Under the pieces are notes generated by a model. That model had not been told where the DNA came from. It did no database searches and saw only the letters and a program-made list of their open reading frames with translations. From Chitinophaga pinensis (GTDB taxonomy: Bacteria > Bacteroidota > Bacteroidia > NS11-12g > UBA955): DNA of 64,000 nucleotides. A program made the position numbers and the translations under genes. How positions within the stretch are numbered: position 1 is the first letter of the stretch; each line of letters starts with the position of its first letter. This document shows, in pieces, positions 1 through 64,000 of this stretch. The DNA lies in assembly GCA_945871905.1 (NCBI GenBank), contig CAMBXL010000003.1:186001-250000 (forward strand), read 5' to 3'.

Positions 1-759
1 TACAAGCACATCCTGTTCTATATACTGAATCGCTGTTTGATAATCAGAAGACGACTGCACGGTTTGAATACATTGCTTGTAAAACTCAGAATTCCCGTCA
101 AAAAGCAAATTAATAAATTCGAATTTTTTACTGATGGCTATCGCTTTTACTAAATCTGGAATGGGCGTTTCTTTTAGTTTTTCAGCTATATTTTGAGGTG
201 GAACTACTGATTTGGAAAGTTTATCATTGACAGAAACCGATTCAACAACGGTTTCTTTTTTAGTTTCAATTGGTTTGGCAACGATGGTTTCTATAATTTC
301 CTTTTTTTCTTCAAGCTTTACCTCTGGTTTAACTTCTTGCTTTTCTTCAACAACTTCAACTATTGGTTTTGGAGCTTCAACAATAATTTCAGGAACTTCT
401 ACTTTTGCAACAGGCGCTACCACTTCTTCTACAGGTTCAGGAACGGGCTCAGGAATAGGTTCAGGTATTATTTCTGTAACATGTTCTACTTCTTTAATAG
501 GCTCATGCAATTTGGCAACGTTGGGTTTATGCAAAGTTTCAGGAGCTTTAACTTCTGTAACAGGTTTTGACACAACAGGCGTTTCTAATACAGGTTCTTC
601 AATCCCGATTTGATCGGCCAATAAGTGAAGTTGTATGGCGATGCATTTTAATTTATCTTTTTGAAAAAGCAAATGATTACCTGCACTAATATCAGACTCC
701 AGTTGAGCTAACGAAGCTAATAAACTTTTAATTTGACTTGAAATTTGATTTTCTTTCAT
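1..759 (-). CDS. Pro/Glu/Val-rich hypothetical protein, partial (3' end outside window)
   Basis: An open frame runs from an ATG at 759 to the window edge without a stop (253 codons seen). Residues 1-50 look helical (MKENQISSQIKSLLASLAQL). Residues about 55-190 are a low-complexity linker rich in Pro, Glu, Val and Lys (repeated EPV/PEP-type steps). A folded part then begins around 'DLVKAIAISKKFEFINLLFD'. This last part resembles a short C-terminal segment I recall from uncharacterised Bacteroidota proteins, which usually reads K-A-I-x-I-N-x-K-F-x-F-x-x-x-L-F; that recall is not verified. No signal peptide or membrane segment is seen. It is divergent from thymidine kinase, with the two starts 89 bp apart. 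Function unknown. Confidence 0.75.
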   Translation of the reverse strand, partial: MKENQISSQIKSLLASLAQLESDISAGNHLLFQKDKLKCIAIQLHLLADQIGIEEPVLETPVVSKPVTEVKAPETLHKPNVAKLHEPIKEVEHVTEIIPEPIPEPVPEPVEEVVAPVAKVEVPEIIVEAPKPIVEVVEEKQEVKPEVKLEEKKEIIETIVAKPIETKKETVVESVSVNDKLSKSVVPPQNIAEKLKETPIPDLVKAIAISKKFEFINLLFDGNSEFYKQCIQTVQSSSDYQTAIQYIEQDVLV

Positions 760-848
760 CTTATAAAATGACAAGCAATATTAAATGAATTAAATTTAAA
801 TAACAATAGTTGATTTTCTATAAAATTATCATCTTTGTAAAATCATTT

Positions 849-1397
849 ATGGAAGTTAGAAAGGGAGAATTAACCGCAATTTATGGCTGTATGTTTTCGG
901 GCAAAACAACTGCATTGATAGCTGAAATTAGTAAAAGAAACTTAAAACCACATCAATTAATTGTTCTAAAACCAAGTGCTGACAACCGACATGTAGAATC
1001 TTTGCTTGTTACTCACAGTGGCCTTTGCTATCCTTGCATAACCTATGAACCTGAACTTGATTTTAACACATTGATAACCCCCTATACTGAACTAATTGTT
1101 TTTGATGAAGCGCAGTTTTTTGACAAACTTTTTCTTTTTGATATTAAAAAATTTCTAGGAAAAGGCATCAATGTTATTGCAGCAGGTTTAAACTTAGATT
1201 ACAGAAAACGTCCCTTTGGATTAATGACCTCATTGATAGAATTTGCTGACCATCATGTTCACCTGAAAGCCCCATGTGCAGTTTGCCAAGAACCAGCTGA
1301 TTATAGCTTCAGAAAATTGAATAATAATGTACTTTTATTGATAGGTGGAAATGAATACTATGAACCACGGTGTGGCAATTGTTTTGAACAAGCTTAA
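849..1397 (+). CDS. tdk: Thymidine kinase
   Basis: Cytosolic kinase that phosphorylates thymidine to dTMP in nucleotide salvage. The 182-residue protein has the P-loop GCMFSGKT at residues 13-20, the DEAQFF Walker-B-like motif near residue 86, and a C-terminal zinc-binding set of cysteines (CAVC and CGNC) as in type II thymidine kinases. The frame is open 13 codons further upstream, but the ATG at 849 gives the normal family N-terminus (MEVRKGELTAIYG). A near-consensus -7 box (CATCTTTG, 830-837) lies 11 nt before that ATG. Length is typical of the bacterial family. Confidence 0.95.
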   Translation: MEVRKGELTAIYGCMFSGKTTALIAEISKRNLKPHQLIVLKPSADNRHVESLLVTHSGLCYPCITYEPELDFNTLITPYTELIVFDEAQFFDKLFLFDIKKFLGKGINVIAAGLNLDYRKRPFGLMTSLIEFADHHVHLKAPCAVCQEPADYSFRKLNNNVLLLIGGNEYYEPRCGNCFEQA

Positions 1398-1399
1398 TG

Positions 1400-2188
1400 T
1401 TATAAATACGCACTCAAATAATACAGCGGAAATAGTAAAATAAAATCTGCTAAAAAGTGCATTAAATGACTCTCAATTTCTTTTCTAAAAAACAATAATA
1501 AAAGAGTCAAAATGGCATGTACAAAAAGCCATAAACCAATGGTTTCGTAACACCAAAAAGAACCGAGTATTAATAAGGTTATAATTAATAGCAATAAACT
1601 AACAGTCAAAATATTACCTAAGTATTTTACAAGTGAATTAAATCCTAAATATTGATCGTGTTTGGCGTCTGCAATCGACAATAAAATTAAGTTAGAAAAT
1701 AGGATTAAAAAATAGAAAAAAAACTCCCATTTAAACTCGAAAATACCTCGTAAAAATTGCGGAAAAACGGCAATAGAAAAGAGCATTATTAAGGCTGAAA
1801 AAACCTCTTTTAAATACCCCAATTTTACTAATATAAATGTAAAATAAATAGCAACTAAAAAGGCAATTGATACAATAAAATAAAGATGATGTATTGAAAG
1901 TGTCGTTGTATTAACAAGCATCAATACGAATAAACCCAATCCCACTAACAATTGGAAAACAATGGTGTTAGTGGTTAAATGATGCCTGTCAATCCCCTTT
2001 GTTTTTCTTTTAAGATAATCTAAAATTTGGTCAATGAAATAGACAAGCCAAGTGGCAAATCCTAAACCAAAAAAATAAAAATAGTGGACATAAAAAGAAG
2101 AACTTGTTTGAGAGAAAAACAAAAAATTTACAAGAATAACTGCTATTACTTGTAAATGGTTAACTACTATAAATTTTACAATTTTAAT
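1400..2188 (-). CDS. UbiA-like prenyltransferase family membrane protein (ATT start proposed)
   Basis: Polytopic membrane protein with about 7-8 hydrophobic helices, related to the UbiA prenyltransferase superfamily. The first conserved loop reads DQILDYLK...DRHHL, resembling the metal-binding Asp motif of divergent Bacteroidota members; a second Asp region appears at SIADAKHD. Substrate unknown. The first conventional start is a TTG at 2122, but the frame stays open and encodes a good first helix upstream (KIVKFIVVNHLQVIAVILVN) back to 2188, where ATT precedes K-I-V-K. An in-frame stop lies six codons before this. I therefore propose an ATT start at 2188 (262 residues). It lies 9 nt after the NifU-like gene, so it is probably translationally coupled to it. 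Confidence 0.7.
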   Translation of the reverse strand: MKIVKFIVVNHLQVIAVILVNFLFFSQTSSSFYVHYFYFFGLGFATWLVYFIDQILDYLKRKTKGIDRHHLTTNTIVFQLLVGLGLFVLMLVNTTTLSIHHLYFIVSIAFLVAIYFTFILVKLGYLKEVFSALIMLFSIAVFPQFLRGIFEFKWEFFFYFLILFSNLILLSIADAKHDQYLGFNSLVKYLGNILTVSLLLLIITLLILGSFWCYETIGLWLFVHAILTLLLLFFRKEIESHLMHFLADFILLFPLYYLSAYL

Positions 2189-2196
2189 CGAATTTA

Positions 2197-2427
2197 TTAA
2201 TCAACCGCCACTACATTTTTCAATTCAGGAAATACTTTTCTAATGGCTTCTTCAATACCTGCTTTCATGGTCATGTGACTCATGTCACAACTCCTACAAT
2301 TGCCTAACAACTTAATTTTTACAACATTATCATCATCTATGGCAACCAAAGAAACATCTCCGCCATCCATTTTCAAAAACGGGCGAATAGAATTTAACGC
2401 TTCCTCTACTGTATTTAATTTATCCAT
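2197..2427 (-). CDS. NifU C-terminal-like Fe-S scaffold protein
   Basis: A 76-residue stand-alone NifU C-terminal domain. The CRSC pair (Cys44, Cys47) followed by DMSHMTMKAGIEEAI is the family signature; the two cysteines hold a transient [4Fe-4S] cluster for delivery to apo-proteins. The gene sits directly behind mrp (7 bp gap) on the same strand. The pairing of scaffold and ATP-dependent carrier points to cytosolic Fe-S cluster assembly. Confidence 0.93.
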   Translation of the reverse strand: MDKLNTVEEALNSIRPFLKMDGGDVSLVAIDDDNVVKIKLLGNCRSCDMSHMTMKAGIEEAIRKVFPELKNVVAVD

Positions 2428-2434
2428 TCTGTAT

Positions 2435-3493
2435 TTACTTACTATTATTTATTGCAATTGCACGAACCAATTGGCCTGCAATTTCAGAAAAAAATCGAAT
2501 ATTTTTATCATTTATTAATTTCCCTGAATCTCCATCATCCATTACTGAAGGAATAATTGGCAACTGACCTAGCACTTTGGTGTTAAATTCATTGGCAAGT
2601 TCACTCACACCATATTTACCAAAAATGTAATACTTTTTATCGGGGGCATCATCGGGAGTAAAAAAGGACATATTTTCTACAATCCCTAAAATAGGAACAT
2701 TAACAGAAGGCATATTGAACATGGCACAGGCTTTTCTTGCATCGGCCAAAGCTAATTTTTGCGGAGTAGAGACAATTACAGCACCTGTCAAAGGCAAAGT
2801 TTGAGTCATGGTAATTTGCACATCCCCTGTACCCGGAGGTAAATCTATAATGAGGTAATCCAAATCGCCCCAACTAACGCCTGAAATAAATTGCTTCAAA
2901 GCTTGCGAAACCATTGGACCGCGCCACACAACGGCTTCATTTGGTTTAGATAAAAATCCTATTGAAAACAACTCGATTCCCTGAACCAACACTGGTTTCA
3001 TGTACTCTTTACCGTTTCTTTCTTCTACGTCAATTTCGTGATTTTGTACGCCAAATAACAACGGAACTGAAGGGCCATAAATATCGGCGTCTAATAAACC
3101 AACCCTAGCACCCGAATGGTTTAAAACCGATGCAATACCTGCGGCAACCGTTGATTTACCTACACCACCCTTTCCGCTTCCAACCGCAATAATATTCTTC
3201 ACATTTGGTAAAAAATCATTGGATTTTTTGTTGACACTCACATCAGAGGTCATTTCTATTTGTAAATTAATGTCTGAACTAATAAAGTGAGAAATTGCGT
3301 TTCTACAGGCATTTTCTATCATGTCCTTCATGGGACATGCCGGTGTAGTAAGTACAACACTGAAGGAAATATCTTTACCTTCTATAGCCACATTCCTAAC
3401 CATGCCAAGGGTTACTATGTCTTTGTTTAAATCGGGGTCATCTACATAACGCAGCGCATTTAAAACATCTATTTCTTGAATGGTATTGCTCAT
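2435..3493 (-). CDS. mrp: Mrp/NBP35-family Fe-S cluster carrier ATPase
   Basis: A 352-residue protein with an N-terminal MIP18/DUF59 domain (about 1-85, with PACPMKD including the conserved Cys) and a deviant-Walker P-loop ATPase domain starting at about 97. The P-loop GKGGVGKS is at 107-114 and the switch region DLPPGTGDVQ follows. Family members bind and transfer [4Fe-4S] clusters in an ATP-dependent way. The start codon overlaps the stop of the upstream DUF6787 gene by 4 bp (ATGA), and the NifU-like gene follows, so the three form one operon. Confidence 0.95.
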   Translation of the reverse strand: MSNTIQEIDVLNALRYVDDPDLNKDIVTLGMVRNVAIEGKDISFSVVLTTPACPMKDMIENACRNAISHFISSDINLQIEMTSDVSVNKKSNDFLPNVKNIIAVGSGKGGVGKSTVAAGIASVLNHSGARVGLLDADIYGPSVPLLFGVQNHEIDVEERNGKEYMKPVLVQGIELFSIGFLSKPNEAVVWRGPMVSQALKQFISGVSWGDLDYLIIDLPPGTGDVQITMTQTLPLTGAVIVSTPQKLALADARKACAMFNMPSVNVPILGIVENMSFFTPDDAPDKKYYIFGKYGVSELANEFNTKVLGQLPIIPSVMDDGDSGKLINDKNIRFFSEIAGQLVRAIAINNSK

Positions 3494-3795
3494 TTCTTTT
3501 TAACAAATAAACCAATGATTCGTTTAAAAAAGCGTTTTTCAAACTCAAAAAAAAACTTAAACTGACCAAAGCCAAAACCATACATCAATAACAATACATT
3601 GTAAATTGGAAGCACCCCTATGTAGAATAAAATACGAGTGATAATATCCGTTTCAGCATCTATTCCAAACAGCCTTTTTACAACAATTATTGATGAACCT
3701 GTTAGTGAAAAAACGATAAGAATGATAACCACTTGTAGCGTGGATTTAACGTGCCATCTTTGTTTTAATTTGTCAATAAATGATTGAAAAGACAT
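3490..3795 (-). CDS. DUF6787-type small membrane protein
   Basis: 101 residues with two hydrophobic helices (about 20-41 and 54-78) and basic, aromatic-rich ends. The pattern KLKQRWHV...LQVVIILIVFSLTGSS and FGQFKFFFEFEKRF matches the short Bacteroidota family DUF6787, of unknown function. It heads the operon DUF6787-mrp-nifU-like-ubiA-like. A TAnnTTTG box (3802-3809) ends 6 nt before the ATG, so the transcript should have almost no leader. Confidence 0.8.
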   Translation of the reverse strand: MSFQSFIDKLKQRWHVKSTLQVVIILIVFSLTGSSIIVVKRLFGIDAETDIITRILFYIGVLPIYNVLLLMYGFGFGQFKFFFEFEKRFFKRIIGLFVKKK

Positions 3796-3801
3796 GGACT
3801 A

Positions 3802-3809
3802 CAAAGGTA
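3802..3809 (-). promoter_or_regulatory. -7 promoter box (TACCTTTG) of the mrp operon
   Basis: On the minus strand TACCTTTG fits the Bacteroidota -7 consensus TAnnTTTG. It ends 6 nt before the ATG of the DUF6787 gene at 3795. Confidence 0.6.
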
Positions 3810-3871
3810 TATAAATAAAACCTTTAAGCCAATGTTATTCTCCTTAAAAAAAGGAAAAGAAACAAACTTTC

Positions 3872-4990
3872 TTAGTTGTTTTTATTAATCCCAAGCTTTA
3901 GGGAGATAATATTACTGTACAAAGCCGGCCCATTGCCAGACAAAGCGCTTAAGTTTGTTAAAGCATAATCTATAGTAAAATTACCTAATGCTACTCCAAC
4001 ACCTACGTTTGGCATTATGGACGCTACTTTTTTACCATTTTTGTTGGTATATGTTTGGTAATTATTAACACCCGTTCTAAAAAACACCTTATTTTTATCG
4101 CTAATATTGTACAAAACTTCACCCCCTAAATTAGGGTCAATACTGATAAAATTGCTTTTTACCAGTGTGTTACGCTTACCATCTAATGTAAATTGCGCAT
4201 TCAATTCTGTCACAAATTCCCAATTTTTATAATCCCAAGTTTTGGCAAACCCAGCAATTAAACGCGGCAATGTAATTTCTAGTGTATTTTGAGGAATGAC
4301 ATTTTGAGTTGAGGCTAAAATATCTTTTTGGGCATCGGTAAACGTATATCTCCAACTATTGAAAGTAGAAGTAACGTCTCTGATTACAACCCCGGCTGAC
4401 CAATTGCCCCTTTTTTCGCTTTTCAATTTAAAACCTGCATCCAAACCAAATCCTGTTGCTTTGGCGAATGGGCCAATTTTTCTTCTGATGATTTTAAGAT
4501 TACCACCCCAAGAAAAGTCTAAATGTTTGTAGTTCTTAATCTTTTCGTTTTGAGCATAGGACAATATAAAAGCAAAATCAGAGGTGTTAAATGATGAAAC
4601 TCTTGCGTAATCTATTTCACCATTCCTGATTAAATCAAAGGTGTTGGCAATACCATCCACTCCAAATCTGATTAAACTAATTCCTAAGGCACTTTTATCA
4701 CTTATCTTACTTGCCCAAGCACCATAGTCATAATTGGCAATTCCGGCAAAGTAAGAAGCATGCATCAATGAAACTTGTGCATTGTCATCAATACTTGTTA
4801 AGCCAGCAGGATTCCAATAGCCAGCATATACGTCATTGGCAGAAGCTACACCTGCTCCTCCCATTCCTAATGAACGCGCACCCACTCCTATTTGTAAAAA
4901 CTCGTTGCTATACTTGGTCGCATTTTGACCAACAATTTGGCCAATGTTTAACATCAAGCTTACACCAAGGATTATTTTAAAACGTGTCAT
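3872..4990 (-). CDS. PorV/PorQ-family outer-membrane protein
   Basis: 372-residue predicted beta-barrel of the FadL-like PorV/PorQ family, associated in Bacteroidota with type IX secretion. A signal peptide (MTRFKIILGVSLMLNIGQIVGQ) is followed by the diagnostic N-terminal segment YSNEFLQIGVGARSLGMGGAGVAS...YAGYWNPAGL. The rest alternates hydrophobic and polar residues as in barrels. A TTG three codons upstream (4999) also fits the frame, but the ATG at 4990 gives a clean signal peptide. Whether it is the T9SS shuttle PorV itself or one of the family's paralogues cannot be told from sequence alone. Confidence 0.85.
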   Translation of the reverse strand: MTRFKIILGVSLMLNIGQIVGQNATKYSNEFLQIGVGARSLGMGGAGVASANDVYAGYWNPAGLTSIDDNAQVSLMHASYFAGIANYDYGAWASKISDKSALGISLIRFGVDGIANTFDLIRNGEIDYARVSSFNTSDFAFILSYAQNEKIKNYKHLDFSWGGNLKIIRRKIGPFAKATGFGLDAGFKLKSEKRGNWSAGVVIRDVTSTFNSWRYTFTDAQKDILASTQNVIPQNTLEITLPRLIAGFAKTWDYKNWEFVTELNAQFTLDGKRNTLVKSNFISIDPNLGGEVLYNISDKNKVFFRTGVNNYQTYTNKNGKKVASIMPNVGVGVALGNFTIDYALTNLSALSGNGPALYSNIISLKLGINKNN

Positions 4991-5020
4991 TTGTTGCAAA
5001 TTTCTATTATTTTTTCAATA

Positions 5021-5671
5021 TTACGATGTTATAGTCACATTTTTTTTAACGTCGTGTATACTATTCTTGGCAATTTCTATTATTTCTGGCAGCGCATACT
5101 GTAACAAATCATGGTCTTGCGTCTGCCATTCATAGTGAATCCCAACTCTTTTGTACACCATGCCTAACGCATAAATTAATTTTTCATTGTGCAAGTAATC
5201 AAAAATAAATGGAAAATTGACAAAGCGTTTGTGCTTTTCAATAAAATCAATTGTGTTTGTAACACCTGAATCTATCAAAAAAGAGTGAATCAAATCGTCT
5301 TCCACCTTGGATAAATCACTGTAAAACTGGTGACACAAGTCGGGATACTCTTCCATTAAAGCACGGTCGAGTGTCATTTCAATAAGCAAATGATTCAAAA
5401 ACCATTTTCGGGGCCATTGCGCCTTTTCATCTAACTTTTCTTTCAAAACCAAAGTCATTTTGTTAAAAAAATCGGAATGATGAAACAATTTATCTCCCTG
5501 AAAGTGATAATGACTGCCATTTTTTATCTCATTTTTGTGCGGGTGATTGTAATCGGGCAACAAGCTTAAATGGGTTTTGCTGAAATGTCGAACTAAGTCG
5601 GGCAAAACTAAGCCAAAGTTAAAATGATAACTGTCTTGTTGATGAAAAAAATAATGAGATAAAAAGTTCAT
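5021..5671 (-). CDS. AcpH/DUF479-like hypothetical protein
   Basis: 216 residues. The start MNFLSHYFFHQ...NFGLVLPDLVRHF resembles the N-terminus of acyl-carrier-protein phosphodiesterase (AcpH), where a His and Asp near the start belong to the metal site. Further conserved-looking His/Asp are in KLFHHSDFF and HLLIEMTLDRAL. The family in Bacteroidota is only distantly related to true AcpH, so removal of 4'-phosphopantetheine from ACP is a guess. It lies between the PorV-like gene and a small lipoprotein gene, all on the minus strand. Confidence 0.6.
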   Translation of the reverse strand: MNFLSHYFFHQQDSYHFNFGLVLPDLVRHFSKTHLSLLPDYNHPHKNEIKNGSHYHFQGDKLFHHSDFFNKMTLVLKEKLDEKAQWPRKWFLNHLLIEMTLDRALMEEYPDLCHQFYSDLSKVEDDLIHSFLIDSGVTNTIDFIEKHKRFVNFPFIFDYLHNEKLIYALGMVYKRVGIHYEWQTQDHDLLQYALPEIIEIAKNSIHDVKKNVTITS

Positions 5672-5710
5672 TTATCTAAGTTGATAATTATTGATTTACA
5701 ATATATTAAC

Positions 5711-5902
5711 TCAACTTAATGAATCTTCTTCTTGAGCTTCTAAAGCGCGTTCAAGTGAGTCTAAAATTTCTTGATTTCTATCCTTGATAATGCTGTCATT
5801 TTGTTCTCTTAATTGCTCTTCTTCCTCATTAATTTCGGGAGCAGATGAACCACAAGAAACGGCAAAAAACGCTAATAAACTTAAAATAATTAATTTTTTC
5901 AT
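5711..5902 (-). CDS. Small acidic lipoprotein
   Basis: 63-residue protein with a type II signal peptide (MKKLIILSLLAFFAVSC, lipobox AVSC, lipidated Cys17). The mature part is a short, very acidic, probably helical tail rich in Glu and Gln with no recognisable domain. It follows der on the same strand (gap 33 bp) and may be co-transcribed with it. Function unknown. Confidence 0.8.
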   Translation of the reverse strand: MKKLIILSLLAFFAVSCGSSAPEINEEEEQLREQNDSIIKDRNQEILDSLERALEAQEEDSLS

Positions 5903-5935
5903 GGTATAATAATTAATAAAATATTGACTTGATTT

Positions 5936-7255
5936 TTATTTCTTCCTTAAGAAAATCTTGATTGGAACTCCTTTAAAATTGAAGTTTTCTCGCAATTTGT
6001 TTTCCAAGAATCTTTTGTAAGATTCAGAAATGTATTGAGGTAAGTTACAGAAAAAAGCAAAACACACTGCTTTTGAAGGCAATTGTTGTATGTATTTTAT
6101 TGAAATTGTTTTTCCTTTTGTTCCCGGAGGTGGCGTAGCATGAACAATAGGCAATAGAATATCGTTGAGTTTAGATGTTTTTACTTTATTCGACAAGTTA
6201 TCATAAACTGCCAAAGCGGTTTCTAATGACTGATAAATACGCTGTTTGTTAAGTGCACTGATAAACAGAACTGGATAATCTTTAAAAGGAGCCGTTCTTT
6301 CTTTCATGTGTTCTTCGTACTCCTTAGCAGTATTGGTTTCTTTTTCGTACAAATCCCACTTGTTCACCAACACGACAATCCCTTTACCACATCTGTGTGC
6401 CAATTGGAGTAAGTTCATGTCTTGTGACTCAATTCCATTATTAGCATCTAACATCAAAATACAAACATCACAATTTTCTATGGCTTTGATACTTCTCATT
6501 ACAGAGTAAAACTCGATATTTTCCTCGACTTTAGATTTTTTTCTAATACCGGCCGTATCTATCAAAATTAAATCTTTGTCAAAAGCATTGTATCTGGTGT
6601 GAATAGAATCTCTAGTAGTTCCTGCAATGTCTGTTACTATGTTTCTGTTGTAACCAACTAAAGCATTTACAAAAGATGATTTTCCAACATTTGGACGACC
6701 AACAATCGCAATTTTAGGTAAATTTTCAACCGACTCGTCTTGGAAATCACCTCCATTATCCACGGGCAATAATTCCACTATTTTATCCAATAACTCCCCT
6801 GTTCCTGAACCTGTGGCAGAAGAAATGGTAAATAAATTCTCGAATCCAAATGTATAGAAAACTGCCGCATCATTGATTTTGTCGTGCGTATCAACTTTGT
6901 TAACGACTACAATAACTGGCTTTTTTGATTTTCTTAAAATACTGGCAAACTGACTGTCCAAATCAGTTACATCGGTAGTAACGTCCACCATAAATAACAA
7001 AAGGTTAGACTCTTCAATTGCTATTTTAACTTGGTCTCTTATCGCAGCTTCAAATATATCTTTACTGTCACTAACATAACCACCGGTATCAATCACATTA
7101 AAACTTTCGCCATTCCACTCACATTCCCCATAATGTCTGTCACGGGTTACGCCGCTTAAATCGTCAACAATGGCTTTTCGTTCACCTATTAATCGATTAA
7201 ATAATGTTGATTTTCCAACGTTTGGTCTCCCTACTATAGCTACAATTCTTGACAT
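5936..7255 (-). CDS. der: Ribosome-biogenesis GTPase Der (EngA)
   Basis: 439 residues with two tandem GTPase domains, each with its own P-loop GRPNVGKS (about 9-16 and 186-193), DTxG (DTGG and DTAG) and NKxD motifs (NKVD, NKWD), then a C-terminal KH-like domain. Der is required for 50S subunit maturation. Length is normal for the family. The start ATG (MSRIVAIVGRPN) is unambiguous; a TAAATTTG box ends 7 nt upstream. Confidence 0.97.
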   Translation of the reverse strand: MSRIVAIVGRPNVGKSTLFNRLIGERKAIVDDLSGVTRDRHYGECEWNGESFNVIDTGGYVSDSKDIFEAAIRDQVKIAIEESNLLLFMVDVTTDVTDLDSQFASILRKSKKPVIVVVNKVDTHDKINDAAVFYTFGFENLFTISSATGSGTGELLDKIVELLPVDNGGDFQDESVENLPKIAIVGRPNVGKSSFVNALVGYNRNIVTDIAGTTRDSIHTRYNAFDKDLILIDTAGIRKKSKVEENIEFYSVMRSIKAIENCDVCILMLDANNGIESQDMNLLQLAHRCGKGIVVLVNKWDLYEKETNTAKEYEEHMKERTAPFKDYPVLFISALNKQRIYQSLETALAVYDNLSNKVKTSKLNDILLPIVHATPPPGTKGKTISIKYIQQLPSKAVCFAFFCNLPQYISESYKRFLENKLRENFNFKGVPIKIFLRKK

Positions 7256-7262
7256 GTGGGCG

Positions 7263-7270
7263 CAAATTTA
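7263..7270 (-). promoter_or_regulatory. -7 promoter box (TAAATTTG) of der
   Basis: Minus-strand TAAATTTG matches TAnnTTTG and ends 7 nt before the der ATG at 7255, so the expected leader is only a few nucleotides. Confidence 0.55.
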
Positions 7271-7388
7271 GGCATTTTTAAGAGATTTTTGGCTATAGCT
7301 GGTTTAAAATCAGTACAACGCTACTCCAAAACCAAAAATCAACAAGGGCTAAAAGTGGTAATTTGCCGCTAATAAGCTTCAGGAAGAA

Positions 7389-8297
7389 TTAATTTTTAAT
7401 CGTAGAAGTTTGGGTCATTTTAAGTGGAATTTTCATTCCCCCTTTAAACTGTTCTGTTTCTTTTATTTCGGTACTTCCTTGTAAGGTTTGCTGGGAAGTA
7501 CTTTCTATAATCCAAGCTGTTTTTCTGTCCAATTTGTAGGTAGATTCAGCTGACCCATTTAACATTACCCTAATGGACATACCATTAACTTCATTAAATG
7601 AAGTGTCAGATTGATTGAGAGTGCTTAATTTAGATTTGGCTTTGATGTAATAAAATTCTTTGTCAACGTCAACGAGTTGAAACTGTGAGTTAACATCAAA
7701 AGTATAATTTGAAATTAATTGATGATTCATAGCCCATTGATCGCCTTTTTGAACGGCATAACTTGGAAACACAGAAGTGGAAAATTTAAATGAACTTTTA
7801 AAAGAAGACTCCCCATAAGCTTGACTTATTTGAGTTTTGAATTGCTCTTTTTGTTCTTGACTTAATGAAGGCAAACTGTCAAAAAGGTGACTAAAAAGTT
7901 GTTCTAAATTTTTAACCGAAATAATATTACCAGACGATGACAAACTAATTTGAAATGACTTTCCTTCAATTTGTCTGAACATTTTTCCCATCAAATCATC
8001 TAACATAGGCGAATTTGCTTGACCAGCCATTTGCATAGACATAGACATGTTCGAATATTTAACATCCATTTCATAAAGCGTATCTTTTGCTTTGGTAACT
8101 TTAAAGGTTGTAGTGGCTTTAACTCCCATGTTTATTTGCATTTGTTGACCACTTACTTCTTGGGTAACTTGCATGTTAGAGTTCAAATTTTGCTTAAATT
8201 CTGCTCCTTTTTTAAAGTTAAATTTTATTAAATACGATTGTGATTGTATACTAGTCACAGTATATAAGCTACACAGAATAAAAACTATTTTTTTCAT
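7389..8297 (-). CDS. DUF6263-family secreted protein
   Basis: 302 residues. Signal peptide MKKIVFILCSLYTVTSIQS then a Ser/Gln/Met-rich mature protein that reads as beta-rich (YLIKFNFKKGAEFKQNLNSNM...). The overall pattern, including a central 'SGNIISVKNLEQL' and a C-terminal 'TWxIxSxxxQ' type region, matches the Bacteroidota DUF6263 family, for which no function is known. The frame opens eight codons earlier (8321), but the ATG at 8297 gives a normal signal peptide. Expected in the periplasm or outer membrane. Confidence 0.75.
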   Translation of the reverse strand: MKKIVFILCSLYTVTSIQSQSYLIKFNFKKGAEFKQNLNSNMQVTQEVSGQQMQINMGVKATTTFKVTKAKDTLYEMDVKYSNMSMSMQMAGQANSPMLDDLMGKMFRQIEGKSFQISLSSSGNIISVKNLEQLFSHLFDSLPSLSQEQKEQFKTQISQAYGESSFKSSFKFSTSVFPSYAVQKGDQWAMNHQLISNYTFDVNSQFQLVDVDKEFYYIKAKSKLSTLNQSDTSFNEVNGMSIRVMLNGSAESTYKLDRKTAWIIESTSQQTLQGSTEIKETEQFKGGMKIPLKMTQTSTIKN

Positions 8298-8386
8298 TGT
8301 TTTAGAAATATTAAGTTTCAAAGATAATTGTTAATAGACCGATTAAACAAATTAAAGTTTACAAAGCAATCGTTAAAACAAATCAT

Positions 8387-8394
8387 TATTTTTG
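8387..8394 (+). promoter_or_regulatory. -7 promoter box (TATTTTTG), 4 nt before the crotonase ATG
   Basis: TATTTTTG matches the Bacteroidota -7 consensus; the G is followed by CTGT and then the ATG at 8399. With the usual spacing the transcript should begin at or next to the start codon. Confidence 0.65.
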
Positions 8395-8398
8395 CTGT

Positions 8399-9169
8399 AT
8401 GATTGAATGTCATATTGAAAATAAAATAGCGACTATCACACTGAATCGTCCTGAAAAGAGAAATGCATTAGACCACCACATGGCACAAGCCATTCATCAA
8501 GCATTAATTCAACTTAAAGACGATGAAAATTGCAAAGTGCTTGTTATAAAAGCCAATGGTGAAGCCTTTTGTGCTGGTGCAGATTTATCTTATTTAAAAA
8601 CATTGCAAAGCAATAGTTACGAACAAAACCTAGAAGATTCTACTTCACTAATGGAAATGTTTAAAGCATTGGATGCCTTTCCTAAAATTACCATTGCACA
8701 AGTGGAAGGTGCCGCTTTTGCTGGCGGTTGTGGTTTGGTTAGTTTGTGCGATTTTAGTTATGCAACCCCTGAATCAAGCTTTGCTTACACCGAAGTAAAA
8801 ATTGGCTTTATTCCTGCTATAGTTTCCGTGTTTTTGAGTGCCAAAATCGGAGAAAATAGAGCTAAAAAAATGCTGTTAACAGGTGATATTTTTACCGCCG
8901 AACAAGCATTAAACATGCAACTCATAACTGCTATTGCCGACAAAGAAACTATTTCAACGGTGGTTAATGAATTGGCAAGCAATTTAGTAAAAACAGTTTC
9001 AGCAGATTCTATTCAAATTACCAAACAATTGTTATCAGATATAAAAGGGAAAACATTGAACGAACAACTGAATATGGCCGCTGAGGCAAACGCCAAAGCG
9101 CGTTCAAGTAATGATTGCAAAAAAGGAATTAACGCCTTTTTGAACAAAGAAAAATTAAGCTGGAACTAA
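8399..9169 (+). CDS. Enoyl-CoA hydratase/isomerase (crotonase) family protein
   Basis: 256-residue crotonase-fold enzyme acting on acyl-CoA thioesters. The CoA-binding/oxyanion motifs FCAGADL (57-63) and GAAFAGGCGLVSLCDF (104-119) are clear. Of the two hydratase glutamates, the second is kept (Glu132 in TEVKIGFIPA), but the first (in GGCE of classical hydratases) is Gly112. This favours an isomerase-like or branched-chain pathway member such as methylglutaconyl-CoA hydratase over a classical hydratase. It overlaps the tatD start by 1 nt (TAATG), so the two are probably co-transcribed. Confidence 0.88.
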   Translation: MIECHIENKIATITLNRPEKRNALDHHMAQAIHQALIQLKDDENCKVLVIKANGEAFCAGADLSYLKTLQSNSYEQNLEDSTSLMEMFKALDAFPKITIAQVEGAAFAGGCGLVSLCDFSYATPESSFAYTEVKIGFIPAIVSVFLSAKIGENRAKKMLLTGDIFTAEQALNMQLITAIADKETISTVVNELASNLVKTVSADSIQITKQLLSDIKGKTLNEQLNMAAEANAKARSSNDCKKGINAFLNKEKLSWN

Positions 9170-9936
9170 TGGTTTTTATAGACACACACACGCATTTATT
9201 TGCCGAAGAATTCAATGATGACATAGAATTGGTGATTGAAAGAGCCAAGCAATTGAATGTCCAAAAAATGCTTTTACCCAATATTGATATTGAAAGTATA
9301 GGCGCCATGAAGGCATGTGCTGAACGCTTTCCAAACCAATGTTTTCCAATGATTGGCATTCACCCTTGTTCTGTCAATGAAAACACGAAACAGGATTTGG
9401 AAATCATCAAATCGGAACTAGAATCGGGATACAAGTATTATGGAATTGGCGAAATTGGAATGGATTTGTATTGGGACAAGTCAACCCAACAAATTCAAGC
9501 TGAAGCGTTTTTAAAACAATGTGAATGGGCTGTCGACTATCAATTAGCTGTTTCTATTCACACCCGAAGTGCTACCTACGAAACCATTCAAATACTCAAA
9601 TCGATGAAACAACGTCCCAAAGGTGTTTTTCATTGTTTTTCTGGCTCAGTGGAAGAGGGAAAAGAAATCACAAAACTTGGATTTAAGTTGGGCATTGGTG
9701 GGGTAGTAACCTACAAAAACAGCACATTGCCTGAAATATTAAAAAACTTTAAACCTCAGGATTTAGTATTTGAAACCGATTCTCCCTACTTACCTCCTAA
9801 ACCACACCGTGGCAAACGCAATGAAAGCAGTTATATTCCGCTCATAGCCCAAAAAGTGGCAGATACTTATGAAATGAATATCAATGAAATTGCCGAAATA
9901 ACATCAGCGAATGCGAAACTTTTGTTTAATTGTTGA
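9169..9936 (+). CDS. TatD-family metal-dependent hydrolase
   Basis: 255 residues, TIM-barrel nuclease/hydrolase. Metal ligands are visible: HTH at 7-9 (DTHTHL), Glu in GEIGMDLYW, His in SIHTRSA, His in GVFHCFSG and Asp in FETDSPYLPPKPHRGKRNE, the usual C-terminal signature. TatD-type enzymes are 3'-5' DNA exonucleases or related phosphodiesterases in the cytosol. Its ATG overlaps the stop of the crotonase gene. Confidence 0.93.
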   Translation: MVFIDTHTHLFAEEFNDDIELVIERAKQLNVQKMLLPNIDIESIGAMKACAERFPNQCFPMIGIHPCSVNENTKQDLEIIKSELESGYKYYGIGEIGMDLYWDKSTQQIQAEAFLKQCEWAVDYQLAVSIHTRSATYETIQILKSMKQRPKGVFHCFSGSVEEGKEITKLGFKLGIGGVVTYKNSTLPEILKNFKPQDLVFETDSPYLPPKPHRGKRNESSYIPLIAQKVADTYEMNINEIAEITSANAKLLFNC

Positions 9937-9943
9937 GTTGTTT

Positions 9944-9959
9944 CACGCCGTTCAGCGTG
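9944..9959 (+). repeat. 16-bp palindromic motif, copy 1 (CACGCCGTTCAGCGTG)
   Basis: Stem CACGC/GCGTG with a 6-nt loop. Further copies lie at 10007-10022, 10253-10268 (one mismatch in the stem) and 11225-11240. The flanks of copies 1 and 2 (TTTCA before, ATTGTTT after) are also repeated. Confidence 0.75.
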
Positions 9960-9960
9960 A

Positions 9961-9992
9961 TTGTTTATTTGTTTAGTTGTTTATTTGTTTAG
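9961..9992 (+). repeat. Tandem repeat, two perfect 16-bp units
   Basis: TTGTTTATTTGTTTAG occurs twice in direct succession between palindromic motif copies 1 and 2. Confidence 0.8.
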
Positions 9993-10006
9993 TTGTTGAA
10001 TGGTTT

Positions 10007-10022
10007 CACGCCGTGCAGCGTG
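10007..10022 (+). repeat. 16-bp palindromic motif, copy 2 (CACGCCGTGCAGCGTG)
   Basis: Same stem as copy 1, 63 bp downstream, again followed by ATTGTTT. Confidence 0.75.
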
Positions 10023-10156
10023 ATTGTTTTATTGCTTAATTGTTGAACTTTTAAATATCGAAAAATCCGTTAGTCATTCTGGAAAATTTTGTCCTCAAAA
10101 TTTATACTGAATCAAGTTCAGTACAGGTCACAGAATCTGTTTTTGCATCTTTTTGG

Positions 10157-10238
10157 GCTGTCATACCGACAACGGAGGTATCTTGGTTTTCCTTGAAAAG
10201 CTGTCGGGAAAAGATGTCTCCTTCGTCGACATGACAGC
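10157..10238 (+). repeat. 82-bp long-hairpin dispersed element, copy A
   Basis: The arms GCTGTCATaCCGAC...ATCTTggTTTTCC and GGAAAAgATgtCTCC...CGacATGACAGC are reverse complements with scattered mismatches and enclose about 14 nt. A second 82-bp copy in opposite orientation lies at 53602-53683 and a half copy at 11170-11210. This copy is followed 14 nt later by the 16-bp palindromic motif. It has no coding capacity and looks like a REP/MITE-type non-autonomous element. Confidence 0.75.
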
Positions 10239-10252
10239 TTGGGAGGTAGCTT

Positions 10253-10268
10253 CACGCTATGCAGAGTG
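10253..10268 (+). repeat. 16-bp palindromic motif, copy 3 (CACGCTATGCAGAGTG)
   Basis: One stem position differs from copies 1 and 2. It lies 14 nt after hairpin copy A, exactly as copy 4 lies 14 nt after hairpin copy B. Confidence 0.65.
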
Positions 10269-10413
10269 ATTAATTAGATACGGACTCCTTACCCCCCTTC
10301 TAGAACGAATACTCAATTTATAATACACTAAAAATCAGTTCGTTTACAAAAAATTTTTAATTTAAATTGTTTAATTTAATTCGCATATAATTCAACTTTT
10401 CAAATAACAATTT

Positions 10414-10797
10414 ATGAACATTAAAAAATTAAATTTTAAAACACTGGTTTGGGCAATTGTACCAGCATTACTTATCGGATTTTCAGCTTGTGGAGATGAT
10501 GACACCCCTCCACCAAGCACTACCACACCTACCAAAACCCTAAACAAAACCACTTTGACCAATAATAAAAATTGGTATGATAAAGGTAGTTTTATAGTAC
10601 ATAAATTTAAAAGTAATGGCGTTTATGGTTCAAGTGGTTCATGGGCTTGGGTTAATAATTCTGACACAATGGAAATTATATATATTCAGGGAGATCCAAA
10701 AGTAAAATGGAAGTTCAATTGGAATACCGATACAGAAATGGAATGCGAATGGATAGGAAACGGTCCTGCTGAATTGTTTAAATCAACAGCATGGTAA
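10414..10797 (+). CDS. Hypothetical lipoprotein
   Basis: 127 residues. Type II signal peptide with lipobox FSAC (lipidated Cys about residue 26), followed by GDDD and a Thr/Pro-rich spacer, then a roughly 85-residue domain with many Trp and Tyr (NWYDKGSFIVHKFKSNGVYG...WKFNWNTDTEMECEW) that suggests a small beta-sandwich/lipocalin-like fold. I do not recognise a family. The gene stands alone between two repeat clusters and is followed by a good terminator. Confidence 0.8.
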   Translation: MNIKKLNFKTLVWAIVPALLIGFSACGDDDTPPPSTTTPTKTLNKTTLTNNKNWYDKGSFIVHKFKSNGVYGSSGSWAWVNNSDTMEIIYIQGDPKVKWKFNWNTDTEMECEWIGNGPAELFKSTAW

Positions 10798-10819
10798 TAC
10801 TTTAAAATCGATACAAATT

Positions 10820-10845
10820 AAAGCGTTCTTCGGAGCGCTTTTTTT
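10820..10845 (+). terminator. Rho-independent terminator of the lipoprotein gene
   Basis: AAAGCGTTC-TTCG-GAGCGCTTT forms a 9-bp stem (one G-T pair) with a stable TTCG loop and is followed by a T run. It starts 23 nt after the stop codon. Confidence 0.9.
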
Positions 10846-10861
10846 ATGGGGTTTAACAAGA

Positions 10862-10919
10862 GAGGGGAAATTAACCACTCCCGAGTTATTCGAAAGAATA
10901 CTGAGGGGAAATTAACCAC
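10862..10919 (+). repeat. 17-bp direct repeat pair (GAGGGGAAATTAACCAC)
   Basis: The exact 17-mer occurs at 10862-10878 and 10903-10919, 41 bp apart, just downstream of the terminator. No second site elsewhere in the window was noticed. Confidence 0.8.
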
Positions 10920-11050
10920 GGCAAAATGTTATGTTATTCGTATTTTATTTATTAAAATGTATACTGTGCGGAGGCGTCCACGAATGGCGCGAAACAAAAA
11001 TTTGACAGCCCTGCAGAGCTGGTGTGTGAGTTAAGGCAAATTTGTGTTAA

Positions 11051-11121
11051 GCCGTTGTTGGTGTTATCACCAACAACACTTTTCCAGCCTACTTGTTGTT
11101 GGTGATAACACCAACAACGGC
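11051..11121 (+). repeat. Perfect 28-bp inverted repeat with nested palindromes
   Basis: Left arm 11051-11078 and right arm 11094-11121 are exact reverse complements around a 15-nt spacer. Each arm is itself a perfect hairpin: GTTGTTGGTG, a 4-nt loop (TTAT or ATAA), CACCAACAAC. The DNA can therefore fold as one 28-bp stem or as two 10-bp hairpins, like a REP pair (BIME) or a recombination/transposase site. Confidence 0.9.
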
Positions 11122-11169
11122 AAAAACTGAGTAATAATAAATGAAACTAGTTAAGCATGCGTTCCGTAT

Positions 11170-11210
11170 AGCTGTCGGGAAAAGATGTCTCCTACGACGA
11201 CATGACAGCT
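11170..11210 (+). repeat. Long-hairpin dispersed element, half copy B
   Basis: AGCTGTCGGGAAAAGATGTC...GACATGACAGCT matches the right half of hairpin copy A almost exactly; the left half is missing. The 7-bp ends AGCTGTC/GACAGCT still pair. Confidence 0.7.
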
Positions 11211-11224
11211 TGGGGAGAGAGTAT

Positions 11225-11240
11225 CAGGCTATGCAGCGTG
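11225..11240 (+). repeat. 16-bp palindromic motif, copy 4 (CAGGCTATGCAGCGTG)
   Basis: Related to copies 1-3 with one stem mismatch; lies 14 nt after hairpin half copy B, the same spacing as copy 3 to copy A. Confidence 0.6.
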
Positions 11241-11262
11241 ATGAAAATAAATTTAACTAAAA

Positions 11263-12033
11263 TTATTGATTACGGAAAAAGTCGAAACTATCTCCTCTTA
11301 ATCCTAATCTTAATGTTTCGAGTGGTATAATTTCACTTGGGGCAATGTTACCTAAGTTTACATTAGCACCATATAATTTGATAAACCAAACTTGTTGCGC
11401 TTTTAATGGGGCTTCCCAAATTACTTTTTCTAAAGGAATTTTTCTTACTATCTCAGCAACAAGTCCTGAACGCACTTCGCCATCGCCTCTGAAAAGCCCA
11501 ACGGTTCCGCTTTCTCTGGCTTCGGCAATTACTTTCCATGAACCTGCAGACAATTCTTTTTCCATCATTTCTATCCATTCGTACGGAGGAATAATTTTTT
11601 CTGCATCTTTACTCCCAACTTCAGAAATAACATTAAAATCTTTGGCCAATGTTCTAATATACTCACACTTTACATCGTGCGGAATATCCATAGATCCATC
11701 GCTCACTTCTACATGTTCCAAACCGTAATAATCGACCACACGTCTGTAGTCATCAAACTGATTTCTAATGACATAGGCTTCAAATAAGGTTCCTCCAAAA
11801 TACACTTTAAATCCAGCACGTTTATAATGCTCAATTTTTTCTTTCAATTTTGGGGTTACATAAGCGGTACCAAACCCTAATTTTAACAAATCAGTCAAAT
11901 GACTGCCGTGTTCAATAAAATCTAAGGCTTCACGTATGCTCAAGCCTTTGTCCATTACCATTGTCAAACCGTTGTCTCTTGGTCTTACAGGACGTTCTGG
12001 TAATTGTGTTAAATTAAATATATCGCTATTCAT
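11263..12033 (-). CDS. ComA-like phosphosulfolactate synthase
   Basis: 256 residues if started at the ATG at 12033 (an earlier in-frame ATG at 12057 lies inside the upstream gene). The sequence follows the ComA family: RPRDNGLTMVMDKGLS, GSHLTDLLKLGFGTA, YFGGTLFEA, EVSDGSMDI, EARESGTVGLF, WEAPLKAQQVWFI. ComA joins sulfite to phosphoenolpyruvate to give phosphosulfolactate, the first step of coenzyme M synthesis in methanogens. In a bacterium without other CoM genes in view the product may feed sulfolactate or sulfonolipid metabolism; that is inference. It overlaps the TPR gene's end by 8 nt. Confidence 0.85.
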   Translation of the reverse strand: MNSDIFNLTQLPERPVRPRDNGLTMVMDKGLSIREALDFIEHGSHLTDLLKLGFGTAYVTPKLKEKIEHYKRAGFKVYFGGTLFEAYVIRNQFDDYRRVVDYYGLEHVEVSDGSMDIPHDVKCEYIRTLAKDFNVISEVGSKDAEKIIPPYEWIEMMEKELSAGSWKVIAEARESGTVGLFRGDGEVRSGLVAEIVRKIPLEKVIWEAPLKAQQVWFIKLYGANVNLGNIAPSEIIPLETLRLGLRGDSFDFFRNQ

Positions 12034-13483
12034 CTTGGTTGTGTTTGTAGAGTTCAACTGCGTCTTTAAATTCTTTGTCGTCGTGGTAAAGTGTGGGGCA
12101 AAATAACTTCACATTTTCCATAGTTTCATCAAAATTATGAATTAAATTTTCAATAATCGTGTATTTATTAGTGCCACTGGGTTGTTTATCGTAATTGATA
12201 ACGTCGTAAATATTGTTAATTTCTTGACTAAAATCCAATCTATCGGTCATAAAATCCACCATATCATGAAAAAGATCATTCATTTCAGATGCGTGAAAAA
12301 TACTTAAAAACTCTTTCCAATTGTCTATTAAAAAGACTTGATTTTGTTTTTTATAATCGAGATATAAGGTTCTAATGGCTTCATTGTCATTTAATTCAAA
12401 ATAACAAACCATTATACCTTTGATGGCTGCAATGTCTTCGGAGTCGTTGTCCAATGATTTGAGAAAATAAGGCAATGCTTTTTTGGGTTGTTTGTCTACC
12501 AAAAAAGAATAACCCAACAAATAGTCAAATTCAGGGATAAAATCCAGAAACTCTTCACTAATAGTTAAATGGTGTCTTGCCAACTCTCCATTGTCTATTG
12601 CCAAATAACAACGGGCGATACAAATATTGGGATAATGATCGTCTGTAGATTTAAAACTACTTGAATAATGTTCAATGGCTTGAATATAATCTTTTTCTTC
12701 CTCCAAAATTCCTGCCATGTGAAAATGAGCATCTTTAGAATCGGGATCCACCAACAAAGCATACTCGAAAGCACTTTTTGCTTGTGTCTTTTTCTTGTTC
12801 ATTTCAGAAACTTTACCTAATGCCATCCAATCTAATGATGAATAAGGATGTTCATCAATTCTTTTCTTAAAAAACACTTCTGCATCATTCAAGTCACCAA
12901 ATGCCAAATAGTTATGAATGATTTGACCATACAAAGGTTCACATTCTTTTATCTTGGAGATTCCTGTTTCTAGAATTGAAATCGCTTTTTTCAAATCATT
13001 TTTGGAACACATTAAGTCAGCGTATGACTTATAAATTTCTACTTGTTGAAAATCATCTGTGAATTGCGCCAATTTTAAAGCAGATTTAAAACACTTTTCG
13101 GCCTCATCAAAATGATTCAAATCGGTTAGCACTTCGCCCTCTTGTTTTAAAATTTCGGGGTTATAGGGTTCGTAACCTTTTGCTTTATGAAGTACTTCTA
13201 AGGCTTCAATGTATTGATTATTGTTAACGAATATGGAGGCTTTTTCTAATAAAAACTCAACTTTGTTGGGATATAAATACAAGCCATGCTCAATAATTGT
13301 TTGTTGTTTGTCGGCTTCCCCATTGAATAAGAAGTGCATAAACAGCGATTCTATCTCATCTTCCGAAAAATAAACCGATGAATCTGAGGCTAATAAGTCA
13401 AATTTAAGAAGAGCGCCATCCAAATCAAATGCATCATCATTCAAATCATCATCCATTTCATCGTCTTCAAAATCATCAAACAT
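12026..13483 (-). CDS. Tetratricopeptide-repeat protein
   Basis: 485 residues with a strongly acidic N-terminus (MFDDFEDDEMDDDLNDDAFD) and then about nine to ten TPR units from about residue 70 on (for example NNQYIEALEVLHKAKGYEPYNPEIL, LNHFDEAEKCFKSALKLA, KDYIQAIEHYSSSFK, KQPKKALPYFLKSL). There is no signal peptide, so it is a cytosolic scaffold of unknown partner. The stop overlaps the comA-like start, implying coupling. Divergent from the M1 peptidase gene (74 bp between starts). Confidence 0.88.
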   Translation of the reverse strand: MFDDFEDDEMDDDLNDDAFDLDGALLKFDLLASDSSVYFSEDEIESLFMHFLFNGEADKQQTIIEHGLYLYPNKVEFLLEKASIFVNNNQYIEALEVLHKAKGYEPYNPEILKQEGEVLTDLNHFDEAEKCFKSALKLAQFTDDFQQVEIYKSYADLMCSKNDLKKAISILETGISKIKECEPLYGQIIHNYLAFGDLNDAEVFFKKRIDEHPYSSLDWMALGKVSEMNKKKTQAKSAFEYALLVDPDSKDAHFHMAGILEEEKDYIQAIEHYSSSFKSTDDHYPNICIARCYLAIDNGELARHHLTISEEFLDFIPEFDYLLGYSFLVDKQPKKALPYFLKSLDNDSEDIAAIKGIMVCYFELNDNEAIRTLYLDYKKQNQVFLIDNWKEFLSIFHASEMNDLFHDMVDFMTDRLDFSQEINNIYDVINYDKQPSGTNKYTIIENLIHNFDETMENVKLFCPTLYHDDKEFKDAVELYKHNQDE

Positions 13484-13545
13484 ACATATTCAGTGGTTTA
13501 GTGTATAGATTTTCTATTCACTACAAAAATAAGGAACATTCGATT

Positions 13546-13553
13546 TACTTTTG
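13546..13553 (+). promoter_or_regulatory. -7 promoter box (TACTTTTG), 4 nt before the M1 peptidase ATG
   Basis: TACTTTTG fits TAnnTTTG; the G is followed by CATC and the ATG at 13558, predicting a leaderless transcript. Confidence 0.65.
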
Positions 13554-13557
13554 CATC

Positions 13558-16377
13558 ATGAAATTTTTTTTTACAATTATTTTTATTCTATGTGCTAATA
13601 CCCTTTTGTTTGCTCAAAACAAAACAAACCAAGCGAAGTGGCAACAAAGAGTTAATTATAAAATGAATGTTGAACTACACCCAAAAAACAATAAAATTAG
13701 TGCCACCGCACTTATCAATTATGTCAACAACTCTCCTGATACACTTAAAGAAATAATTTTTCATTGTTGGCCTAATGCCTATAAAAACAATCAAACCGCT
13801 TTTGCTAAACAGGAGTTATTGAACGGTAAGAAATCATTTTATTTTAGTAAAGATTCCGAAAAGGGCACCATGGATAGTTTATCATTTTCGACCAACAAGG
13901 CCCTTTTAAATTTCAGTTTGTATCAAAACAATGAAGACATTGTTGTATTAAAACTCAAGAACCCTTTGGCGCCCAATTCTGCTATAAACATTGAATCTAA
14001 ATTTGAGGTTAAAATCCCAGGGATATTCTCTCGCATGGGTGTCCTTAATAGTTTTTTTTCAATAACACAATGGTATCCCAAACCGGCGGTTTACGATATT
14101 AATGGATGGAATCCAATGCCTTATTTAGACCAAGGAGAATTTTACAGTGAGTTTGGCGATTATGAAGTTAACATTACTTTGCCCGGAAATTATGTTTGTG
14201 CTGCAACAGGAGAATTAAAAACCGAAAGTGAATTAAGGCTCTTAAATGACTACAAATACAAACCTTTTTTATACAAAAAAAACGAAGAAAAACCCTACAC
14301 ACTGCGCTTTACAGAAAAAAACATTCACGATTTTGCTTGGTTTGCAGATACCGCTTTTTATTTAGACCAGTATGAATTAGAATTACCAAATGGAGATACC
14401 GTCATAAATAGAATTTATTCCATTGAAAAATTTAATGGCGAAGGCGAACATCCTATTTTTGCGCTTAATGAAGGTGTAAAAAAGTACAGTGAAGCCATTG
14501 GACAATATCCATACAAAAACTGTTCAGTTGTTATAGGGCCTTTATTAGCAGGTTCGGGTATGGAATATCCTACAATTACTATTTGCAATTCATTTGATAG
14601 AAGCACTATTATCCACGAAGTTGGGCACAATTGGTTTTATGGCATATTGGGAAGTAACGAAAGAAAATACCCTTGGATGGATGAAAGTATCAATACTTTT
14701 TTTCATACTAAATTCGACAATGAATACAAGAATAAAGAGCAATTTTTAAGCAAAAAGAAATTTAAAGAGGTTTTAAATCAATACAATTCGCAATTCAATC
14801 AAATAAGAATAGCTTGTAAAGGAAATATGCAAGCTTGTAATATTAGTTCAGAGGAATATACATCGTCGAATTATGGTTCTGTTGTGTACAGCAGAGGTCC
14901 ATTATTATTTGCATATTTAAACGAGCAATTGGGTGAAGAGTTATTTAAAAGTTGTTTTACCAATTATTACAAAGAGTGGCAATTCAAACACCCTTTACCT
15001 AGCGACCTTCAAAAAAGTTTTGAAAAAACTTGTGGTTTTTCGCTTGATTGGTTTTTTAGCGAATTATTAACCGATGTAAATAGCATTGATATTAAAGCAA
15101 AAAGAGACAGTGTAGTTGTTAAAAATGCACAAAAATTCCAAACTTATCTCAACAAAAACAAGGACAGCATTTACAATAAAAAAGGCTTTTTATTAGAAAC
15201 AAACTACACAAACAATGGACAAAAAACCAAATTAATCAGCCTCTCTATTCCATTTAAAGCGCCCTCATTTAATGTAAAATCATCACACTATTTCACCCCT
15301 ATAGTTGGTTTTAATACGACAGACAAATTGTACGTTGGAGGCTTGTTTTACAACCGAACTGTAATAAGAAAAAGAATAGAGTATAAGTTGATGCCAAGTG
15401 TAAATATAAACAACAATAATCTAATTGGATTTGGTCAACTAAATTTACTAGTTTTAAAAAACAAAAGGATGATACAAATGTTGGAGACAGGTATAAAATT
15501 TCAACGATTTGGAAACAATTTTGCTGAGCCGTCCACCTATCTAAAAATACAGCCTTACTTATTGCTACAATTTAATAAAAACGAATACTTTAGCAATAGC
15601 ATACAAGTCAATTATTTTTCACTAACAAACGATGCTGAAATATTCAATCAAAACCTTCTTGGTGAGTATATTAGAGCTATATTTACACGAAACTATATTC
15701 ATCCTATTTTTCCAAATAAGTTTGAATTTAATTTAGAAAACAAGCACAACAGTAAAGCTACAAATTACACAAAAATTGCCAGTAGTTTGAAACTTAAAGT
15801 ACACTTGAACAAACAAAATAAATACATAAAAACACGCTTATTTGCAGGGTTGTTTTTAAACAAAACAGGCGATATATATTCACAAAGTTTTTTTGCAAGC
15901 GGCAATGGTTCTAGACAAGATTATTTAGCCGAAAATGCCTTGATTGGTCGTGGCGAAAACTACTTTGACAAAACCATATTTGGTCAACAGTTATTGGAAA
16001 TGAACGGTAATTTAAGAACTGTTTTACCTGTTGTAATTGGGCAAAATACAGACAAGTGGATGATTGCAATCAACAATGAAATTACAATGCCCGGAAAGAT
16101 CCCTTTCAATTTGTTTTTCGACATGAGTTTTTATCCTGCAAAAAAAGAGGTAAACACAATTGCCGGAAAAGAGATAAGTTACAACAACACATTGGTTTAT
16201 GTAGGAGGAATAAGCTTGCCCCTTATAGAGAATCACTTTGAAATTTATTTCCCTTTATTGTATTCGAGTCAGTATGATGATTTGTTAAAAAACGGGATAT
16301 TAAATAACAGGAGAATTGGCTTTCGTTTAAATTTAAATGCATTGAATCCATTCGACATTATTGATAATTTTGATTAA
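13558..16377 (+). CDS. Secreted M1-family metallopeptidase with probable C-terminal beta-barrel
   Basis: 939 residues from the ATG at 13558, which begins a clean signal peptide (MKFFFTIIFILCANTLLFAQ); the longer open frame from 13429 is overlap with the divergent gene. The gluzincin zinc site is HEVGH at 353-357 with the third ligand Glu376 (HExxH-18-E), and an exopeptidase-type GSGMEY at 332-337 replaces GAMEN. The last roughly 350 residues alternate Tyr/Phe/Asn-rich strands (YVGGLFYNRTVI, MIQMLETGIKFQRFG, KFEFNLENKH) like an outer-membrane barrel, so the peptidase domain may be tethered to the outer membrane. The barrel is inference. Confidence 0.88.
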   Translation: MKFFFTIIFILCANTLLFAQNKTNQAKWQQRVNYKMNVELHPKNNKISATALINYVNNSPDTLKEIIFHCWPNAYKNNQTAFAKQELLNGKKSFYFSKDSEKGTMDSLSFSTNKALLNFSLYQNNEDIVVLKLKNPLAPNSAINIESKFEVKIPGIFSRMGVLNSFFSITQWYPKPAVYDINGWNPMPYLDQGEFYSEFGDYEVNITLPGNYVCAATGELKTESELRLLNDYKYKPFLYKKNEEKPYTLRFTEKNIHDFAWFADTAFYLDQYELELPNGDTVINRIYSIEKFNGEGEHPIFALNEGVKKYSEAIGQYPYKNCSVVIGPLLAGSGMEYPTITICNSFDRSTIIHEVGHNWFYGILGSNERKYPWMDESINTFFHTKFDNEYKNKEQFLSKKKFKEVLNQYNSQFNQIRIACKGNMQACNISSEEYTSSNYGSVVYSRGPLLFAYLNEQLGEELFKSCFTNYYKEWQFKHPLPSDLQKSFEKTCGFSLDWFFSELLTDVNSIDIKAKRDSVVVKNAQKFQTYLNKNKDSIYNKKGFLLETNYTNNGQKTKLISLSIPFKAPSFNVKSSHYFTPIVGFNTTDKLYVGGLFYNRTVIRKRIEYKLMPSVNINNNNLIGFGQLNLLVLKNKRMIQMLETGIKFQRFGNNFAEPSTYLKIQPYLLLQFNKNEYFSNSIQVNYFSLTNDAEIFNQNLLGEYIRAIFTRNYIHPIFPNKFEFNLENKHNSKATNYTKIASSLKLKVHLNKQNKYIKTRLFAGLFLNKTGDIYSQSFFASGNGSRQDYLAENALIGRGENYFDKTIFGQQLLEMNGNLRTVLPVVIGQNTDKWMIAINNEITMPGKIPFNLFFDMSFYPAKKEVNTIAGKEISYNNTLVYVGGISLPLIENHFEIYFPLLYSSQYDDLLKNGILNNRRIGFRLNLNALNPFDIIDNFD

Positions 16378-16399
16378 TCTAAAATCAAAAAGGCATAAA

Positions 16400-16427
16400 A
16401 AAAGCCTGTTCAAAAGAACAGACTTTT
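16400..16427 (-). terminator. Bidirectional terminator hairpin
   Basis: AAAAGTCTGTTC-TTTT-GAACAGGCTTTT (minus strand) is a 12-bp stem followed by a T run; the A run on the other side lets it also end the M1 peptidase transcript. It lies 16 nt past the H1-like stop and 22 nt past the peptidase stop. Confidence 0.88.
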
Positions 16428-16443
16428 AGAAATCGGTTACTAA

Positions 16444-16755
16444 TTACTTTTTCTTAGCTTTAGCTTTAGCTTTAGGAGCTGCTTTTGGAGCTGCTTTAGC
16501 TTTTGGAGCCGCTTTAGCTTTTGCTTTTGGAGCTGCTTTTGCTTTCGCTTTAGGAGCTGCTTTCGCTTTCGCTTTAGGTGCTACTTTCGCTTTTGCTTTA
16601 GGAGCTGCTTTCGCTTTAGCTTTTGGAGCTGCTTTCGCTTTAGGTGCTACTTTTGCTTTTGCTTTTGGAGCTGCTTTAGTTGCTTTTGCTTTAGGAGCTG
16701 CTTTAGGCGCAGACTTTGTAGCTTTTGCTTTTGGTGCTGTTTTTTTTGTTGCCAT
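16444..16755 (-). CDS. Lysine/alanine/proline-rich histone H1-like protein
   Basis: 103 residues made almost only of Lys, Ala and Pro with a few Thr, Val and Ser, in repeats of the type AAPKAKAK, starting MATKKTAPKAKATK and ending AKKK. About 38 lysines and no Asp, Glu or Arg give a very high positive charge, as in the C-terminal tail of histone H1 and the H1-like proteins of chlamydiae and other bacteria. It should be a disordered DNA- or RNA-binding nucleoid protein. The DNA repeats (units around 18-24 bp) make copy number prone to slippage. It follows the SET-domain gene by 48 bp on the same strand with no clear promoter between them. Confidence 0.82.
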   Translation of the reverse strand: MATKKTAPKAKATKSAPKAAPKAKATKAAPKAKAKVAPKAKAAPKAKAKAAPKAKAKVAPKAKAKAAPKAKAKAAPKAKAKAAPKAKAAPKAAPKAKAKAKKK

Positions 16756-16803
16756 AATTATATAAATTGGTTTATTATTGGTTTCTTTTTGGATTATTAT
16801 TAT

Positions 16804-17184
16804 TTAACTTAATTCGGAGTGCATGTCTCCATAATCTATCGTTATTTCTTCGTTTACGCTTATGTTTTTAGTCGCTTTAAAAACCATTACATTTTCTTTG
16901 ATTTTTTTATTATAGGTAGCATTATTACTTTTAGAATGATTATATAAAGAACCGAAGCCTAATACTATTGCGGCACTTTTTTTTTGCGTATTCCACACAA
17001 AGGTGTAATTTTCTAAAAGATTATCAATTAACATGTAATGATCTTTTTTACTCAATTCAATTATAGGACAAATTTCAATGATATCTCCTTTCTTAATTTC
17101 CTTAGATGTAAACACTCCCCTACCTTTATGTCCAGCTTTACGTACAACCAAAAAATTCTGACCTTTTATATTTAAATCCTGCAC
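16804..17184 (-). CDS. SET-domain protein lysine methyltransferase
   Basis: 126 residues, a stand-alone SET domain. Visible motifs: GRGVF (21-25) at the SAM-binding N-terminus, the YNHSKSNNA knot motif (81-89, Asn82-His83), and EEITIDYGD (112-120) with the catalytic-site Tyr118. SET enzymes move a methyl group from SAM to a protein lysine. The start is a GTG at 17184; an in-frame stop lies just upstream and no ATG would preserve the first strand. The lysine-rich H1-like gene follows directly, which makes that protein the obvious candidate substrate, as for the chlamydial SET enzyme and its histone-like proteins. The pairing is inference. Confidence 0.85.
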   Translation of the reverse strand: MQDLNIKGQNFLVVRKAGHKGRGVFTSKEIKKGDIIEICPIIELSKKDHYMLIDNLLENYTFVWNTQKKSAAIVLGFGSLYNHSKSNNATYNKKIKENVMVFKATKNISVNEEITIDYGDMHSELS

Positions 17185-17200
17185 TTTTTATTAATGGATT

Positions 17201-17208
17201 CAAAACTA
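17201..17208 (-). promoter_or_regulatory. Possible -7 box (TAGTTTTG) of the SET/H1-like unit
   Basis: Minus-strand TAGTTTTG fits TAnnTTTG and ends 16 nt before the GTG start of the SET gene at 17184. No such box is seen between the SET and H1-like genes. Confidence 0.45.
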
Positions 17209-17301
17209 AGTAGTAATACAGATATACAGAACTTCTTAACAAAATTCTATTAACATTTTATCAAATATTATATTAATATATAGTAAACTTGGTTGACTAT
17301 T

Positions 17302-18777
17302 TTATTTTTTATATCGATACAAATACAATGTATTGGTATTAGATTGTATTGCACTATCTATCAATTCATAATGCTTGTCGTAAAAACCATTGTGAGGCAA
17401 ACTCCAATAATAAAACCCTGTTGTATAGGTTCTTATTAAATAGTCGGAAGGCTTATCTGACAACTCTTTCCATATTCGCTTCTTGTTTTTTGTTCCTTGT
17501 AAATCATCGGAAAAATGAACCGGTAAAGCAACAGGTAAAAAGGTATTATACAACAAATTTGTTTTGATATAGTATGAACCATGTTCTACACAATCCACAA
17601 ACAAGGTTTTGTCATTTTGTTTAGATAAATGTCTTGTTATGGCATCTTCATGGTATTTTTTAATCGAAAATTCAAATTGAGGATTCAGCTTTTTATCTGT
17701 TTGATACAAACTTATTAATACTACTATTGTGAATATTAAATTTGATTTATTTTGTTCTTCTTTTAAAGTATAAAGTTGGACCAAAACAAAGAAAAAAAAT
17801 GTAAAAAGTGGTAAATAATAATGTCCAAAATTATATGGTGACAAAAGCACCATTAATCCTGAAGCTCCCATAAAAACAAGCCAAAAAAGCGCTGCTAATC
17901 GATTTTCCTTTTGTTGTAAATTGGAATAAAAATAAAACAAAAATGCAATTGATATAATGGGTAAAACCTGAATAAAGTTGATATTAATATCATTCCACTT
18001 CTGTGTAAATGGTATAGCTGTTTTAACATTAGTATAAGAAAAATTATACTGCAATGTTTGTATAAACGGAATCAGCGAATGATTAACTGCTAATAAAACC
18101 ACAAAGAAAAATGATGGTAAAATAAAAACCATAAACATTATACTTCTTTCCTTTATTGATTTTACTTTCACAAACTGATATATCAATAACAGGGCTGCCA
18201 TTAAGATAAAAGGCTCCTTGAACCAAAAGGACAGACCCATCATGAACATCGATAATCTTAAATCAAACACATGGCTTTCTTTTTCGAATTTAGCATTAAA
18301 ATAAAGCGCTATTATTACGGAAACTGTCCCATAAAATTCAGTGTATAAACCATCACCAAAATTATTGGGCAACAGTAAAAAAACAAGAGTTAACAAACTT
18401 AATAAAACAGATAAAATTACAGAATTTAATTTTAACACATAGAATTTATAGGTGTATAATGCTGCTAACAATGTTACCAAATAGACCAATATAAAAGTAG
18501 CCCAAATTTTGGAAGGAATTAGGGTATAAAATAAAATCAAAAGATAAAACAATCCTGGTGGTTTGTTTTCCCATGCATCTATATAAAGGGTACCACCTTC
18601 TTGAACTTTGAAAGCTATAGCCGTAAATATTCCACCATCTGTTAAAAGGTAACCAGGATATATTTGAAATAAAAACAAGCCTGTTGACAACAACAAGACC
18701 GAAAATAAGCCAAAGATAAAATTACCCTTACTTACTTGCTTGTTGTTTGTCTGCGAAAAATAAAACAAGTTCTTCAT
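17302..18777 (-). CDS. Glycosyltransferase family 39-like membrane protein
   Basis: 491 residues with about ten to eleven membrane helices in the first 340 residues and a soluble C-terminal part. The first loop carries the acidic signature LLTDGGIFTAIAFKVQEGGTLYIDAWENKPPG, as in PMT/ArnT-type GT-C enzymes that use lipid-linked sugar donors on the periplasmic side. The acceptor is unknown. The ATG at 18777 lies inside the preceding phosphatase gene (50-bp overlap); a later start would remove the first helix, so the overlap appears real. Confidence 0.82.
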   Translation of the reverse strand: MKNLFYFSQTNNKQVSKGNFIFGLFSVLLLSTGLFLFQIYPGYLLTDGGIFTAIAFKVQEGGTLYIDAWENKPPGLFYLLILFYTLIPSKIWATFILVYLVTLLAALYTYKFYVLKLNSVILSVLLSLLTLVFLLLPNNFGDGLYTEFYGTVSVIIALYFNAKFEKESHVFDLRLSMFMMGLSFWFKEPFILMAALLLIYQFVKVKSIKERSIMFMVFILPSFFFVVLLAVNHSLIPFIQTLQYNFSYTNVKTAIPFTQKWNDININFIQVLPIISIAFLFYFYSNLQQKENRLAALFWLVFMGASGLMVLLSPYNFGHYYLPLFTFFFFVLVQLYTLKEEQNKSNLIFTIVVLISLYQTDKKLNPQFEFSIKKYHEDAITRHLSKQNDKTLFVDCVEHGSYYIKTNLLYNTFLPVALPVHFSDDLQGTKNKKRIWKELSDKPSDYLIRTYTTGFYYWSLPHNGFYDKHYELIDSAIQSNTNTLYLYRYKK

Positions 18778-19201
18778 TCACGTCATTTAAAAGATTAAAA
18801 ACGGCATCAAAACCTTCTTCATCACCAAAATAGGGGTCAGGAATAATTTGCCCTTTGTACTTATCTGAATAATGGGTTAGCAAAACTATTTTATCAGTAT
18901 GTTCAGGAAACATAGTGTGTAAATTTTCTAAATTGGAATGGTCCATCGCAAATAAGTAATCATAGTGATGAATATCTGAAGGGTTAATTTGGCGAGCCCT
19001 GTGATTCATTTCTATCCCATTTTTCTTAGCAGATTTAATGGTTCTAGGGTCAGGCAATTCACCGGCGTGCCAGTTACCTGTTCCACAAGAATCAATTTCG
19101 AAATGGGCTTTTAGGGAGCGCACATCCAAATGGTGTAAAAATAATGCTTCAGCTAATGGACTTCTACAAATATTCCCTAAGCAAACAAACAGTACTTTCA
19201 T
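18728..19201 (-). CDS. Low-molecular-weight protein-tyrosine phosphatase
   Basis: 157 residues. The CX5R active-site loop is CLGNICRS with Cys7 and Arg13, and the general-acid Asp lies in DPYFGDEEGF near residue 121. Such enzymes dephosphorylate tyrosine on proteins, in bacteria often in connection with polysaccharide synthesis. The gene is sandwiched between a mini-lipoprotein gene (3-bp gap) and the GT39-like gene (50-bp overlap), so the three are one transcription unit. Confidence 0.93.
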   Translation of the reverse strand: MKVLFVCLGNICRSPLAEALFLHHLDVRSLKAHFEIDSCGTGNWHAGELPDPRTIKSAKKNGIEMNHRARQINPSDIHHYDYLFAMDHSNLENLHTMFPEHTDKIVLLTHYSDKYKGQIIPDPYFGDEEGFDAVFNLLNDVNEELVLFFADKQQASK

Positions 19202-19204
19202 AAC

Positions 19205-19318
19205 TTACATTCTACCCATTTCTACTCGCGTGCTTGTGGATCCATTACACTTTTTGGAAGAACCACATGAAGATAAAACCATTAAACAAACGGCAGTTAA
19301 TACAATTAAAACTTTCAT
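19205..19318 (-). CDS. 37-residue mini-lipoprotein
   Basis: ATG at 19318, stop at 19205-19207. The signal peptide MKVLIVLTAVCLMVLSSC has lipobox LSSC; after the lipidated Cys18 only 19 residues remain (GSSKKCNGSTSTRVEMGRM), including a second Cys. The shape (CGxxKKC) resembles that of the mini-lipoprotein at 24106. It is the first gene of the lipoprotein/phosphatase/glycosyltransferase unit. Function unknown. Confidence 0.75.
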   Translation of the reverse strand: MKVLIVLTAVCLMVLSSCGSSKKCNGSTSTRVEMGRM

Positions 19319-19400
19319 TGTTGCAATATTAATTTATTTATATGAAAACGAAAACTTGTGTATTTTATTTGAAACATAGCTAAAAAAGTCGCAAAAGATG

Positions 19401-19408
19401 TAATTTTG
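19401..19408 (+). promoter_or_regulatory. -7 promoter box (TAATTTTG) of the Omp85-like gene
   Basis: Fits TAnnTTTG and ends 12 nt before the TTG start at 19421, which supports that unusual start. Confidence 0.55.
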
Positions 19409-19420
19409 TGTTTTTAAGGA

Positions 19421-21166
19421 TTGAACTCACCTACTATAAAATATGGCTTACTGATTTATTTTGTGTGTTTATCTATGTCCATTTCCTCCGCTCAGTTTGT
19501 TAGACTTGAGTACAAAAACAATCCTTTAAATTATCCATACAATGCTAGAATAGACTCCAGTCAAATGAATAATGCATTGTCACAATTCAAAAATTATTAT
19601 CTTTCTAATGGTTTTTTGGGGTTTAGTTACGACTCTATCCTATTTCAAGATTCCACATACAAAATAAACAATTTTTTGGGTGAGCGCTATCGGATTAAAT
19701 CAATCGCTTATAACCTGTCTAATCAAAAAAAAATTTACCCAATAAAAACCACTTATTTTGATACCCTACAATTAAAAAGTCATATTGATTACATCCTTTC
19801 TCAACTTGAGAACAGCGGATATCCATTCAGTATAGTTAATGTAAAAATAGACCAATTAGATTCTAATGACCTTAATTACCATTTGGAAATAAACAAAGGC
19901 CCTCTTTTTATATATGACACACTCCATATTGAAGGTGAACGTTTGTTGAAATCTAATTTTTTGGAGGCTTATTTGGGGATAAAAAATAAAAATGCTTACA
20001 ACGAAAATATATTTAAAAAAGTAAATGGAAAAATCAATCAATTGCCGTTTGTTTCTTCCGAAAGAACACCACTTGTTGCTTTTATTGAAGGTGGATTAGC
20101 CAAACCTTACATCTATTTGAAAAAGAAAAAAGCGGACCAAATTAATGGGATTATTGGTTTAGCTCCCGGCAATAATTCTACTCAAGCATTTGTATTTACA
20201 GGCGAGTTTTTACTTAAACTCAATAATCTTTTTAAAAGTGCTAAATCTATCCATTTGAATTGGAGAAGTTTTAATGCCAGATCGCAAGAGTTAAAAGCTC
20301 AAGCCAATTTACCTTATCTGTTTGCCAAACCAATTGGACTAGATTATAGTTTAGATTTTTTAAAATTTGACACCCTTTATACCAGTGTACAAAACCAAAT
20401 AGGGTTTAAGTATTATACCTCTGGATTAAATGGCATAAAAGCATTTTATCAAACCTCCATTACCAATTTAAACAGTGTTGACACTTTCGCTATTAGGGTG
20501 AACAAGAAATTACCAAGCATTCATTCTATTTCGAACAACAGATATGGTTTGGAGGGATATTACAATCATTTGGATTACATTTTCAATCCTCAAAGAGGTT
20601 GGATTATAGACGGTCAATTGCTAGTGGGAAGCCGAACTTTGTTGAGGGATAATATTATTTCTCAGGTAAAATTCGAAAATCAGAAAACATTGTATGACTC
20701 AATACAACTCAAAACAACACAACTTTTCTATAAAATAAAATACGATCAATTTTTTAAACTGGGCAATAGCAGCACGTTTAAATTAGGGATTTATATGACC
20801 CAAATAGTGAGTGACAATTTGTATTTCAATGAATTATTAAGAGAAGGAGGTATAAATTCCTTAAAAGGTTTTAATGAACAGAGTATATTTGCAAGCAATT
20901 TTAATATGTTAGACATAGAATATCGTTATTTAATTTCAAAAGACTCTTATTTTAAGGTGTTTTGGAATGGGGCGTACTATGAAAATAAGCAAGTAGAACT
21001 AGGGAATAACACTATTTCCGACTTTCCATGGGGTTTTGGTGTTGGTGGACAAATAGAAACGGGTGCTGGTATTTTATCTATTATCTATGCCCTTGGCAAA
21101 GAAAAAAACAATCCATTTGATTTAAGAACAGGAAAAATACATTTTGGGATTAGTAACTTTTTTTAA
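19421..21166 (+). CDS. Omp85-family (BamA/TamA-like) outer-membrane protein
   Basis: 581 residues. A signal peptide (ending SMSISSAQ) is followed by one or two POTRA-like segments (about 45-200, for example YRIKSIAYNLSN and FIYDTLHIEGERLL) and a 16-strand-type barrel with the family's loop motif in variant form, LREGGINSLKGFNEQSIF. The C-terminus ends in Phe-Phe. Such proteins insert or export other proteins; this short version could be TamA-like or a haemolysin-type exporter. The start is TTG, since a stop lies one triplet further up and the next ATG is inside the signal peptide. The next gene overlaps its end by 23 bp. Confidence 0.82.
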   Translation: MNSPTIKYGLLIYFVCLSMSISSAQFVRLEYKNNPLNYPYNARIDSSQMNNALSQFKNYYLSNGFLGFSYDSILFQDSTYKINNFLGERYRIKSIAYNLSNQKKIYPIKTTYFDTLQLKSHIDYILSQLENSGYPFSIVNVKIDQLDSNDLNYHLEINKGPLFIYDTLHIEGERLLKSNFLEAYLGIKNKNAYNENIFKKVNGKINQLPFVSSERTPLVAFIEGGLAKPYIYLKKKKADQINGIIGLAPGNNSTQAFVFTGEFLLKLNNLFKSAKSIHLNWRSFNARSQELKAQANLPYLFAKPIGLDYSLDFLKFDTLYTSVQNQIGFKYYTSGLNGIKAFYQTSITNLNSVDTFAIRVNKKLPSIHSISNNRYGLEGYYNHLDYIFNPQRGWIIDGQLLVGSRTLLRDNIISQVKFENQKTLYDSIQLKTTQLFYKIKYDQFFKLGNSSTFKLGIYMTQIVSDNLYFNELLREGGINSLKGFNEQSIFASNFNMLDIEYRYLISKDSYFKVFWNGAYYENKQVELGNNTISDFPWGFGVGGQIETGAGILSIIYALGKEKNNPFDLRTGKIHFGISNFF

Positions 21167-22130
21167 AAAAACGCTTTTTGGATTAGCAATGTTTTTACCA
21201 TTGTTAATGTTTTCGCAGGAAACTACTCCTGCCGATACTTCTTTGGAATACGACAACCAAGCGTTTATAGAATATTATTTTAACGAACGTGCTTTACAAA
21301 TAGAACAACAGTTACTTATAGAATACGCCAACAGTTTGCTTGATGATAGTTTGGCAATTAAAGACACTCTTTTTTACCATTCATTTATAGGATTTGACAA
21401 AAGCACATATTTGAACTCCAAAAGAAATATTCGCAAAAGTTTATTGGCTTCACAAAATCCCCCTATTAGAAAAAATCTTAATAATTATGTGGTGTTTGCT
21501 TGGTTGATAATGATTCTGTTTTTAATGATTCAGTTTAAAAGAATATTTCCCAACCAGTATTATTTAATTACAAAATCTACTTTTAATCAAATCAACTTTG
21601 ATGATTTTATTGAATCACAAAACAACAACTTTACATTAAGTAAATACCTTACTTGGCTTATCATTAGCCAAATTATCAGCATTGGCTTATTTGCTCATTT
21701 TAACCAACAAGCACTTTTTAGCCATATTAAACCATGGTTACTTATTTTATACATAAATGGGCTTATTTTGGCTATTTTTATTTTAAACCAACTTTTCAAA
21801 ATGTTGTTTTCTTATGCATTTAACCAATTGTCTTTACAAGAACATTACGCTATTATATACAGAATACATTCCTATGTATTTGCTATCCTTTTTTTACCAA
21901 TATTACTAGTTGTATACTATCAATTTCCCCAATTATTAAAGAATGGAATGATCTATTTATTGTCCATTTATCTCTTATTGGTATATGTATTTAGTATTAT
22001 TAAATTCGTCACTTCATCGCAATTTTTGAAAAGTGGTTCAATTTTAATTTTAATTTTGTACATTTGCAGCTTCGAAATTTTACCATTAGTAGTGTTAATA
22101 GCATCGATAACAAAGTTTATGAATTTATGA
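21144..22130 (+). CDS. DUF4271 membrane protein
   Basis: 328 residues: an N-terminal signal-like helix, a soluble stretch of about 90 residues, then six or so membrane helices from about residue 115 on. The pattern YLTWLIISQIISIGLF...FKMLFSYAFNQL...RIHSYVFAILFLPI matches Bacteroidota DUF4271. It overlaps the Omp85 gene by 23 bp and its TGA overlaps the HemD ATG by 4 bp, the common DUF4271-hemD arrangement. The start at 21144 is a TTG; an ATG at 21189 is the alternative. Function unknown, possibly linked to haem metabolism through its neighbour. Confidence 0.82.
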   Translation: MGLVTFFKKTLFGLAMFLPLLMFSQETTPADTSLEYDNQAFIEYYFNERALQIEQQLLIEYANSLLDDSLAIKDTLFYHSFIGFDKSTYLNSKRNIRKSLLASQNPPIRKNLNNYVVFAWLIMILFLMIQFKRIFPNQYYLITKSTFNQINFDDFIESQNNNFTLSKYLTWLIISQIISIGLFAHFNQQALFSHIKPWLLILYINGLILAIFILNQLFKMLFSYAFNQLSLQEHYAIIYRIHSYVFAILFLPILLVVYYQFPQLLKNGMIYLLSIYLLLVYVFSIIKFVTSSQFLKSGSILILILYICSFEILPLVVLIASITKFMNL

Positions 22131-22888
22131 CCAAACAGGGCAAGATTAAAACCATTCTCATATCGCAAAACAAACCGGAACCTGGTAAGAAATCAATTTT
22201 TGATGACTTATCTACCAAATATAAGATAAAAATCGATTACAGGTCTTTTATCCAAGTTGAGCCTGTTCATGGTCGCGAAGTAAGAAAAAATAAGGTTAAC
22301 ATACTGAATCACACAGCAGTTATCTTTAATTCAAAGAATGCAGTTGACAATTTTTTTCGTGTCGTTGAAGAATTAAGAGTAGAACTTCCTCAGGATATGA
22401 AATATTTTTGTGTTACTGAAGGCATCGGATTATACATTCAAAAGTATATTTTCTTGAGAAAACGAAAAGTATTTTCTCCTAAACTAAATACAGAAGCAGA
22501 TTTCTTAAATTTATTACTCGCTCACAAAACCGAAAAATATCTTTTTCCGTGTTCAGATATTCGCAAAGCCACTATTTTAGACTTTTGCGCTAAAAATAAA
22601 ATCAATATCGTAGAAAGCTGTATGTATAAAACGGTTTCTGCCGATTTGAGCGACTTGGAAGATGTTTTTTATGATGCCATTGTCTTTTTCAGCCCAGCGG
22701 ATATTAAATCTTTGTTTGATAATTTTCCTGATTTTAAGCAGAATAACACCCGTTTGGCTGCTATCGGCGAATCTACTCAATTAGCACTTATAGAACATCA
22801 GTTGGTATGTGATATTCAAGCGCCAACTAAGGAAAACCCTTCCATTGTAAAAGCATTAGAAGCTTACATTAAAGAGGTAAACGCTTAA
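22127..22888 (+). CDS. hemD: Uroporphyrinogen-III synthase
   Basis: 253 residues from the ATG at 22127 (MTKQGKIKTILISQNKP), which overlaps the DUF4271 stop as ATGA. Two-lobed alternating alpha/beta pattern with the family landmarks AVIFNSKNAVDNFF and DAIVFFSPADIKSLFDNF...AAIGESTQLAL. It closes hydroxymethylbilane to uroporphyrinogen III in tetrapyrrole synthesis. HemD is poorly conserved, but these features and the DUF4271 neighbour agree. Confidence 0.9.
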   Translation: MTKQGKIKTILISQNKPEPGKKSIFDDLSTKYKIKIDYRSFIQVEPVHGREVRKNKVNILNHTAVIFNSKNAVDNFFRVVEELRVELPQDMKYFCVTEGIGLYIQKYIFLRKRKVFSPKLNTEADFLNLLLAHKTEKYLFPCSDIRKATILDFCAKNKINIVESCMYKTVSADLSDLEDVFYDAIVFFSPADIKSLFDNFPDFKQNNTRLAAIGESTQLALIEHQLVCDIQAPTKENPSIVKALEAYIKEVNA

Positions 22889-24075
22889 TCAACTTTTACG
22901 CAATGAATCACTTTTTTTTGCCCTAAATGAGGACAAACAAACAAATAATCATTTCCCCCTTCTTTCAAACCTAATTTTTTGTAGACTTCTTCCGTTTTTA
23001 TTCCCACACCCCTACTTTTAATATTGGCTTTGGTGATTTTTTCTGTTTTTAAGTAGTTTTTAAACTGTTGATTGAATATTTGTACACTTACTATTTTAAA
23101 AACTCGACCTATACAATTGGGAAAATATTGGCTAGAAATATAAAATGGAACCGCATAATCAATGGCAAACCATTCATTTTCAAAAGCATAATGATGGTTT
23201 AAACGGGCTTTTACCAAAGAGGCGCCCGTTTCATAAAAATAACCTGACAACTGTTGAGCAAGAGTGGGACGCGAGTATGAGTCTGCCAATAAATACTTAA
23301 CTTCTTGAAATTGAGTATTTTCTAAATCTATGCAAACCAAATTAATAGCATTTTCATCTTTTTTCTTCTCAAAATTAACATGAATCAACATTTCCTTCAT
23401 TTCACCTTTGTAACTAATAAAGTAAATAGATTCAATCTGATGTAGCTCATTTATCGCCATTTGATGGTCGTACATAGGCGAACATTTTATATAAAGGTGA
23501 TTAGTAATGCTTTGAATATGTGGCAATAATGCAATAATATTGGGCTGGTGTTCCGATAATAAAATTTCTCTTTTCCCTTCATTTCTTCTATCAGGATCGG
23601 TATAAACAGCCTCAAAAAAACTATTACACTCTTTAACGTAAGCAGTTGCATCAGCGCTTATTCTTTTAATATTGGCAACTTGAAGTAAATTAAAGTTAAA
23701 ATCTACTAAATCATTTACAGTTTCTTCTATTTCCACAGAAACAATGTGTTTAAAATTAGTAGAAAAGGCCCATTCATCGACCCCTAAGCCACCCGCCAAA
23801 ACCAATAATTTATCTCCTTTAATTAAATTAGACTTGTATAAAGCAACATTCTCAGCAGTAGCTTGTTCTAGTAATTTTTTGGTATAAAAACAGTTCTTTT
23901 TAAAAAATGTCGGCAATTTTTCAGAAGCATTTTTCTGTAAACTAAGTTGTTCTGCTACAAAAGAAGCTAATTCATTGTGAGTAGGCTTGTATTTAAAGAT
24001 AAACTTATCGTAGCCCAATTTTTGTGCTTCGGCCAATAAAAAATATATTTCGTTATTTGAAAGGAATGTTTTAAT
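22885..24075 (-). CDS. THUMP-like class I SAM methyltransferase (ATT start proposed)
   Basis: The methyltransferase core includes LLVLAGGLGVDEWAF (SAM-binding motif I) and the unusual catalytic-loop motif YTDPDRRN, then a C-terminal THUMP-like domain (IKSRGVGIKTEEVYKKLGLKEGGNDYLFV). This is the Bacteroidota THUMP-like family, probably acting on RNA; the target is unknown. The first conventional start is TTG at 24036, but upstream codons clearly continue the protein (KTFLSNNEIYFLLAEAQ), matching the usual N-terminus of the family. The nearest plausible initiator is ATT at 24075 (396 residues). It converges with hemD, overlapping by 4 bp. Confidence 0.8.
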   Translation of the reverse strand: MKTFLSNNEIYFLLAEAQKLGYDKFIFKYKPTHNELASFVAEQLSLQKNASEKLPTFFKKNCFYTKKLLEQATAENVALYKSNLIKGDKLLVLAGGLGVDEWAFSTNFKHIVSVEIEETVNDLVDFNFNLLQVANIKRISADATAYVKECNSFFEAVYTDPDRRNEGKREILLSEHQPNIIALLPHIQSITNHLYIKCSPMYDHQMAINELHQIESIYFISYKGEMKEMLIHVNFEKKKDENAINLVCIDLENTQFQEVKYLLADSYSRPTLAQQLSGYFYETGASLVKARLNHHYAFENEWFAIDYAVPFYISSQYFPNCIGRVFKIVSVQIFNQQFKNYLKTEKITKANIKSRGVGIKTEEVYKKLGLKEGGNDYLFVCPHLGQKKVIHCVKVD

Positions 24076-24079
24076 TTTG
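24072..24079 (+). promoter_or_regulatory. -7 promoter box (TAATTTTG) of the mini-lipoprotein/ytxJ unit
   Basis: Fits TAnnTTTG; 26 nt separate it from the ATG at 24106. It overlaps the proposed start of the divergent methyltransferase gene. Confidence 0.5.
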
Positions 24080-24105
24080 TTAAATATTATATATATAAAA
24101 TTTAT

Positions 24106-24243
24106 ATGAAAAAAATTTCAACTTTGGTCATTGCGGTTTCTCTTATTTTAATGGCTGTTTCATGTGGTGGAAGAAAAGACAGATGCCCATCAGTTGGTTA
24201 CAAAATTAACACAAGTCCGTTAATTACCAATACCTTAAAATAA
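24106..24243 (+). CDS. 45-residue mini-lipoprotein
   Basis: ATG 24106, stop TAA 24241-24243, next gene's ATG directly at 24244. Signal peptide MKKISTLVIAVSLILMAVSC with lipobox AVSC (Cys20); the mature tail is only 26 residues (GGRKDRCPSVGYKINTSPL...) and carries a second Cys in a basic context, like the 19205 mini-lipoprotein. Zero spacing to ytxJ indicates one transcript. Function unknown. Confidence 0.8.
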   Translation: MKKISTLVIAVSLILMAVSCGGRKDRCPSVGYKINTSPLITNTLK

Positions 24244-24582
24244 ATGAATTGGATAGAATTGTCCGACCTTGAACAGGTTGATCAAATTATTCAACAATCA
24301 CTTTTAAAACCTCAATTAATTTTCAAACACAGCACCCGTTGTTCAATTAGTTCAATGGTAAAAGACCGTTTGGAAAGACAATGGATAGCTAATTTAGATA
24401 AATTTCCAATTTACTATTTAGACTTAATTCGATACCGTTCAGTTTCAAACATACTCTCAGAAAACTTTGGCGTTATTCATGAGTCGCCTCAATTACTTAT
24501 CATTAAGGACGGAAAATGTCTTTTTAATTGCAGCCACTCTGATATTTCGGTTTCGGCAATAGAGCCTATTATTGGGAAATAG
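24244..24582 (+). CDS. ytxJ: YtxJ-like bacillithiol-system redox protein
   Basis: 112-residue thioredoxin-fold protein. The active-site region FKHSTRCSISS (Cys33), YYLDLIRYRSVSN and the cis-Pro region HESPQLLIIKDGKC match YtxJ/BrxC, monothiol proteins proposed to remove bacillithiol from oxidised proteins. This suggests the organism makes bacillithiol. The gene directly follows a mini-lipoprotein gene and converges with osmC, overlapping by 14 bp. Confidence 0.9.
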   Translation: MNWIELSDLEQVDQIIQQSLLKPQLIFKHSTRCSISSMVKDRLERQWIANLDKFPIYYLDLIRYRSVSNILSENFGVIHESPQLLIIKDGKCLFNCSHSDISVSAIEPIIGK

Positions 24583-24994
24583 AGCTAAAACTCAATTTTA
24601 TATTTTGAAAAATATCTGGATGTAAACTTTTGGCAACAGGACAATTATGTGCTGTTCTTTCAAAAATAGTTTGGTGTTTTTCATCCAAGGGGTGTTCTGT
24701 GATTATATTTACAAAAACATCAATTTGAACAATTCTTCTTGGCGCATCTGAACTCATAATTTTTTTCACAGTAGCTTCAGAGCCTTTCATTTCAATACCA
24801 TTGTTTTGAGCATAAATACCAATAACAGTAAGCATACATGAGGCCAAAGAAGTTGCGGCCAAATCGGTAGGAGAAAACGCCTCCCCTTTACCTTGATTAT
24901 CGACGGGCGCATCTGTTACAATTGTATTTTGCGATTGTAAATGTTGTGCATTTGTTCTTAATTCACCTAAATATATTACCTTTGAAGTATTCAT
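24569..24994 (-). CDS. OsmC/Ohr-family protein
   Basis: 141 residues from the ATG at 24994 (MNTSKVIYLGELRTNAQH). The two redox cysteines of the family are seen in SLASCMLTVIG and AHNCPVAKSL, and FSPTDLAATSLASC is the typical helix. OsmC/Ohr proteins reduce organic hydroperoxides with thiol partners. A TATGTTTG -7 box lies 11 nt upstream. Its position tail-to-tail with ytxJ fits a thiol/oxidative-stress locus. Confidence 0.92.
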   Translation of the reverse strand: MNTSKVIYLGELRTNAQHLQSQNTIVTDAPVDNQGKGEAFSPTDLAATSLASCMLTVIGIYAQNNGIEMKGSEATVKKIMSSDAPRRIVQIDVFVNIITEHPLDEKHQTIFERTAHNCPVAKSLHPDIFQNIKLSFSSISQ

Positions 24995-25002
24995 TATTTT
25001 TG

Positions 25003-25755
25003 ATGCAAACATACAAAATTTACTTTTACAGTTTACTAAAACTATGGATGATATTAACCATACACACCGTTAATTCACAGGAAATGTATGACATTACTTT
25101 TGATGATTCACATTACAAAGGTGGAATTTACAGCAGTGGCTACAGCAATGGCATTTATTTTCGTAATGCGGTTAACATTAATAAAAAACTACTAAGGACA
25201 TACGAAATAAATATTGGGCACATTAAACATTTCAAAGAAAAAAGTATTTTAAACCAACGAATAGGCAATACGACACCTTATGTTTTTGGAAAGTTAAACA
25301 GATTATATATCTTGAGGCCAATGATTGGGGTTTCGAAAACAATTTCCGAAAAAAAATCAAAAAACAATATTGGTGTTACCTTTTTTGGTGGTGTTGGTCC
25401 AATTATAGGATTTTTGAAACCGCTGTATGTTGATTTAGATGTGTTTGACACAAGTGGAACAAACGAAAGCGGCACAATAAGTGTTAGATACAACCCTACA
25501 ACAACACCACAAAACCGAATACTAGGTTATTCCTCATTTGGTAAAGGAATAGGAGATTCGAAACTTATAAGCGGCCTATGTTTTAAGTCAGGTATATCGT
25601 TTGATTGGGGGACTTATCGGTCAGACTTTAAATCGATAGAATTAGGCATACAGTTGGATTATTTTCCAAGTCGACCTAAAATAATGGATGAAATAAAAAA
25701 CAAAACCATTTTTTCTGGGTTTTACATTAGCTTTGCATTTGGTAAAAATTATTAA
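25003..25755 (+). CDS. Hypothetical secreted protein, probable beta-barrel
   Basis: 250 residues from the ATG at 25003, with a signal peptide ending HTVNSQ. The mature part alternates Gly/Tyr/Phe-rich strands (GGIYSSGYSNGIYFRNAV, NNIGVTFFGGVGPIIGF, SIELGIQLDYF) and ends ...FYISFAFGKNY, like small outer-membrane barrels. I do not recognise a family. It overlaps the promoter region of osmC and is followed after 3 bp by lipA, so they are probably co-transcribed. A TATTTTTG box abuts the ATG directly (24995-25002), which is too close for normal transcription of the full ORF and may be chance. Confidence 0.7.
   Translation: MQTYKIYFYSLLKLWMILTIHTVNSQEMYDITFDDSHYKGGIYSSGYSNGIYFRNAVNINKKLLRTYEINIGHIKHFKEKSILNQRIGNTTPYVFGKLNRLYILRPMIGVSKTISEKKSKNNIGVTFFGGVGPIIGFLKPLYVDLDVFDTSGTNESGTISVRYNPTTTPQNRILGYSSFGKGIGDSKLISGLCFKSGISFDWGTYRSDFKSIELGIQLDYFPSRPKIMDEIKNKTIFSGFYISFAFGKNY
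25006..25013 (-). promoter_or_regulatory. -7 promoter box (TATGTTTG) of osmC
   Basis: Minus-strand TATGTTTG fits TAnnTTTG and ends 11 nt before the osmC ATG at 24994. It lies inside the first codons of the divergent gene. Confidence 0.5.
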
Positions 25756-25758
25756 AAA

Positions 25759-26625
25759 ATGTCTGAAATACTTTTAGAAAAACCCAATAAAAGAACAAAA
25801 CCAGATTGGTTAAAAATACAAATCCCTTCAGGAGTTGAATACGCTGCTGTTAAAAAAATTGTACAAACACACAAACTACACACCATCTGTGAAGACGGAC
25901 GATGTCCAAATATGGCGGAATGTTGGGGAGCTGGAACGGCTACTTTTATGATTTTGGGGAATATTTGCACCAGAAGTTGTTCTTTTTGTGCAGTTTCCAC
26001 AGGCAGACCCACAGAATATGACATGGATGAACCGACAAGAGTTGCAGAAGCTGTCAAACTTATGAAAGTAAAACATTGTGTCATTACATCTGTTAATAGA
26101 GATGAATTAAAAGACAAAGGAGCAAGTGTTTGGGCAGCCACAATAAGAGAAGTTAAGAAACAAAATCCAGGTGTAACCATGGAAACATTAATTCCAGATT
26201 TCAAAGCGCAATGGGATTTACTTGAAATGGTAGTGAATGAAAGACCTGAAGTGGTAAGTCACAACATGGAAACAGTAGAAAGATTATACAGAATAGTTCG
26301 TCCTCAAGCCAAATACGAAAGAAGTTTGGAACAGATAAAAAGAACCAAAGAATTGGGACGAAGAACTAAGAGTGGTATTATGTTAGGCTTGGGCGAAACT
26401 GAAGAGGAAGTTTTTAAAGCTATGGACGATTTATTATCACATGGATGTGACGTTTTAACCCTTGGACAGTACTTACAACCTACCAAAATGCATTTGAAAG
26501 TTGAAGAATATGTGAGTCCAGAAAAATTCAAGATGTACAAGGAAGTTGGTGAAAATAAGGGCTTTAGTATTGTAGAAAGCGGCCCTATGGTTCGTTCATC
26601 ATACCATGCTGAAAAGCACATTTAA
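25759..26625 (+). CDS. lipA: Lipoyl synthase
   Basis: 288-residue radical-SAM enzyme that inserts two sulfurs into protein-bound octanoyl groups. Both iron-sulfur sites are seen: the auxiliary cluster [12 protein letters not shown] and the radical-SAM CTRSCSFC; the C-terminal RSSYHAEKH also matches. Length is normal. Starts 3 bp after the preceding gene. Confidence 0.97.
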
Positions 26626-26655
26626 AAAAAAGTTGACAACTAAAAATAAAAATCC

Positions 26656-26663
26656 TAAATTTG
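26656..26663 (+). promoter_or_regulatory. -7 promoter box (TAAATTTG) of the T9SS cargo gene
   Basis: Fits TAnnTTTG with an upstream TTGAC about 20 nt earlier (from 26632); 31 nt before the ATG at 26695. Confidence 0.6.
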
Positions 26664-26694
26664 AAAATTGTTTAAGTTAAAAAATAGTTAATTT

Positions 26695-29370
26695 ATGAAA
26701 AAAAGAATCCTATATCTAAGTGTATTTTTCGTGATTTTATCAACCTTGTTTGTTTCAATCAGTACAAAGAAAAGCGACTACGTTTCTCGTAACGAAAGTC
26801 AAATGAAAACTTTATATTCTTATGTTGTTCCAGGCGGCAAGAAAGCTGCTGGAATGTCGGAATATTTCAACTCTATCCGTACAAATATTGCTACAGGAAC
26901 TGTAAGTCCTGAGGAATATTTTAATGCATTAAATGCTTCTAACCAAGTTAGCTCCAAACGTGCTATAAACGCAACTTGGAATGAATTGGGTCCAGACAAT
27001 GTTGGCGGTAGAACTAGAGCATTTTTACAAGACAGAGATTCTTCTTCTGTCATGTATGTTGGCGGTGTTAGTGGTGGATTGTTTAGATCTACTACAAGAG
27101 GCTCTTCTTGGTCACCAGTTAACGACTTACAAGAAAATTTGAATGTTTCTAGTATAACTCAAAATTCTAACGGAACAATTGTATACGGAACAGGCGAAGG
27201 TCAATTCGTTTCTGTAGACGGAACTTTAAGAGGAACGCCTGGTTTCCAAGGATTTGGAATGTTTATCTCTACAAACAGAGGTCGTACTTTCACCAATGTA
27301 CCTTCAACTAGAAATTTTGGGAACATTAGCTCATTGGCTGCTGAACCTGCAGAATTTGGAACAAGAATGTATGCTTCTACAGATGCAGGTGTTCAATATT
27401 CAGACGATGGTTTAACATGGACAAGAGGCAGAACAGGTGCTTCTAAAGAAGTAAAAGTGGCTACTAATGGTCACATATATGCTCAAATAGGAAGTAATAT
27501 TTTTAAAAGTTCAGACAGAGGTTCTAATTGGACTACGATAACACCTGAAGGTATCAGTTTTCAACGTGCTGCAATTGCTATTTCTCCTGAAGACCCAAAT
27601 TATGTGTATGTTATGACTTCAAATAACGCATCCAGATTAGAAGGTGTTTACCGTTCTACAGATGGAGGTACTTTATGGACTAAAATCATTAATACAGGCT
27701 CTATTTACTTCGACCCTTTATCTAACGCTTTGCAAGGCCAAGGAAACTTTAACAACGTAATTACAGTTAATCCAAAAGACAAAAACCACATCATAATGGG
27801 AGGCGTTTATTTAGCTGAATGGAAAATTAATACTAACCCGAGATACATCGCTTCATTGAACGATTTTGGTGGTGCAAATCCAACTTATGTTCACGCTGAC
27901 AAACACGTATTACAATGGGATATGTCAACCAATCCTCCTACATTAATAGTAGGATCTGATGGTGGTTTGGCTTTCAGCTCAGATAATTTAAGAACCTATG
28001 CTCCAAAAAACTTTGGCTTTAATGCAACTCAATTCTATTATGTTGCTGCCGATTATGATGGTAATGTAACTGGTGGTACACAGGACAATGGTTCTCAGTA
28101 TATTAACAAAAAAGGAAATACTTCAAAATCAGCAGTTGAAATAAAGGGTGGTGATGGTTTCACTTCTCAAATTTCAACCAAAGACAAATCTATAATATTT
28201 TCTTCTTCATACTATGGTAGTATTACAAGATCAAAAGACTTTGGAAGAACTCAATTGTGTGCTTGGGACCGTCGTATCGCTAGAGCATTCAGTGGATTAA
28301 CAGATACAGCGGAATATTGTGGTCACAATAATCCGTCTTCATGGGCACCATTCAACACAAAATACATTTTGTGGGAGCATCCAGATTACGAAAACAAACA
28401 ATCTAGATTATTTTTTGCAAGATACGGTCAAGTTTGGATGGCTGAAAACATCACTAACTTTGATAAAGAACCTAATTGGTACTTAATTGCAGCTTCTCAA
28501 GGAAACGGTGAGGTTTGGGATATGGAAGTAACTCCTGATGGTAGTTCCCTGTTTATTTCTAACAGTAACACGATATGGAGAGTAGATGGTTTAAACACTG
28601 CTACTTACTTACCTTTCTCACCTGAATTGTCTATCCCTCCTGGAATTACAATGACTAACTTGAATTTCAATTCTGGTGGACGTTCTATTACTTCAGTGAA
28701 CTTAGACCCTAGAAATTCTAATAAAGCATTAATCACTATTGGTAACTACGGTGGTGGAAGTCACGTTTTTGTTGGGAGTAGTATGTTAGGCACCCCTAGT
28801 TATACCAACATAACCAATAATATTCCTGACATGCCAGTTTATGATGGTGTCATTACATACACTAGTTCAAATTCTTACTTTGTAGGAACAGATTTAGGTA
28901 TTTTTGCAAGTGACGACGGTGGTAATACTTGGACTTCACAAAGTGTAAATAGTAAATTCCCAAGAGTACCAACCTTATCTTTAAGACAATTTTATTTCCC
29001 ATACAAAAGCAAAGGTGCTATTTATGCAGGAACACACGGAAGAGGATTTTTTGAATGTGTTCAATACAGAACGTCACTGAAAGAAGGTGTTTCTAAAAAA
29101 TTAACTCAAGCATTATCAGCTTATCCAAATCCAGCTAATGATATAGTAACCGTAAAATTTGATTCACCTGTTAACGAAAAAGTAACTTTAAATGTAATTG
29201 ACATCAATGGTAAAGTAACCTATTCACAAACTCACTTTGCCCATGTTGGCACAAACAGTGTTTCTTTTGAAACTGCTCTAATTAAATCTGGAGTTTATGT
29301 TATCACAAGTACAGGTTCAAAAGGTGGAAATACAAATAACGGTTCAATAAAACTAGTTATAAGAAGATAA
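26695..29370 (+). CDS. T9SS-exported BNR/sortilin-type beta-propeller protein
   Basis: 891 residues. N-terminal signal anchor (MKKRILYLSVFFVILSTLFVS), then a large region with repeated Asp-box/BNR strands such as VSGGLFRSTTRGSSW, KSSDRGSNWTTI, YRSTDGGTLWTKI and ASDDGGNTWTSQ, which build sortilin-like propellers. The last 80 residues (SAYPNPANDIVTVKFDSP...NVIDINGKV...SGVYVITS...SIKLVIRR) are a type A T9SS sorting domain, so the protein is expected on the cell surface or outside. Ligand unknown. A strong terminator follows. Confidence 0.92.
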   Translation: MKKRILYLSVFFVILSTLFVSISTKKSDYVSRNESQMKTLYSYVVPGGKKAAGMSEYFNSIRTNIATGTVSPEEYFNALNASNQVSSKRAINATWNELGPDNVGGRTRAFLQDRDSSSVMYVGGVSGGLFRSTTRGSSWSPVNDLQENLNVSSITQNSNGTIVYGTGEGQFVSVDGTLRGTPGFQGFGMFISTNRGRTFTNVPSTRNFGNISSLAAEPAEFGTRMYASTDAGVQYSDDGLTWTRGRTGASKEVKVATNGHIYAQIGSNIFKSSDRGSNWTTITPEGISFQRAAIAISPEDPNYVYVMTSNNASRLEGVYRSTDGGTLWTKIINTGSIYFDPLSNALQGQGNFNNVITVNPKDKNHIIMGGVYLAEWKINTNPRYIASLNDFGGANPTYVHADKHVLQWDMSTNPPTLIVGSDGGLAFSSDNLRTYAPKNFGFNATQFYYVAADYDGNVTGGTQDNGSQYINKKGNTSKSAVEIKGGDGFTSQISTKDKSIIFSSSYYGSITRSKDFGRTQLCAWDRRIARAFSGLTDTAEYCGHNNPSSWAPFNTKYILWEHPDYENKQSRLFFARYGQVWMAENITNFDKEPNWYLIAASQGNGEVWDMEVTPDGSSLFISNSNTIWRVDGLNTATYLPFSPELSIPPGITMTNLNFNSGGRSITSVNLDPRNSNKALITIGNYGGGSHVFVGSSMLGTPSYTNITNNIPDMPVYDGVITYTSSNSYFVGTDLGIFASDDGGNTWTSQSVNSKFPRVPTLSLRQFYFPYKSKGAIYAGTHGRGFFECVQYRTSLKEGVSKKLTQALSAYPNPANDIVTVKFDSPVNEKVTLNVIDINGKVTYSQTHFAHVGTNSVSFETALIKSGVYVITSTGSKGGNTNNGSIKLVIRR

Positions 29371-29390
29371 TTAAATTAAAAATACATTGA

Positions 29391-29424
29391 AAATCCGCAC
29401 TCCAAAATAGTGCGGATTTTTTTT
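29391..29424 (+). terminator. Rho-independent terminator
   Basis: AAATCCGCACT and AGTGCGGATTT form an 11-bp stem with a 7-nt loop, followed by a run of T. It lies 20 nt after the T9SS cargo gene's stop. Confidence 0.93.
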
Positions 29425-29476
29425 TAATAACTGTTTGATTTGTTGTAGGGTTAAACTTATTTTGCAGTAGAAAAAA

Positions 29477-30313
29477 ATGTTAATTGCCAAAACCAATAAA
29501 GAACTTAAAAAATTCTTAGAAAACCCTGAAATAAATCAAAAAATTGGTTTTGTTCCGACTATGGGCGCTTTGCACCTTGGTCATTTAAAACTGATAGAAA
29601 AAAGTAAAAAAGAAAATCTATTTACAGTTGTTTCCATTTTTGTAAACCCAAAACAGTTTAACAATAAGGAGGATTTCAACAAATATCCTATCACTATCAA
29701 TGAAGATATTGAATTACTTAAATCTGTAAATTGCAATTTGTTATACATGCCCTCATACGAAGAAATATATCCCTCAGGTTTGGAGAATATCAATATTCCA
29801 TTACATGATTTGGATAAAGTATATGAGGGTGAAAAAAGGCCTGGACATTTTGCTGGAGTTGCAGCTGTTGTTCACCGTCTATTTAGTTTGGTTGAACCAC
29901 ACAAAGCCTTTTTTGGTCTGAAAGATTTCCAACAATGCATTGTTATTAAAAACTTACGAGACCAATATTTTAAAAATATTAAGCTAAAATTTTGCCCAAC
30001 TATTAGAGAAAAATGTGGTTTGGCAATGAGTTCTAGAAACAAAAGACTGAGCAAAGAGGGATTGAAAATCGCTTCAAATATCTACAAAGCAATGAAAGAA
30101 GTGAAATCAAATTTCAATAAAATTGAAATAAATACTGCACTCAGTGAGGGCTTAAAAATATTAAAACAATATCCCATAGAAATTGATTATTTTTCTGTGG
30201 CTAATAAGCATAGCCTTAAACCAAATAAGCAATGGATGCCTGTCAGAAATAATGTTTTGTTGGTAGCGGTAATCGTTGAAGATGTAAGACTAATAGACAA
30301 CATCGTTATTTAA
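29477..30313 (+). CDS. panC: Pantothenate synthetase
   Basis: 278 residues. Joins pantoate and beta-alanine with ATP. Motifs: PTMGALHLGHLKLI (HxGH nucleotidyltransferase site), FVNPKQF, GHFAGVAAVV, GLKDFQQ and the KMSKS-like CGLAMSSRNKRLS. Length is typical. The LUD gene follows after 3 bp. Confidence 0.97.
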   Translation: MLIAKTNKELKKFLENPEINQKIGFVPTMGALHLGHLKLIEKSKKENLFTVVSIFVNPKQFNNKEDFNKYPITINEDIELLKSVNCNLLYMPSYEEIYPSGLENINIPLHDLDKVYEGEKRPGHFAGVAAVVHRLFSLVEPHKAFFGLKDFQQCIVIKNLRDQYFKNIKLKFCPTIREKCGLAMSSRNKRLSKEGLKIASNIYKAMKEVKSNFNKIEINTALSEGLKILKQYPIEIDYFSVANKHSLKPNKQWMPVRNNVLLVAVIVEDVRLIDNIVI

Positions 30314-30316
30314 ATC

Positions 30317-31345
30317 ATGAATTTTACAGAAAAACACACGGACTATCTGCAAAAACATAACGAGAGTTTAGCTCATTTCAAAGACCTTGCTTTGGCAAAA
30401 AAAAGACTTAGTTTTTGGAGGTGGAAAGCAAGCGAAAATCTTGATAAGCTATTGTTTGAGTTTGATACTAATGTAAAAAAAACTGACGGTAAATTAACTT
30501 GGTGTCCCGACAATGCAAGCACCATTGAAACTTTAAATAAACACCTTAAAGGATTTGACAAAATCAATTTTCATAGACATATAGGTTTACAATCTGTCCT
30601 TCTTGACATTGACTCAGATTCAATTAAAAGTCACCAAAATGCAGATATAGTGGTTACCGATGCAAAATTCATCATTGCAAATACAGGTAATATTTATTGT
30701 TCATTTTACAGTATTGAAGAGTATTTACAAGTAATCCAAGCTAAAAAAGTAATTATTATTGCGGGAATTGATACTGTATTAAGTCATCAAAATGAGCTAC
30801 CCTTATACAAACTACTCTATTCTGTGTATGAAACAGGTTCGTTGAGTTATCCCGCCGAGCTGTTGTGTAGACCGGGAAAATTAAGAGGCTTTAATGGTGA
30901 AATTATATTGATAATCAACGATAATAACAAAAGTAAACTATTAGAAATTCCCTCACACAGACCATTATTTAGTTTATTAAACTTTACTTTACCTCCCGTT
31001 TGCCCTATACAAGCCACAGAAAACAAAGGAGATAATCCAAAAAATTTAGATTCATTGCAATATTTTCTGTATCCCTTCATGAATGGATTAAAAACTTACT
31101 CTTCAATTATTTACAATAATTATGGGTTTAAGCATCTTTCGGAATATTTGCCCTATGATTTAAATTTATATGAACAAGTAATGGATGCACGTGCCTCCAT
31201 TAAAGATGATGAAAAAACAAGCACATTCCTTAGTTTATTAAATCCAAGTTCAGCGCAGTTAGCAACACAACCGAACAAATTTAGTCAAGCAACTAAGTTT
31301 AAAAAGTTTGCAACAGAGCAGTTTTTTGGACCTATTAATTCCTAA
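30317..31345 (+). CDS. LUD-domain (LutB/LutC-like) protein
   Basis: 342 residues. The region SFWRWKASENLDKLLFEFDTNVKKTDGKLTWC and the later ADIVVTDAKFIIANTGNIYCS (compare ADVGITGA-FAIAETGT of LutB/C) identify an LUD domain, which in lactate-utilisation proteins supports electron transfer from L-lactate. The ferredoxin cysteines of LutB are absent, so this is a cluster-free, divergent member. It follows panC directly and overlaps the 3' end of the malic enzyme gene by 4 bp. Function uncertain. Confidence 0.7.
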   Translation: MNFTEKHTDYLQKHNESLAHFKDLALAKKRLSFWRWKASENLDKLLFEFDTNVKKTDGKLTWCPDNASTIETLNKHLKGFDKINFHRHIGLQSVLLDIDSDSIKSHQNADIVVTDAKFIIANTGNIYCSFYSIEEYLQVIQAKKVIIIAGIDTVLSHQNELPLYKLLYSVYETGSLSYPAELLCRPGKLRGFNGEIILIINDNNKSKLLEIPSHRPLFSLLNFTLPPVCPIQATENKGDNPKNLDSLQYFLYPFMNGLKTYSSIIYNNYGFKHLSEYLPYDLNLYEQVMDARASIKDDEKTSTFLSLLNPSSAQLATQPNKFSQATKFKKFATEQFFGPINS

Positions 31346-33606
31346 GATTTTCCTTGGGCATCAATAACAGCAACCGCAACCATATTTACAATTTCTCTTA
31401 TTGAGCTTCCCAATTGAAGGAAATGCACTGACTTGTTAAAACCTAATAATACAGGCCCCATACTTTCAGAATGACCAAAACTTTGCGCAAATTTATAGGC
31501 AATATTACCTGAGGCAAGATTCGGAAATATAAAAGTATTTACATCCTTGTCAACTAAGGTACTAAAGGGGAAGTTTTCTTTTAGTAATTCATTATTCATA
31601 GCAAAATTGGCCTGAACATCTCCGTCAATAGTAATTTCTGGATGGTTTTTATGAAGATAAGCAACGGCTTTACTTACTTTTTCAGGCACTTCACCTTTGG
31701 CACTTCCAAAATTACTATAACTTAAAAGTGCGATAGTGGGTTTAACTCCCAACTTAATTATTTCAGCATGAGTACTCTTGGCTATTTCGACCAATTCTTC
31801 GGCAGTAGGATCAATATTTACGGTGGTATCTGCAAAAAAGTAAGGTCCTTTTTTGGTCATAATAATATACATGCCAGCTATTTTAGTAATCCCTTCTTCC
31901 TTACCTACTATCTGCATTGCAGGTTTTAAGGAACGAGGGTAATTTTTAGTCAACCCCGAGATAAATGCATCTCCCTCACCTTGATTTACCATCATGCAAC
32001 CGTAATAATTTCTATCACGCATCAACTTGATAGATTCATAAATATTAACCCCTTTTCTTTGGCGTTTATCAAAAAATAACTGACCATATTCTTCTCTTTT
32101 AGCATCTTCCAAAAGTGGGTCAATAATTAATACCTCACCTAAATCAATGGCATTGTCTAACAATAGTGCTTGTATTTTTTCTTTATTCCCCAATAAAATA
32201 GGAATTGCAATACCCTCTTCTTTACAAATTTGAGCCGCTTTTAGAATTTTAACATTGTCAGCTTCGGCAAAAACCACACGTTTTGGATTTTGTCTTGCCC
32301 TAGTCATCATTCTTCGGATAAAGCGATTGTCGAGACCTAATCTGTTTCTTAGTTCAAGTTTATAATTCTCCCAATTGGCAATTGGATGTTTTGCTACTCC
32401 ACTGTCCATAGCTGCTTTAGCCACTGCAGGACTTACACATTCAATTAATCTTGGGTCGATTGGTTTCGGGATAATATAAGTTCTACCGAATTCAACATTG
32501 CTTTCATTGTAAGCTTTCATTACAGTGTCAGGCACAGGCTCTTTGGCTAACTGAGCAATAGCTCTTACAGCAGCTAATTTCATTTCCTCATTGATAGTCG
32601 TAGCTCTTACGTCGAGCGCTCCTCTAAAAATAAAAGGAAACCCAAGCACATTATTCACTTGATTAGGATAATCACTTCTGCCGGTTGCAAAAATGATATC
32701 TGGTCTAGCACTAATGGCCAATTCATAAGAAATTTCAGGGTCGGGATTCGCCATTGCAAAAACAATAGGATCAATAGCCATGCTTTTTATCATGTCTTGG
32801 GTAAGAATATCGGCTTTAGACAATCCTACAAAAACATCAGCGCCTTTCATAGCATCTTCAAGTGTTTCGATAGTAGTTTCAGTTGCAAAATAAGTTTTAT
32901 ATTTATCCAAATCCGTTCTGCTGGTTCTAAGAGTACCTTTACTATCCAGCATTAATACATTTTCTTTTTTTACACCAAGGGCAATAAACAATTTGGAACA
33001 ACTCATGGCACTAGCGCCTGCGCCATTTACCACCATTTTAATGTTTTCTATTTTTTTGCTTGTAATTTCCAATGCATTCAACAAAGCTGCGCCACTAATG
33101 ATAGCCGTACCATGTTGGTCATCATGCATAATTGGAATTTTGAGGGCTTTTTTAAGTTGTTCTTCAATTTCAAAACACTCAGGTGCTTTAATATCCTCCA
33201 AATTAATCCCACCAAAAGTAGGTTCTAAAGCTTTAACACAAGCAACAAAACTGTCAATATCTTTTGTATTGAGCTCAATATCAAAAACATCAATATCAGC
33301 AAAAATTTTGAAAAGAACGCCTTTTCCTTCCATAACAGGTTTAGATGCTTCGGGACCAATATCACCCAAACCGAGAACCGCTGTTCCATTTGTTATAACA
33401 GCAACTAGGTTCCCTTTAGCCGTATATTTATAGACATCTTCTACATTTTCCGCAATCATAAGACATGGTTCTGCCACGCCTGGAGAGTATGCTAGACTAA
33501 GGTCACGCTTAGTTTGAGTTGGTTTCGTAGATATCACTTCAATTTTACCTGGACGTCCTGTGCAGTGGTAATCTAATGCATCCTGTTGTTGTTTTGTTGT
33601 AGACAT
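31342..33606 (-). CDS. maeB: NADP-dependent malic enzyme with phosphotransacetylase-like domain
   Basis: 754 residues in the classical MaeB arrangement. Residues 1 to about 430 are malic enzyme (SLAYSPGVAEPC, IMHDDQHGTAII, NAD(P)-binding VVNGAGASAMSC); residues about 430-754 are a phosphotransacetylase-like regulatory domain (RVVFAEADNVKILKAA...). Converts malate to pyruvate and CO2. Length matches the family. Confidence 0.96.
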   Translation of the reverse strand: MSTTKQQQDALDYHCTGRPGKIEVISTKPTQTKRDLSLAYSPGVAEPCLMIAENVEDVYKYTAKGNLVAVITNGTAVLGLGDIGPEASKPVMEGKGVLFKIFADIDVFDIELNTKDIDSFVACVKALEPTFGGINLEDIKAPECFEIEEQLKKALKIPIMHDDQHGTAIISGAALLNALEITSKKIENIKMVVNGAGASAMSCSKLFIALGVKKENVLMLDSKGTLRTSRTDLDKYKTYFATETTIETLEDAMKGADVFVGLSKADILTQDMIKSMAIDPIVFAMANPDPEISYELAISARPDIIFATGRSDYPNQVNNVLGFPFIFRGALDVRATTINEEMKLAAVRAIAQLAKEPVPDTVMKAYNESNVEFGRTYIIPKPIDPRLIECVSPAVAKAAMDSGVAKHPIANWENYKLELRNRLGLDNRFIRRMMTRARQNPKRVVFAEADNVKILKAAQICKEEGIAIPILLGNKEKIQALLLDNAIDLGEVLIIDPLLEDAKREEYGQLFFDKRQRKGVNIYESIKLMRDRNYYGCMMVNQGEGDAFISGLTKNYPRSLKPAMQIVGKEEGITKIAGMYIIMTKKGPYFFADTTVNIDPTAEELVEIAKSTHAEIIKLGVKPTIALLSYSNFGSAKGEVPEKVSKAVAYLHKNHPEITIDGDVQANFAMNNELLKENFPFSTLVDKDVNTFIFPNLASGNIAYKFAQSFGHSESMGPVLLGFNKSVHFLQLGSSIREIVNMVAVAVIDAQGKS

Positions 33607-33702
33607 AATATCAACTGCGAATTAAGTACAATTTTTTTTGAAAATGTTAATTATTTATCATTTTAAATTAGTAATTTAGCGTTCTAATTAATTTAATCAA
33701 TT

Positions 33703-34755
33703 ATGAAACAGATAATAAGCCTTTTCTATTTATGTTTCATGTGTATTTCGCTTGATGCACAATCCTTTAAAATAAAATTAACTGAACATACTTTTAATGT
33801 TGAATCGGTTGCTTATTCTTTAGACGGGAAGCTATTGGCGAGTGGAAGTGCAGATGGGGTTATTCACTTATACGAATTAGATTCGTTTGGAATACCCAAA
33901 ATAAAACAAACTTTTAATGGCCACTTGGGTTCTGTTACCCGTTTGGTTTTTTCTAAAAACAGCAAATATTTAGTAAGTTCTAGCAAGGATTATTCTTGTC
34001 GATTATGGAACATTGATACCCCAAGTTTGAGTATGGTTTTTAATATTCACATGGAACCTGTAACCTCTGCTTTTTTGGATCCTTCTATGACCTATTTAGT
34101 TACATCGAGCATTGATGGCACTATTAAACTTACCCATTTAAGAGATAACAAAAAGAATAAAACCATCAAAATGGTAGGTCCTATCAATGATTTAAAATTA
34201 AGCAGTGATAGAAAATATTATTATGTTGCATTAAAAGGGGGTATCATTAAGAAAATTGAGGCAATTGGTAAAAACGAAGAATTATTGACTTTTACAGGAC
34301 ATGGCGATGAGGTGAACATGTTGGATTTATCTCCTGTTGCTGGTTTTATGGCCAGTGCGAGTCATGATAAAAGCATTATTATTTGGGACATTAACACAGG
34401 TAAACAAGTGAAAAAATTAAGTGGTTTTGAATGGAAAGTTACCTGCTTACAATACAGTTCTGATGGACGTTACATGATTGGTGGCTGTAACGATGGCTCA
34501 ACCAAACTATTCGAAGTTGAAACCAGTAAACAAATTGCGGATTTCAAAGAAATGGGCAAAAATGTTCGCTCTGTTTCTTTCTGCAAAAACGGTAAACAAA
34601 TTGCTGTTGCAACCCACATGGATGGCAATCTTTTAGGTTCCCTTATTTATAATACAGGCGTTGAAAGTATCACTAAATCTTCTACTGTACAAAAAGAACC
34701 AAGTAAAAACACAAACACTAAAACTACTGTAAAGAAAACTACGGTAAGCAAATAA
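33703..34755 (+). CDS. Secreted WD40-repeat protein
   Basis: 350 residues. Signal peptide MKQIISLFYLCFMCISLDAQ, then about seven WD40-type repeats (for example HTFNVESVAYSLDGKLLASGSADGVIHLYEL, HLGSVTRLVFSKNSKYLVSSSKDYSCRLWNI, HGDEVNMLDLSPVAGFMASASHDKSIIIWDI), ending in a Lys/Thr-rich tail (TNTKTTVKKTTVSK). Probably a periplasmic or surface scaffold; partner unknown. The RidA gene starts 2 bp after its stop. Confidence 0.88.
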   Translation: MKQIISLFYLCFMCISLDAQSFKIKLTEHTFNVESVAYSLDGKLLASGSADGVIHLYELDSFGIPKIKQTFNGHLGSVTRLVFSKNSKYLVSSSKDYSCRLWNIDTPSLSMVFNIHMEPVTSAFLDPSMTYLVTSSIDGTIKLTHLRDNKKNKTIKMVGPINDLKLSSDRKYYYVALKGGIIKKIEAIGKNEELLTFTGHGDEVNMLDLSPVAGFMASASHDKSIIIWDINTGKQVKKLSGFEWKVTCLQYSSDGRYMIGGCNDGSTKLFEVETSKQIADFKEMGKNVRSVSFCKNGKQIAVATHMDGNLLGSLIYNTGVESITKSSTVQKEPSKNTNTKTTVKKTTVSK

Positions 34756-34757
34756 CA

Positions 34758-35174
34758 ATGAATCCAAACAGCATAGAATCGAGCAAAGCACCTGAACCAG
34801 TGGGATTATACCCTCACGCGAAACGAGTTGGAAATTTACTATTTTTAAGCGGTGTAGGCCCAAGAGAAAGAGGCTCCAAAATTATTCCGGGTGTTGAATT
34901 AGATGAGAATGGCAAAATTAAAAGTTATGACATCGCTAAACAGTGTCACAGTGTTTTTCAAAATATTCGCTACATACTTGAAGATTCAGGAAGCCGGTGG
35001 GATAATATCGTAGATGTAACGGTTTTTTTAACCAACATGAAAGATGATTTTCCAATCTACAATAAAATTTGGGCTGAGTATTTCAGCGAGAATCCCCCTT
35101 GTAGAACGACTATAGAAATCAATTGTTTACCTACGCCAATTGGCATTGAATTAAAAGTAATTGCTACTATCTAA
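34758..35174 (+). CDS. RidA-family protein, 2-aminomuconate deaminase-like
   Basis: 138 residues. RidA fold with the conserved arginine in [13 protein letters not shown]. The start [32 protein letters not shown] and [25 protein letters not shown] resemble the 2-aminomuconate deaminase branch used in tryptophan/kynurenine breakdown more than housekeeping RidA. No other kynurenine genes are in view, so the assignment to that branch is tentative. It overlaps the cysS 3' end by 4 bp. Confidence 0.85.
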
Positions 35175-36640
35175 AAAGTAAAAGTAGTTCCTTCCTTACC
35201 ATCTTTCAATTCAATTCCAATTTCTGCTAATTGGTTTCTGATTGCGTCCGAAACAGCATAATTTTTAGACTCCTTTGCTTGTTTTCGCAACTCAATCACT
35301 AGTTTCATTACTCCCTCTAGTTTTTCATTACCTTGACTTGCCTCTTTTTGAAGTCCTAACAAGTCAAACACATAAGAATTATATAAACTTTCCAACTTAA
35401 TATAATCTTCATTATTAATAGATTGAGTGCCATTATCTATATTATTAATTAAAGTAACTAATTCAAACAAATGAGCTATTAAAATAGGGGTATTTAAATC
35501 GTCTGCTAATGCTTCAAAACATTTAGTTTCCAAACTATCTATATCGATAGTAGATAAAGCGCTTATTTTAAGTTGTTTAATTGTATCGGAAGCTGCCAAC
35601 AATCTGTTAAGTCCTTTTTCTGAGGCTTGTAATGCTTGGTTGCTAAAATCCAGTGTTCCTCTGTAGTGGGCTTGTAGAACAAAGAACTTAAGAGTCATGG
35701 GAGAATATGCTTGTTCCAATAAAGCATTATTTCCACTAAAGAACTCATCAATTGCAATCCCATTGTTTAGGGATTTTGCCATTTTTTGACCATTAACAGT
35801 AATCATGTTGTGGTGCATCCAATAACGGGCTGGTTGAGCGCTTGAACATGCAACAGACTGAGCAATTTCAGATTCGTGGTGAGGGAACAACAAATCCAAT
35901 CCACCTCCATGAATATCAAAAGTTTCTCCTAGATATTTTTTACTCATAGCAGAACATTCTATATGCCACCCCGGAAAACCTTTTCCCCAAGGACTACTCC
36001 ATTGCATAATGTGTTCAGGACCAGCTTTTTTCCATAGTGCAAAATCATTAGGACTTCTTTTCTCGGATTGCCCTTCTAGTTCGCGTGTTTCATTTCCTGC
36101 ACCAGCTAACAAATCTTCGACTATTCTTCCAGACAAACGACCATAATCATTGGTTTGGCTGAACTTAATGACATCAAAATACACAGAACCATTCACTTCA
36201 TAAGCAAAACCATTTTGAATAATGGTTTCAATCATTTCAATTTGTTCAATAATATGACCACTGGCACGCGGTTCAATAGAAGCAGGTAAAACATTCAAAG
36301 AATTCAACATTTTATGGTAACTATCAGTATAAAATTGAGCAATTTCCATTGGTTCTAATTGCTCAATTTTTGCTTTTTTAGCAATTTTATCTTCACCCTC
36401 ATCCCCGTCATTTACCAAATGTCCGACATCGGTTATATTTCTTACAAACCTTACTTTGTACCCACAAAACTTAAGGAATCGGTGTAACACATCAAACACA
36501 ATGGGACCACGTGCATGCCCTAAATGAGGATTTCCATAAACCGTTGGACCACAAACATAAATACCAACAAAAGGAGCACTAATTGGCTTAAAACTAGCCA
36601 AAGATTTGGAATAAGTATCAAATATTTTAAGGTCTTTCAT
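35171..36640 (-). CDS. cysS: Cysteinyl-tRNA synthetase
   Basis: 489 residues, class I aminoacyl-tRNA synthetase. HIGH motif as HLGH in [13 protein letters not shown]; zinc-site residues in [18 protein letters not shown] and [13 protein letters not shown] appears as KMAKS in [12 protein letters not shown]. Length is normal. It converges with the RidA gene and is divergent from the parvulin gene. Confidence 0.97.
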
Positions 36641-36678
36641 GCAAATAATATTGAATGCAAATTAATGCAAAAAAAACC

Positions 36679-36686
36679 TATTTTTG
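36679..36686 (+). promoter_or_regulatory. -7 promoter box (TATTTTTG) of the parvulin/SurA/MoxR operon
   Basis: Fits TAnnTTTG; 29 nt separate it from the ATG at 36716. It supports that start over the longer open frame that runs into cysS. Confidence 0.6.
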
Positions 36687-36715
36687 TAGGCTATATATCA
36701 AAACGAAGCCATTAT

Positions 36716-38725
36716 ATGAAACAAATTGTTTTAAGTTTACTGTTTTTAATCACAGCACAATGTATCAATGCTCAAAAAAACGCAAAGGATACTGTACTCT
36801 TTAACTATGGAAAAAACACTGTTACTGTTCAGGAATTCAGAAAAGGATTAACCAAAAATGAAAAACCTGGAGACGTTTATACTGAGGTTGGTATTTTAGA
36901 ATACCTAAATTTGTACAAAAAATTTAAATTAAAAGTTAAGGATGCTTATGACCAAGGAATAGATACCACTGAAGGTTTCAAATCCGAATTATCGTCATAC
37001 CGAAAGCAAATTGCGAAACCATACTTAACCGACAGAGTTGTAAATGACAAATTGGTGAATGAAGCATACCAACGCATGCTTAACGAGGTAAATTCTAGTC
37101 ACATTTTGGTGTTTACCAAACCCGATTCTTCACCTGAAGATACCTTAGCAGCTTTCAAAAAAATAAACATAATTTTACGTCAGATAGATTCTGGTAAAAT
37201 ATCATTTGACGATGCCGCTATGCAATACAGTGAAGACCCAACTGCTAAAGAAAACAAAGGAGGATTAGGATATTTTAGTGCTTTTCAGATGATTTATGAA
37301 TTTGAAAATCAAGCTTACAATACCCCAGTTGGCAAAATCTCGAAAGTATTTCGCACTGAATTTGGTTACCATATTTTAAAAGTGAATGATTCACGTCCTT
37401 CAAAAGGGGAAATAACTGTTAAGCACATCATGATTCAAACGAACCCTAGACCTGCACCAGAGGAATTAGCAGATGCTGAGGCAAAAATCAATGAGGTATA
37501 CAACAAGCTACAAAAAGGCGATAAATTTGAAATATTGGTTCAACAATATTCCGAAGATGCTAACACTATTGTAAAAAATGGTGAAATGCCAGCATTTTCA
37601 ATGACAAGTTCTAGACTCCCTGAAAACTTTAAAAGAACTTCATTTGATTTGAAGAATGATGGCGATTACAGCAAACCTATTTTAACTAGTGGTGGATTTC
37701 ACATTATCAAAAGGGTGTCATTAAAACCAATTGACTCTCTTAAGTATATAAAACCTACTATCCTCAATAAAATTAACAGAGATAGCAGACAATATCAAAA
37801 TACTTTAGCTGTTTACAACAAATCTCGCAACTATTACAAAGTAAAAGAAAACAAAAAGAGTTTAGGTATTTTACAAAAACTACTAAGTCAAGATATTGTT
37901 TCAGGTGTTTATCAGCATGAAGTAAGTAAGGAGAAAAATAAAAAACAAATGAAAGTTGTGTTATTTACATTTACTAAAATCAAAAAAGCATACACATTCG
38001 AAGATTTTTCTATTTGGTTAAATGATGCTATCAGACCAAGCAATAACAAAACTTTTGAAGCGACCGTAAAAAACTATTACGAAGCATACAAAATGAATAC
38101 AGTAATGGAATTTTACGAAAATGACCTTGAAAACATCAATGATTCATTTGCTTCGTTGTACAAAGAATACAAAGAAGGTATCCTTTTATTTACATTGACT
38201 GATAAAAAAGTATGGACCAAAAGCGTAGAAGACAGTGTTGGTTTAAAAGCTTTTTATAATGACAATGCGAGTAAATACATCTTTAAAGACAGATATGATG
38301 CAACCGTTATTCGCACAAGCACAAAAGCCATTGCAGAACAAGTTAAACTTGATTTGGAAAAAGGCATTACTTTGGATTCTATCTTAAGAAAACAAAACAG
38401 ATTAAATCCTTTGAATATCAATACTCCTTTGACAGGTAAATTTGAAAAAGGCGACAATATTTATGCCGATTTATTATTTACCAATTCTGCACAAGGCAAA
38501 TTCTTGATGAGTGAAGACCCTAAAGTAGAAGGCAATTATGTTCTTATTCAAGTTCATCAATTTATCCCTGAAGGCAAAAAATCATTGAACGAGGCACGTG
38601 GTTTAATTATTAGCGACTATCAGCAATATTTAGAAAACATGTGGATAGAAGAAATTATAAAAAAATACCCTGTTTCTGTCAATGAATCGGCACTTCAGTC
38701 AATAAAAAAACAATACGTTCGTTAG
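36716..38725 (+). CDS. Periplasmic parvulin-type peptidyl-prolyl isomerase
   Basis: 669 residues from the ATG at 36716, which begins a signal peptide (MKQIVLSLLFLITAQCINAQ). Two parvulin domains follow: about residues 125-230 (SSHILVF...FDDAAMQYSEDPTAKENKGGLGYFSAFQM...FGYHILKV) and about 235-345 (VKHIMIQTNPRP...ILVQQYSEDANTIVKNGEMPAF...GGFHIIKR). It assists folding of exported proteins. It heads an operon with a SurA-like lipoprotein, SurA and MoxR, an arrangement common in Bacteroidota. Confidence 0.9.
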   Translation: MKQIVLSLLFLITAQCINAQKNAKDTVLFNYGKNTVTVQEFRKGLTKNEKPGDVYTEVGILEYLNLYKKFKLKVKDAYDQGIDTTEGFKSELSSYRKQIAKPYLTDRVVNDKLVNEAYQRMLNEVNSSHILVFTKPDSSPEDTLAAFKKINIILRQIDSGKISFDDAAMQYSEDPTAKENKGGLGYFSAFQMIYEFENQAYNTPVGKISKVFRTEFGYHILKVNDSRPSKGEITVKHIMIQTNPRPAPEELADAEAKINEVYNKLQKGDKFEILVQQYSEDANTIVKNGEMPAFSMTSSRLPENFKRTSFDLKNDGDYSKPILTSGGFHIIKRVSLKPIDSLKYIKPTILNKINRDSRQYQNTLAVYNKSRNYYKVKENKKSLGILQKLLSQDIVSGVYQHEVSKEKNKKQMKVVLFTFTKIKKAYTFEDFSIWLNDAIRPSNNKTFEATVKNYYEAYKMNTVMEFYENDLENINDSFASLYKEYKEGILLFTLTDKKVWTKSVEDSVGLKAFYNDNASKYIFKDRYDATVIRTSTKAIAEQVKLDLEKGITLDSILRKQNRLNPLNINTPLTGKFEKGDNIYADLLFTNSAQGKFLMSEDPKVEGNYVLIQVHQFIPEGKKSLNEARGLIISDYQQYLENMWIEEIIKKYPVSVNESALQSIKKQYVR

Positions 38726-38736
38726 TCTTATAAAAT

Positions 38737-39588
38737 TTGCAATTTTTTGACCTACATACCCTTATTATTTGTCTAGTATTGACAATTTTTTCTGCATGTA
38801 AAAATTCAGAGTCAAAGGATGTCATTGCCGAATATAAAGGTTCACAGCTTTTAAAATCAGAAATTCCATCTGAATTATTTGACGAAAAAAACAGTGGTGA
38901 CAGTTCCGCAAGGTTGAAGCAATTTGTTGAAAAATGGATTGAAAATCAAATCATTGTTCAAGCTGCCGAAGAAACATTGTCTGATGAGGAAAAGAACAAA
39001 GAAAAACTAATTAACGATTACCGAAACTCATTATTGGTTTTTGAATACCATCAAAAAATGGCACAGAATCAAATGGATACCTCTGTTTCTGAGCAAGAAA
39101 TTCAAAACTATTTTAACGATAACTTGGGTAATTACTTGTTGCGCAAAAACATTGTAAAGATAAAATACCTAAAAATAAGCAAAACAGTTGCTGACGTTAA
39201 CAAAATAAAGAAGTTGATTCAAAACAGTAGTAAAGAAAACGATGCCTTACTTTTGAAATACGCCGAGGATAAAGCGGACAATTTTTATTTAGACAGTAAT
39301 TGGCTTTTTTTGGATGACATTACAAAAGAGATTCCACTGAATGAAAACTACAATCAACAGCGTTTTTTGGCAAACAATAAATACATTCAATTGGAGGAAA
39401 ATAACATTTTGTATATTTTATACATCATTGATTTCAAAATAAAAAACAGTGTGTCGCCCATTGAGTTTGAAAAAGAGAAAATTAAAGACATTCTATTATA
39501 CCAAAGGAAGCTCAAATATTTAAAAGATTTAGAAAAAAACTTGATTAAGAATGCCAAAGAAAAAGGCGATATTAAATATTACTATTAA
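38737..39588 (+). CDS. SurA/PrsA-like lipoprotein
   Basis: 283 residues. Signal peptide with lipobox FSAC (Cys21), then a helical N-terminal domain (EKWIENQIIVQAAEETLSDEEKNK) like the chaperone part of SurA/PrsA. No complete parvulin motif is seen, so it is probably a chaperone without isomerase activity. The start is TTG at 38737, since an in-frame stop lies one codon further up and there is no nearby ATG. It sits between two isomerase genes in the same operon. Confidence 0.75.
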   Translation: MQFFDLHTLIICLVLTIFSACKNSESKDVIAEYKGSQLLKSEIPSELFDEKNSGDSSARLKQFVEKWIENQIIVQAAEETLSDEEKNKEKLINDYRNSLLVFEYHQKMAQNQMDTSVSEQEIQNYFNDNLGNYLLRKNIVKIKYLKISKTVADVNKIKKLIQNSSKENDALLLKYAEDKADNFYLDSNWLFLDDITKEIPLNENYNQQRFLANNKYIQLEENNILYILYIIDFKIKNSVSPIEFEKEKIKDILLYQRKLKYLKDLEKNLIKNAKEKGDIKYYY

Positions 39589-39592
39589 CAAC

Positions 39593-40948
39593 ATGTTTAA
39601 ACCATATAAACTCATTATTTCCTGCGTAATTTTCCTTTCTGTTACAGTTGGCTACAGTCAGCCCAAAACGATACAGGTTATTGATGAAGTCATTGCAGTA
39701 GTCGGTAACACGCCTATTTTAAGGTCTGAACTCGACATATTGGTTACACAACTTGACCCAGAAATTGCTCCTACGAATGAAGTAAGATGCGATTTATTAC
39801 AACGATTACTCATCAATAAAATGCTTGTTCACCAAGCCCTAATAGATAGTATTCCACTTACTGATGCTGAGGTTGAAGACAGGATAGACAATAACTTAAG
39901 GATTTTTGAACGTCAAATGAACAACAAGGCAAACCTAGAAAAATATTTAGGAATGACGACTGACGAATACAAAAAGCAGATTTTTCACAAACTAAAAGCA
40001 CAAATGTTAATGGAAAAGATGGAACAATCCATTAAAAGTGAAATTAAGATTACACCCAAAGAAGTTCGCGACTTTTACAATAATTTACCGGTCGACAGTT
40101 TGCCTTACATATCTGCAGAGGTGGAAATAGCCTCATTGGTGTTGAAACCTAAGCCAAGCAAAGACGCCATTGATTTTGCTAAAGAAGAAATAGCCTTATT
40201 AAAAGAAAGAATTGAAGGTGGTGAGAGTTTTGCGAGATTAGCAGGTATTTACAGTGAAGATCCTGGCAGCAAAAGACAAGGTGGTTTGCTCCCAGAGTTT
40301 GGCAGAGGCGACATGGTACCCGAATTTGAGAGAACAGCCTACTCACTTAAAAAAGACAGCATGTCGGACATTATCGAAACCACTTATGGTTTCCATGTTT
40401 TAAAACTGATAGACAAAAGAGGTGATAAAGTGACTGTAAGACACATACTAATTCGACCTAAATTGTTGGATTCTGATATTGAATTAACAAAAGAAAGAAT
40501 AGACTCGGTTTACCAACTGATTGAGAGTGGGAAAGTAAAATGGTGTGATGCTGTAAAAAATTATTCAGAAGACGAAATGACCAAACCCTTTTGTGGATTT
40601 TTGACAGATGAAAGTATTGGAACACAAAGAATACCCTTTGAATACTTAGATAAAGACATTTCAAAGATTGCAAGTGCTATGAAACCCGGCGAGTATTATG
40701 CGCCTGAGATTGCCTATTCACAAGATGGTACGCCCTATTACAGAATAATTTATTTGAAAGACGAAACCAAACCACACGTTGCTAATTTGGAAATGGATTG
40801 GCAAAGGATACAACTGTTGGCAATGGAGGATAAAAAAGAAAAGCAAATGGATAAATGGTCGGAAAAAAAGAAAAAAGAAACCTATATTTCTATCAAAAAA
40901 GACTACCTCAACTGTGATTATTTTAACGATTGGATAACTAAAAAATAA
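39593..40948 (+). CDS. SurA-like periplasmic chaperone/peptidyl-prolyl isomerase
   Basis: 451 residues from the ATG at 39593 (MFKPYKLIISCVIFLSVTVGYSQ, signal peptide). The SurA N-domain is clear (IDEVIAVVGNTPILRSELDIL), followed by a parvulin domain (about 175-280: EIASLVLKPKPSKDA...FARLAGIYSEDPGSKRQGGLLPEFGRGDMVPEFE...GFHVLKL) and a second, weaker one (VRHILIRPKL...). It guides outer-membrane proteins through the periplasm. The gap to the preceding gene is 4 bp, to moxR 8 bp. Confidence 0.92.
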   Translation: MFKPYKLIISCVIFLSVTVGYSQPKTIQVIDEVIAVVGNTPILRSELDILVTQLDPEIAPTNEVRCDLLQRLLINKMLVHQALIDSIPLTDAEVEDRIDNNLRIFERQMNNKANLEKYLGMTTDEYKKQIFHKLKAQMLMEKMEQSIKSEIKITPKEVRDFYNNLPVDSLPYISAEVEIASLVLKPKPSKDAIDFAKEEIALLKERIEGGESFARLAGIYSEDPGSKRQGGLLPEFGRGDMVPEFERTAYSLKKDSMSDIIETTYGFHVLKLIDKRGDKVTVRHILIRPKLLDSDIELTKERIDSVYQLIESGKVKWCDAVKNYSEDEMTKPFCGFLTDESIGTQRIPFEYLDKDISKIASAMKPGEYYAPEIAYSQDGTPYYRIIYLKDETKPHVANLEMDWQRIQLLAMEDKKEKQMDKWSEKKKKETYISIKKDYLNCDYFNDWITKK

Positions 40949-40956
40949 GGATTAAA

Positions 40957-41910
40957 ATGAGTGATATTGAATTAGCAAAAGACTTTACAAACAAATACCA
41001 AGAGGTTAAAAGAGAGGTTTCCAAAATCATTGTTGGTCAGGAACAAGCTGTTGATGGCGTGTTAACCGCTTTATTTTGTAACAGTCATGCCCTACTTGTT
41101 GGCGTTCCTGGATTAGCAAAAACTTTATTAATAAAAACCATTTCAGAGGCTTTAGATTTAAATTTTAATCGCATTCAGTTTACGCCTGATTTAATGCCGA
41201 GTGACATTACAGGTAACGAAATATTGGACGAAAGCCGTCAGTTTAAATTCATAAAAGGACCTTTGTTTTCGAACATTATATTGGCAGATGAGATTAACAG
41301 AACGCCTCCTAAAACACAAGCGGCCTTATTGGAAGCGATGCAAGAGAGAAGTGTTACAGTTAATGGTAAATCATACCAACTGAATCAGCCCTTCTTTGTT
41401 CTTGCTACGCAAAATCCAATAGAGCAAGAGGGAACCTACCCTTTACCAGAAGCACAGCTCGACCGTTTTATGTTTAATTTGGTGCTTGGTTACCCTAGTT
41501 TTGAAGAAGAGGTTAATATTGTAAAAAACACCACGAGCAACAGAACAGCAAAAGTCAATAATTGCTTAAATGCCGAAGAAATATTGGCCTATCAAGCCCT
41601 AGTTAGAAAAGCACCTATAGCAGACAATGTCTTAGAATATGCGGTAAACTTGGTAAGCAAAACCCGTCCAAATACTGCAAAAGCAACAGACAAGGTAAAT
41701 GAATTCATCAGCTATGGTGCGGGACCACGTGCGGGTCAGTTTTTGGTTTTGGGTGCAAAATGCCACGCTTTAATCAATGGAAAACTTTCTCCTGATATTG
41801 ACGATATACAAGCCATTGCTTACAATGTATTGAGACACCGTTTGGTAAAAAACTACAAAGCCGAAGCCGAAGGGTTAAGTTTGGACGATATTATCAAAAC
41901 ATTGTTGTAG
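40957..41910 (+). CDS. MoxR-family AAA+ ATPase
   Basis: 317 residues. Walker A GVPGLAKT (49-56), Walker B ILADEINRTPPKTQAALLEAMQE, sensor-1 ATQNP and sensor-2 region GAGPRAGQ. MoxR ATPases help assemble metal-cofactor or von Willebrand-domain proteins. Partners with VWA domains are not in this window. Last gene of the parvulin operon. Confidence 0.95.
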   Translation: MSDIELAKDFTNKYQEVKREVSKIIVGQEQAVDGVLTALFCNSHALLVGVPGLAKTLLIKTISEALDLNFNRIQFTPDLMPSDITGNEILDESRQFKFIKGPLFSNIILADEINRTPPKTQAALLEAMQERSVTVNGKSYQLNQPFFVLATQNPIEQEGTYPLPEAQLDRFMFNLVLGYPSFEEEVNIVKNTTSNRTAKVNNCLNAEEILAYQALVRKAPIADNVLEYAVNLVSKTRPNTAKATDKVNEFISYGAGPRAGQFLVLGAKCHALINGKLSPDIDDIQAIAYNVLRHRLVKNYKAEAEGLSLDDIIKTLL

Positions 41911-41916
41911 TAGGAA

Positions 41917-42348
41917 CTACAACCTTGCCCAAGGAATACCTGCTAAAATTAAAACAAATGCTATTCCGAAGAATATCAATGATTTCTTTTGGATTTCTGC
42001 AGATGATGCTGCTTTCTTAATTTTGATGTAACCAATGTGGACCAATGCCCATGCAAGTATCATTAATGTAAAATGCTCTACCGCAATTTTTCTTATTTCA
42101 GGAGTTTTCATAACCGTTGCCATTCCACCTTCAAAAGCAGCTAAGCCAAATGGGCTGTATCCAAAGTACAACAAAGTACCCATCAAAAACTGAGTATCCA
42201 TTACAATCATAAATATCAATCCTGGTAAAAGCTGTTTCTTAGAGATTTCATTGGGTTTATTAATCATTGGTAACACAATGGCAACCACTGCAAAAAGCAT
42301 AATAATCCATCTAAAGTGCGAGTGAAATGTTTGTAAAAAAGTATACAT
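41917..42348 (-). CDS. Four-helix membrane protein ('cytochrome b'-annotated Bacteroidota family)
   Basis: 143 residues with four membrane helices. The start HSHFRWIIMLFAVVAIVL, the histidines in EHFTLMILAWALVHIGY and the conserved-looking MDTQFLMGTLLYF follow a Bacteroidota family often labelled cytochrome B for its helix-borne histidines. Haem binding is unproven. It is convergent with moxR and stands alone. Confidence 0.7.
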   Translation of the reverse strand: MYTFLQTFHSHFRWIIMLFAVVAIVLPMINKPNEISKKQLLPGLIFMIVMDTQFLMGTLLYFGYSPFGLAAFEGGMATVMKTPEIRKIAVEHFTLMILAWALVHIGYIKIKKAASSAEIQKKSLIFFGIAFVLILAGIPWARL

Positions 42349-42512
42349 GGTATATGTTTGGTTTAATGTTTCAAAAATGGTAAAATATATGTGATTTTCC
42401 TATTCCTTTTTATGATTTTCGCCTTTTAAACTAAATAATTGAAAATGATATTACTGAAAATGATATTACCTAAATAAAGCGTATGAAGGATAATCCATGT
42501 TAATTTTTAATT

Positions 42513-43763
42513 TCACATTTGGCCCAAAACCGCTTTTATTAAGCCATTCGCTGCTGTTTCACCTGAAATCATTGCAGCGTTTAACGAGCCATTCAATAGC
42601 GTATCTCCCGCTAAAAACACAGTACTATTAGGTGATGATTGTTTAGGTGATATTTCATAATTTAGGTCATTTATTTTTGGCAATGCTTTGGGAATGAAAT
42701 AATGGGCAATAAAGTTACACACTGTTATATTACAATGCGCTTTTAACTCTATTTCAACCTTTTCTATAAGTTCCTTATCCGATAATCCTTGTCGGTCTAT
42801 TACCGTTACTGAAAGCAATTCTTTGTTTGGTTTATTTGCTGACTCCAAACTGCTGTGATAAAAAATATTATTTACCAATGAATTTTGCATAGCTAGCAAA
42901 CCAATCAAAGGTTTTTGTATTTCTCTAGTTTCTGTTTCAAAATATAAAGTGTCGCAAGATTTCCATTCGATACTTGGGCCAGCATTGTCATCCAACAAAT
43001 AACTTGAATCGGTGGCAATAATAGTAAAATCACTAGGCAATTCTGTACCATCCTCAATTTTTATAATTCCATTGGAAACGCTATTGACTTTGGTGTTAAA
43101 TTTAAAAGTACTGTGCTTCAAATTTTGATACAATTGTTTTGGAATGGCTTCAATGCCAGCCCTAGGAATAGCGACATCACCTTCGCCAAACATTTTATAA
43201 ACAAACTCAAACATTCTACTTGAGGTTTCCAATTCGGTTTCTAAAAAAATACCACTAAAAAAAGGTTTAAAAAATTGCTTAATCATCTCATCAGAAAAAC
43301 CATAATCCATCAAATAAGCATGCGTTGTTTGTGATTTTGAGGCAAATATCTCCTCCAAACTTTTGTTTTTGAGATAATTGTTGAGCTTCAAAACCTTTAG
43401 CTTGTCTTTGACACTTCCAATACCAGAAAAAAGGGTTGGAAAGAGCAAAGAAATATCTCTGAGCGGGTCACCAATTACAACGGCTTTAGACTTTTTAAAA
43501 ATTGCGGCTCCGGGAATAAATCTTTGTAGATTTAACGCATTATAATCAAGGAATTTTTGAGCAGCTGGATAAGCAGTTAGCAATACCTGAAAACCATGAT
43601 CTAACTGATAGCCATTTACTACATCCGTTTTCACTCTTCCACCAACACGGTCTGTGGCCTCCAAAATAGTTGGCTCAAACCCATTGTCTTCGAGTACCTT
43701 TGCGGCTACAAGTCCGCTAATACCCGCACCTACTATATGAATTTTATACTCTTTTTTTTGCAT
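42513..43763 (-). CDS. FAD-dependent amine oxidoreductase / phytoene-desaturase-like protein
   Basis: 416 residues. N-terminal Rossmann motif IHIVGAGISGLVAAKVLEDNG (GxGxxG at 12-17) with the flavin-binding RVGGRVKTD, and a C-terminal second FAD motif in VFLAGDTLLNGSLNAAMISGETAANGL. The family includes amine oxidases, protoporphyrinogen oxidases and carotenoid desaturases; the sequence does not decide among these. No carotenoid genes are adjacent. Confidence 0.88.
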   Translation of the reverse strand: MQKKEYKIHIVGAGISGLVAAKVLEDNGFEPTILEATDRVGGRVKTDVVNGYQLDHGFQVLLTAYPAAQKFLDYNALNLQRFIPGAAIFKKSKAVVIGDPLRDISLLFPTLFSGIGSVKDKLKVLKLNNYLKNKSLEEIFASKSQTTHAYLMDYGFSDEMIKQFFKPFFSGIFLETELETSSRMFEFVYKMFGEGDVAIPRAGIEAIPKQLYQNLKHSTFKFNTKVNSVSNGIIKIEDGTELPSDFTIIATDSSYLLDDNAGPSIEWKSCDTLYFETETREIQKPLIGLLAMQNSLVNNIFYHSSLESANKPNKELLSVTVIDRQGLSDKELIEKVEIELKAHCNITVCNFIAHYFIPKALPKINDLNYEISPKQSSPNSTVFLAGDTLLNGSLNAAMISGETAANGLIKAVLGQM

Positions 43764-44039
43764 ATAATGTTTTTAAATCCCTTTTTTTAGTAACCAATCT
43801 TTTCGTTTTATGTTTCAAATATAATATTTATGTCATTGATTCATTAATTCAAAAACTTGGGGTAACCAAAGGCTGGTTTAAAATTCCTTCATGAAGCGCC
43901 GCTAAAATATCTTTTTGGAGGTAAATATATTATTTATATAAACTGCTTGTAATTCTTCAAGTTTAGTAAACTCAAAATCAGAAAAGATATTTTTTTGTTT
44001 GAGCTTGTAGGAATTATTTCGCCACTACGTGGCTGGGTT
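43764..44039 (+). other. 276-bp spacer with a short hairpin
   Basis: No gene seen. Near its end GCCAC-TAC-GTGGC (44021-44033) forms a 5-bp hairpin just 6 nt after the dxs stop (minus strand); there is no T run for a clear terminator. Confidence 0.5.
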
Positions 44040-45782
44040 TTATTCTGAAAAATATCTCATAATCTCTTTTTCAATACTTTTTTCATCTAACTGTTCCAAC
44101 TCATATAATTCCGCAGGACTTGCATGCGTTACAAAATGGTCGAGAATAGCTAATATTTTAAAAGTGCCTTGGAAGTTTAATGCATGAGCCATCACAGACA
44201 ATGTGCTGCCTATACCCCCTATTTGCTGTGTTTCTTCTACAACTAATACATTTTGGTAGTCAGCAAAAATCTGAGTCAACAATACCGTGTCTAATGGTTT
44301 GATGGTTTTTAAATCATAAAGAGAAGCATTTGTTCTTTGAACCGCATTTAGGCAATTATTGACTATTGTTCCATAGCTGATTACAGCGGTGTTTTTACCT
44401 TTTACCACATTCTTACCCTTCCCAATCTCAAAAGCCTCTAAATCATCATTTAAATAAGGTTCATTCGATTGTCCTCGTGGGTATCTGATTACCACAGGAC
44501 CATCTGGATTTTGGGTGCACGTAAATAAAGCGTCTTTTAAATCCTTTTGGTTGCTCGGTGATATGATGGTTAAATTTGGAATAGCTTGTAAAGAGGAAAT
44601 ATCAAAAACACCGTGGTGAGTGGGACCATCTTCGCCTACCAAACCGGCACGGTCTATCGCAAAAACAACGGGTAAGTTTTGAAGCGCTACATCGTGAATG
44701 AGTTGGTCATATCCCCTTTGTAAAAAAGTGGCATACAAGCAACACACAGGCACCATTCCACTGGCTGCCAAACCTGCTGCAAAAGTTATGGCATGTTGCT
44801 CTGCTATTCCTACATCGAATACTCTATTCGGAAACTTATCTTGCATAAAATGCAAAGAGCTTCCTGAAATCATGGCAGGGGTAACTGCTACAATATTGGG
44901 GTTAAATTCGGCCAATTGAAGTAATGTTCTACCAAAAATATCTTGATACTTGGCATTTTTAGAATTTGAAGTGGTTTCCTTACCAGCTAGCTTGTCAAAC
45001 TTAGAAACACTGTGCCACTTGGTTTGTTCTGCTTCAGCCTCCACATGTCCTTTTCCTTTTATGGTTTTTACATGTATTATTTTAGGTGCATTGTTATTTA
45101 ATACAGACAGGAACAATTGTTTCATTTCGTGAATATCGTGACCATTGATAGGTCCAAAATATTGGAAGCCTAAATCTGTAAAAAAGTTTTCGGGCTTGTT
45201 ATTCAAATGATCCAAATACTCGCCCAAAGCCCCCTGACTTGGGTCGATACCAATGTGGTTGTCATTGATGATGATGGTGATATTGGTTTGACTTAAACCT
45301 GCGTTATTGAGTGCCTCAAAAGCCTGGCCAGCACTTAAAGCGCCATCACCAATAACGGCAATATGCTGCCTATTGATATTTTGCAATTTGGCAGCTTCGG
45401 CATAACCTAAAGCGGCGGAGATAGAAGTAGAGCTGTGGGCTGTACCAAATGCATCGTACTTACTCTCACTCATTTTGGGAAAACCGCTAATGCCGTTTAA
45501 TTTACGGAGAGTTTCAAATGTAGATTTTCTTTCGGTTAAAATTTTATGAGCATACGCTTGGTGACCTACGTCCCAAATTAAAATGTCCTTAGGCGTATTA
45601 AATGAATAATGTAGTGCTATACTGAGTTCTACTACGCCTAAATTGGCAGCAAAATGACCACCATTTTTGGTTATTTGTTGAATCAAAAACTGGCGAAACC
45701 ATGCAGCATAATCATTTAACTGAGATTCATTTAATGATTTGAGTTTTTCAGGAGAATCTATTTCATTGAATTCAAAAGGCAC
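44040..45782 (-). CDS. dxs: 1-deoxy-D-xylulose-5-phosphate synthase
   Basis: 580 residues, somewhat shorter than the usual 620-640. Thiamine-diphosphate motif GDGALSAGQAFEALNNAG...NDN, N-terminal HVGDVGHQAYAHKIL-type region (DVGHQAYAHKIL), and the transketolase parts RAGLVGEDGPTHHGVFD and RYPRG. Makes DXP from pyruvate and glyceraldehyde 3-phosphate for isoprenoids, thiamine and pyridoxal. The start is GTG at 45782; a TAATTTTG box ends exactly 4 nt before it. Confidence 0.95.
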   Translation of the reverse strand: MPFEFNEIDSPEKLKSLNESQLNDYAAWFRQFLIQQITKNGGHFAANLGVVELSIALHYSFNTPKDILIWDVGHQAYAHKILTERKSTFETLRKLNGISGFPKMSESKYDAFGTAHSSTSISAALGYAEAAKLQNINRQHIAVIGDGALSAGQAFEALNNAGLSQTNITIIINDNHIGIDPSQGALGEYLDHLNNKPENFFTDLGFQYFGPINGHDIHEMKQLFLSVLNNNAPKIIHVKTIKGKGHVEAEAEQTKWHSVSKFDKLAGKETTSNSKNAKYQDIFGRTLLQLAEFNPNIVAVTPAMISGSSLHFMQDKFPNRVFDVGIAEQHAITFAAGLAASGMVPVCCLYATFLQRGYDQLIHDVALQNLPVVFAIDRAGLVGEDGPTHHGVFDISSLQAIPNLTIISPSNQKDLKDALFTCTQNPDGPVVIRYPRGQSNEPYLNDDLEAFEIGKGKNVVKGKNTAVISYGTIVNNCLNAVQRTNASLYDLKTIKPLDTVLLTQIFADYQNVLVVEETQQIGGIGSTLSVMAHALNFQGTFKILAILDHFVTHASPAELYELEQLDEKSIEKEIMRYFSE

Positions 45783-45786
45783 GATA

Positions 45787-45794
45787 CAAAATTA
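45787..45794 (-). promoter_or_regulatory. -7 promoter box (TAATTTTG), 4 nt before the dxs GTG
   Basis: Minus-strand TAATTTTG, then TATC, then the GTG start at 45782. Predicts a leaderless mRNA starting with GTG. Confidence 0.6.
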
Positions 45795-45823
45795 AGAGAA
45801 ATGATTAAGTTGTTTAAAACAAA

Positions 45824-46318
45824 TTATGGTTTCTTTTTGAAACCCAAACTCACTGAGTTAATACAATACCTCAAGCCAGTTGGGGTTCCGTGTCCATCAG
45901 GGAATACATGCCCTAAATGACCTTCACAATTTGCACAAACCACTTCAATACGGGTCATTCCATGCGAATGGTCTACCACTTCCTTTACTTTCGACTTATC
46001 TATAGATTGATAAAAACTAGGCCATCCACACCCTGCATCAAATTTTGTTTTGCTCTCAAATAGCTCACTACCACAACCTTTACAAACATAAATACCAGAA
46101 TCCCAATGGGTTTCAAATTCGCCACTAAAGGGTCTTTCGGTTCCTTTTTCACGCAACACACGGTATTCTTCGGGACTTAATTTTTGTTTCCAATCCTCTT
46201 CTGTCAATTGATTATTCATTGTATCGTTAACTTTTTTTGTAATAGTAGTTTGCTGTTGCTTTACATTAGAACATGAAAACAACATTAAAGTAAAAATTGA
46301 AAATAGAATTATTTTCAT
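45824..46318 (-). CDS. msrB: Peptide-methionine (R)-S-oxide reductase, lipoprotein form
   Basis: 164 residues from the ATG at 46318. Signal peptide [16 protein letters not shown] with lipobox FSC-type (LFSC), then a complete MsrB domain: zinc CxxC pairs (CKGC, CANC), [10 protein letters not shown] and the catalytic Cys in [11 protein letters not shown]. It repairs methionine-R-sulfoxide in envelope proteins. The lipid anchor places it in the periplasm. An in-frame ATG at 46336 is possible but gives a poorer signal. Confidence 0.93.
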
Positions 46319-46421
46319 GGTATAATTAAACAACAAATGAAAGCTAATTATGTTTAAGTGGAATTTTAAATTATCAATAATTATAAAATAGATACGACAT
46401 TTACAACATTTGTACTTTTTA

Positions 46422-47045
46422 TTATTTCAAATAATCATTAACGACTTTTCGAAGCCCTTTTTTAACCTCATCCCAAGTTTCATTTCTGAGACTAATGGGG
46501 TCTTCGCTTTCATCTGCCTCCTCAAAATAAGTGATGGCTTGTGGAATGGTTATATTCAATGTTTGTAGAGGATATTTTGATTTATGAAATTGTATAATTT
46601 CATTCAAAGAAAATTGATTTAATAATTCAAATAAATCATAAAAGTCTTTTTTGACTCCTCTACCTAATATGGCTTGAATTTTCATTGCAGCTATGTCTTC
46701 ACTACTAACAATTCTTACATTTTCAAACTCTTCAATTGGATTAATCAAGTCAAAATTATAATGGATTAAATCTACTTTTATGTTGTTAATTTTACAAAAA
46801 ATTCCAACTTTATTCGAACTTATTAATACAAATTTGTTTTGAAAAGTTTCAGATAAACAGTTAATAATTACTTCATTTTCTATCTTTTCTTTGGAGAATA
46901 AATCAATGTCTATGGAAATTCGATGTCCTAATTTAAGTGACAATCCAGTTCCGCCAACTAAATTATAAGTTGAAAGAACCTCTAAATTCATTAATTGACT
47001 TAGTAAGGAAAAAGTGCTGGGTTCAACTGTCTGTTTTTGTAACAT
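46422..47045 (-). CDS. AbiEii/AbiGii-type nucleotidyltransferase toxin
   Basis: 207 residues. The nucleotidyltransferase signature [23 protein letters not shown] (about 29-51, with Gly-Gly and Asp-x-Asp) and the later [29 protein letters not shown] are typical of AbiEii toxins, which modify tRNA or other targets and act in abortive phage defence or as toxin-antitoxin systems. The upstream DUF6922-like gene overlaps its start by 46 bp, a typical antitoxin-toxin arrangement. Confidence 0.88.
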
Positions 47046-47302
47046 TTAAAATCTTCTATTGGTTTTTCAACTATTGCACTCGCCAAGTAAAGCGTTTTTA
47101 ACATTAAAAACTTTGCATTTAATAAGGCCTCACTTACTCTCTCATCTCCATAAAATCTTCTACAATTTCGAATGTCTTGCACATCACCTCTTTCAAAAAC
47201 CCTTACGATAACCCAATTGGCTTTGGCTTCGTAATCTATTTTCTCGAAATCAACATCCCAAAAAATTTGTTTGTCAAAAATGGGTTTAATCGGTTCTGTC
47301 AT
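47000..47302 (-). CDS. DUF6922-like putative antitoxin
   Basis: 100 residues. The sequence KQIFWDVDFEKIDYEAKANWVIVRVFERGDVQDIRNCRRFYGDERVSEAL...NRQLNP matches the short Bacteroidota family DUF6922, regularly found just upstream of AbiEii-like nucleotidyltransferases; antitoxin function is inferred from this linkage. Its end overlaps the toxin start by 46 bp. A TATCTTTG box ends exactly 4 nt before its ATG, so the mRNA is predicted to be leaderless. Confidence 0.78.
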   Translation of the reverse strand: MTEPIKPIFDKQIFWDVDFEKIDYEAKANWVIVRVFERGDVQDIRNCRRFYGDERVSEALLNAKFLMLKTLYLASAIVEKPIEDFKCYKNRQLNPALFPY

Positions 47303-47306
47303 TTTA

Positions 47307-47314
47307 CAAAGATA
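47307..47314 (-). promoter_or_regulatory. -7 promoter box (TATCTTTG), 4 nt before the antitoxin ATG
   Basis: Minus-strand TATCTTTG, then TAAA, then ATG at 47302; predicts a leaderless toxin-antitoxin transcript. Confidence 0.65.
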
Positions 47315-47322
47315 TTATTTTT

Positions 47323-48132
47323 TTAAAACCTATAACCTAAAGTTACTCCAAAATAATTGGTGTATATTTTTTGTTTCACATAGCCGTCATCAAACTTCGC
47401 CTTTAAAACATTGGCAAACGACCAATCCCAAAAGGCTTGAACTACATAATGCTTATATAAAACCACATTCATAGAACTATTGGTTCCCAAATGATAGCCT
47501 GCCAAATTATTGCCGGGAGTGTAATATAAATAATTAGACCCAACCGTGTCTTTGATTTCAATTTCACTACTCGTAACTGTTGCGCCTAAATGAACTCCTA
47601 AATTGAAAATCACATTTATATTTTCTCTTTTCTTGTAAATTGGAATCATTTTTTGAGCAGAAATATTCCATAAATTCAAACCGTTGGTATGGTACAAACC
47701 TTTAACATAATCACTCATTAACACACGGTCGTTGATGTGTTTGCCTTCCCATTTCCCTTGCGCTCGGTAGGTATTGGATGTTATGGCGCCATAATTGATA
47801 TGTGAAATATTTAATGACAACTGGAAATTGTATTTAAAATTAGCTGAAAAGCTAACTCTGTGCTGGGTAGCCGTTAATTGCAGTGTTTTAATATTTTCGA
47901 AATAAGTAATGTCCTCTGCTTCCACATCAAAAAAACGAATAGAATGGTTATAAACAGGGGAAACTACCAACAAATCTTGTTTTTTAAAATCCGCTCTCAT
48001 GTATCCCGCACTCACAGTAAATTGGTGTTTTTTGAACCATTTATTCAATTTAGATTCATCCTGTGCATTAGTTTCCGTAAAAACACAAATTCCAAAAAGC
48101 AAAAAAACATAGTTTCTAATTTTTAAAGACAT
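47323..48132 (-). CDS. Hypothetical outer-membrane beta-barrel protein
   Basis: 269 residues from the ATG at 48132 (MSLKIRNYVFLLFGICVFTETNAQ, signal peptide). The mature part consists of amphipathic strands (HQFTVSAGYMRADF, VSFSANFKYNFQLSLNISHINYG, INVIFNLGVHLGATV) and ends in TNYFGVTLGYRF with the terminal Phe typical of outer-membrane barrels. No family recognised. A TAGATTTG box ends 3 nt before the ATG. Confidence 0.72.
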   Translation of the reverse strand: MSLKIRNYVFLLFGICVFTETNAQDESKLNKWFKKHQFTVSAGYMRADFKKQDLLVVSPVYNHSIRFFDVEAEDITYFENIKTLQLTATQHRVSFSANFKYNFQLSLNISHINYGAITSNTYRAQGKWEGKHINDRVLMSDYVKGLYHTNGLNLWNISAQKMIPIYKKRENINVIFNLGVHLGATVTSSEIEIKDTVGSNYLYYTPGNNLAGYHLGTNSSMNVVLYKHYVVQAFWDWSFANVLKAKFDDGYVKQKIYTNYFGVTLGYRF

Positions 48133-48135
48133 ATA

Positions 48136-48143
48136 CAAATCTA
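48136..48143 (-). promoter_or_regulatory. -7 promoter box (TAGATTTG), 3 nt before the barrel gene's ATG
   Basis: Minus-strand TAGATTTG fits TAnnTTTG; TAT separates it from the ATG at 48132. Confidence 0.5.
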
Positions 48144-48275
48144 TCTAAATAATTCGAAAGTGTTGAATTGTTTTTGAGGATTATTACCTTGTGATTAAAA
48201 TGAGATTTGGGTAGTAATTCTGGATTTTGATATTAAAATATTTAAAATACCACCATGCTGTTATTGCTTATTTAT

Positions 48276-48323
48276 ACCCCTAATTCCCTAGGCTGAGCCT
48301 AGACACGGCTAACCCCTAATTCC
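48276..48323 (+). promoter_or_regulatory. Possible operator: 15-bp palindrome between two direct repeats
   Basis: CTAGGCT-G-AGCCTAG (48288-48302) is a perfect 7-bp inverted repeat around one base. It is flanked by two copies of ACCCCTAATTCC (48276-48287 and 48312-48323), 36 bp apart. The site lies in the divergent spacer, 78-126 bp upstream of the symporter gene. Binding protein unknown. Confidence 0.45.
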
Positions 48324-48401
48324 TTTTTCCTAAGCATGCATTGTGCAAAAAATAATTAAGACACTATTTGTAGATTCATTATCATTGCAATAAACATTCA
48401 A

Positions 48402-49868
48402 ATGACTCCTCAAATAATACTTATTGTGATGTCAGTGTATTTTGCTATGCTGATTTTGATATCCTTTTGGACTGGTAGAAAAAATGATAACGATACTTTT
48501 TTTACTGGCAACCGCAATAACCATTGGATGCTCATCGCTTTTGGTATGATTGGCTCTTCGCTCTCAGGTGTTACTTTTTTGTCCATTCCAGGTACTGTTG
48601 GCAAAGAAGGTATGTTTTATATGCAAGTGGCTTTGGGTTATGTATTGGGCTATTTAATCATTGCTTATGTTTTACTTCCTATTTATTACAAATACCAACT
48701 CACAAGCATTTATGAATACTTAAAAATACGGTTTGGAATGACCACTTATCGCACAGGTGCATTTTACTTTTTAGTTTCGCGCTTGATAGGCTCTTCTTTG
48801 CGTTTGTATCTGGTGGCACATATTCTTCAAATCTTTTTATTTGGTGTTTATGGCTATCCTTTTTGGGTTAGCGTGTTTGTTTCCATTACACTTATTTGGC
48901 TTTACACTTTTAAGGGGGGCATTAAAACCATTATTTGGACAGACACCTTACAGACCTTGTTTATGTTGGTTTCTTTGGGAATGGCTATCTATTTAATTTT
49001 GAATGCGATGGATTTATCAATGCTCGATATGTTAGAGAAAGGGCAAGCCAAAGGATACAGTAGATGGTTCCAAACCTCAGATTTTTTGGCCAGTAATTAT
49101 TGGTTGAAAAGTGTTTTAGGTGGCATGTTTATTACCCTTGCAATGACAGGCGTGGACCAAGACATGATGCAGAAAAACTTGTCGTGCAAAAATATCAAAG
49201 ATGCACAAAAAAACATGGTTTCATTTTCATTGGTTTTGGTCGTTGTAAATGTGTTCTTTTTAATATTAGGAGTCGCTTTGTTTACCTATATCGATACCTT
49301 TCCTGAAATTAAAGCTATGTGGGAAAGTAAAGGAGGGAAATCAGATGCCTTGTTTGCTACGATAGCCATGCAGAGTGGTTTGGGATTAACCTTAGGAATT
49401 GTTTTCTTGTTAGGATTAATTGCAGCAGCCTATTCAAGTGCAGATTCTGCTTTAGCAGCATTAACAACTTCTTTTTGTGTAGACTTTTTAAACATTGAAA
49501 AATACGAATCTTCCAAACAAATTTGGTTGCGCAAAGCCACACATATTGGTATGTCTTTTTTAACCTTTGTGGCAGTTTTAATCTTTAATGAAATAGACAG
49601 CGACACTGTTGTTGGCTCATTGTTTAAAATAGCAGGCTACACTTATGGACCTTTGTTGGGATTGTTCTTTTTTGGCATCATGAGTAAGCGAACAATTAAC
49701 GATGCCATACCTGTTTGGATTACACTATTTATGATGGTCTTTATTTATGTTTTAGACACCCAAGTTTTTGGCGATCCAAAGGGCTATCGTTTCGGTTTTG
49801 AATTGTTGGGTGTTAATGCCATATTAACGATGCTATTGTTGGCACTATTTTCCAAAAGTAAAAAATAA
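48402..49868 (+). CDS. Sodium:solute symporter family transporter
   Basis: 488 residues with about 12-13 membrane helices. The SSS-family fold is shown by GMIGSSLSGVTFLSIPG, GYLIIAYVLLPIYYK, GGIKTIIWTDTLQTLFML, TGVDQDMMQKNLSC and LIAAAYSSADSALAALTTSFCVDF, the last carrying the conserved Na2-site serines. The solute is not evident; sugars, sialic acid or carboxylates are possible in this subfamily. It stands alone with a possible operator upstream. Confidence 0.92.
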   Translation: MTPQIILIVMSVYFAMLILISFWTGRKNDNDTFFTGNRNNHWMLIAFGMIGSSLSGVTFLSIPGTVGKEGMFYMQVALGYVLGYLIIAYVLLPIYYKYQLTSIYEYLKIRFGMTTYRTGAFYFLVSRLIGSSLRLYLVAHILQIFLFGVYGYPFWVSVFVSITLIWLYTFKGGIKTIIWTDTLQTLFMLVSLGMAIYLILNAMDLSMLDMLEKGQAKGYSRWFQTSDFLASNYWLKSVLGGMFITLAMTGVDQDMMQKNLSCKNIKDAQKNMVSFSLVLVVVNVFFLILGVALFTYIDTFPEIKAMWESKGGKSDALFATIAMQSGLGLTLGIVFLLGLIAAAYSSADSALAALTTSFCVDFLNIEKYESSKQIWLRKATHIGMSFLTFVAVLIFNEIDSDTVVGSLFKIAGYTYGPLLGLFFFGIMSKRTINDAIPVWITLFMMVFIYVLDTQVFGDPKGYRFGFELLGVNAILTMLLLALFSKSKK

Positions 49869-49914
49869 AAAACAAGCACAATATTGCGCACGATTCTTGC
49901 GTTAAAATACTATT

Positions 49915-50502
49915 ATGAAAACGCTTTTAATAATAGTAGCCATACTTACTTTAGGGTGTATTGAAATAGATCCACCTAAAATTGTACCTCACAGTTCAAA
50001 GAAAAAGCATGTTGATACTATTCAAAGATTCAGAACTAAACCTATAGGGGTTGCTGAGGAAAACAGAAAAATTAGTATTACATCAACCATTAAATCATTC
50101 AAGGTATCAAAACGTAAACAAAAATTATACGCTTATTTTGGGGACACTGTAAAGGTTTTTAGAATATCATTGGGTGGACAGCCGGTGGGACATAAAACAC
50201 AACAAGGTGACTTAAAAACACCTGAAGGTTTGTACAAAATTACTTTTAAAAACCCTAAAAGCAGAGGGTATAAATCACTTAAAATTTCGTATCCAAACGA
50301 GGCAGACAAAGCCAATGCCAGACAGATGGGAGTTAATCCGGGAGGTGATATTTTCATACATGGGTTGTGGTGGGAAAATCAAGACCCTAAAAACCATTGG
50401 AAAACCAATTGGACTTTGGGTTGTATTGCTTTAAATAATCAGGAAATAGAGGAAATTTTTAATTACACAGAAGTTAATACGCCTATTTTGATATTGCCTT
50501 AG
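49915..50502 (+). CDS. L,D-transpeptidase-family lipoprotein
   Basis: 195 residues. Short signal with lipobox LGC (MKTLLIIVAILTLGC) followed by a YkuD domain: KRKQKLYAYFGDTVKVFRISLGGQP, GDLKTPEGLYKIT, and the catalytic IHGLWW...NWTLGCIALNNQEIEE with the His and Cys of the HG-x(n)-GC motif. These enzymes cross-link peptidoglycan or attach lipoproteins to it. Located in the periplasm. Confidence 0.9.
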   Translation: MKTLLIIVAILTLGCIEIDPPKIVPHSSKKKHVDTIQRFRTKPIGVAEENRKISITSTIKSFKVSKRKQKLYAYFGDTVKVFRISLGGQPVGHKTQQGDLKTPEGLYKITFKNPKSRGYKSLKISYPNEADKANARQMGVNPGGDIFIHGLWWENQDPKNHWKTNWTLGCIALNNQEIEEIFNYTEVNTPILILP

Positions 50503-50509
50503 CAATCAC

Positions 50510-50929
50510 CTACATTTCTTGGCAGTGTGAACTAATGATTCTTTTTATTTCTACTATATCATCAGGATTTTGAAAATAACCCATATTCATGCTGATAATT
50601 TCTCCTGATTCTTTGAGTTTAAAATTGGTTTCATACATTTGATAATTCACTTTATCAACCAAATCCCATTTTAAAAACAAGGGCTTTTGATACAAATGAA
50701 AGCAATATTTAATCCCTTCTTCGTCCATAACAAAAAATGTTTGGCGTTTAAAAAACCCAAATTTAGCCATTCTTAAAAGTACATAGGCAAGAAATAAAAG
50801 TGGGAATATGAGAAAAGCAAACCAATAAAGAGAAGGATAAAAATACAAACTACAAATTAAAGCGAATAAAAAAAAGGTCGCCATCACAGGCGCTTCGGCT
50901 TTGTATCTGTTTATTTGAAATGAATGCAT
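50510..50929 (-). CDS. Two-helix membrane hypothetical protein
   Basis: 139 residues from the ATG at 50929 (MHSFQINRYKAEAPVMATFF). Two adjacent membrane helices (about 17-50), then a soluble beta-rich domain (FFVMDEEGIKYCFHLYQKPLFLKWDLVDKVNYQMYETNFKL), a layout like YcxB-type proteins. No firm family. A TATTTTTG box lies 10 nt upstream. Confidence 0.65.
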   Translation of the reverse strand: MHSFQINRYKAEAPVMATFFLFALICSLYFYPSLYWFAFLIFPLLFLAYVLLRMAKFGFFKRQTFFVMDEEGIKYCFHLYQKPLFLKWDLVDKVNYQMYETNFKLKESGEIISMNMGYFQNPDDIVEIKRIISSHCQEM

Positions 50930-50939
50930 ATAGTCGAGA

Positions 50940-50947
50940 CAAAAATA
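50940..50947 (-). promoter_or_regulatory. -7 promoter box (TATTTTTG)
   Basis: Minus-strand TATTTTTG ends 10 nt before the ATG at 50929. Confidence 0.5.
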
Positions 50948-51013
50948 ATTGAATTTAGTCAATAATTTTAGAAATGATTAAGGTGAATTTTAAACCATTG
51001 CTGATATCTGAAT

Positions 51014-51868
51014 TTAACTGTTTAAGCTCGTCGTTTGGTTCTCTCCCAAATTAATCATTGCAAAGCGCCATTTCCCTTGCATGTCTTGTTTCAATAGGCA
51101 GGCTATTCCTTTCATCTCACAAAAGGTTTTGAGTTCGAATGCTGTTAAGGGATTTAATTCGAAATAAATTCGGCACGCTTGCCCAACAAAATGCTCAATT
51201 ATTTTCTTGTAAAACAACAAAGCATCTTTGTCATCAACAAACAAGGCCAAATGAGGTTCATATTGCAATACATTGCTGTGCATTAATGCAACCTCTTCTG
51301 CTATGATATAGGGAGGATTACTAACCACTATGTCCACTTTGTGAGTGAATACATTGTTTAACACATCTTGCTTTAAAAATTCCACATTTAGTTGATTTAT
51401 TTCAGCATTTTCTTGAGCTACAGAAAGTGCATTTTCCGAAACATCTACTGCAATTAGTTTGGTTTCTTTAAAATGTTTTTTGAGCAACAAGGCAATACAT
51501 CCACTACCGGTACATAAGTCGGCAATGGCATTTACTGTGTTTACCTCCAATTCAATTATCCAATTGACCAATTCCTCGGTTTCTGGCCGTGGAATTAGCA
51601 CATGTGGATTCACTTTAATTTTGAGGCCACCAAACCATTCAAAACCCAGAACATGTTGAACCGGTTCATAAACACATAAGCGCTTAATATAATCACTTAA
51701 AAGTTGTTCGTGATTAAAGGATAATTGGGGGTTTAGCAATAACTCTTTAGAAGTCAAATTAAATCCATCATCAAACAACCTGTTTGCTATGGCTTTACTT
51801 TCCTCAACAGAATAAAATTGAGAAAGGGAATTGAGGGCAGAGTGGTATGCTTCTTTGATGGAAGTCAA
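51014..51868 (-). CDS. prmC: Release factor glutamine N5-methyltransferase
   Basis: 284 residues. N-terminal helical domain, SAM motif DLCTGSGCIAL (117-127), and catalytic NPPY (184-187). LIPRPETEELV is the usual PrmC signature. Methylates the GGQ glutamine of release factors. It follows the glycosyltransferase gene by 4 bp on the minus strand. Confidence 0.96.
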   Translation of the reverse strand: MTSIKEAYHSALNSLSQFYSVEESKAIANRLFDDGFNLTSKELLLNPQLSFNHEQLLSDYIKRLCVYEPVQHVLGFEWFGGLKIKVNPHVLIPRPETEELVNWIIELEVNTVNAIADLCTGSGCIALLLKKHFKETKLIAVDVSENALSVAQENAEINQLNVEFLKQDVLNNVFTHKVDIVVSNPPYIIAEEVALMHSNVLQYEPHLALFVDDKDALLFYKKIIEHFVGQACRIYFELNPLTAFELKTFCEMKGIACLLKQDMQGKWRFAMINLGENQTTSLNS

Positions 51869-51872
51869 TGTG

Positions 51873-52607
51873 TTAAAAATAGGAATTTTTTATTTTCAAC
51901 AATTCGAACGGTAACTTTAAGGTGTAGGTCCATGAAATTTTGGAATCACCTTTTTCAACCCATTTTCTGAGGGGTACCTCTATGATGTGTTGTTTGCATA
52001 AGTCGTGCCCCTGAAAATTTATTAATCTAGCAAACAATTCCACGTCAAACATCCACGTACTAATAAATGGTTTGTCGAACAAAAGAGAAACGTGTTTGTG
52101 TGCAATTAACTTGGCGCCACATTGGGTGTCATACACATGTAATTTTAATAATCTAGAAGTTAGGGTACCTATAATTCTGCTTATGTAATGTCGCAATTCG
52201 TTGCGAACGATAGTACTTCCAAGTCTGTTGATTCGGGAGCCAATCAACATATCAAAATTGATATTTTTTGGGATATAGTTTAAGAAATAATCAATTTCAT
52301 TTAACTCCGTTGAGAAGTCGGCATCAAAATAGCCAACCCATTGGAGATGAGTTTCTGATTTTAAAAGCAACATTCCTTGTCTAACAGCTTCGGCTTTTCC
52401 TCCATTTTTAGGACAATTATAAGCTGTAATTTGTTGAGGTAATTGCGAGGATGTATTTTCGATAACTTGTTTGGTATTGTCAACACTTCCGTCGTTTACA
52501 AGCACCACTTTGATATGGGGGTGAAGCGTTAAAAATTCGATTAGATAGTTTGTATCTAGTCTTCTGGCTTCATTGTAACACGGTATTATGATGCCGATGG
52601 TTTGCAT
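51873..52607 (-). CDS. Glycosyltransferase family 2, DPG-synthase-like
   Basis: 244 residues. GT-A fold with IGIIIPCYNEARRL, VVLVNDGSVDNT and a DxD in YFDADFS. The overall pattern (GGKAEAVRQGMLL, SRLLKLHVYDTQCGAKLI, WMFDVELFARL) matches the dolichyl/undecaprenyl-phosphate beta-glucosyltransferase branch. Makes a lipid-linked sugar at the inner membrane. It overlaps the methyltransferase gene by 22 bp. Confidence 0.9.
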   Translation of the reverse strand: MQTIGIIIPCYNEARRLDTNYLIEFLTLHPHIKVVLVNDGSVDNTKQVIENTSSQLPQQITAYNCPKNGGKAEAVRQGMLLLKSETHLQWVGYFDADFSTELNEIDYFLNYIPKNINFDMLIGSRINRLGSTIVRNELRHYISRIIGTLTSRLLKLHVYDTQCGAKLIAHKHVSLLFDKPFISTWMFDVELFARLINFQGHDLCKQHIIEVPLRKWVEKGDSKISWTYTLKLPFELLKIKNSYF

Positions 52608-53365
52608 ATGGCAAAGTTGGATAATCCTGGTAATTTTATGCCTATTTTAGAAAAAAACTTAGAGACAAAATAATCCAAAAGTAAAATTTTAGTAATCAAA
52701 TTGGTTTTGGAGCGACTGCCTTTCCATTCCACTAAACCAGTTGTTTCTTTGGAGGATATTAAAGATTCTTTAGTTTTTTGTATTAATCTAGGCAACAATA
52801 AAAGGGTAAAAAAGTAAGACACTTTTACCACATTCATATTCGCAGTTTGGAGATTATTGCGAAGTAATGCGTTGTTATATCTTCTGTAATGGCCCAAAAA
52901 GACGTCGTGCGAACAGAACAAAGATTGGAATGCCGGAACTGTAATTATAAAAACAGTCTCTTTGGTAATAAACGGGTAAGAACAAACCATTTTCATAAAG
53001 TCAATATCAAATTCGATGTGTTCGATAACATCCATTAAAAATACAACATCAATGGTTCCGGTATAATGTGCTTGTAAGTCATCCAAAGATTTAAAAAAAC
53101 GAGTTGCTGGATTTTCATTATTCAGAGATTGTAACATGGCGTCATCAAAATTAATATCAACCCCAAAGTGAGGCACATTTAATTGATTGAGTTGATAAAA
53201 CTGACTGATAAAGAAACTATCGCCACAACCTAAGTCGAGCACAGCATTAATTTTTTGGGGTTTGAATTGATGAAACAAATCGTTGGCTACCTGAAGACGA
53301 GCAAGTTCCCACGGGTGACGATTGATAATTTGCGCGTCTCTAGCATTCAATTCTCTTAAATCCAT
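52586..53365 (-). CDS. Class I SAM-dependent methyltransferase
   Basis: 259 residues from the ATG at 53365 (MDLRELNARDAQIINRHPWELAR). SAM motif VLDLGCGDSFF and DVVFLMDVIEHIEFDIDFM place it in the UbiG/COQ5-like methyltransferase fold; the C-terminal part is hydrophobic and basic (YFFTLLLLPRLIQ). It probably modifies a glycan or lipid intermediate together with the overlapping GT2 gene. A TACTTTTG box lies 6 nt upstream. Confidence 0.85.
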   Translation of the reverse strand: MDLRELNARDAQIINRHPWELARLQVANDLFHQFKPQKINAVLDLGCGDSFFISQFYQLNQLNVPHFGVDINFDDAMLQSLNNENPATRFFKSLDDLQAHYTGTIDVVFLMDVIEHIEFDIDFMKMVCSYPFITKETVFIITVPAFQSLFCSHDVFLGHYRRYNNALLRNNLQTANMNVVKVSYFFTLLLLPRLIQKTKESLISSKETTGLVEWKGSRSKTNLITKILLLDYFVSKFFSKIGIKLPGLSNFAICKPSAS

Positions 53366-53371
53366 AATGGA

Positions 53372-53379
53372 CAAAAGTA
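53372..53379 (-). promoter_or_regulatory. -7 promoter box (TACTTTTG)
   Basis: Minus-strand TACTTTTG ends 6 nt before the methyltransferase ATG at 53365. Confidence 0.55.
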
Positions 53380-53487
53380 ATACATTTATTTAAAATCCTA
53401 TATTTATCCCTTAAGATTTGATGGAAGATTTAAGAAGATTAAGCAACTTTTTCATGAATGGACTGAAACTATACCCCAATATTTAGA

Positions 53488-53813
53488 GATGTCATGTATG
53501 ACGTCCCTTCGGTGAACCTCATGATGAACGTTTTGCTATAATTGGGCGTCAGGCATGACGCAACTGCGATTAACGTCAAACTGAACGGTTTGAAAATGTC
53601 TGCTTTCATGTCGACGAAGGAGACATCTTTTCCCGACAGCTATTCAAAGGGAGCCGAGATTTCTCCGTTGTCAGAATGATAGCCATAAAAAATAGTGAGA
53701 CCTGTGCTGAATTAGATGCTGAATAAAAGTGCCCTTACTACAAGCCCCTTTCGCAACTTTTTCCAACATGACTTTCCATTTTGTTATACATACAGGCGTC
53801 AGATATGACGTCC
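53488..53813 (+). repeat. Three dispersed GTCA-N4-TGACG palindromes
   Basis: GATGTCATGTATGACGTCCC (53488-53507), GCGTCA-GGCA-TGACGC (53546-53561, perfect) and GGCGTCAGATATGACGTCC (53795-53813). They share the core (C/T)GTCA-N4-TGACG and bracket the hairpin element. Confidence 0.7.
53602..53683 (-). repeat. 82-bp long-hairpin dispersed element, copy C
   Basis: Same length and arms as the copy at 10157-10238 but on the other strand. The homology continues past the hairpin: both copies carry a TTCAG(T/C)ACAGGTC stretch about 40 nt before the element (53701-53722 here). Confidence 0.75.
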
Positions 53814-53814
53814 C

Positions 53815-53859
53815 TACTATTAACCATTATACTATTAACCATTATACTATTAACCATTA
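53815..53859 (+). repeat. Tandem repeat, 3 x 15 bp (TACTATTAACCATTA)
   Basis: Three perfect units in direct succession followed by a partial one, ending 33 bp before the ribD -7 box. Confidence 0.9.
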
Positions 53860-53891
53860 AACCATTATTCTTAAATACAAATAAGAATTGT

Positions 53892-53899
53892 TATTTTTG
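53892..53899 (+). promoter_or_regulatory. -7 promoter box (TATTTTTG), 4 nt before the ribD ATT
   Basis: TATTTTTG, then CCCT, then ATT at 53904. The same box-to-start spacing is seen at the crotonase, M1 peptidase, dxs and antitoxin genes. Confidence 0.65.
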
Positions 53900-53903
53900 C
53901 CCT

Positions 53904-54941
53904 ATTAATTTCCATCAAACATACCTTCAGTTGGCGTTCAACCTTGCTCAAAAAGGGTTTGGAATGGTGTCTCCAAATCCGATGGTTGGTTGTGTTATTG
54001 CGCACAATGAAAACATTATTGGTGAAGGCTATCACCAACAATATGGTGGACCACACGCCGAAGTCAATGCAATCAATGCTGTTACTGACCTTTCTTTACT
54101 TCGCGATTCAACCGTTTATGTTACATTAGAACCTTGCAGTCACTATGGCAAAACACCTCCATGTGCCAATCTACTTATACAACATGGGGTTAAAAAAGTA
54201 GTTATCGCCTGTTTGGACCCCAATCCACTAGTTGCGGGTAAGGGGGTTGCTTTACTTAAAGCTGCAGGCATTGAAGTTGAGGTGGGAATTCTAGAAAACG
54301 AAGCACTTGCAATGAATAAACGTTTTATTACCTATCACACCCGAAAGCGCCCTTATATTATTTTGAAATGGGCAATGTCTAAAGATGGCTATATGAGTCA
54401 CCCTGATACCAAACAAATTAGTGGACATAAAGCCCAACTAATGCTCCATCAATGGCGCACCCAAGAAGATGCATTTGTAATAGGAACTGAGACATTACTT
54501 ATAGACAATCCCCAACTAAACAGTCGTTTGGCTATTGGCAAAAATCCAATTCGAATGGCTATTGACTTCGATTTGAAATCGCAAAATCTGCCTTTGCATT
54601 TTTATGATCAGTCGCAAAAAACTTACCTATTGAATGGCAGGAAAGAAAGCAAAGAGGGTGAAGTAGAATTCTTAAAAATTGCCAATAAAAATCCAGATTC
54701 TATTGTTGAATGTTTGTACCAAAAGTCTATTCAGAGTATTGTAATAGAGGGTGGACAACGCTTGTTAAATAGTTTTATTAGTGCGGGTTTGTATGATGAA
54801 ATAAGGATTTTCAAATCCAAGCAACTCATCCTTAATGGTGGTCAATTAGCGCCAGAAATTCCTGAATTTAATGCAGCAATAAGTGATTTAGAGACAGACG
54901 AACTATTGGTTTATCAAAATACAAAACCTAATCCAGCATAA
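53904..54941 (+). CDS. ribD: Riboflavin biosynthesis deaminase/reductase RibD (ATT start proposed)
   Basis: 345 residues from ATT at 53904. The deaminase domain has HAE (51-53) and the zinc cysteines in LEPCSHYGKTPPC (78, 87); the reductase domain begins RPYIILKWAMSKDG. It performs two successive steps of riboflavin synthesis. The homologous N-terminus of the family (M-x-x-H-x-x-Y-M-x-x-x-L-x-L-A) aligns with INFHQTYLQLAFNLAQKG, so the ATT is in the place of the usual initiator. The first ATG (Met21) lies inside the conserved core; a TTG at 53931 would cut the first helix. No FMN riboswitch is seen upstream. Confidence 0.93.
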   Translation: MNFHQTYLQLAFNLAQKGFGMVSPNPMVGCVIAHNENIIGEGYHQQYGGPHAEVNAINAVTDLSLLRDSTVYVTLEPCSHYGKTPPCANLLIQHGVKKVVIACLDPNPLVAGKGVALLKAAGIEVEVGILENEALAMNKRFITYHTRKRPYIILKWAMSKDGYMSHPDTKQISGHKAQLMLHQWRTQEDAFVIGTETLLIDNPQLNSRLAIGKNPIRMAIDFDLKSQNLPLHFYDQSQKTYLLNGRKESKEGEVEFLKIANKNPDSIVECLYQKSIQSIVIEGGQRLLNSFISAGLYDEIRIFKSKQLILNGGQLAPEIPEFNAAISDLETDELLVYQNTKPNPA

Positions 54942-55618
54942 ACCGGCAAACCATTTATCCGTTTGGCATTGAGTGGTTTTAGGTATAAGGGTGCATTGAT
55001 GATAAAAATATTATTAAACGCCCTTAATCTTATTTGTAGGTTATTATAAAAGAATGAACGGGCTTTTACCTCGTATAAGCGCTCTATAAATTGCTGATTA
55101 CCGTAAGAAATAGCGTTTCTAAAAATTAATTTAGCGGCTATATTTCCTAAATCTCCCGATATTTTCATTATAAAATTCAGTCCTAAATCGCCATTAAGGG
55201 TGCTTTTCTCAAAAACTTGACCTGTATTTAGTAAAGTATTGGCTCTGGGATTAACACTTATTCCAAAAAAATCACTAGAAAGCGGTCGAATAATTCGGTA
55301 AAACAAGGGCGTTTCTATGTCTGCAGAAAAATTACCAATTCCATTAAACAAGGCATTGATAGCCATGGAAGAATCCATTTGATTAGAGATAATGGAATTA
55401 TTGATTGACATTCTGGTATTACCAACATAATCCGAAATTAGGCTATTGCTTATCACAACCGACTCACCCTGACTTGGTACACTTAGTTGGGCTATCCTAC
55501 TGCGTGAACTGTCCATGGTAAAATCAAAGAAATTGTACTTTATAGATTGTCTTTGGGAATACAGAGAACAAACCATAATACAATTTAGACTAATTAGTCC
55601 GGCTGAATAATACTTCAT
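54914..55618 (-). CDS. Hypothetical secreted protein
   Basis: 234 residues. Signal peptide MKYYSAGLISLNCIMVCSLYSQ, then a Ser/Asn/Ile-rich mature protein with amphipathic strands in the C-terminal half (NFIMKISGDLGNIAAKLIFRNAI, NNLQIRLRAFNNIFIINAPLYL) and a final Phe (YAGLGFVF), consistent with an outer-membrane or secreted beta protein. No family recognised. It overlaps the ribD 3' end by 28 bp in convergent orientation. Confidence 0.68.
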   Translation of the reverse strand: MKYYSAGLISLNCIMVCSLYSQRQSIKYNFFDFTMDSSRSRIAQLSVPSQGESVVISNSLISDYVGNTRMSINNSIISNQMDSSMAINALFNGIGNFSADIETPLFYRIIRPLSSDFFGISVNPRANTLLNTGQVFEKSTLNGDLGLNFIMKISGDLGNIAAKLIFRNAISYGNQQFIERLYEVKARSFFYNNLQIRLRAFNNIFIINAPLYLKPLNAKRINGLPVYAGLGFVF

Positions 55619-55794
55619 TTTAATGTTGTTTTAAGGGGTATGTAGAATACTTTGCATTTGTTATGGATTATTTAAAAACTACAACGCTGTAAAAAGTCAA
55701 GTTATTATAACTATTTTTATATTTTTTATTGTGCTGACTATCAAATAAAAAAATTATGGGTTAAAAATCACTTCCATAACTTTAAAAAATATCT

Positions 55795-55802
55795 TAGGTT
55801 TG
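55795..55802 (+). promoter_or_regulatory. -7 promoter box (TAGGTTTG) of the DMT transporter gene
   Basis: Fits TAnnTTTG and ends 6 nt before the ATG at 55809, which argues against the TTG starts at 55800 and 55803. Confidence 0.5.
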
Positions 55803-55808
55803 TTGTTC

Positions 55809-56657
55809 ATGATTTTCCTTCTGTTATCTGTTTTTTTATCCTCATTACTCTTTACTGGATTTAAGTGGTTGAGCCGACAGTCTGTCTATTTATTAATGGT
55901 TATATTAGGAAATTATATTAGTTGTATTGTTACAGCTTATATTATTAATAAGGGGTTTTCATTAACTTTTTTTAGTACTGCAGACATTATACAATGTTTG
56001 GGATTGGGAATTTTATTTTTCTTTACATTTTATGCAATGGGGTATTCATCGACACACATTGGTGTTGGAATAACAGGAGCTAGTACCAAAATGTCATTGG
56101 TCATTCCTGTTTTATTTGGAACACTTTTTTTGAATGAACCCTTTCATCTGTTTCAAATTTTTGGTTTTATAATGGCATTAATCTCCGTTGTTTTAATTTC
56201 TTACAATCCTCGCGACCACATCAGCAGAACACAACTGTTAATCCCCATTTTCATTTTTTTTAGTTCCGGATTAATAGACACCTTATTGAATATTATTCAA
56301 AGTACATTTGTTCAAAAGCAAGCTTCATTAGCCACAGGTATTGCCATCATTTTTACTGGTGCACTTATCAGTTCTATTGTTTTTATAGCAATAACAAATA
56401 GGGCTATTTTAACTCATACCCGTAGCCTATTATTTGGTTTTTTGTTAGGTATTCCCAATTACTTTTCTGTGTACTTTTTAATATTGGCATTAGGTTCCGG
56501 TTTGTTACCTTCTAATTTATTTTACATGATAAACAATACCGCCGTAATGCTATTATCGTTTTTATTAGCACTTGTATTGTTTAAAGAACAGATTAATTAT
56601 AGAAAGTTAATTGGTATTATAATGGCGGTTTTGGGTATTTATTTAACTTTGAAATAG
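55809..56657 (+). CDS. EamA/DMT-family transporter
   Basis: 282 residues with ten membrane helices in two five-helix halves (EamA fold). Typical spots are GASTKMSLVIPVLFGTLFLNEPF in the first half and NNTAVMLLSFLLALVLFKEQINYRKLIGIIMAVLGIYL at the end. Probably exports or imports small metabolites; the substrate cannot be inferred. Confidence 0.88.
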   Translation: MIFLLLSVFLSSLLFTGFKWLSRQSVYLLMVILGNYISCIVTAYIINKGFSLTFFSTADIIQCLGLGILFFFTFYAMGYSSTHIGVGITGASTKMSLVIPVLFGTLFLNEPFHLFQIFGFIMALISVVLISYNPRDHISRTQLLIPIFIFFSSGLIDTLLNIIQSTFVQKQASLATGIAIIFTGALISSIVFIAITNRAILTHTRSLLFGFLLGIPNYFSVYFLILALGSGLLPSNLFYMINNTAVMLLSFLLALVLFKEQINYRKLIGIIMAVLGIYLTLK

Positions 56658-56680
56658 TTTTTTTATCCAAAATAAATGAC

Positions 56681-56688
56681 TATTTTTG
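56681..56688 (+). promoter_or_regulatory. -7 promoter box (TATTTTTG) of the Xre-Fic gene
   Basis: Fits TAnnTTTG; 21 nt before the in-frame ATG at 56710. An out-of-frame ATG follows the box after 2 nt. Confidence 0.55.
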
Positions 56689-56709
56689 TCATGTTATTTT
56701 TTGTCATCA

Positions 56710-57759
56710 ATGAAAACTCAATTAAAAAATGCAAGAGAATCTAAAAACCTTAAAATAAAAGAGGTGGCTATTGCTATGTCAGTTGACCCCGCATTAGTTA
56801 GTAAATGGGAAAGTGGAGGAAGAAAACCTACCAAAGAACAAGTGATAAAACTGGCAGAAATTCTAGAAATAGATACAGAAAAACTATTGATAGAGTGGAT
56901 GAGTGAAGTTATTTTGTATGAAATAGGCAATGATGATTTGGCATTAAAAGCGATGCAACTAGCCGAAGAAAAAGTTAAGTTTGTACTCAAAGAAAACAGT
57001 CGTTCAGTATCCAAGTCGCTTTCAAAAATTTTAAAAGAAATAGATACACTAAAAAAGAAACTTACACAGTTTCGCCACATGGATAGTTACAGAATAGCCC
57101 AAGCGCTTGAGTTAGAATATACTTTTGAAAGCAACAGAATAGAGGGCAATACCTTAACTTTAAGAGAAACAGATTTGGTAATTAATGAAGGCATAACCAT
57201 TTCTGGCAAGAGTATGCGCGAGCATTTGGAGGCTATTAATCACAAAGAAGCTGTTGAGTATTTGAAACATTTGGTAGAAAAAAACACGGAACTAAAGGAG
57301 AGGGATATTTTACAACTTCACAATTTAATATTACGTGGCATAGACACTGAAAATGCTGGAAAATACAGAAACGTGCAAGTGATGATAAAAGGCAGCAAAC
57401 ACTTGCCTCCTCAGCCCTATTTAGTTGCCAAAGCAATGGAAGACCTAATGATTTGGTATCGCTTAAACGCCAAAACATTGCACCCCATTATATTAGCAGC
57501 GGAACTAAGCGAAAGGTTGGTTACTATTCATCCGTTTATAGATGGCAATGGCCGCACATCGCGTTTGATAATGAATTTGATATTGTTAAAACACGGTTAT
57601 GTGATAGCGAACATCAAAGGAGACGATGCAAACCGATTAAACTATTACAACTGCTTAGAAACCGCCCAAGTAACAAGCAATAAAGAATTGTTTTATGAAT
57701 TTGTTGCCGAGGTAGAGCGAGAAGCTTTAAAAAGGTATTTAGAGGTTTTAGGAGGATGA
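56710..57759 (+). CDS. Xre-family HTH / Fic AMP-transferase fusion protein
   Basis: 349 residues from the ATG at 56710. Residues 1-60 form an HTH_3 DNA-binding domain (LKNARESKNLKIKEVAIAMSVDPALVSKWESGGRKPT). A helical linker and a Fic domain follow, with the complete active-site motif HPFIDGNGRTSR (from His274), which moves AMP from ATP to target proteins. An inhibitory helix with S-N-R-I-E-G (141-146, class II type [S/T]xxxE[G/N]) lies ahead of it, so activity is probably self-restrained. The DNA-binding part suggests self-regulation. Targets unknown. Confidence 0.92.
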   Translation: MKTQLKNARESKNLKIKEVAIAMSVDPALVSKWESGGRKPTKEQVIKLAEILEIDTEKLLIEWMSEVILYEIGNDDLALKAMQLAEEKVKFVLKENSRSVSKSLSKILKEIDTLKKKLTQFRHMDSYRIAQALELEYTFESNRIEGNTLTLRETDLVINEGITISGKSMREHLEAINHKEAVEYLKHLVEKNTELKERDILQLHNLILRGIDTENAGKYRNVQVMIKGSKHLPPQPYLVAKAMEDLMIWYRLNAKTLHPIILAAELSERLVTIHPFIDGNGRTSRLIMNLILLKHGYVIANIKGDDANRLNYYNCLETAQVTSNKELFYEFVAEVEREALKRYLEVLGG

Positions 57760-57810
57760 TAGTTAACTAATTTTTAAAATATTCTCAAACTCTAAATATT
57801 TAGTTTTAAT

Positions 57811-57818
57811 TAATTTTG
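57811..57818 (+). promoter_or_regulatory. Possible -7 box (TAATTTTG) of yigZ
   Basis: Fits TAnnTTTG; 33 nt before the ATG at 57852. Confidence 0.4.
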
Positions 57819-57851
57819 CTCAATTTTAATATTGATAGGTAAAAGTCATAA

Positions 57852-58466
57852 ATGTTTGCTCTAAACACATACTCCATTATTACTGCCCCCCAAACTTCTG
57901 TTTACAAAAGCAAAGGGAGTCGTTTTATGGCTTTTGCTATACCCATAAAAAATGAAGAAGAGGCTAAAAAGGAAATCCAAAAACTTAAGCAAACCTATCC
58001 CGATGCCTCGCACCACTGTTATGCTTATGTGCTTAATTTTGATAAGCAAAATTACAGAACAAACGATGATGGAGAACCAGCCAATACTGCCGGTAACCCT
58101 ATTTTAAGACAGATTCAAAAACATGACCTTACCAATATTCTGGTAGTTGTGGTTCGATATTTTGGCGGTACATTATTGGGCGTTTCGGGCTTAATAGAAG
58201 CTTATGGCAAGGCTGCAGATGAGTGTTTGGCAATCTGTGAGAAATCGGTAAAATTGATTTTTGAGAAATATGAAATCTGTTGTGAATATGGACTTGAACA
58301 AGAAATCTATAAGGCTTGTAAACAATTTAATGGCCTCATTCACGTTATTGAAAATCAGGATTTATTTTGTGCTGAAATTAAAATACCTTTGCCCATGGTA
58401 GAGGGTTTTAAAAGTCTTTTACAAAAAAACTACAAAATACAATTTAAGTACATAGGCATTGCATGA
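57852..58466 (+). CDS. YigZ/IMPACT family protein
   Basis: 204 residues. The N-terminal UPF0029/IMPACT domain is shown by SKGSRFMAFAIPIKNEEEAKKEIQKLKQTYPDASHHCYAY, DDGEPANTAGNPIL and VVVVRYFGGTLLGVSGLIEAYG; a small C-terminal domain follows. The role in bacteria is unclear, perhaps linked to translation. Its TGA overlaps the next gene's ATG (ATGA). Confidence 0.93.
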   Translation: MFALNTYSIITAPQTSVYKSKGSRFMAFAIPIKNEEEAKKEIQKLKQTYPDASHHCYAYVLNFDKQNYRTNDDGEPANTAGNPILRQIQKHDLTNILVVVVRYFGGTLLGVSGLIEAYGKAADECLAICEKSVKLIFEKYEICCEYGLEQEIYKACKQFNGLIHVIENQDLFCAEIKIPLPMVEGFKSLLQKNYKIQFKYIGIA

Positions 58467-60868
58467 TATATAAGTTAGCAAAAATTTGGTTTCTGATTGG
58501 TTTTATTTCAGTAATAAATGCCCAAAGTTCGGATTTTTTCTCGGTGAAGGATGTCGAGAAATACCGCTTTGACCATTTGGAATTGAACAACGAAAATGAT
58601 GTTTCCTATTTTCTGAAAAATGCCTCGAAATTTAACTTTATTGAAGCACTAAAAATCAATCAAACATCCCAATTGCCTCTAATCATTGAGAAACTAGATG
58701 ATTTTTATGATCTTAAATTATTACAACTCAAGGATTATACAGGCGACCTTACAGCGGCTACTTTTGTCAATGAATTACCAATTGAAATCCTGCATTTGAG
58801 TGTAAAAGAGGATGAACTTAATCAACTTACTTTCCTTAAAAACCTCAACAAACTTTCTCACCTTTATCTCTATTTGGAAGGCAGACCTGAGGATTTTTCT
58901 CCATTAAAAAAACTGGCATCACTCAAGGAATTTCACTTAATAGCCGACTTACTTCCTACGCACATAGATGCGGTACTTGATGCCATTCAAAACCAATCAC
59001 AGTTGCAAGTACTTGGATTAAGTTTGGACCGTGTTACCGATTTACCTAAGCGTATTACAAAGTATATTACCCTTCCCAAATTGACCCTTTATGACAACTT
59101 ATCTGTGTTTACCAATAAAGGGATTGATGAATTGCTCGAAGAGAAAGTAAGCATTCAATATGCGCTTGCCAATGATTTGTTTTCAGGCATTGCCATCAGT
59201 TATTTGTCAAACAAAGAACAGCTCAATGAGTTTGAAATTGCCCATTTGAAAAAAATATACAATGGTGAATTGTTTATGACTCAAAACGAAGTAGAAAGTA
59301 ATGTTGATGGTACAGCCAAAATTACACAATACAACAAACCGTTTACCCCTACTTTTCCAATTACACCTGAGTTTAACCCTCCCTACGAAGCGATTAAAAA
59401 TAAACATGAAGTTTTTAAAATAAATCCTAATCTCCACAGTATTTTATATTCCAAATCAGGACTGAAAATTATTGTTCCTGCAGAGAGTTTTGTGAACACC
59501 GAAGAACAAGTCGTAAAAGACCCTGTTTACATTCAAATTCAGCAATTACAAACGCCTATTGAATTAACCTTTGCAGGTGTGGTTTTAAAAAACAAAAACG
59601 AGCAGTTTAACTCTAAATTTTTGGTAAACATTAATGCTACTAGTGAAAAGCAAAATATCCATTTAAAAGAAGGTCAATCCATCAAATTGCAACTGCCCGT
59701 GTCCACAGACAGTGCGCAAATACATTTCTATGATTACGAATCCAACTCTTGGCAAAATCTTCAATTATACCAACAGGTTTTTGGTTCTACCTTCACGCCT
59801 ATTGATTTTTATAAAATAGAGAATGATTTACAAACTGCTCCCTATCACCTAATAGACACTTCAAAATTCGAAACCCGCTTTCACAGTGGTAAGCATTATT
59901 CGCTTAGCGATGAACACAATAACAATCAGTTGATCTTTAAAAAGCAAACCTACTTTACCGACCTAGACCGAACTTGGACTAAGGATTATAACAAAAAAGG
60001 GCAACTGACTGGTTACAGATTAAAAAAGGGAAAAGTACTGGTTAAAATTCAAAAAGTAATTCCTAAAAAAAGAGCCGTTGACCGTCAATATTTTAAGATA
60101 ATAGACAAAACCAAAGAACTTATTATTCCAGAATTAAGGGTATTGCGTTCCATTAACTTTAATGTAAAAATAGACCCAAGTGACAAACGTGCTTTCAACA
60201 ACGATTACATTACAAATGCGCATTATTACGATGTAAAAATACATTGGAAATTGGGCAAAGAATATTGTGTAATTACCTTAAAAACCATTAATGGGTTTAA
60301 AACCTTAGAGGCTTGGATTACAGATACAGAAGATTTAAAAACAAAGAAAAAACAAATAAGGGCCTTTGCCAAAGCATACAAAAAATACGAGCAAGTAAGA
60401 GAAAAAAGAGCGAGAGAATTTGATGCTTTGAACTTGTTGCGTTATCAAGAGTTTGTAGATTATGAAAATCAGAAAATAAAGCAATTAGAAAAAGCCAATC
60501 AAACCACAGAATTAAAGATACAGCAGTTGGGCAGTTTTTCATTGTTATACAGCAAGGAACCCGAGTTTAGCACTCACTTAATTGCGCAATATACCGACGA
60601 ATCGGGCTTACCTATAGATGTCAAAGACTTGTACCTTATAGACAAACGCTATGCTACCACTTTTAAAATTTCGGTGGGCAATCTTTCCTTTAGTCCTTCA
60701 GAGTGTCAGTTTATCATTGCAACCGATTACAGCGGGCAGCTATACTATGCTAGCAAAAGCGACTTTAATTTATCAAGCTTAAAAAACAATTCCCTTACCT
60801 ACATACAACTTAAAAAAGTAAAATCTGAAATAGATACAGTTGACTTTTTTACGCCATTGACCAAATAA
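58463..60868 (+). CDS. Large secreted hypothetical protein with LRR-like N-terminus
   Basis: 801 residues. Signal peptide MIYKLAKIWFLIGFISVINAQ. Residues about 35-220 are spaced like weak leucine-rich repeats (LELNNENDVSYFL, LKLLQLKDYTG, EILHLSVKEDELNQL, SHLYLYLEG). A central beta-rich region (about 300-500) and a Lys-rich helical stretch (about 630-690, RAFAKAYKKYEQVREKRAREFDAL) follow. I recognise no family. It starts inside the yigZ stop and ends 4 bp before the MFS gene, so it is the middle gene of a three-gene unit. Probably periplasmic. Confidence 0.75.
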   Translation: MIYKLAKIWFLIGFISVINAQSSDFFSVKDVEKYRFDHLELNNENDVSYFLKNASKFNFIEALKINQTSQLPLIIEKLDDFYDLKLLQLKDYTGDLTAATFVNELPIEILHLSVKEDELNQLTFLKNLNKLSHLYLYLEGRPEDFSPLKKLASLKEFHLIADLLPTHIDAVLDAIQNQSQLQVLGLSLDRVTDLPKRITKYITLPKLTLYDNLSVFTNKGIDELLEEKVSIQYALANDLFSGIAISYLSNKEQLNEFEIAHLKKIYNGELFMTQNEVESNVDGTAKITQYNKPFTPTFPITPEFNPPYEAIKNKHEVFKINPNLHSILYSKSGLKIIVPAESFVNTEEQVVKDPVYIQIQQLQTPIELTFAGVVLKNKNEQFNSKFLVNINATSEKQNIHLKEGQSIKLQLPVSTDSAQIHFYDYESNSWQNLQLYQQVFGSTFTPIDFYKIENDLQTAPYHLIDTSKFETRFHSGKHYSLSDEHNNNQLIFKKQTYFTDLDRTWTKDYNKKGQLTGYRLKKGKVLVKIQKVIPKKRAVDRQYFKIIDKTKELIIPELRVLRSINFNVKIDPSDKRAFNNDYITNAHYYDVKIHWKLGKEYCVITLKTINGFKTLEAWITDTEDLKTKKKQIRAFAKAYKKYEQVREKRAREFDALNLLRYQEFVDYENQKIKQLEKANQTTELKIQQLGSFSLLYSKEPEFSTHLIAQYTDESGLPIDVKDLYLIDKRYATTFKISVGNLSFSPSECQFIIATDYSGQLYYASKSDFNLSSLKNNSLTYIQLKKVKSEIDTVDFFTPLTK

Positions 60869-60872
60869 TTAC

Positions 60873-62057
60873 ATGTTAAAAAAGCAGCTTTCCATTATAT
60901 TTTTAACTATTTTTATTGATTTATTGGGATTTGGTATTGTTATTCCAATATTACCAAGTTTGGTTGTTAGCGACTTGGGGAAACCAGAATACATGGTTGG
61001 TATTGTTGCAGCATTAGCGCCTTTTATGCAATTTCTGTTTGCGCCTTATTGGGGTAGCTTAAGCGACAGGAAAGGCCGCCGTCCTGTTATTTTGATTAGT
61101 ATTGTTATCACCTTTGTGGCCTACATCACCTTTTCGTTTGTCACCTCCATTTACATCTTAATATTATCGAGGGTTTTGGCGGGTTTGGGTTCAGGTAATT
61201 TTTCGGCCGCACAAGCTTATGTAGCAGATATATCACCTGCCGAGCGACGTGCCAAAAACATGGGATTAATAGGTGCTGCTTTTGGTTTAGGCTTTATTTT
61301 TGGACCGCCCATTGGTGGATTTTTAAAAGAGTATTACGGCATTGCATCCATTGGCTACTTTACATCAGCCTTGTGTTTAATCAACTTTGTATTTGCATTT
61401 ATTTTCCTTCCGGAGAGCAACCATCACAAGCAACATACCAAGCAATCATTGAAAGTGGTATTTAGTCAAATCAAATTGGCATTGAACAATAAAACCATTC
61501 GATTGATATTTATGATAAATGGTTTGTTTATTGCGGCATTCAGCATGATGCAAATAGCCTCACCATTGCTATGGAAACAACATTATGGATACGACGACAA
61601 GCAAGTAGGTTATATTTTTGGTTTTATTGGTTTGTGTTCGGTGTTGGTACAGGGTGGGTTGATAGGCTTATTTGTTAAATATTTAGGCGAAAAAAGAATG
61701 TTACTATTAGGGTCTTTGTTGATGAGTATTGGTTTGTTTACCATGCCTATTGTATCTGCAGAATTGTTTATTCCTATAGAGTTATTGGCTATTACGACCA
61801 TTGCATTGTCTAATGGATTGATAATGCCGGCCGCTAATGCGATTGTAAGCAAGCAGGCGCCTGCCAATCAGCAAGGAACTGTTCTTGGCGCCATGCAGAG
61901 TTTGGGTTCATTAGCACGCACCATAGGACCATTGTTTTCGGGTATATTGTACATGATATGGTATGCCATGCCCTATTTTACAGGCACCTTATTGATGTTA
62001 ATTTCATTTGGAATTTCAGCAGTTTTGTTAAAGAAAAATAGTGAAACGAAAAGTTAA
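60873..62057 (+). CDS. Major-facilitator transporter, TetA-like
   Basis: 394 residues, 12 membrane helices. Motif A as GSLSDRKGRRPVIL after helix 2 and motif C-like GAAFGLGFIFGPPIGG in helix 5 mark a drug:H+ antiporter of the TetA branch (FIDLLGFGIVIPILPSLV at the start is typical). The exported compound is unknown. Starts 4 bp after the preceding gene. Confidence 0.92.
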   Translation: MLKKQLSIIFLTIFIDLLGFGIVIPILPSLVVSDLGKPEYMVGIVAALAPFMQFLFAPYWGSLSDRKGRRPVILISIVITFVAYITFSFVTSIYILILSRVLAGLGSGNFSAAQAYVADISPAERRAKNMGLIGAAFGLGFIFGPPIGGFLKEYYGIASIGYFTSALCLINFVFAFIFLPESNHHKQHTKQSLKVVFSQIKLALNNKTIRLIFMINGLFIAAFSMMQIASPLLWKQHYGYDDKQVGYIFGFIGLCSVLVQGGLIGLFVKYLGEKRMLLLGSLLMSIGLFTMPIVSAELFIPIELLAITTIALSNGLIMPAANAIVSKQAPANQQGTVLGAMQSLGSLARTIGPLFSGILYMIWYAMPYFTGTLLMLISFGISAVLLKKNSETKS

Positions 62058-62063
62058 AATCCT

Positions 62064-62071
62064 TACCTTTG
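62064..62071 (+). promoter_or_regulatory. -7 promoter box (TACCTTTG) of the RNA candidate
   Basis: Fits TAnnTTTG; it begins 6 nt after the MFS stop codon and ends 5 nt before the 5' arm of the RNA's closing stem, so transcription should begin at about 62076-62077. Confidence 0.65.
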
Positions 62072-62076
62072 CACAT

Positions 62077-62267
62077 AGAAAGGTCGGCCCTATTTGAAAA
62101 AATTAACATCATTTCAATAACAGCTGAACCGCTTTATCAAAACCAGGCTTTTTTACCCTAGTGGGATTTTTGGAATCTTGTATTCTGAGGACGTTAGAAG
62201 GTTGCGATTCCTGTGGAGGCTAAATCCTATTTATTTACGGATTTTTATCAAAACCGACCTTTCTTTT
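62077..62267 (+). ncRNA. Structured non-coding RNA candidate (6S-like?), about 190 nt
   Basis: The 246-bp gap between the MFS and response-regulator genes holds no ORF but has a promoter box, and the ends of the predicted transcript pair perfectly over 11 bp: AGAAAGGTCGG (62077-62087) with CCGACCTTTCT (62254-62264), followed by TTTTATTT as a terminator-like tail. Inside, GGAATC...GATTCC and AAATCC...GGATTT can form further helices and CCC-TAGT-GGG a small hairpin. A rod of this length with a closed terminal stem fits 6S RNA, which binds RNA polymerase; a 6S-Flavo-type RNA is known in this phylum. The family assignment is a guess; the structured transcript is well supported. Confidence 0.6.
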
Positions 62268-62303
62268 ATTTGAATTTTGTAGAGGAATAATTCGAGAAAA
62301 TTC

Positions 62304-63077
62304 TTAATCAAAGAACAATTGACTTTGATTTTTCATGTATTTCAGAAGTTCGCCTTTATCCACTCTTGAAATATTCATTTTACTGTCATCGCTAAAAACG
62401 ACAATTCCATCACCAAAGCTTTTTTGTATTTCCACAATTTTAGAAACATTGACAATATTGGATCTGTTTAACCTAAAAAAACAGTTGTTGATTAATTTTT
62501 CCTCAAAGAATTTCAGATTTTTGGAGGCGTGACATTTTTTCTCATCACCTTCGGTATAAAAGATGCAATAACTGCCATCAGATTCTATTCTAAGTATTTT
62601 TTTCACTTCGAGCAACAATGTCTTTTCGTGGGTATGAACTAAAATCTTTTTTTCTATTTGATTGGGATTATGAAATTCGTCAAATTCAGCTTTATCAACT
62701 TGACTTAAAAAAGAGTCTATACAATTTTTAAAATCATCAATGTCTATAGGTTTTAGCAAATAATCAAATACCTTCAACTTAAGGGCAGGCAGTCCATATT
62801 CAGCAAAATTTGACATGATAATAAATTGAGTTTTACGACCTGTATTCAACAATTCAATGAATTCTATTCCGGTCATTTTGGGCATTAGTACATCTATAAA
62901 AACTAAATCAATCGTGTTTTTTTCAACATATTGGTAGGTTTGTAAAGGGCTCGTGTAGCTGCATTCTACATTAAATCTGTTACCGTAATATTTTTCGAGC
63001 AAGTTCTCAATAAACTTAATGCTCTGTTTGTTGTCATCAATAATGACTACTTTTAGCTTGTTTTTTATTATTGTCAT
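62304..63077 (-). CDS. LytTR-family response regulator
   Basis: 257 residues. Receiver domain with the acidic pair IIDD (14-15), the phospho-acceptor Asp62 in FIDVLMPKMTG and the conserved Lys in DYLLKPIDID; then a LytTR DNA-binding domain (about 145-250: KILVHTHEKTLLLEVKKILRIESDGSYCIFYT...FFRLNRSNIVNVSKIVEI). Its start overlaps the kinase gene by 41 bp, so the two are a coupled two-component system. Confidence 0.95.
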   Translation of the reverse strand: MTIIKNKLKVVIIDDNKQSIKFIENLLEKYYGNRFNVECSYTSPLQTYQYVEKNTIDLVFIDVLMPKMTGIEFIELLNTGRKTQFIIMSNFAEYGLPALKLKVFDYLLKPIDIDDFKNCIDSFLSQVDKAEFDEFHNPNQIEKKILVHTHEKTLLLEVKKILRIESDGSYCIFYTEGDEKKCHASKNLKFFEEKLINNCFFRLNRSNIVNVSKIVEIQKSFGDGIVVFSDDSKMNISRVDKGELLKYMKNQSQLFFD

Positions 63078-64000
63078 TTGTAATTAGTGGTAAAGTTAAG
63101 TGGACAATAGTACCTTGCGAATCTGTTCTATTGGCTATTTCAAATTTCAGTGTTTTGTTAAATTTAACTTGTAATTGCTGAATCACAAGTTTTAAATTTT
63201 TGAAGCCATAAGAATCTTTTTTGAGTTCCGATGGTTTATAACCAATTCCATTGTCAATAATCTCTATTAGAAGATTATCGTAGGAGATATTTATATTAAT
63301 CTGTATAAATAAACTGCGGTTTAAATAGTCAGTAAAACCATGAATAAAAGCATTTTCTATTAATGGTTGTAATACATTGGTTGGAATTTGTATGTCTGAT
63401 AGTTTATGAAAAGTGCTAAATTCTTTGTGAACATGAAATTGAACAAACTGGTCTCTATTGATATTTTCTAATGCCACATAATCTCTTATAATACTAATTT
63501 CATTTTCTAAAGGCGTTATACTTTTTTCGGAATTAAAGAGCATATTTCTCATTACCTTACTAAATATTGAAATGAATTTTATAGATTTCTCATAATTACC
63601 ATCCATAATTGAGTTTTGAAGTCCAATGAGTGAATTGCTTAAATAATGGGGATTGATTTGAGTTCTTAATGCTTTCAATTCACTTTCTATAAGTTGCAAA
63701 TCTGATTTAATTTTTTCTTTTTTATTTCTATATATGATTCTACTTGTAATGATAAATGCAGATAGACCTGAAAAGAAATAAATAACAAAAGCAATTTTCG
63801 AAGCATACCATGGATGCAGGACATTTATAGTAATGATTTTATAACTTCTAGTGTCTAATGAACCTGTTTTTCTTAAATATATATTGTATTCCCCTCTTTT
63901 TAGGGAGTACAACTTTAATTTGTGATCTTCCAACGACTCCCAGTTAATGTTTAATTCAGGAATTTTATATTCTATGTTAGAGGATATTCCAAAATTGAAA
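63037..64000 (-). CDS. LytS-type sensor histidine kinase, partial (5' end outside window)
   Basis: The frame is open to the window edge; 321 codons including the stop are seen. The visible order is the end of a Y_Y_Y domain (GISSNIEYKIPELNINWESLE...LKRGEYNIYLRKTG), one membrane helix (ASKIAFVIYFFSGLSAFIITSRIIY), a His_kinase domain with the phospho-acceptor His in TQINPHYLSNSL, and the ATPase domain with ENAFIHGF and DNGIGY. Y_Y_Y domains normally follow a periplasmic beta-propeller, so the missing N-terminus probably carries one. It phosphorylates the LytTR regulator encoded next to it. Confidence 0.93.
   Translation of the reverse strand, partial: FNFGISSNIEYKIPELNINWESLEDHKLKLYSLKRGEYNIYLRKTGSLDTRSYKIITINVLHPWYASKIAFVIYFFSGLSAFIITSRIIYRNKKEKIKSDLQLIESELKALRTQINPHYLSNSLIGLQNSIMDGNYEKSIKFISIFSKVMRNMLFNSEKSITPLENEISIIRDYVALENINRDQFVQFHVHKEFSTFHKLSDIQIPTNVLQPLIENAFIHGFTDYLNRSLFIQININISYDNLLIEIIDNGIGYKPSELKKDSYGFKNLKLVIQQLQVKFNKTLKFEIANRTDSQGTIVHLTLPLITNDNNKKQAKSSHY

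Follow-up and report, generated by a model that had tools for sequence, protein, structure and literature searches.

A probable divergent 6S RNA of the 6S-Flavo lineage in an intergenic gap of a Bacteroidia genome

Locus and boundaries of the predicted RNA

The window analyzed here is a stretch of 64,000 nucleotides, and the RNA under study lies near its end, in the gap between an MFS gene and a convergent response-regulator gene. The putative 6S RNA gene occupies 62078–62267 on the plus strand, starting 20 nt past the MFS gene and stopping 37 nt before the end of the response-regulator gene, with its 5′ end placed from the promoter and its 3′ end from the T run. A covariance model of the family (R1, described below) matches the same interval in its own genome (G000:C3:248078-248267). 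The response regulator forms a pair with a sensor kinase at 62304–63999 on the minus strand. Similar regulator and kinase proteins are found upstream of the RNA at two other loci (L040 and L059) in another orientation, which is probably due to chance. A functional link of the RNA to the MFS and response-regulator genes was rejected because the adjacent genes change between genera, and this variation of neighbors fits a trans-acting RNA.

The octamer TACCTTTG at 62064–62071, read directly from the window, fits TAnnTTTG, the −7 element of a Bacteroidota-type promoter. Of 62 loci that were read, with some genomes counted twice, 55 have an exact TAnnTTTG just 5′ of the RNA, and most of the remaining loci have variants of the box such as TAAYATTG. 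The two ends of the RNA are joined by a closing stem, P1a, in which AGAAAGGTCGG (62077–62087) is the exact reverse complement of CCGACCTTTCT (62254–62264) over 11 bp. Right after the 3′ arm of this stem is the T-rich tail TTTCTTTTATTT; the T-rich stretch at 62260–62271 is presumed to act as an intrinsic terminator using the closing stem. On the strand of the RNA, the open reading frames in the gap reach only 30–31 codons and have TTG starts. The box, the end pairing, the tail and the lack of an open reading frame had all been described in a first-pass annotation of this DNA, and each was recovered.

The minimum-energy fold of −44.9 kcal/mol is closed by the same 11-bp stem. The fold energy is ordinary, with a z value of −1.19 and 21 of 200 shuffled sequences equally stable. 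TAnnTTTG is also frequent in this AT-rich DNA, occurring 127 times in the window against 112 expected, so that neither feature alone exceeds chance. Since energy and box are uninformative by themselves, the case was built on the comparison of relatives.

Conservation and covariation

A plain DNA search found the stretch in 21 of 97 genomes (its own, with one copy, included) and in 9 of 24 genera. A pattern search of named genomes returned 40 stretches, all from metagenome-assembled genomes of Bacteroidota. Copies of the RNA occur in different genera and families, and 34 of them were aligned (A1). RNAalifold predicts 24 pairs in A1, of which 17 show compensatory changes. In this alignment 96.1% of the cells are paired, and on none of five measures does any of 500 shuffles attain the observed value. 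When the alignment is slid by one column, the pairing falls to 44–50%. In the closing stem, both sides change in six of the seven modeled pairs. The comparative folding suggested in the first-pass annotation has thus shown that the paired ends proposed there are kept by compensatory change. In a class-wide alignment to the model, 23 of the 24 pairs changed on both sides, although such an alignment leans to the model. The aligned copies terminate in the 3′ arm of the closing stem and a T tract.

The first-pass annotation had overlooked two elements, a helix just inside the closing stem and a hairpin competing with it (discussed below). The helix, P1b, was found by reading the sequences and pairs 62093–62104 with 62240–62252, with A62247 bulged. 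Here TTTGAAAAAATT pairs with GATTTTT-A-TCAAA, while elsewhere the partners are TTGAAAAATTC/GAATTTTTCAA and GGTAAACTC/GGGTTTACT. The native partners outperform all of 1000 permutations, a test in which relatedness is ignored. In a broad alignment (A3), P1b was found by RNAalifold unprompted, with 95.9% of the cells paired; no other helix is obtained there, since A3 misaligns the outer and apical arms.

With P1b included, the central bubble is reduced to about 17 and 18 nt, which is the usual 6S shape. Its 5′ strand is at 62105–62121 and its 3′ strand at 62222–62239, and helices flank it on both sides, P1b below and the apical arm above. Covariation supports three helices in the apical arm. The lowest joins AGCT (62122–62125) to GGCT (62218–62221), the next joins CCGC (62129–62132) to GTGG (62213–62216), and the third joins ATC..AACC (62136–62144) to GGTT..GAT (62200–62208). 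The apical domain at 62145–62199 holds two small hairpins and is longer and more variable than that of 6S-Flavo. At about 190 nt and with an 11-bp covarying closing stem, the RNA has the size and closure of a 6S RNA.

Homology to 6S-Flavo

Scanned against Rfam, at the gathering threshold as well as at relaxed ones, the window yielded only eukaryotic or chance families, and the RNA gave no match to the models of 6S-Flavo (RF01685) or canonical 6S (RF00013) even at E 10. The covariance-model check put forward in the first-pass annotation therefore came back without a 6S match. The window falls below the RF01685 gathering threshold of 85 bits, which only 2 of 295 genomes of the class reach; this failure limits the use of the Rfam label, not homology. 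It is noted that the Rfam RF01685 model consists of a 108-nt core only, with the closing stem left out, and that most real members score far under its threshold. At the RF01685 loci, a closing stem of 11–16 bp and a T tail flank the Rfam match, outside the model.

Homology was established through relatives. The locus L023, from an order-level relative, shows homology with the RNA of the window (4.8e-19) and is also a full-length RF01685 match at 36.4 bits (E 3e-4). The covariance model R1, built from the 34 copies of A1, matches 29 of the 295 class genomes and RF01685 matches 21; the two sets of matches coincide in three genomes (G233, G266 and G317). Run unfiltered on the 21 RF01685 loci, R1 gave 108 matches up to E 10, of which the best 13 all lie on the RF01685 match. 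One of these 13, L099, scores 75 bits with RF01685 and has an R1 E value of 8e-6. The two RF01685 loci above the cut-off are both matched in place by R1, weakly (E about 0.1, 15–16 bits), and so the link passes through intermediates. Descent within the 6S-Flavo lineage is supported by both the L023 bridge and the position of the 13 best R1 matches.

Three other candidates were set aside. L021, a 49-nt DNA match in G058, was discarded since R1 did not recover it at E 0.001. L091 (32 bits, with poor pairing and no P1b) and L107 (RF01685 34 bits, with no R1 match in place) are probable false matches.

Proposed mechanism of polymerase capture and release

6S RNA is a promoter-mimicking RNA that keeps RNA polymerase in check. 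By analogy to 6S biology, expression, polymerase binding, pRNA synthesis and release may be envisaged for the present RNA as follows. An RNA of about 190 nt would be transcribed from the TAnnTTTG promoter and would fold into a rod consisting of P1a, a small internal loop, P1b, the central bubble and an interrupted apical arm. The bubble would mimic an open promoter and capture RNA polymerase holoenzyme when nutrients are scarce or cells are stationary. As the cells recover, the polymerase would copy the 5′ strand of the bubble, starting approximately opposite C62107, to give a pRNA beginning with GUUAAUUUUUUCAAA, with the 5′ arm of P1b as the presumed template downstream. The synthesis of pRNA would open P1b, and the freed strand could then form a hairpin between 62222–62227 and 62239–62244, leading to release of the RNA.

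Position 62107 lies three bases above P1b; all 34 rows of A1 have C or T there, and 30 of 31 rows of A3 have C. The conservation of this pyrimidine suggests a purine-initiated pRNA with its start opposite C62107.

The 3′-bubble hairpin is formed by AAATCC (62222–62227) and GGATTT (62239–62244), and at least 5 bp of it can be formed in 53 of 65 copies. It beats 1000 of 1000 permutations, and 998 of 1000 when each type is represented by a single copy, relatedness being ignored in both. Owing to register differences in A3, the hairpin is not countable pair by pair, and its support comes from these permutation tests. P1b and the hairpin share part of their 3′ arms. The two are mutually exclusive, which makes a release switch of the E. 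coli type plausible, and the overlap suggests that such a switch may operate here. In the 6S RNA of gamma-proteobacteria, the downstream helix is unwound as the pRNA is made, and a hairpin can then form in the 3′ strand of the bubble, which aids release (PMC8876501).

Distribution, duplication and decay

The RNA is carried by 46 of the 97 genomes, with a single match in 45 of them. In the other family of the order, 32 of 38 genomes have it, against only 14 of 59 in its own family. Within its own genus, five genomes (G003, G005, G013, G014 and G015) have no recognizable copy at 93–98% completeness; other members score above 150 bits. When 32 genomes lacking a match were searched with R1 at relaxed settings, only weak hits (E 0.01–1), most of them short, came up, and no copy emerged in these members of the genus. 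The missing copies within the genus possibly reflect loss of 6S RNA, although one model cannot separate loss from divergence or assembly gaps. A decayed copy in G278 makes loss plausible. In this copy (L083:1501-1672, minus strand; 59 bits), the 3′ half and the center of the apical domain are recognizable while the 5′ bubble strand and the 5′ arm of P1b have been lost, a state resembling that of a pseudogene or a rearranged copy.

Duplications were also observed. One genome has two copies 12.7 kb apart (L042:2870-3056 and L029:7572-7758, contig JAIOYZ010000018.1), with an exact TAnnTTTG upstream of one copy only. In G173, the two copies (C3:61119-61306 and C7:46668-46856) both have the exact box upstream. 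We tentatively consider, with rather less than even confidence, that much of the class Bacteroidia may share one divergent 6S lineage with an E. coli-type switch that has been repeatedly lost, duplicated or degraded, even within a genus, so that 6S control would be dispensable there.

Identity of the RNA

Based on the sequence comparisons, the gap in this uncultured Bacteroidota bacterium very probably harbors the gene for a diverged 6S RNA belonging to the 6S-Flavo lineage. The kind of RNA is thus a known one, but this member is new and has diverged too far for the standard database models. Two observations speak against this reading, the weak R1 scores of the 6S-Flavo members above the cut-off and the large number of genomes in its own family with no recognizable copy. 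The first-pass annotation had named 6S RNA as one option and considered a new RNA equally suitable; the evidence clearly favors 6S, which is upheld by homology to 6S-Flavo through relatives even though the direct Rfam search of the window was negative. RNase P RNA and SRP RNA were rejected as identities, since those of this genome are located elsewhere (G000:C1:110126-110509 and G000:C19:4035-4132, respectively).

A different trans-acting structured RNA, homologous to 6S-Flavo but working otherwise, for example by binding polymerase without making pRNA (in the manner of Ms1, which binds the core enzyme) or by pairing with mRNAs, is improbable. The sequence is indeed far from canonical 6S, it has several conserved unpaired segments that could base-pair with mRNAs, and the 6S function in this lineage would be assigned by analogy. 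However, the whole architecture, with its bubble, P1b and competing 3′ hairpin, agrees with the way in which 6S RNA refolds (PMC8876501), and the position for a purine start is kept. The closeness of the RNA to both adjacent genes could point to a cis-acting leader or terminator element, but the RNA has its own promoter-like box and T tail, and the downstream gene is convergent. With the adjacent genes differing between genera while the RNA stays constant, the cis-acting element is effectively refuted, and we give it hardly any weight. A chance inverted repeat in AT-rich intergenic DNA, which the ordinary fold energy and the frequent box would allow, is just as remote, being already refuted by conservation across families and by the 17 of 24 pairs with compensatory changes.

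The identification of this RNA as a probable 6S RNA bears on annotation. Rfam's two 6S models place 6S RNA in 21 of the 295 sampled Bacteroidia genomes, two of them above the cut-off. The RNA family traced here extends recognizable 6S to further families, adds the closing stem and the downstream helix missing from the Rfam model, and yields a concrete prediction for pRNA and refolding. This would improve the annotation of a large phylum, leaving the concept of 6S RNA unchanged.

Comparison with known systems

The closest known system is 6S-Flavo (RF01685; Weinberg et al. 2010, PMC2864571), which is homologous to the window RNA, with coinciding covariance-model matches. Both share the bubble motif AACA/AACG above P1b, the rod, and the closing stem and T tail that lie outside the Rfam model. 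In contrast to 6S-Flavo, the window RNA lies under the detection of the Rfam model and has a longer apical domain that carries two additional hairpins. The rod, closing stem, bubble and apical arm are also common to canonical 6S RNA (RF00013; E. coli ssrS and B. subtilis 6S-1). However, RF00013 has no sequence or covariance-model match in any of the 295 class genomes, that of the window included, while the E. coli and B. subtilis controls were detected. The overlap between the downstream helix and the 3′-bubble hairpin is a further likeness to gamma-proteobacterial 6S RNA (PMC8876501).

In the same phylum, a 6S transcript with pRNAs has been reported for B. thetaiotaomicron (PMC7366714), and the known RNAs detected in Flavobacterium psychrophilum include 6S RNA (PMC9723704); both are likened to the window RNA by description. 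The Ms1 RNA of Actinobacteria (PMC9130861) also has a 6S-like structure and binds polymerase, in this case the core enzyme, and is likewise compared by description.
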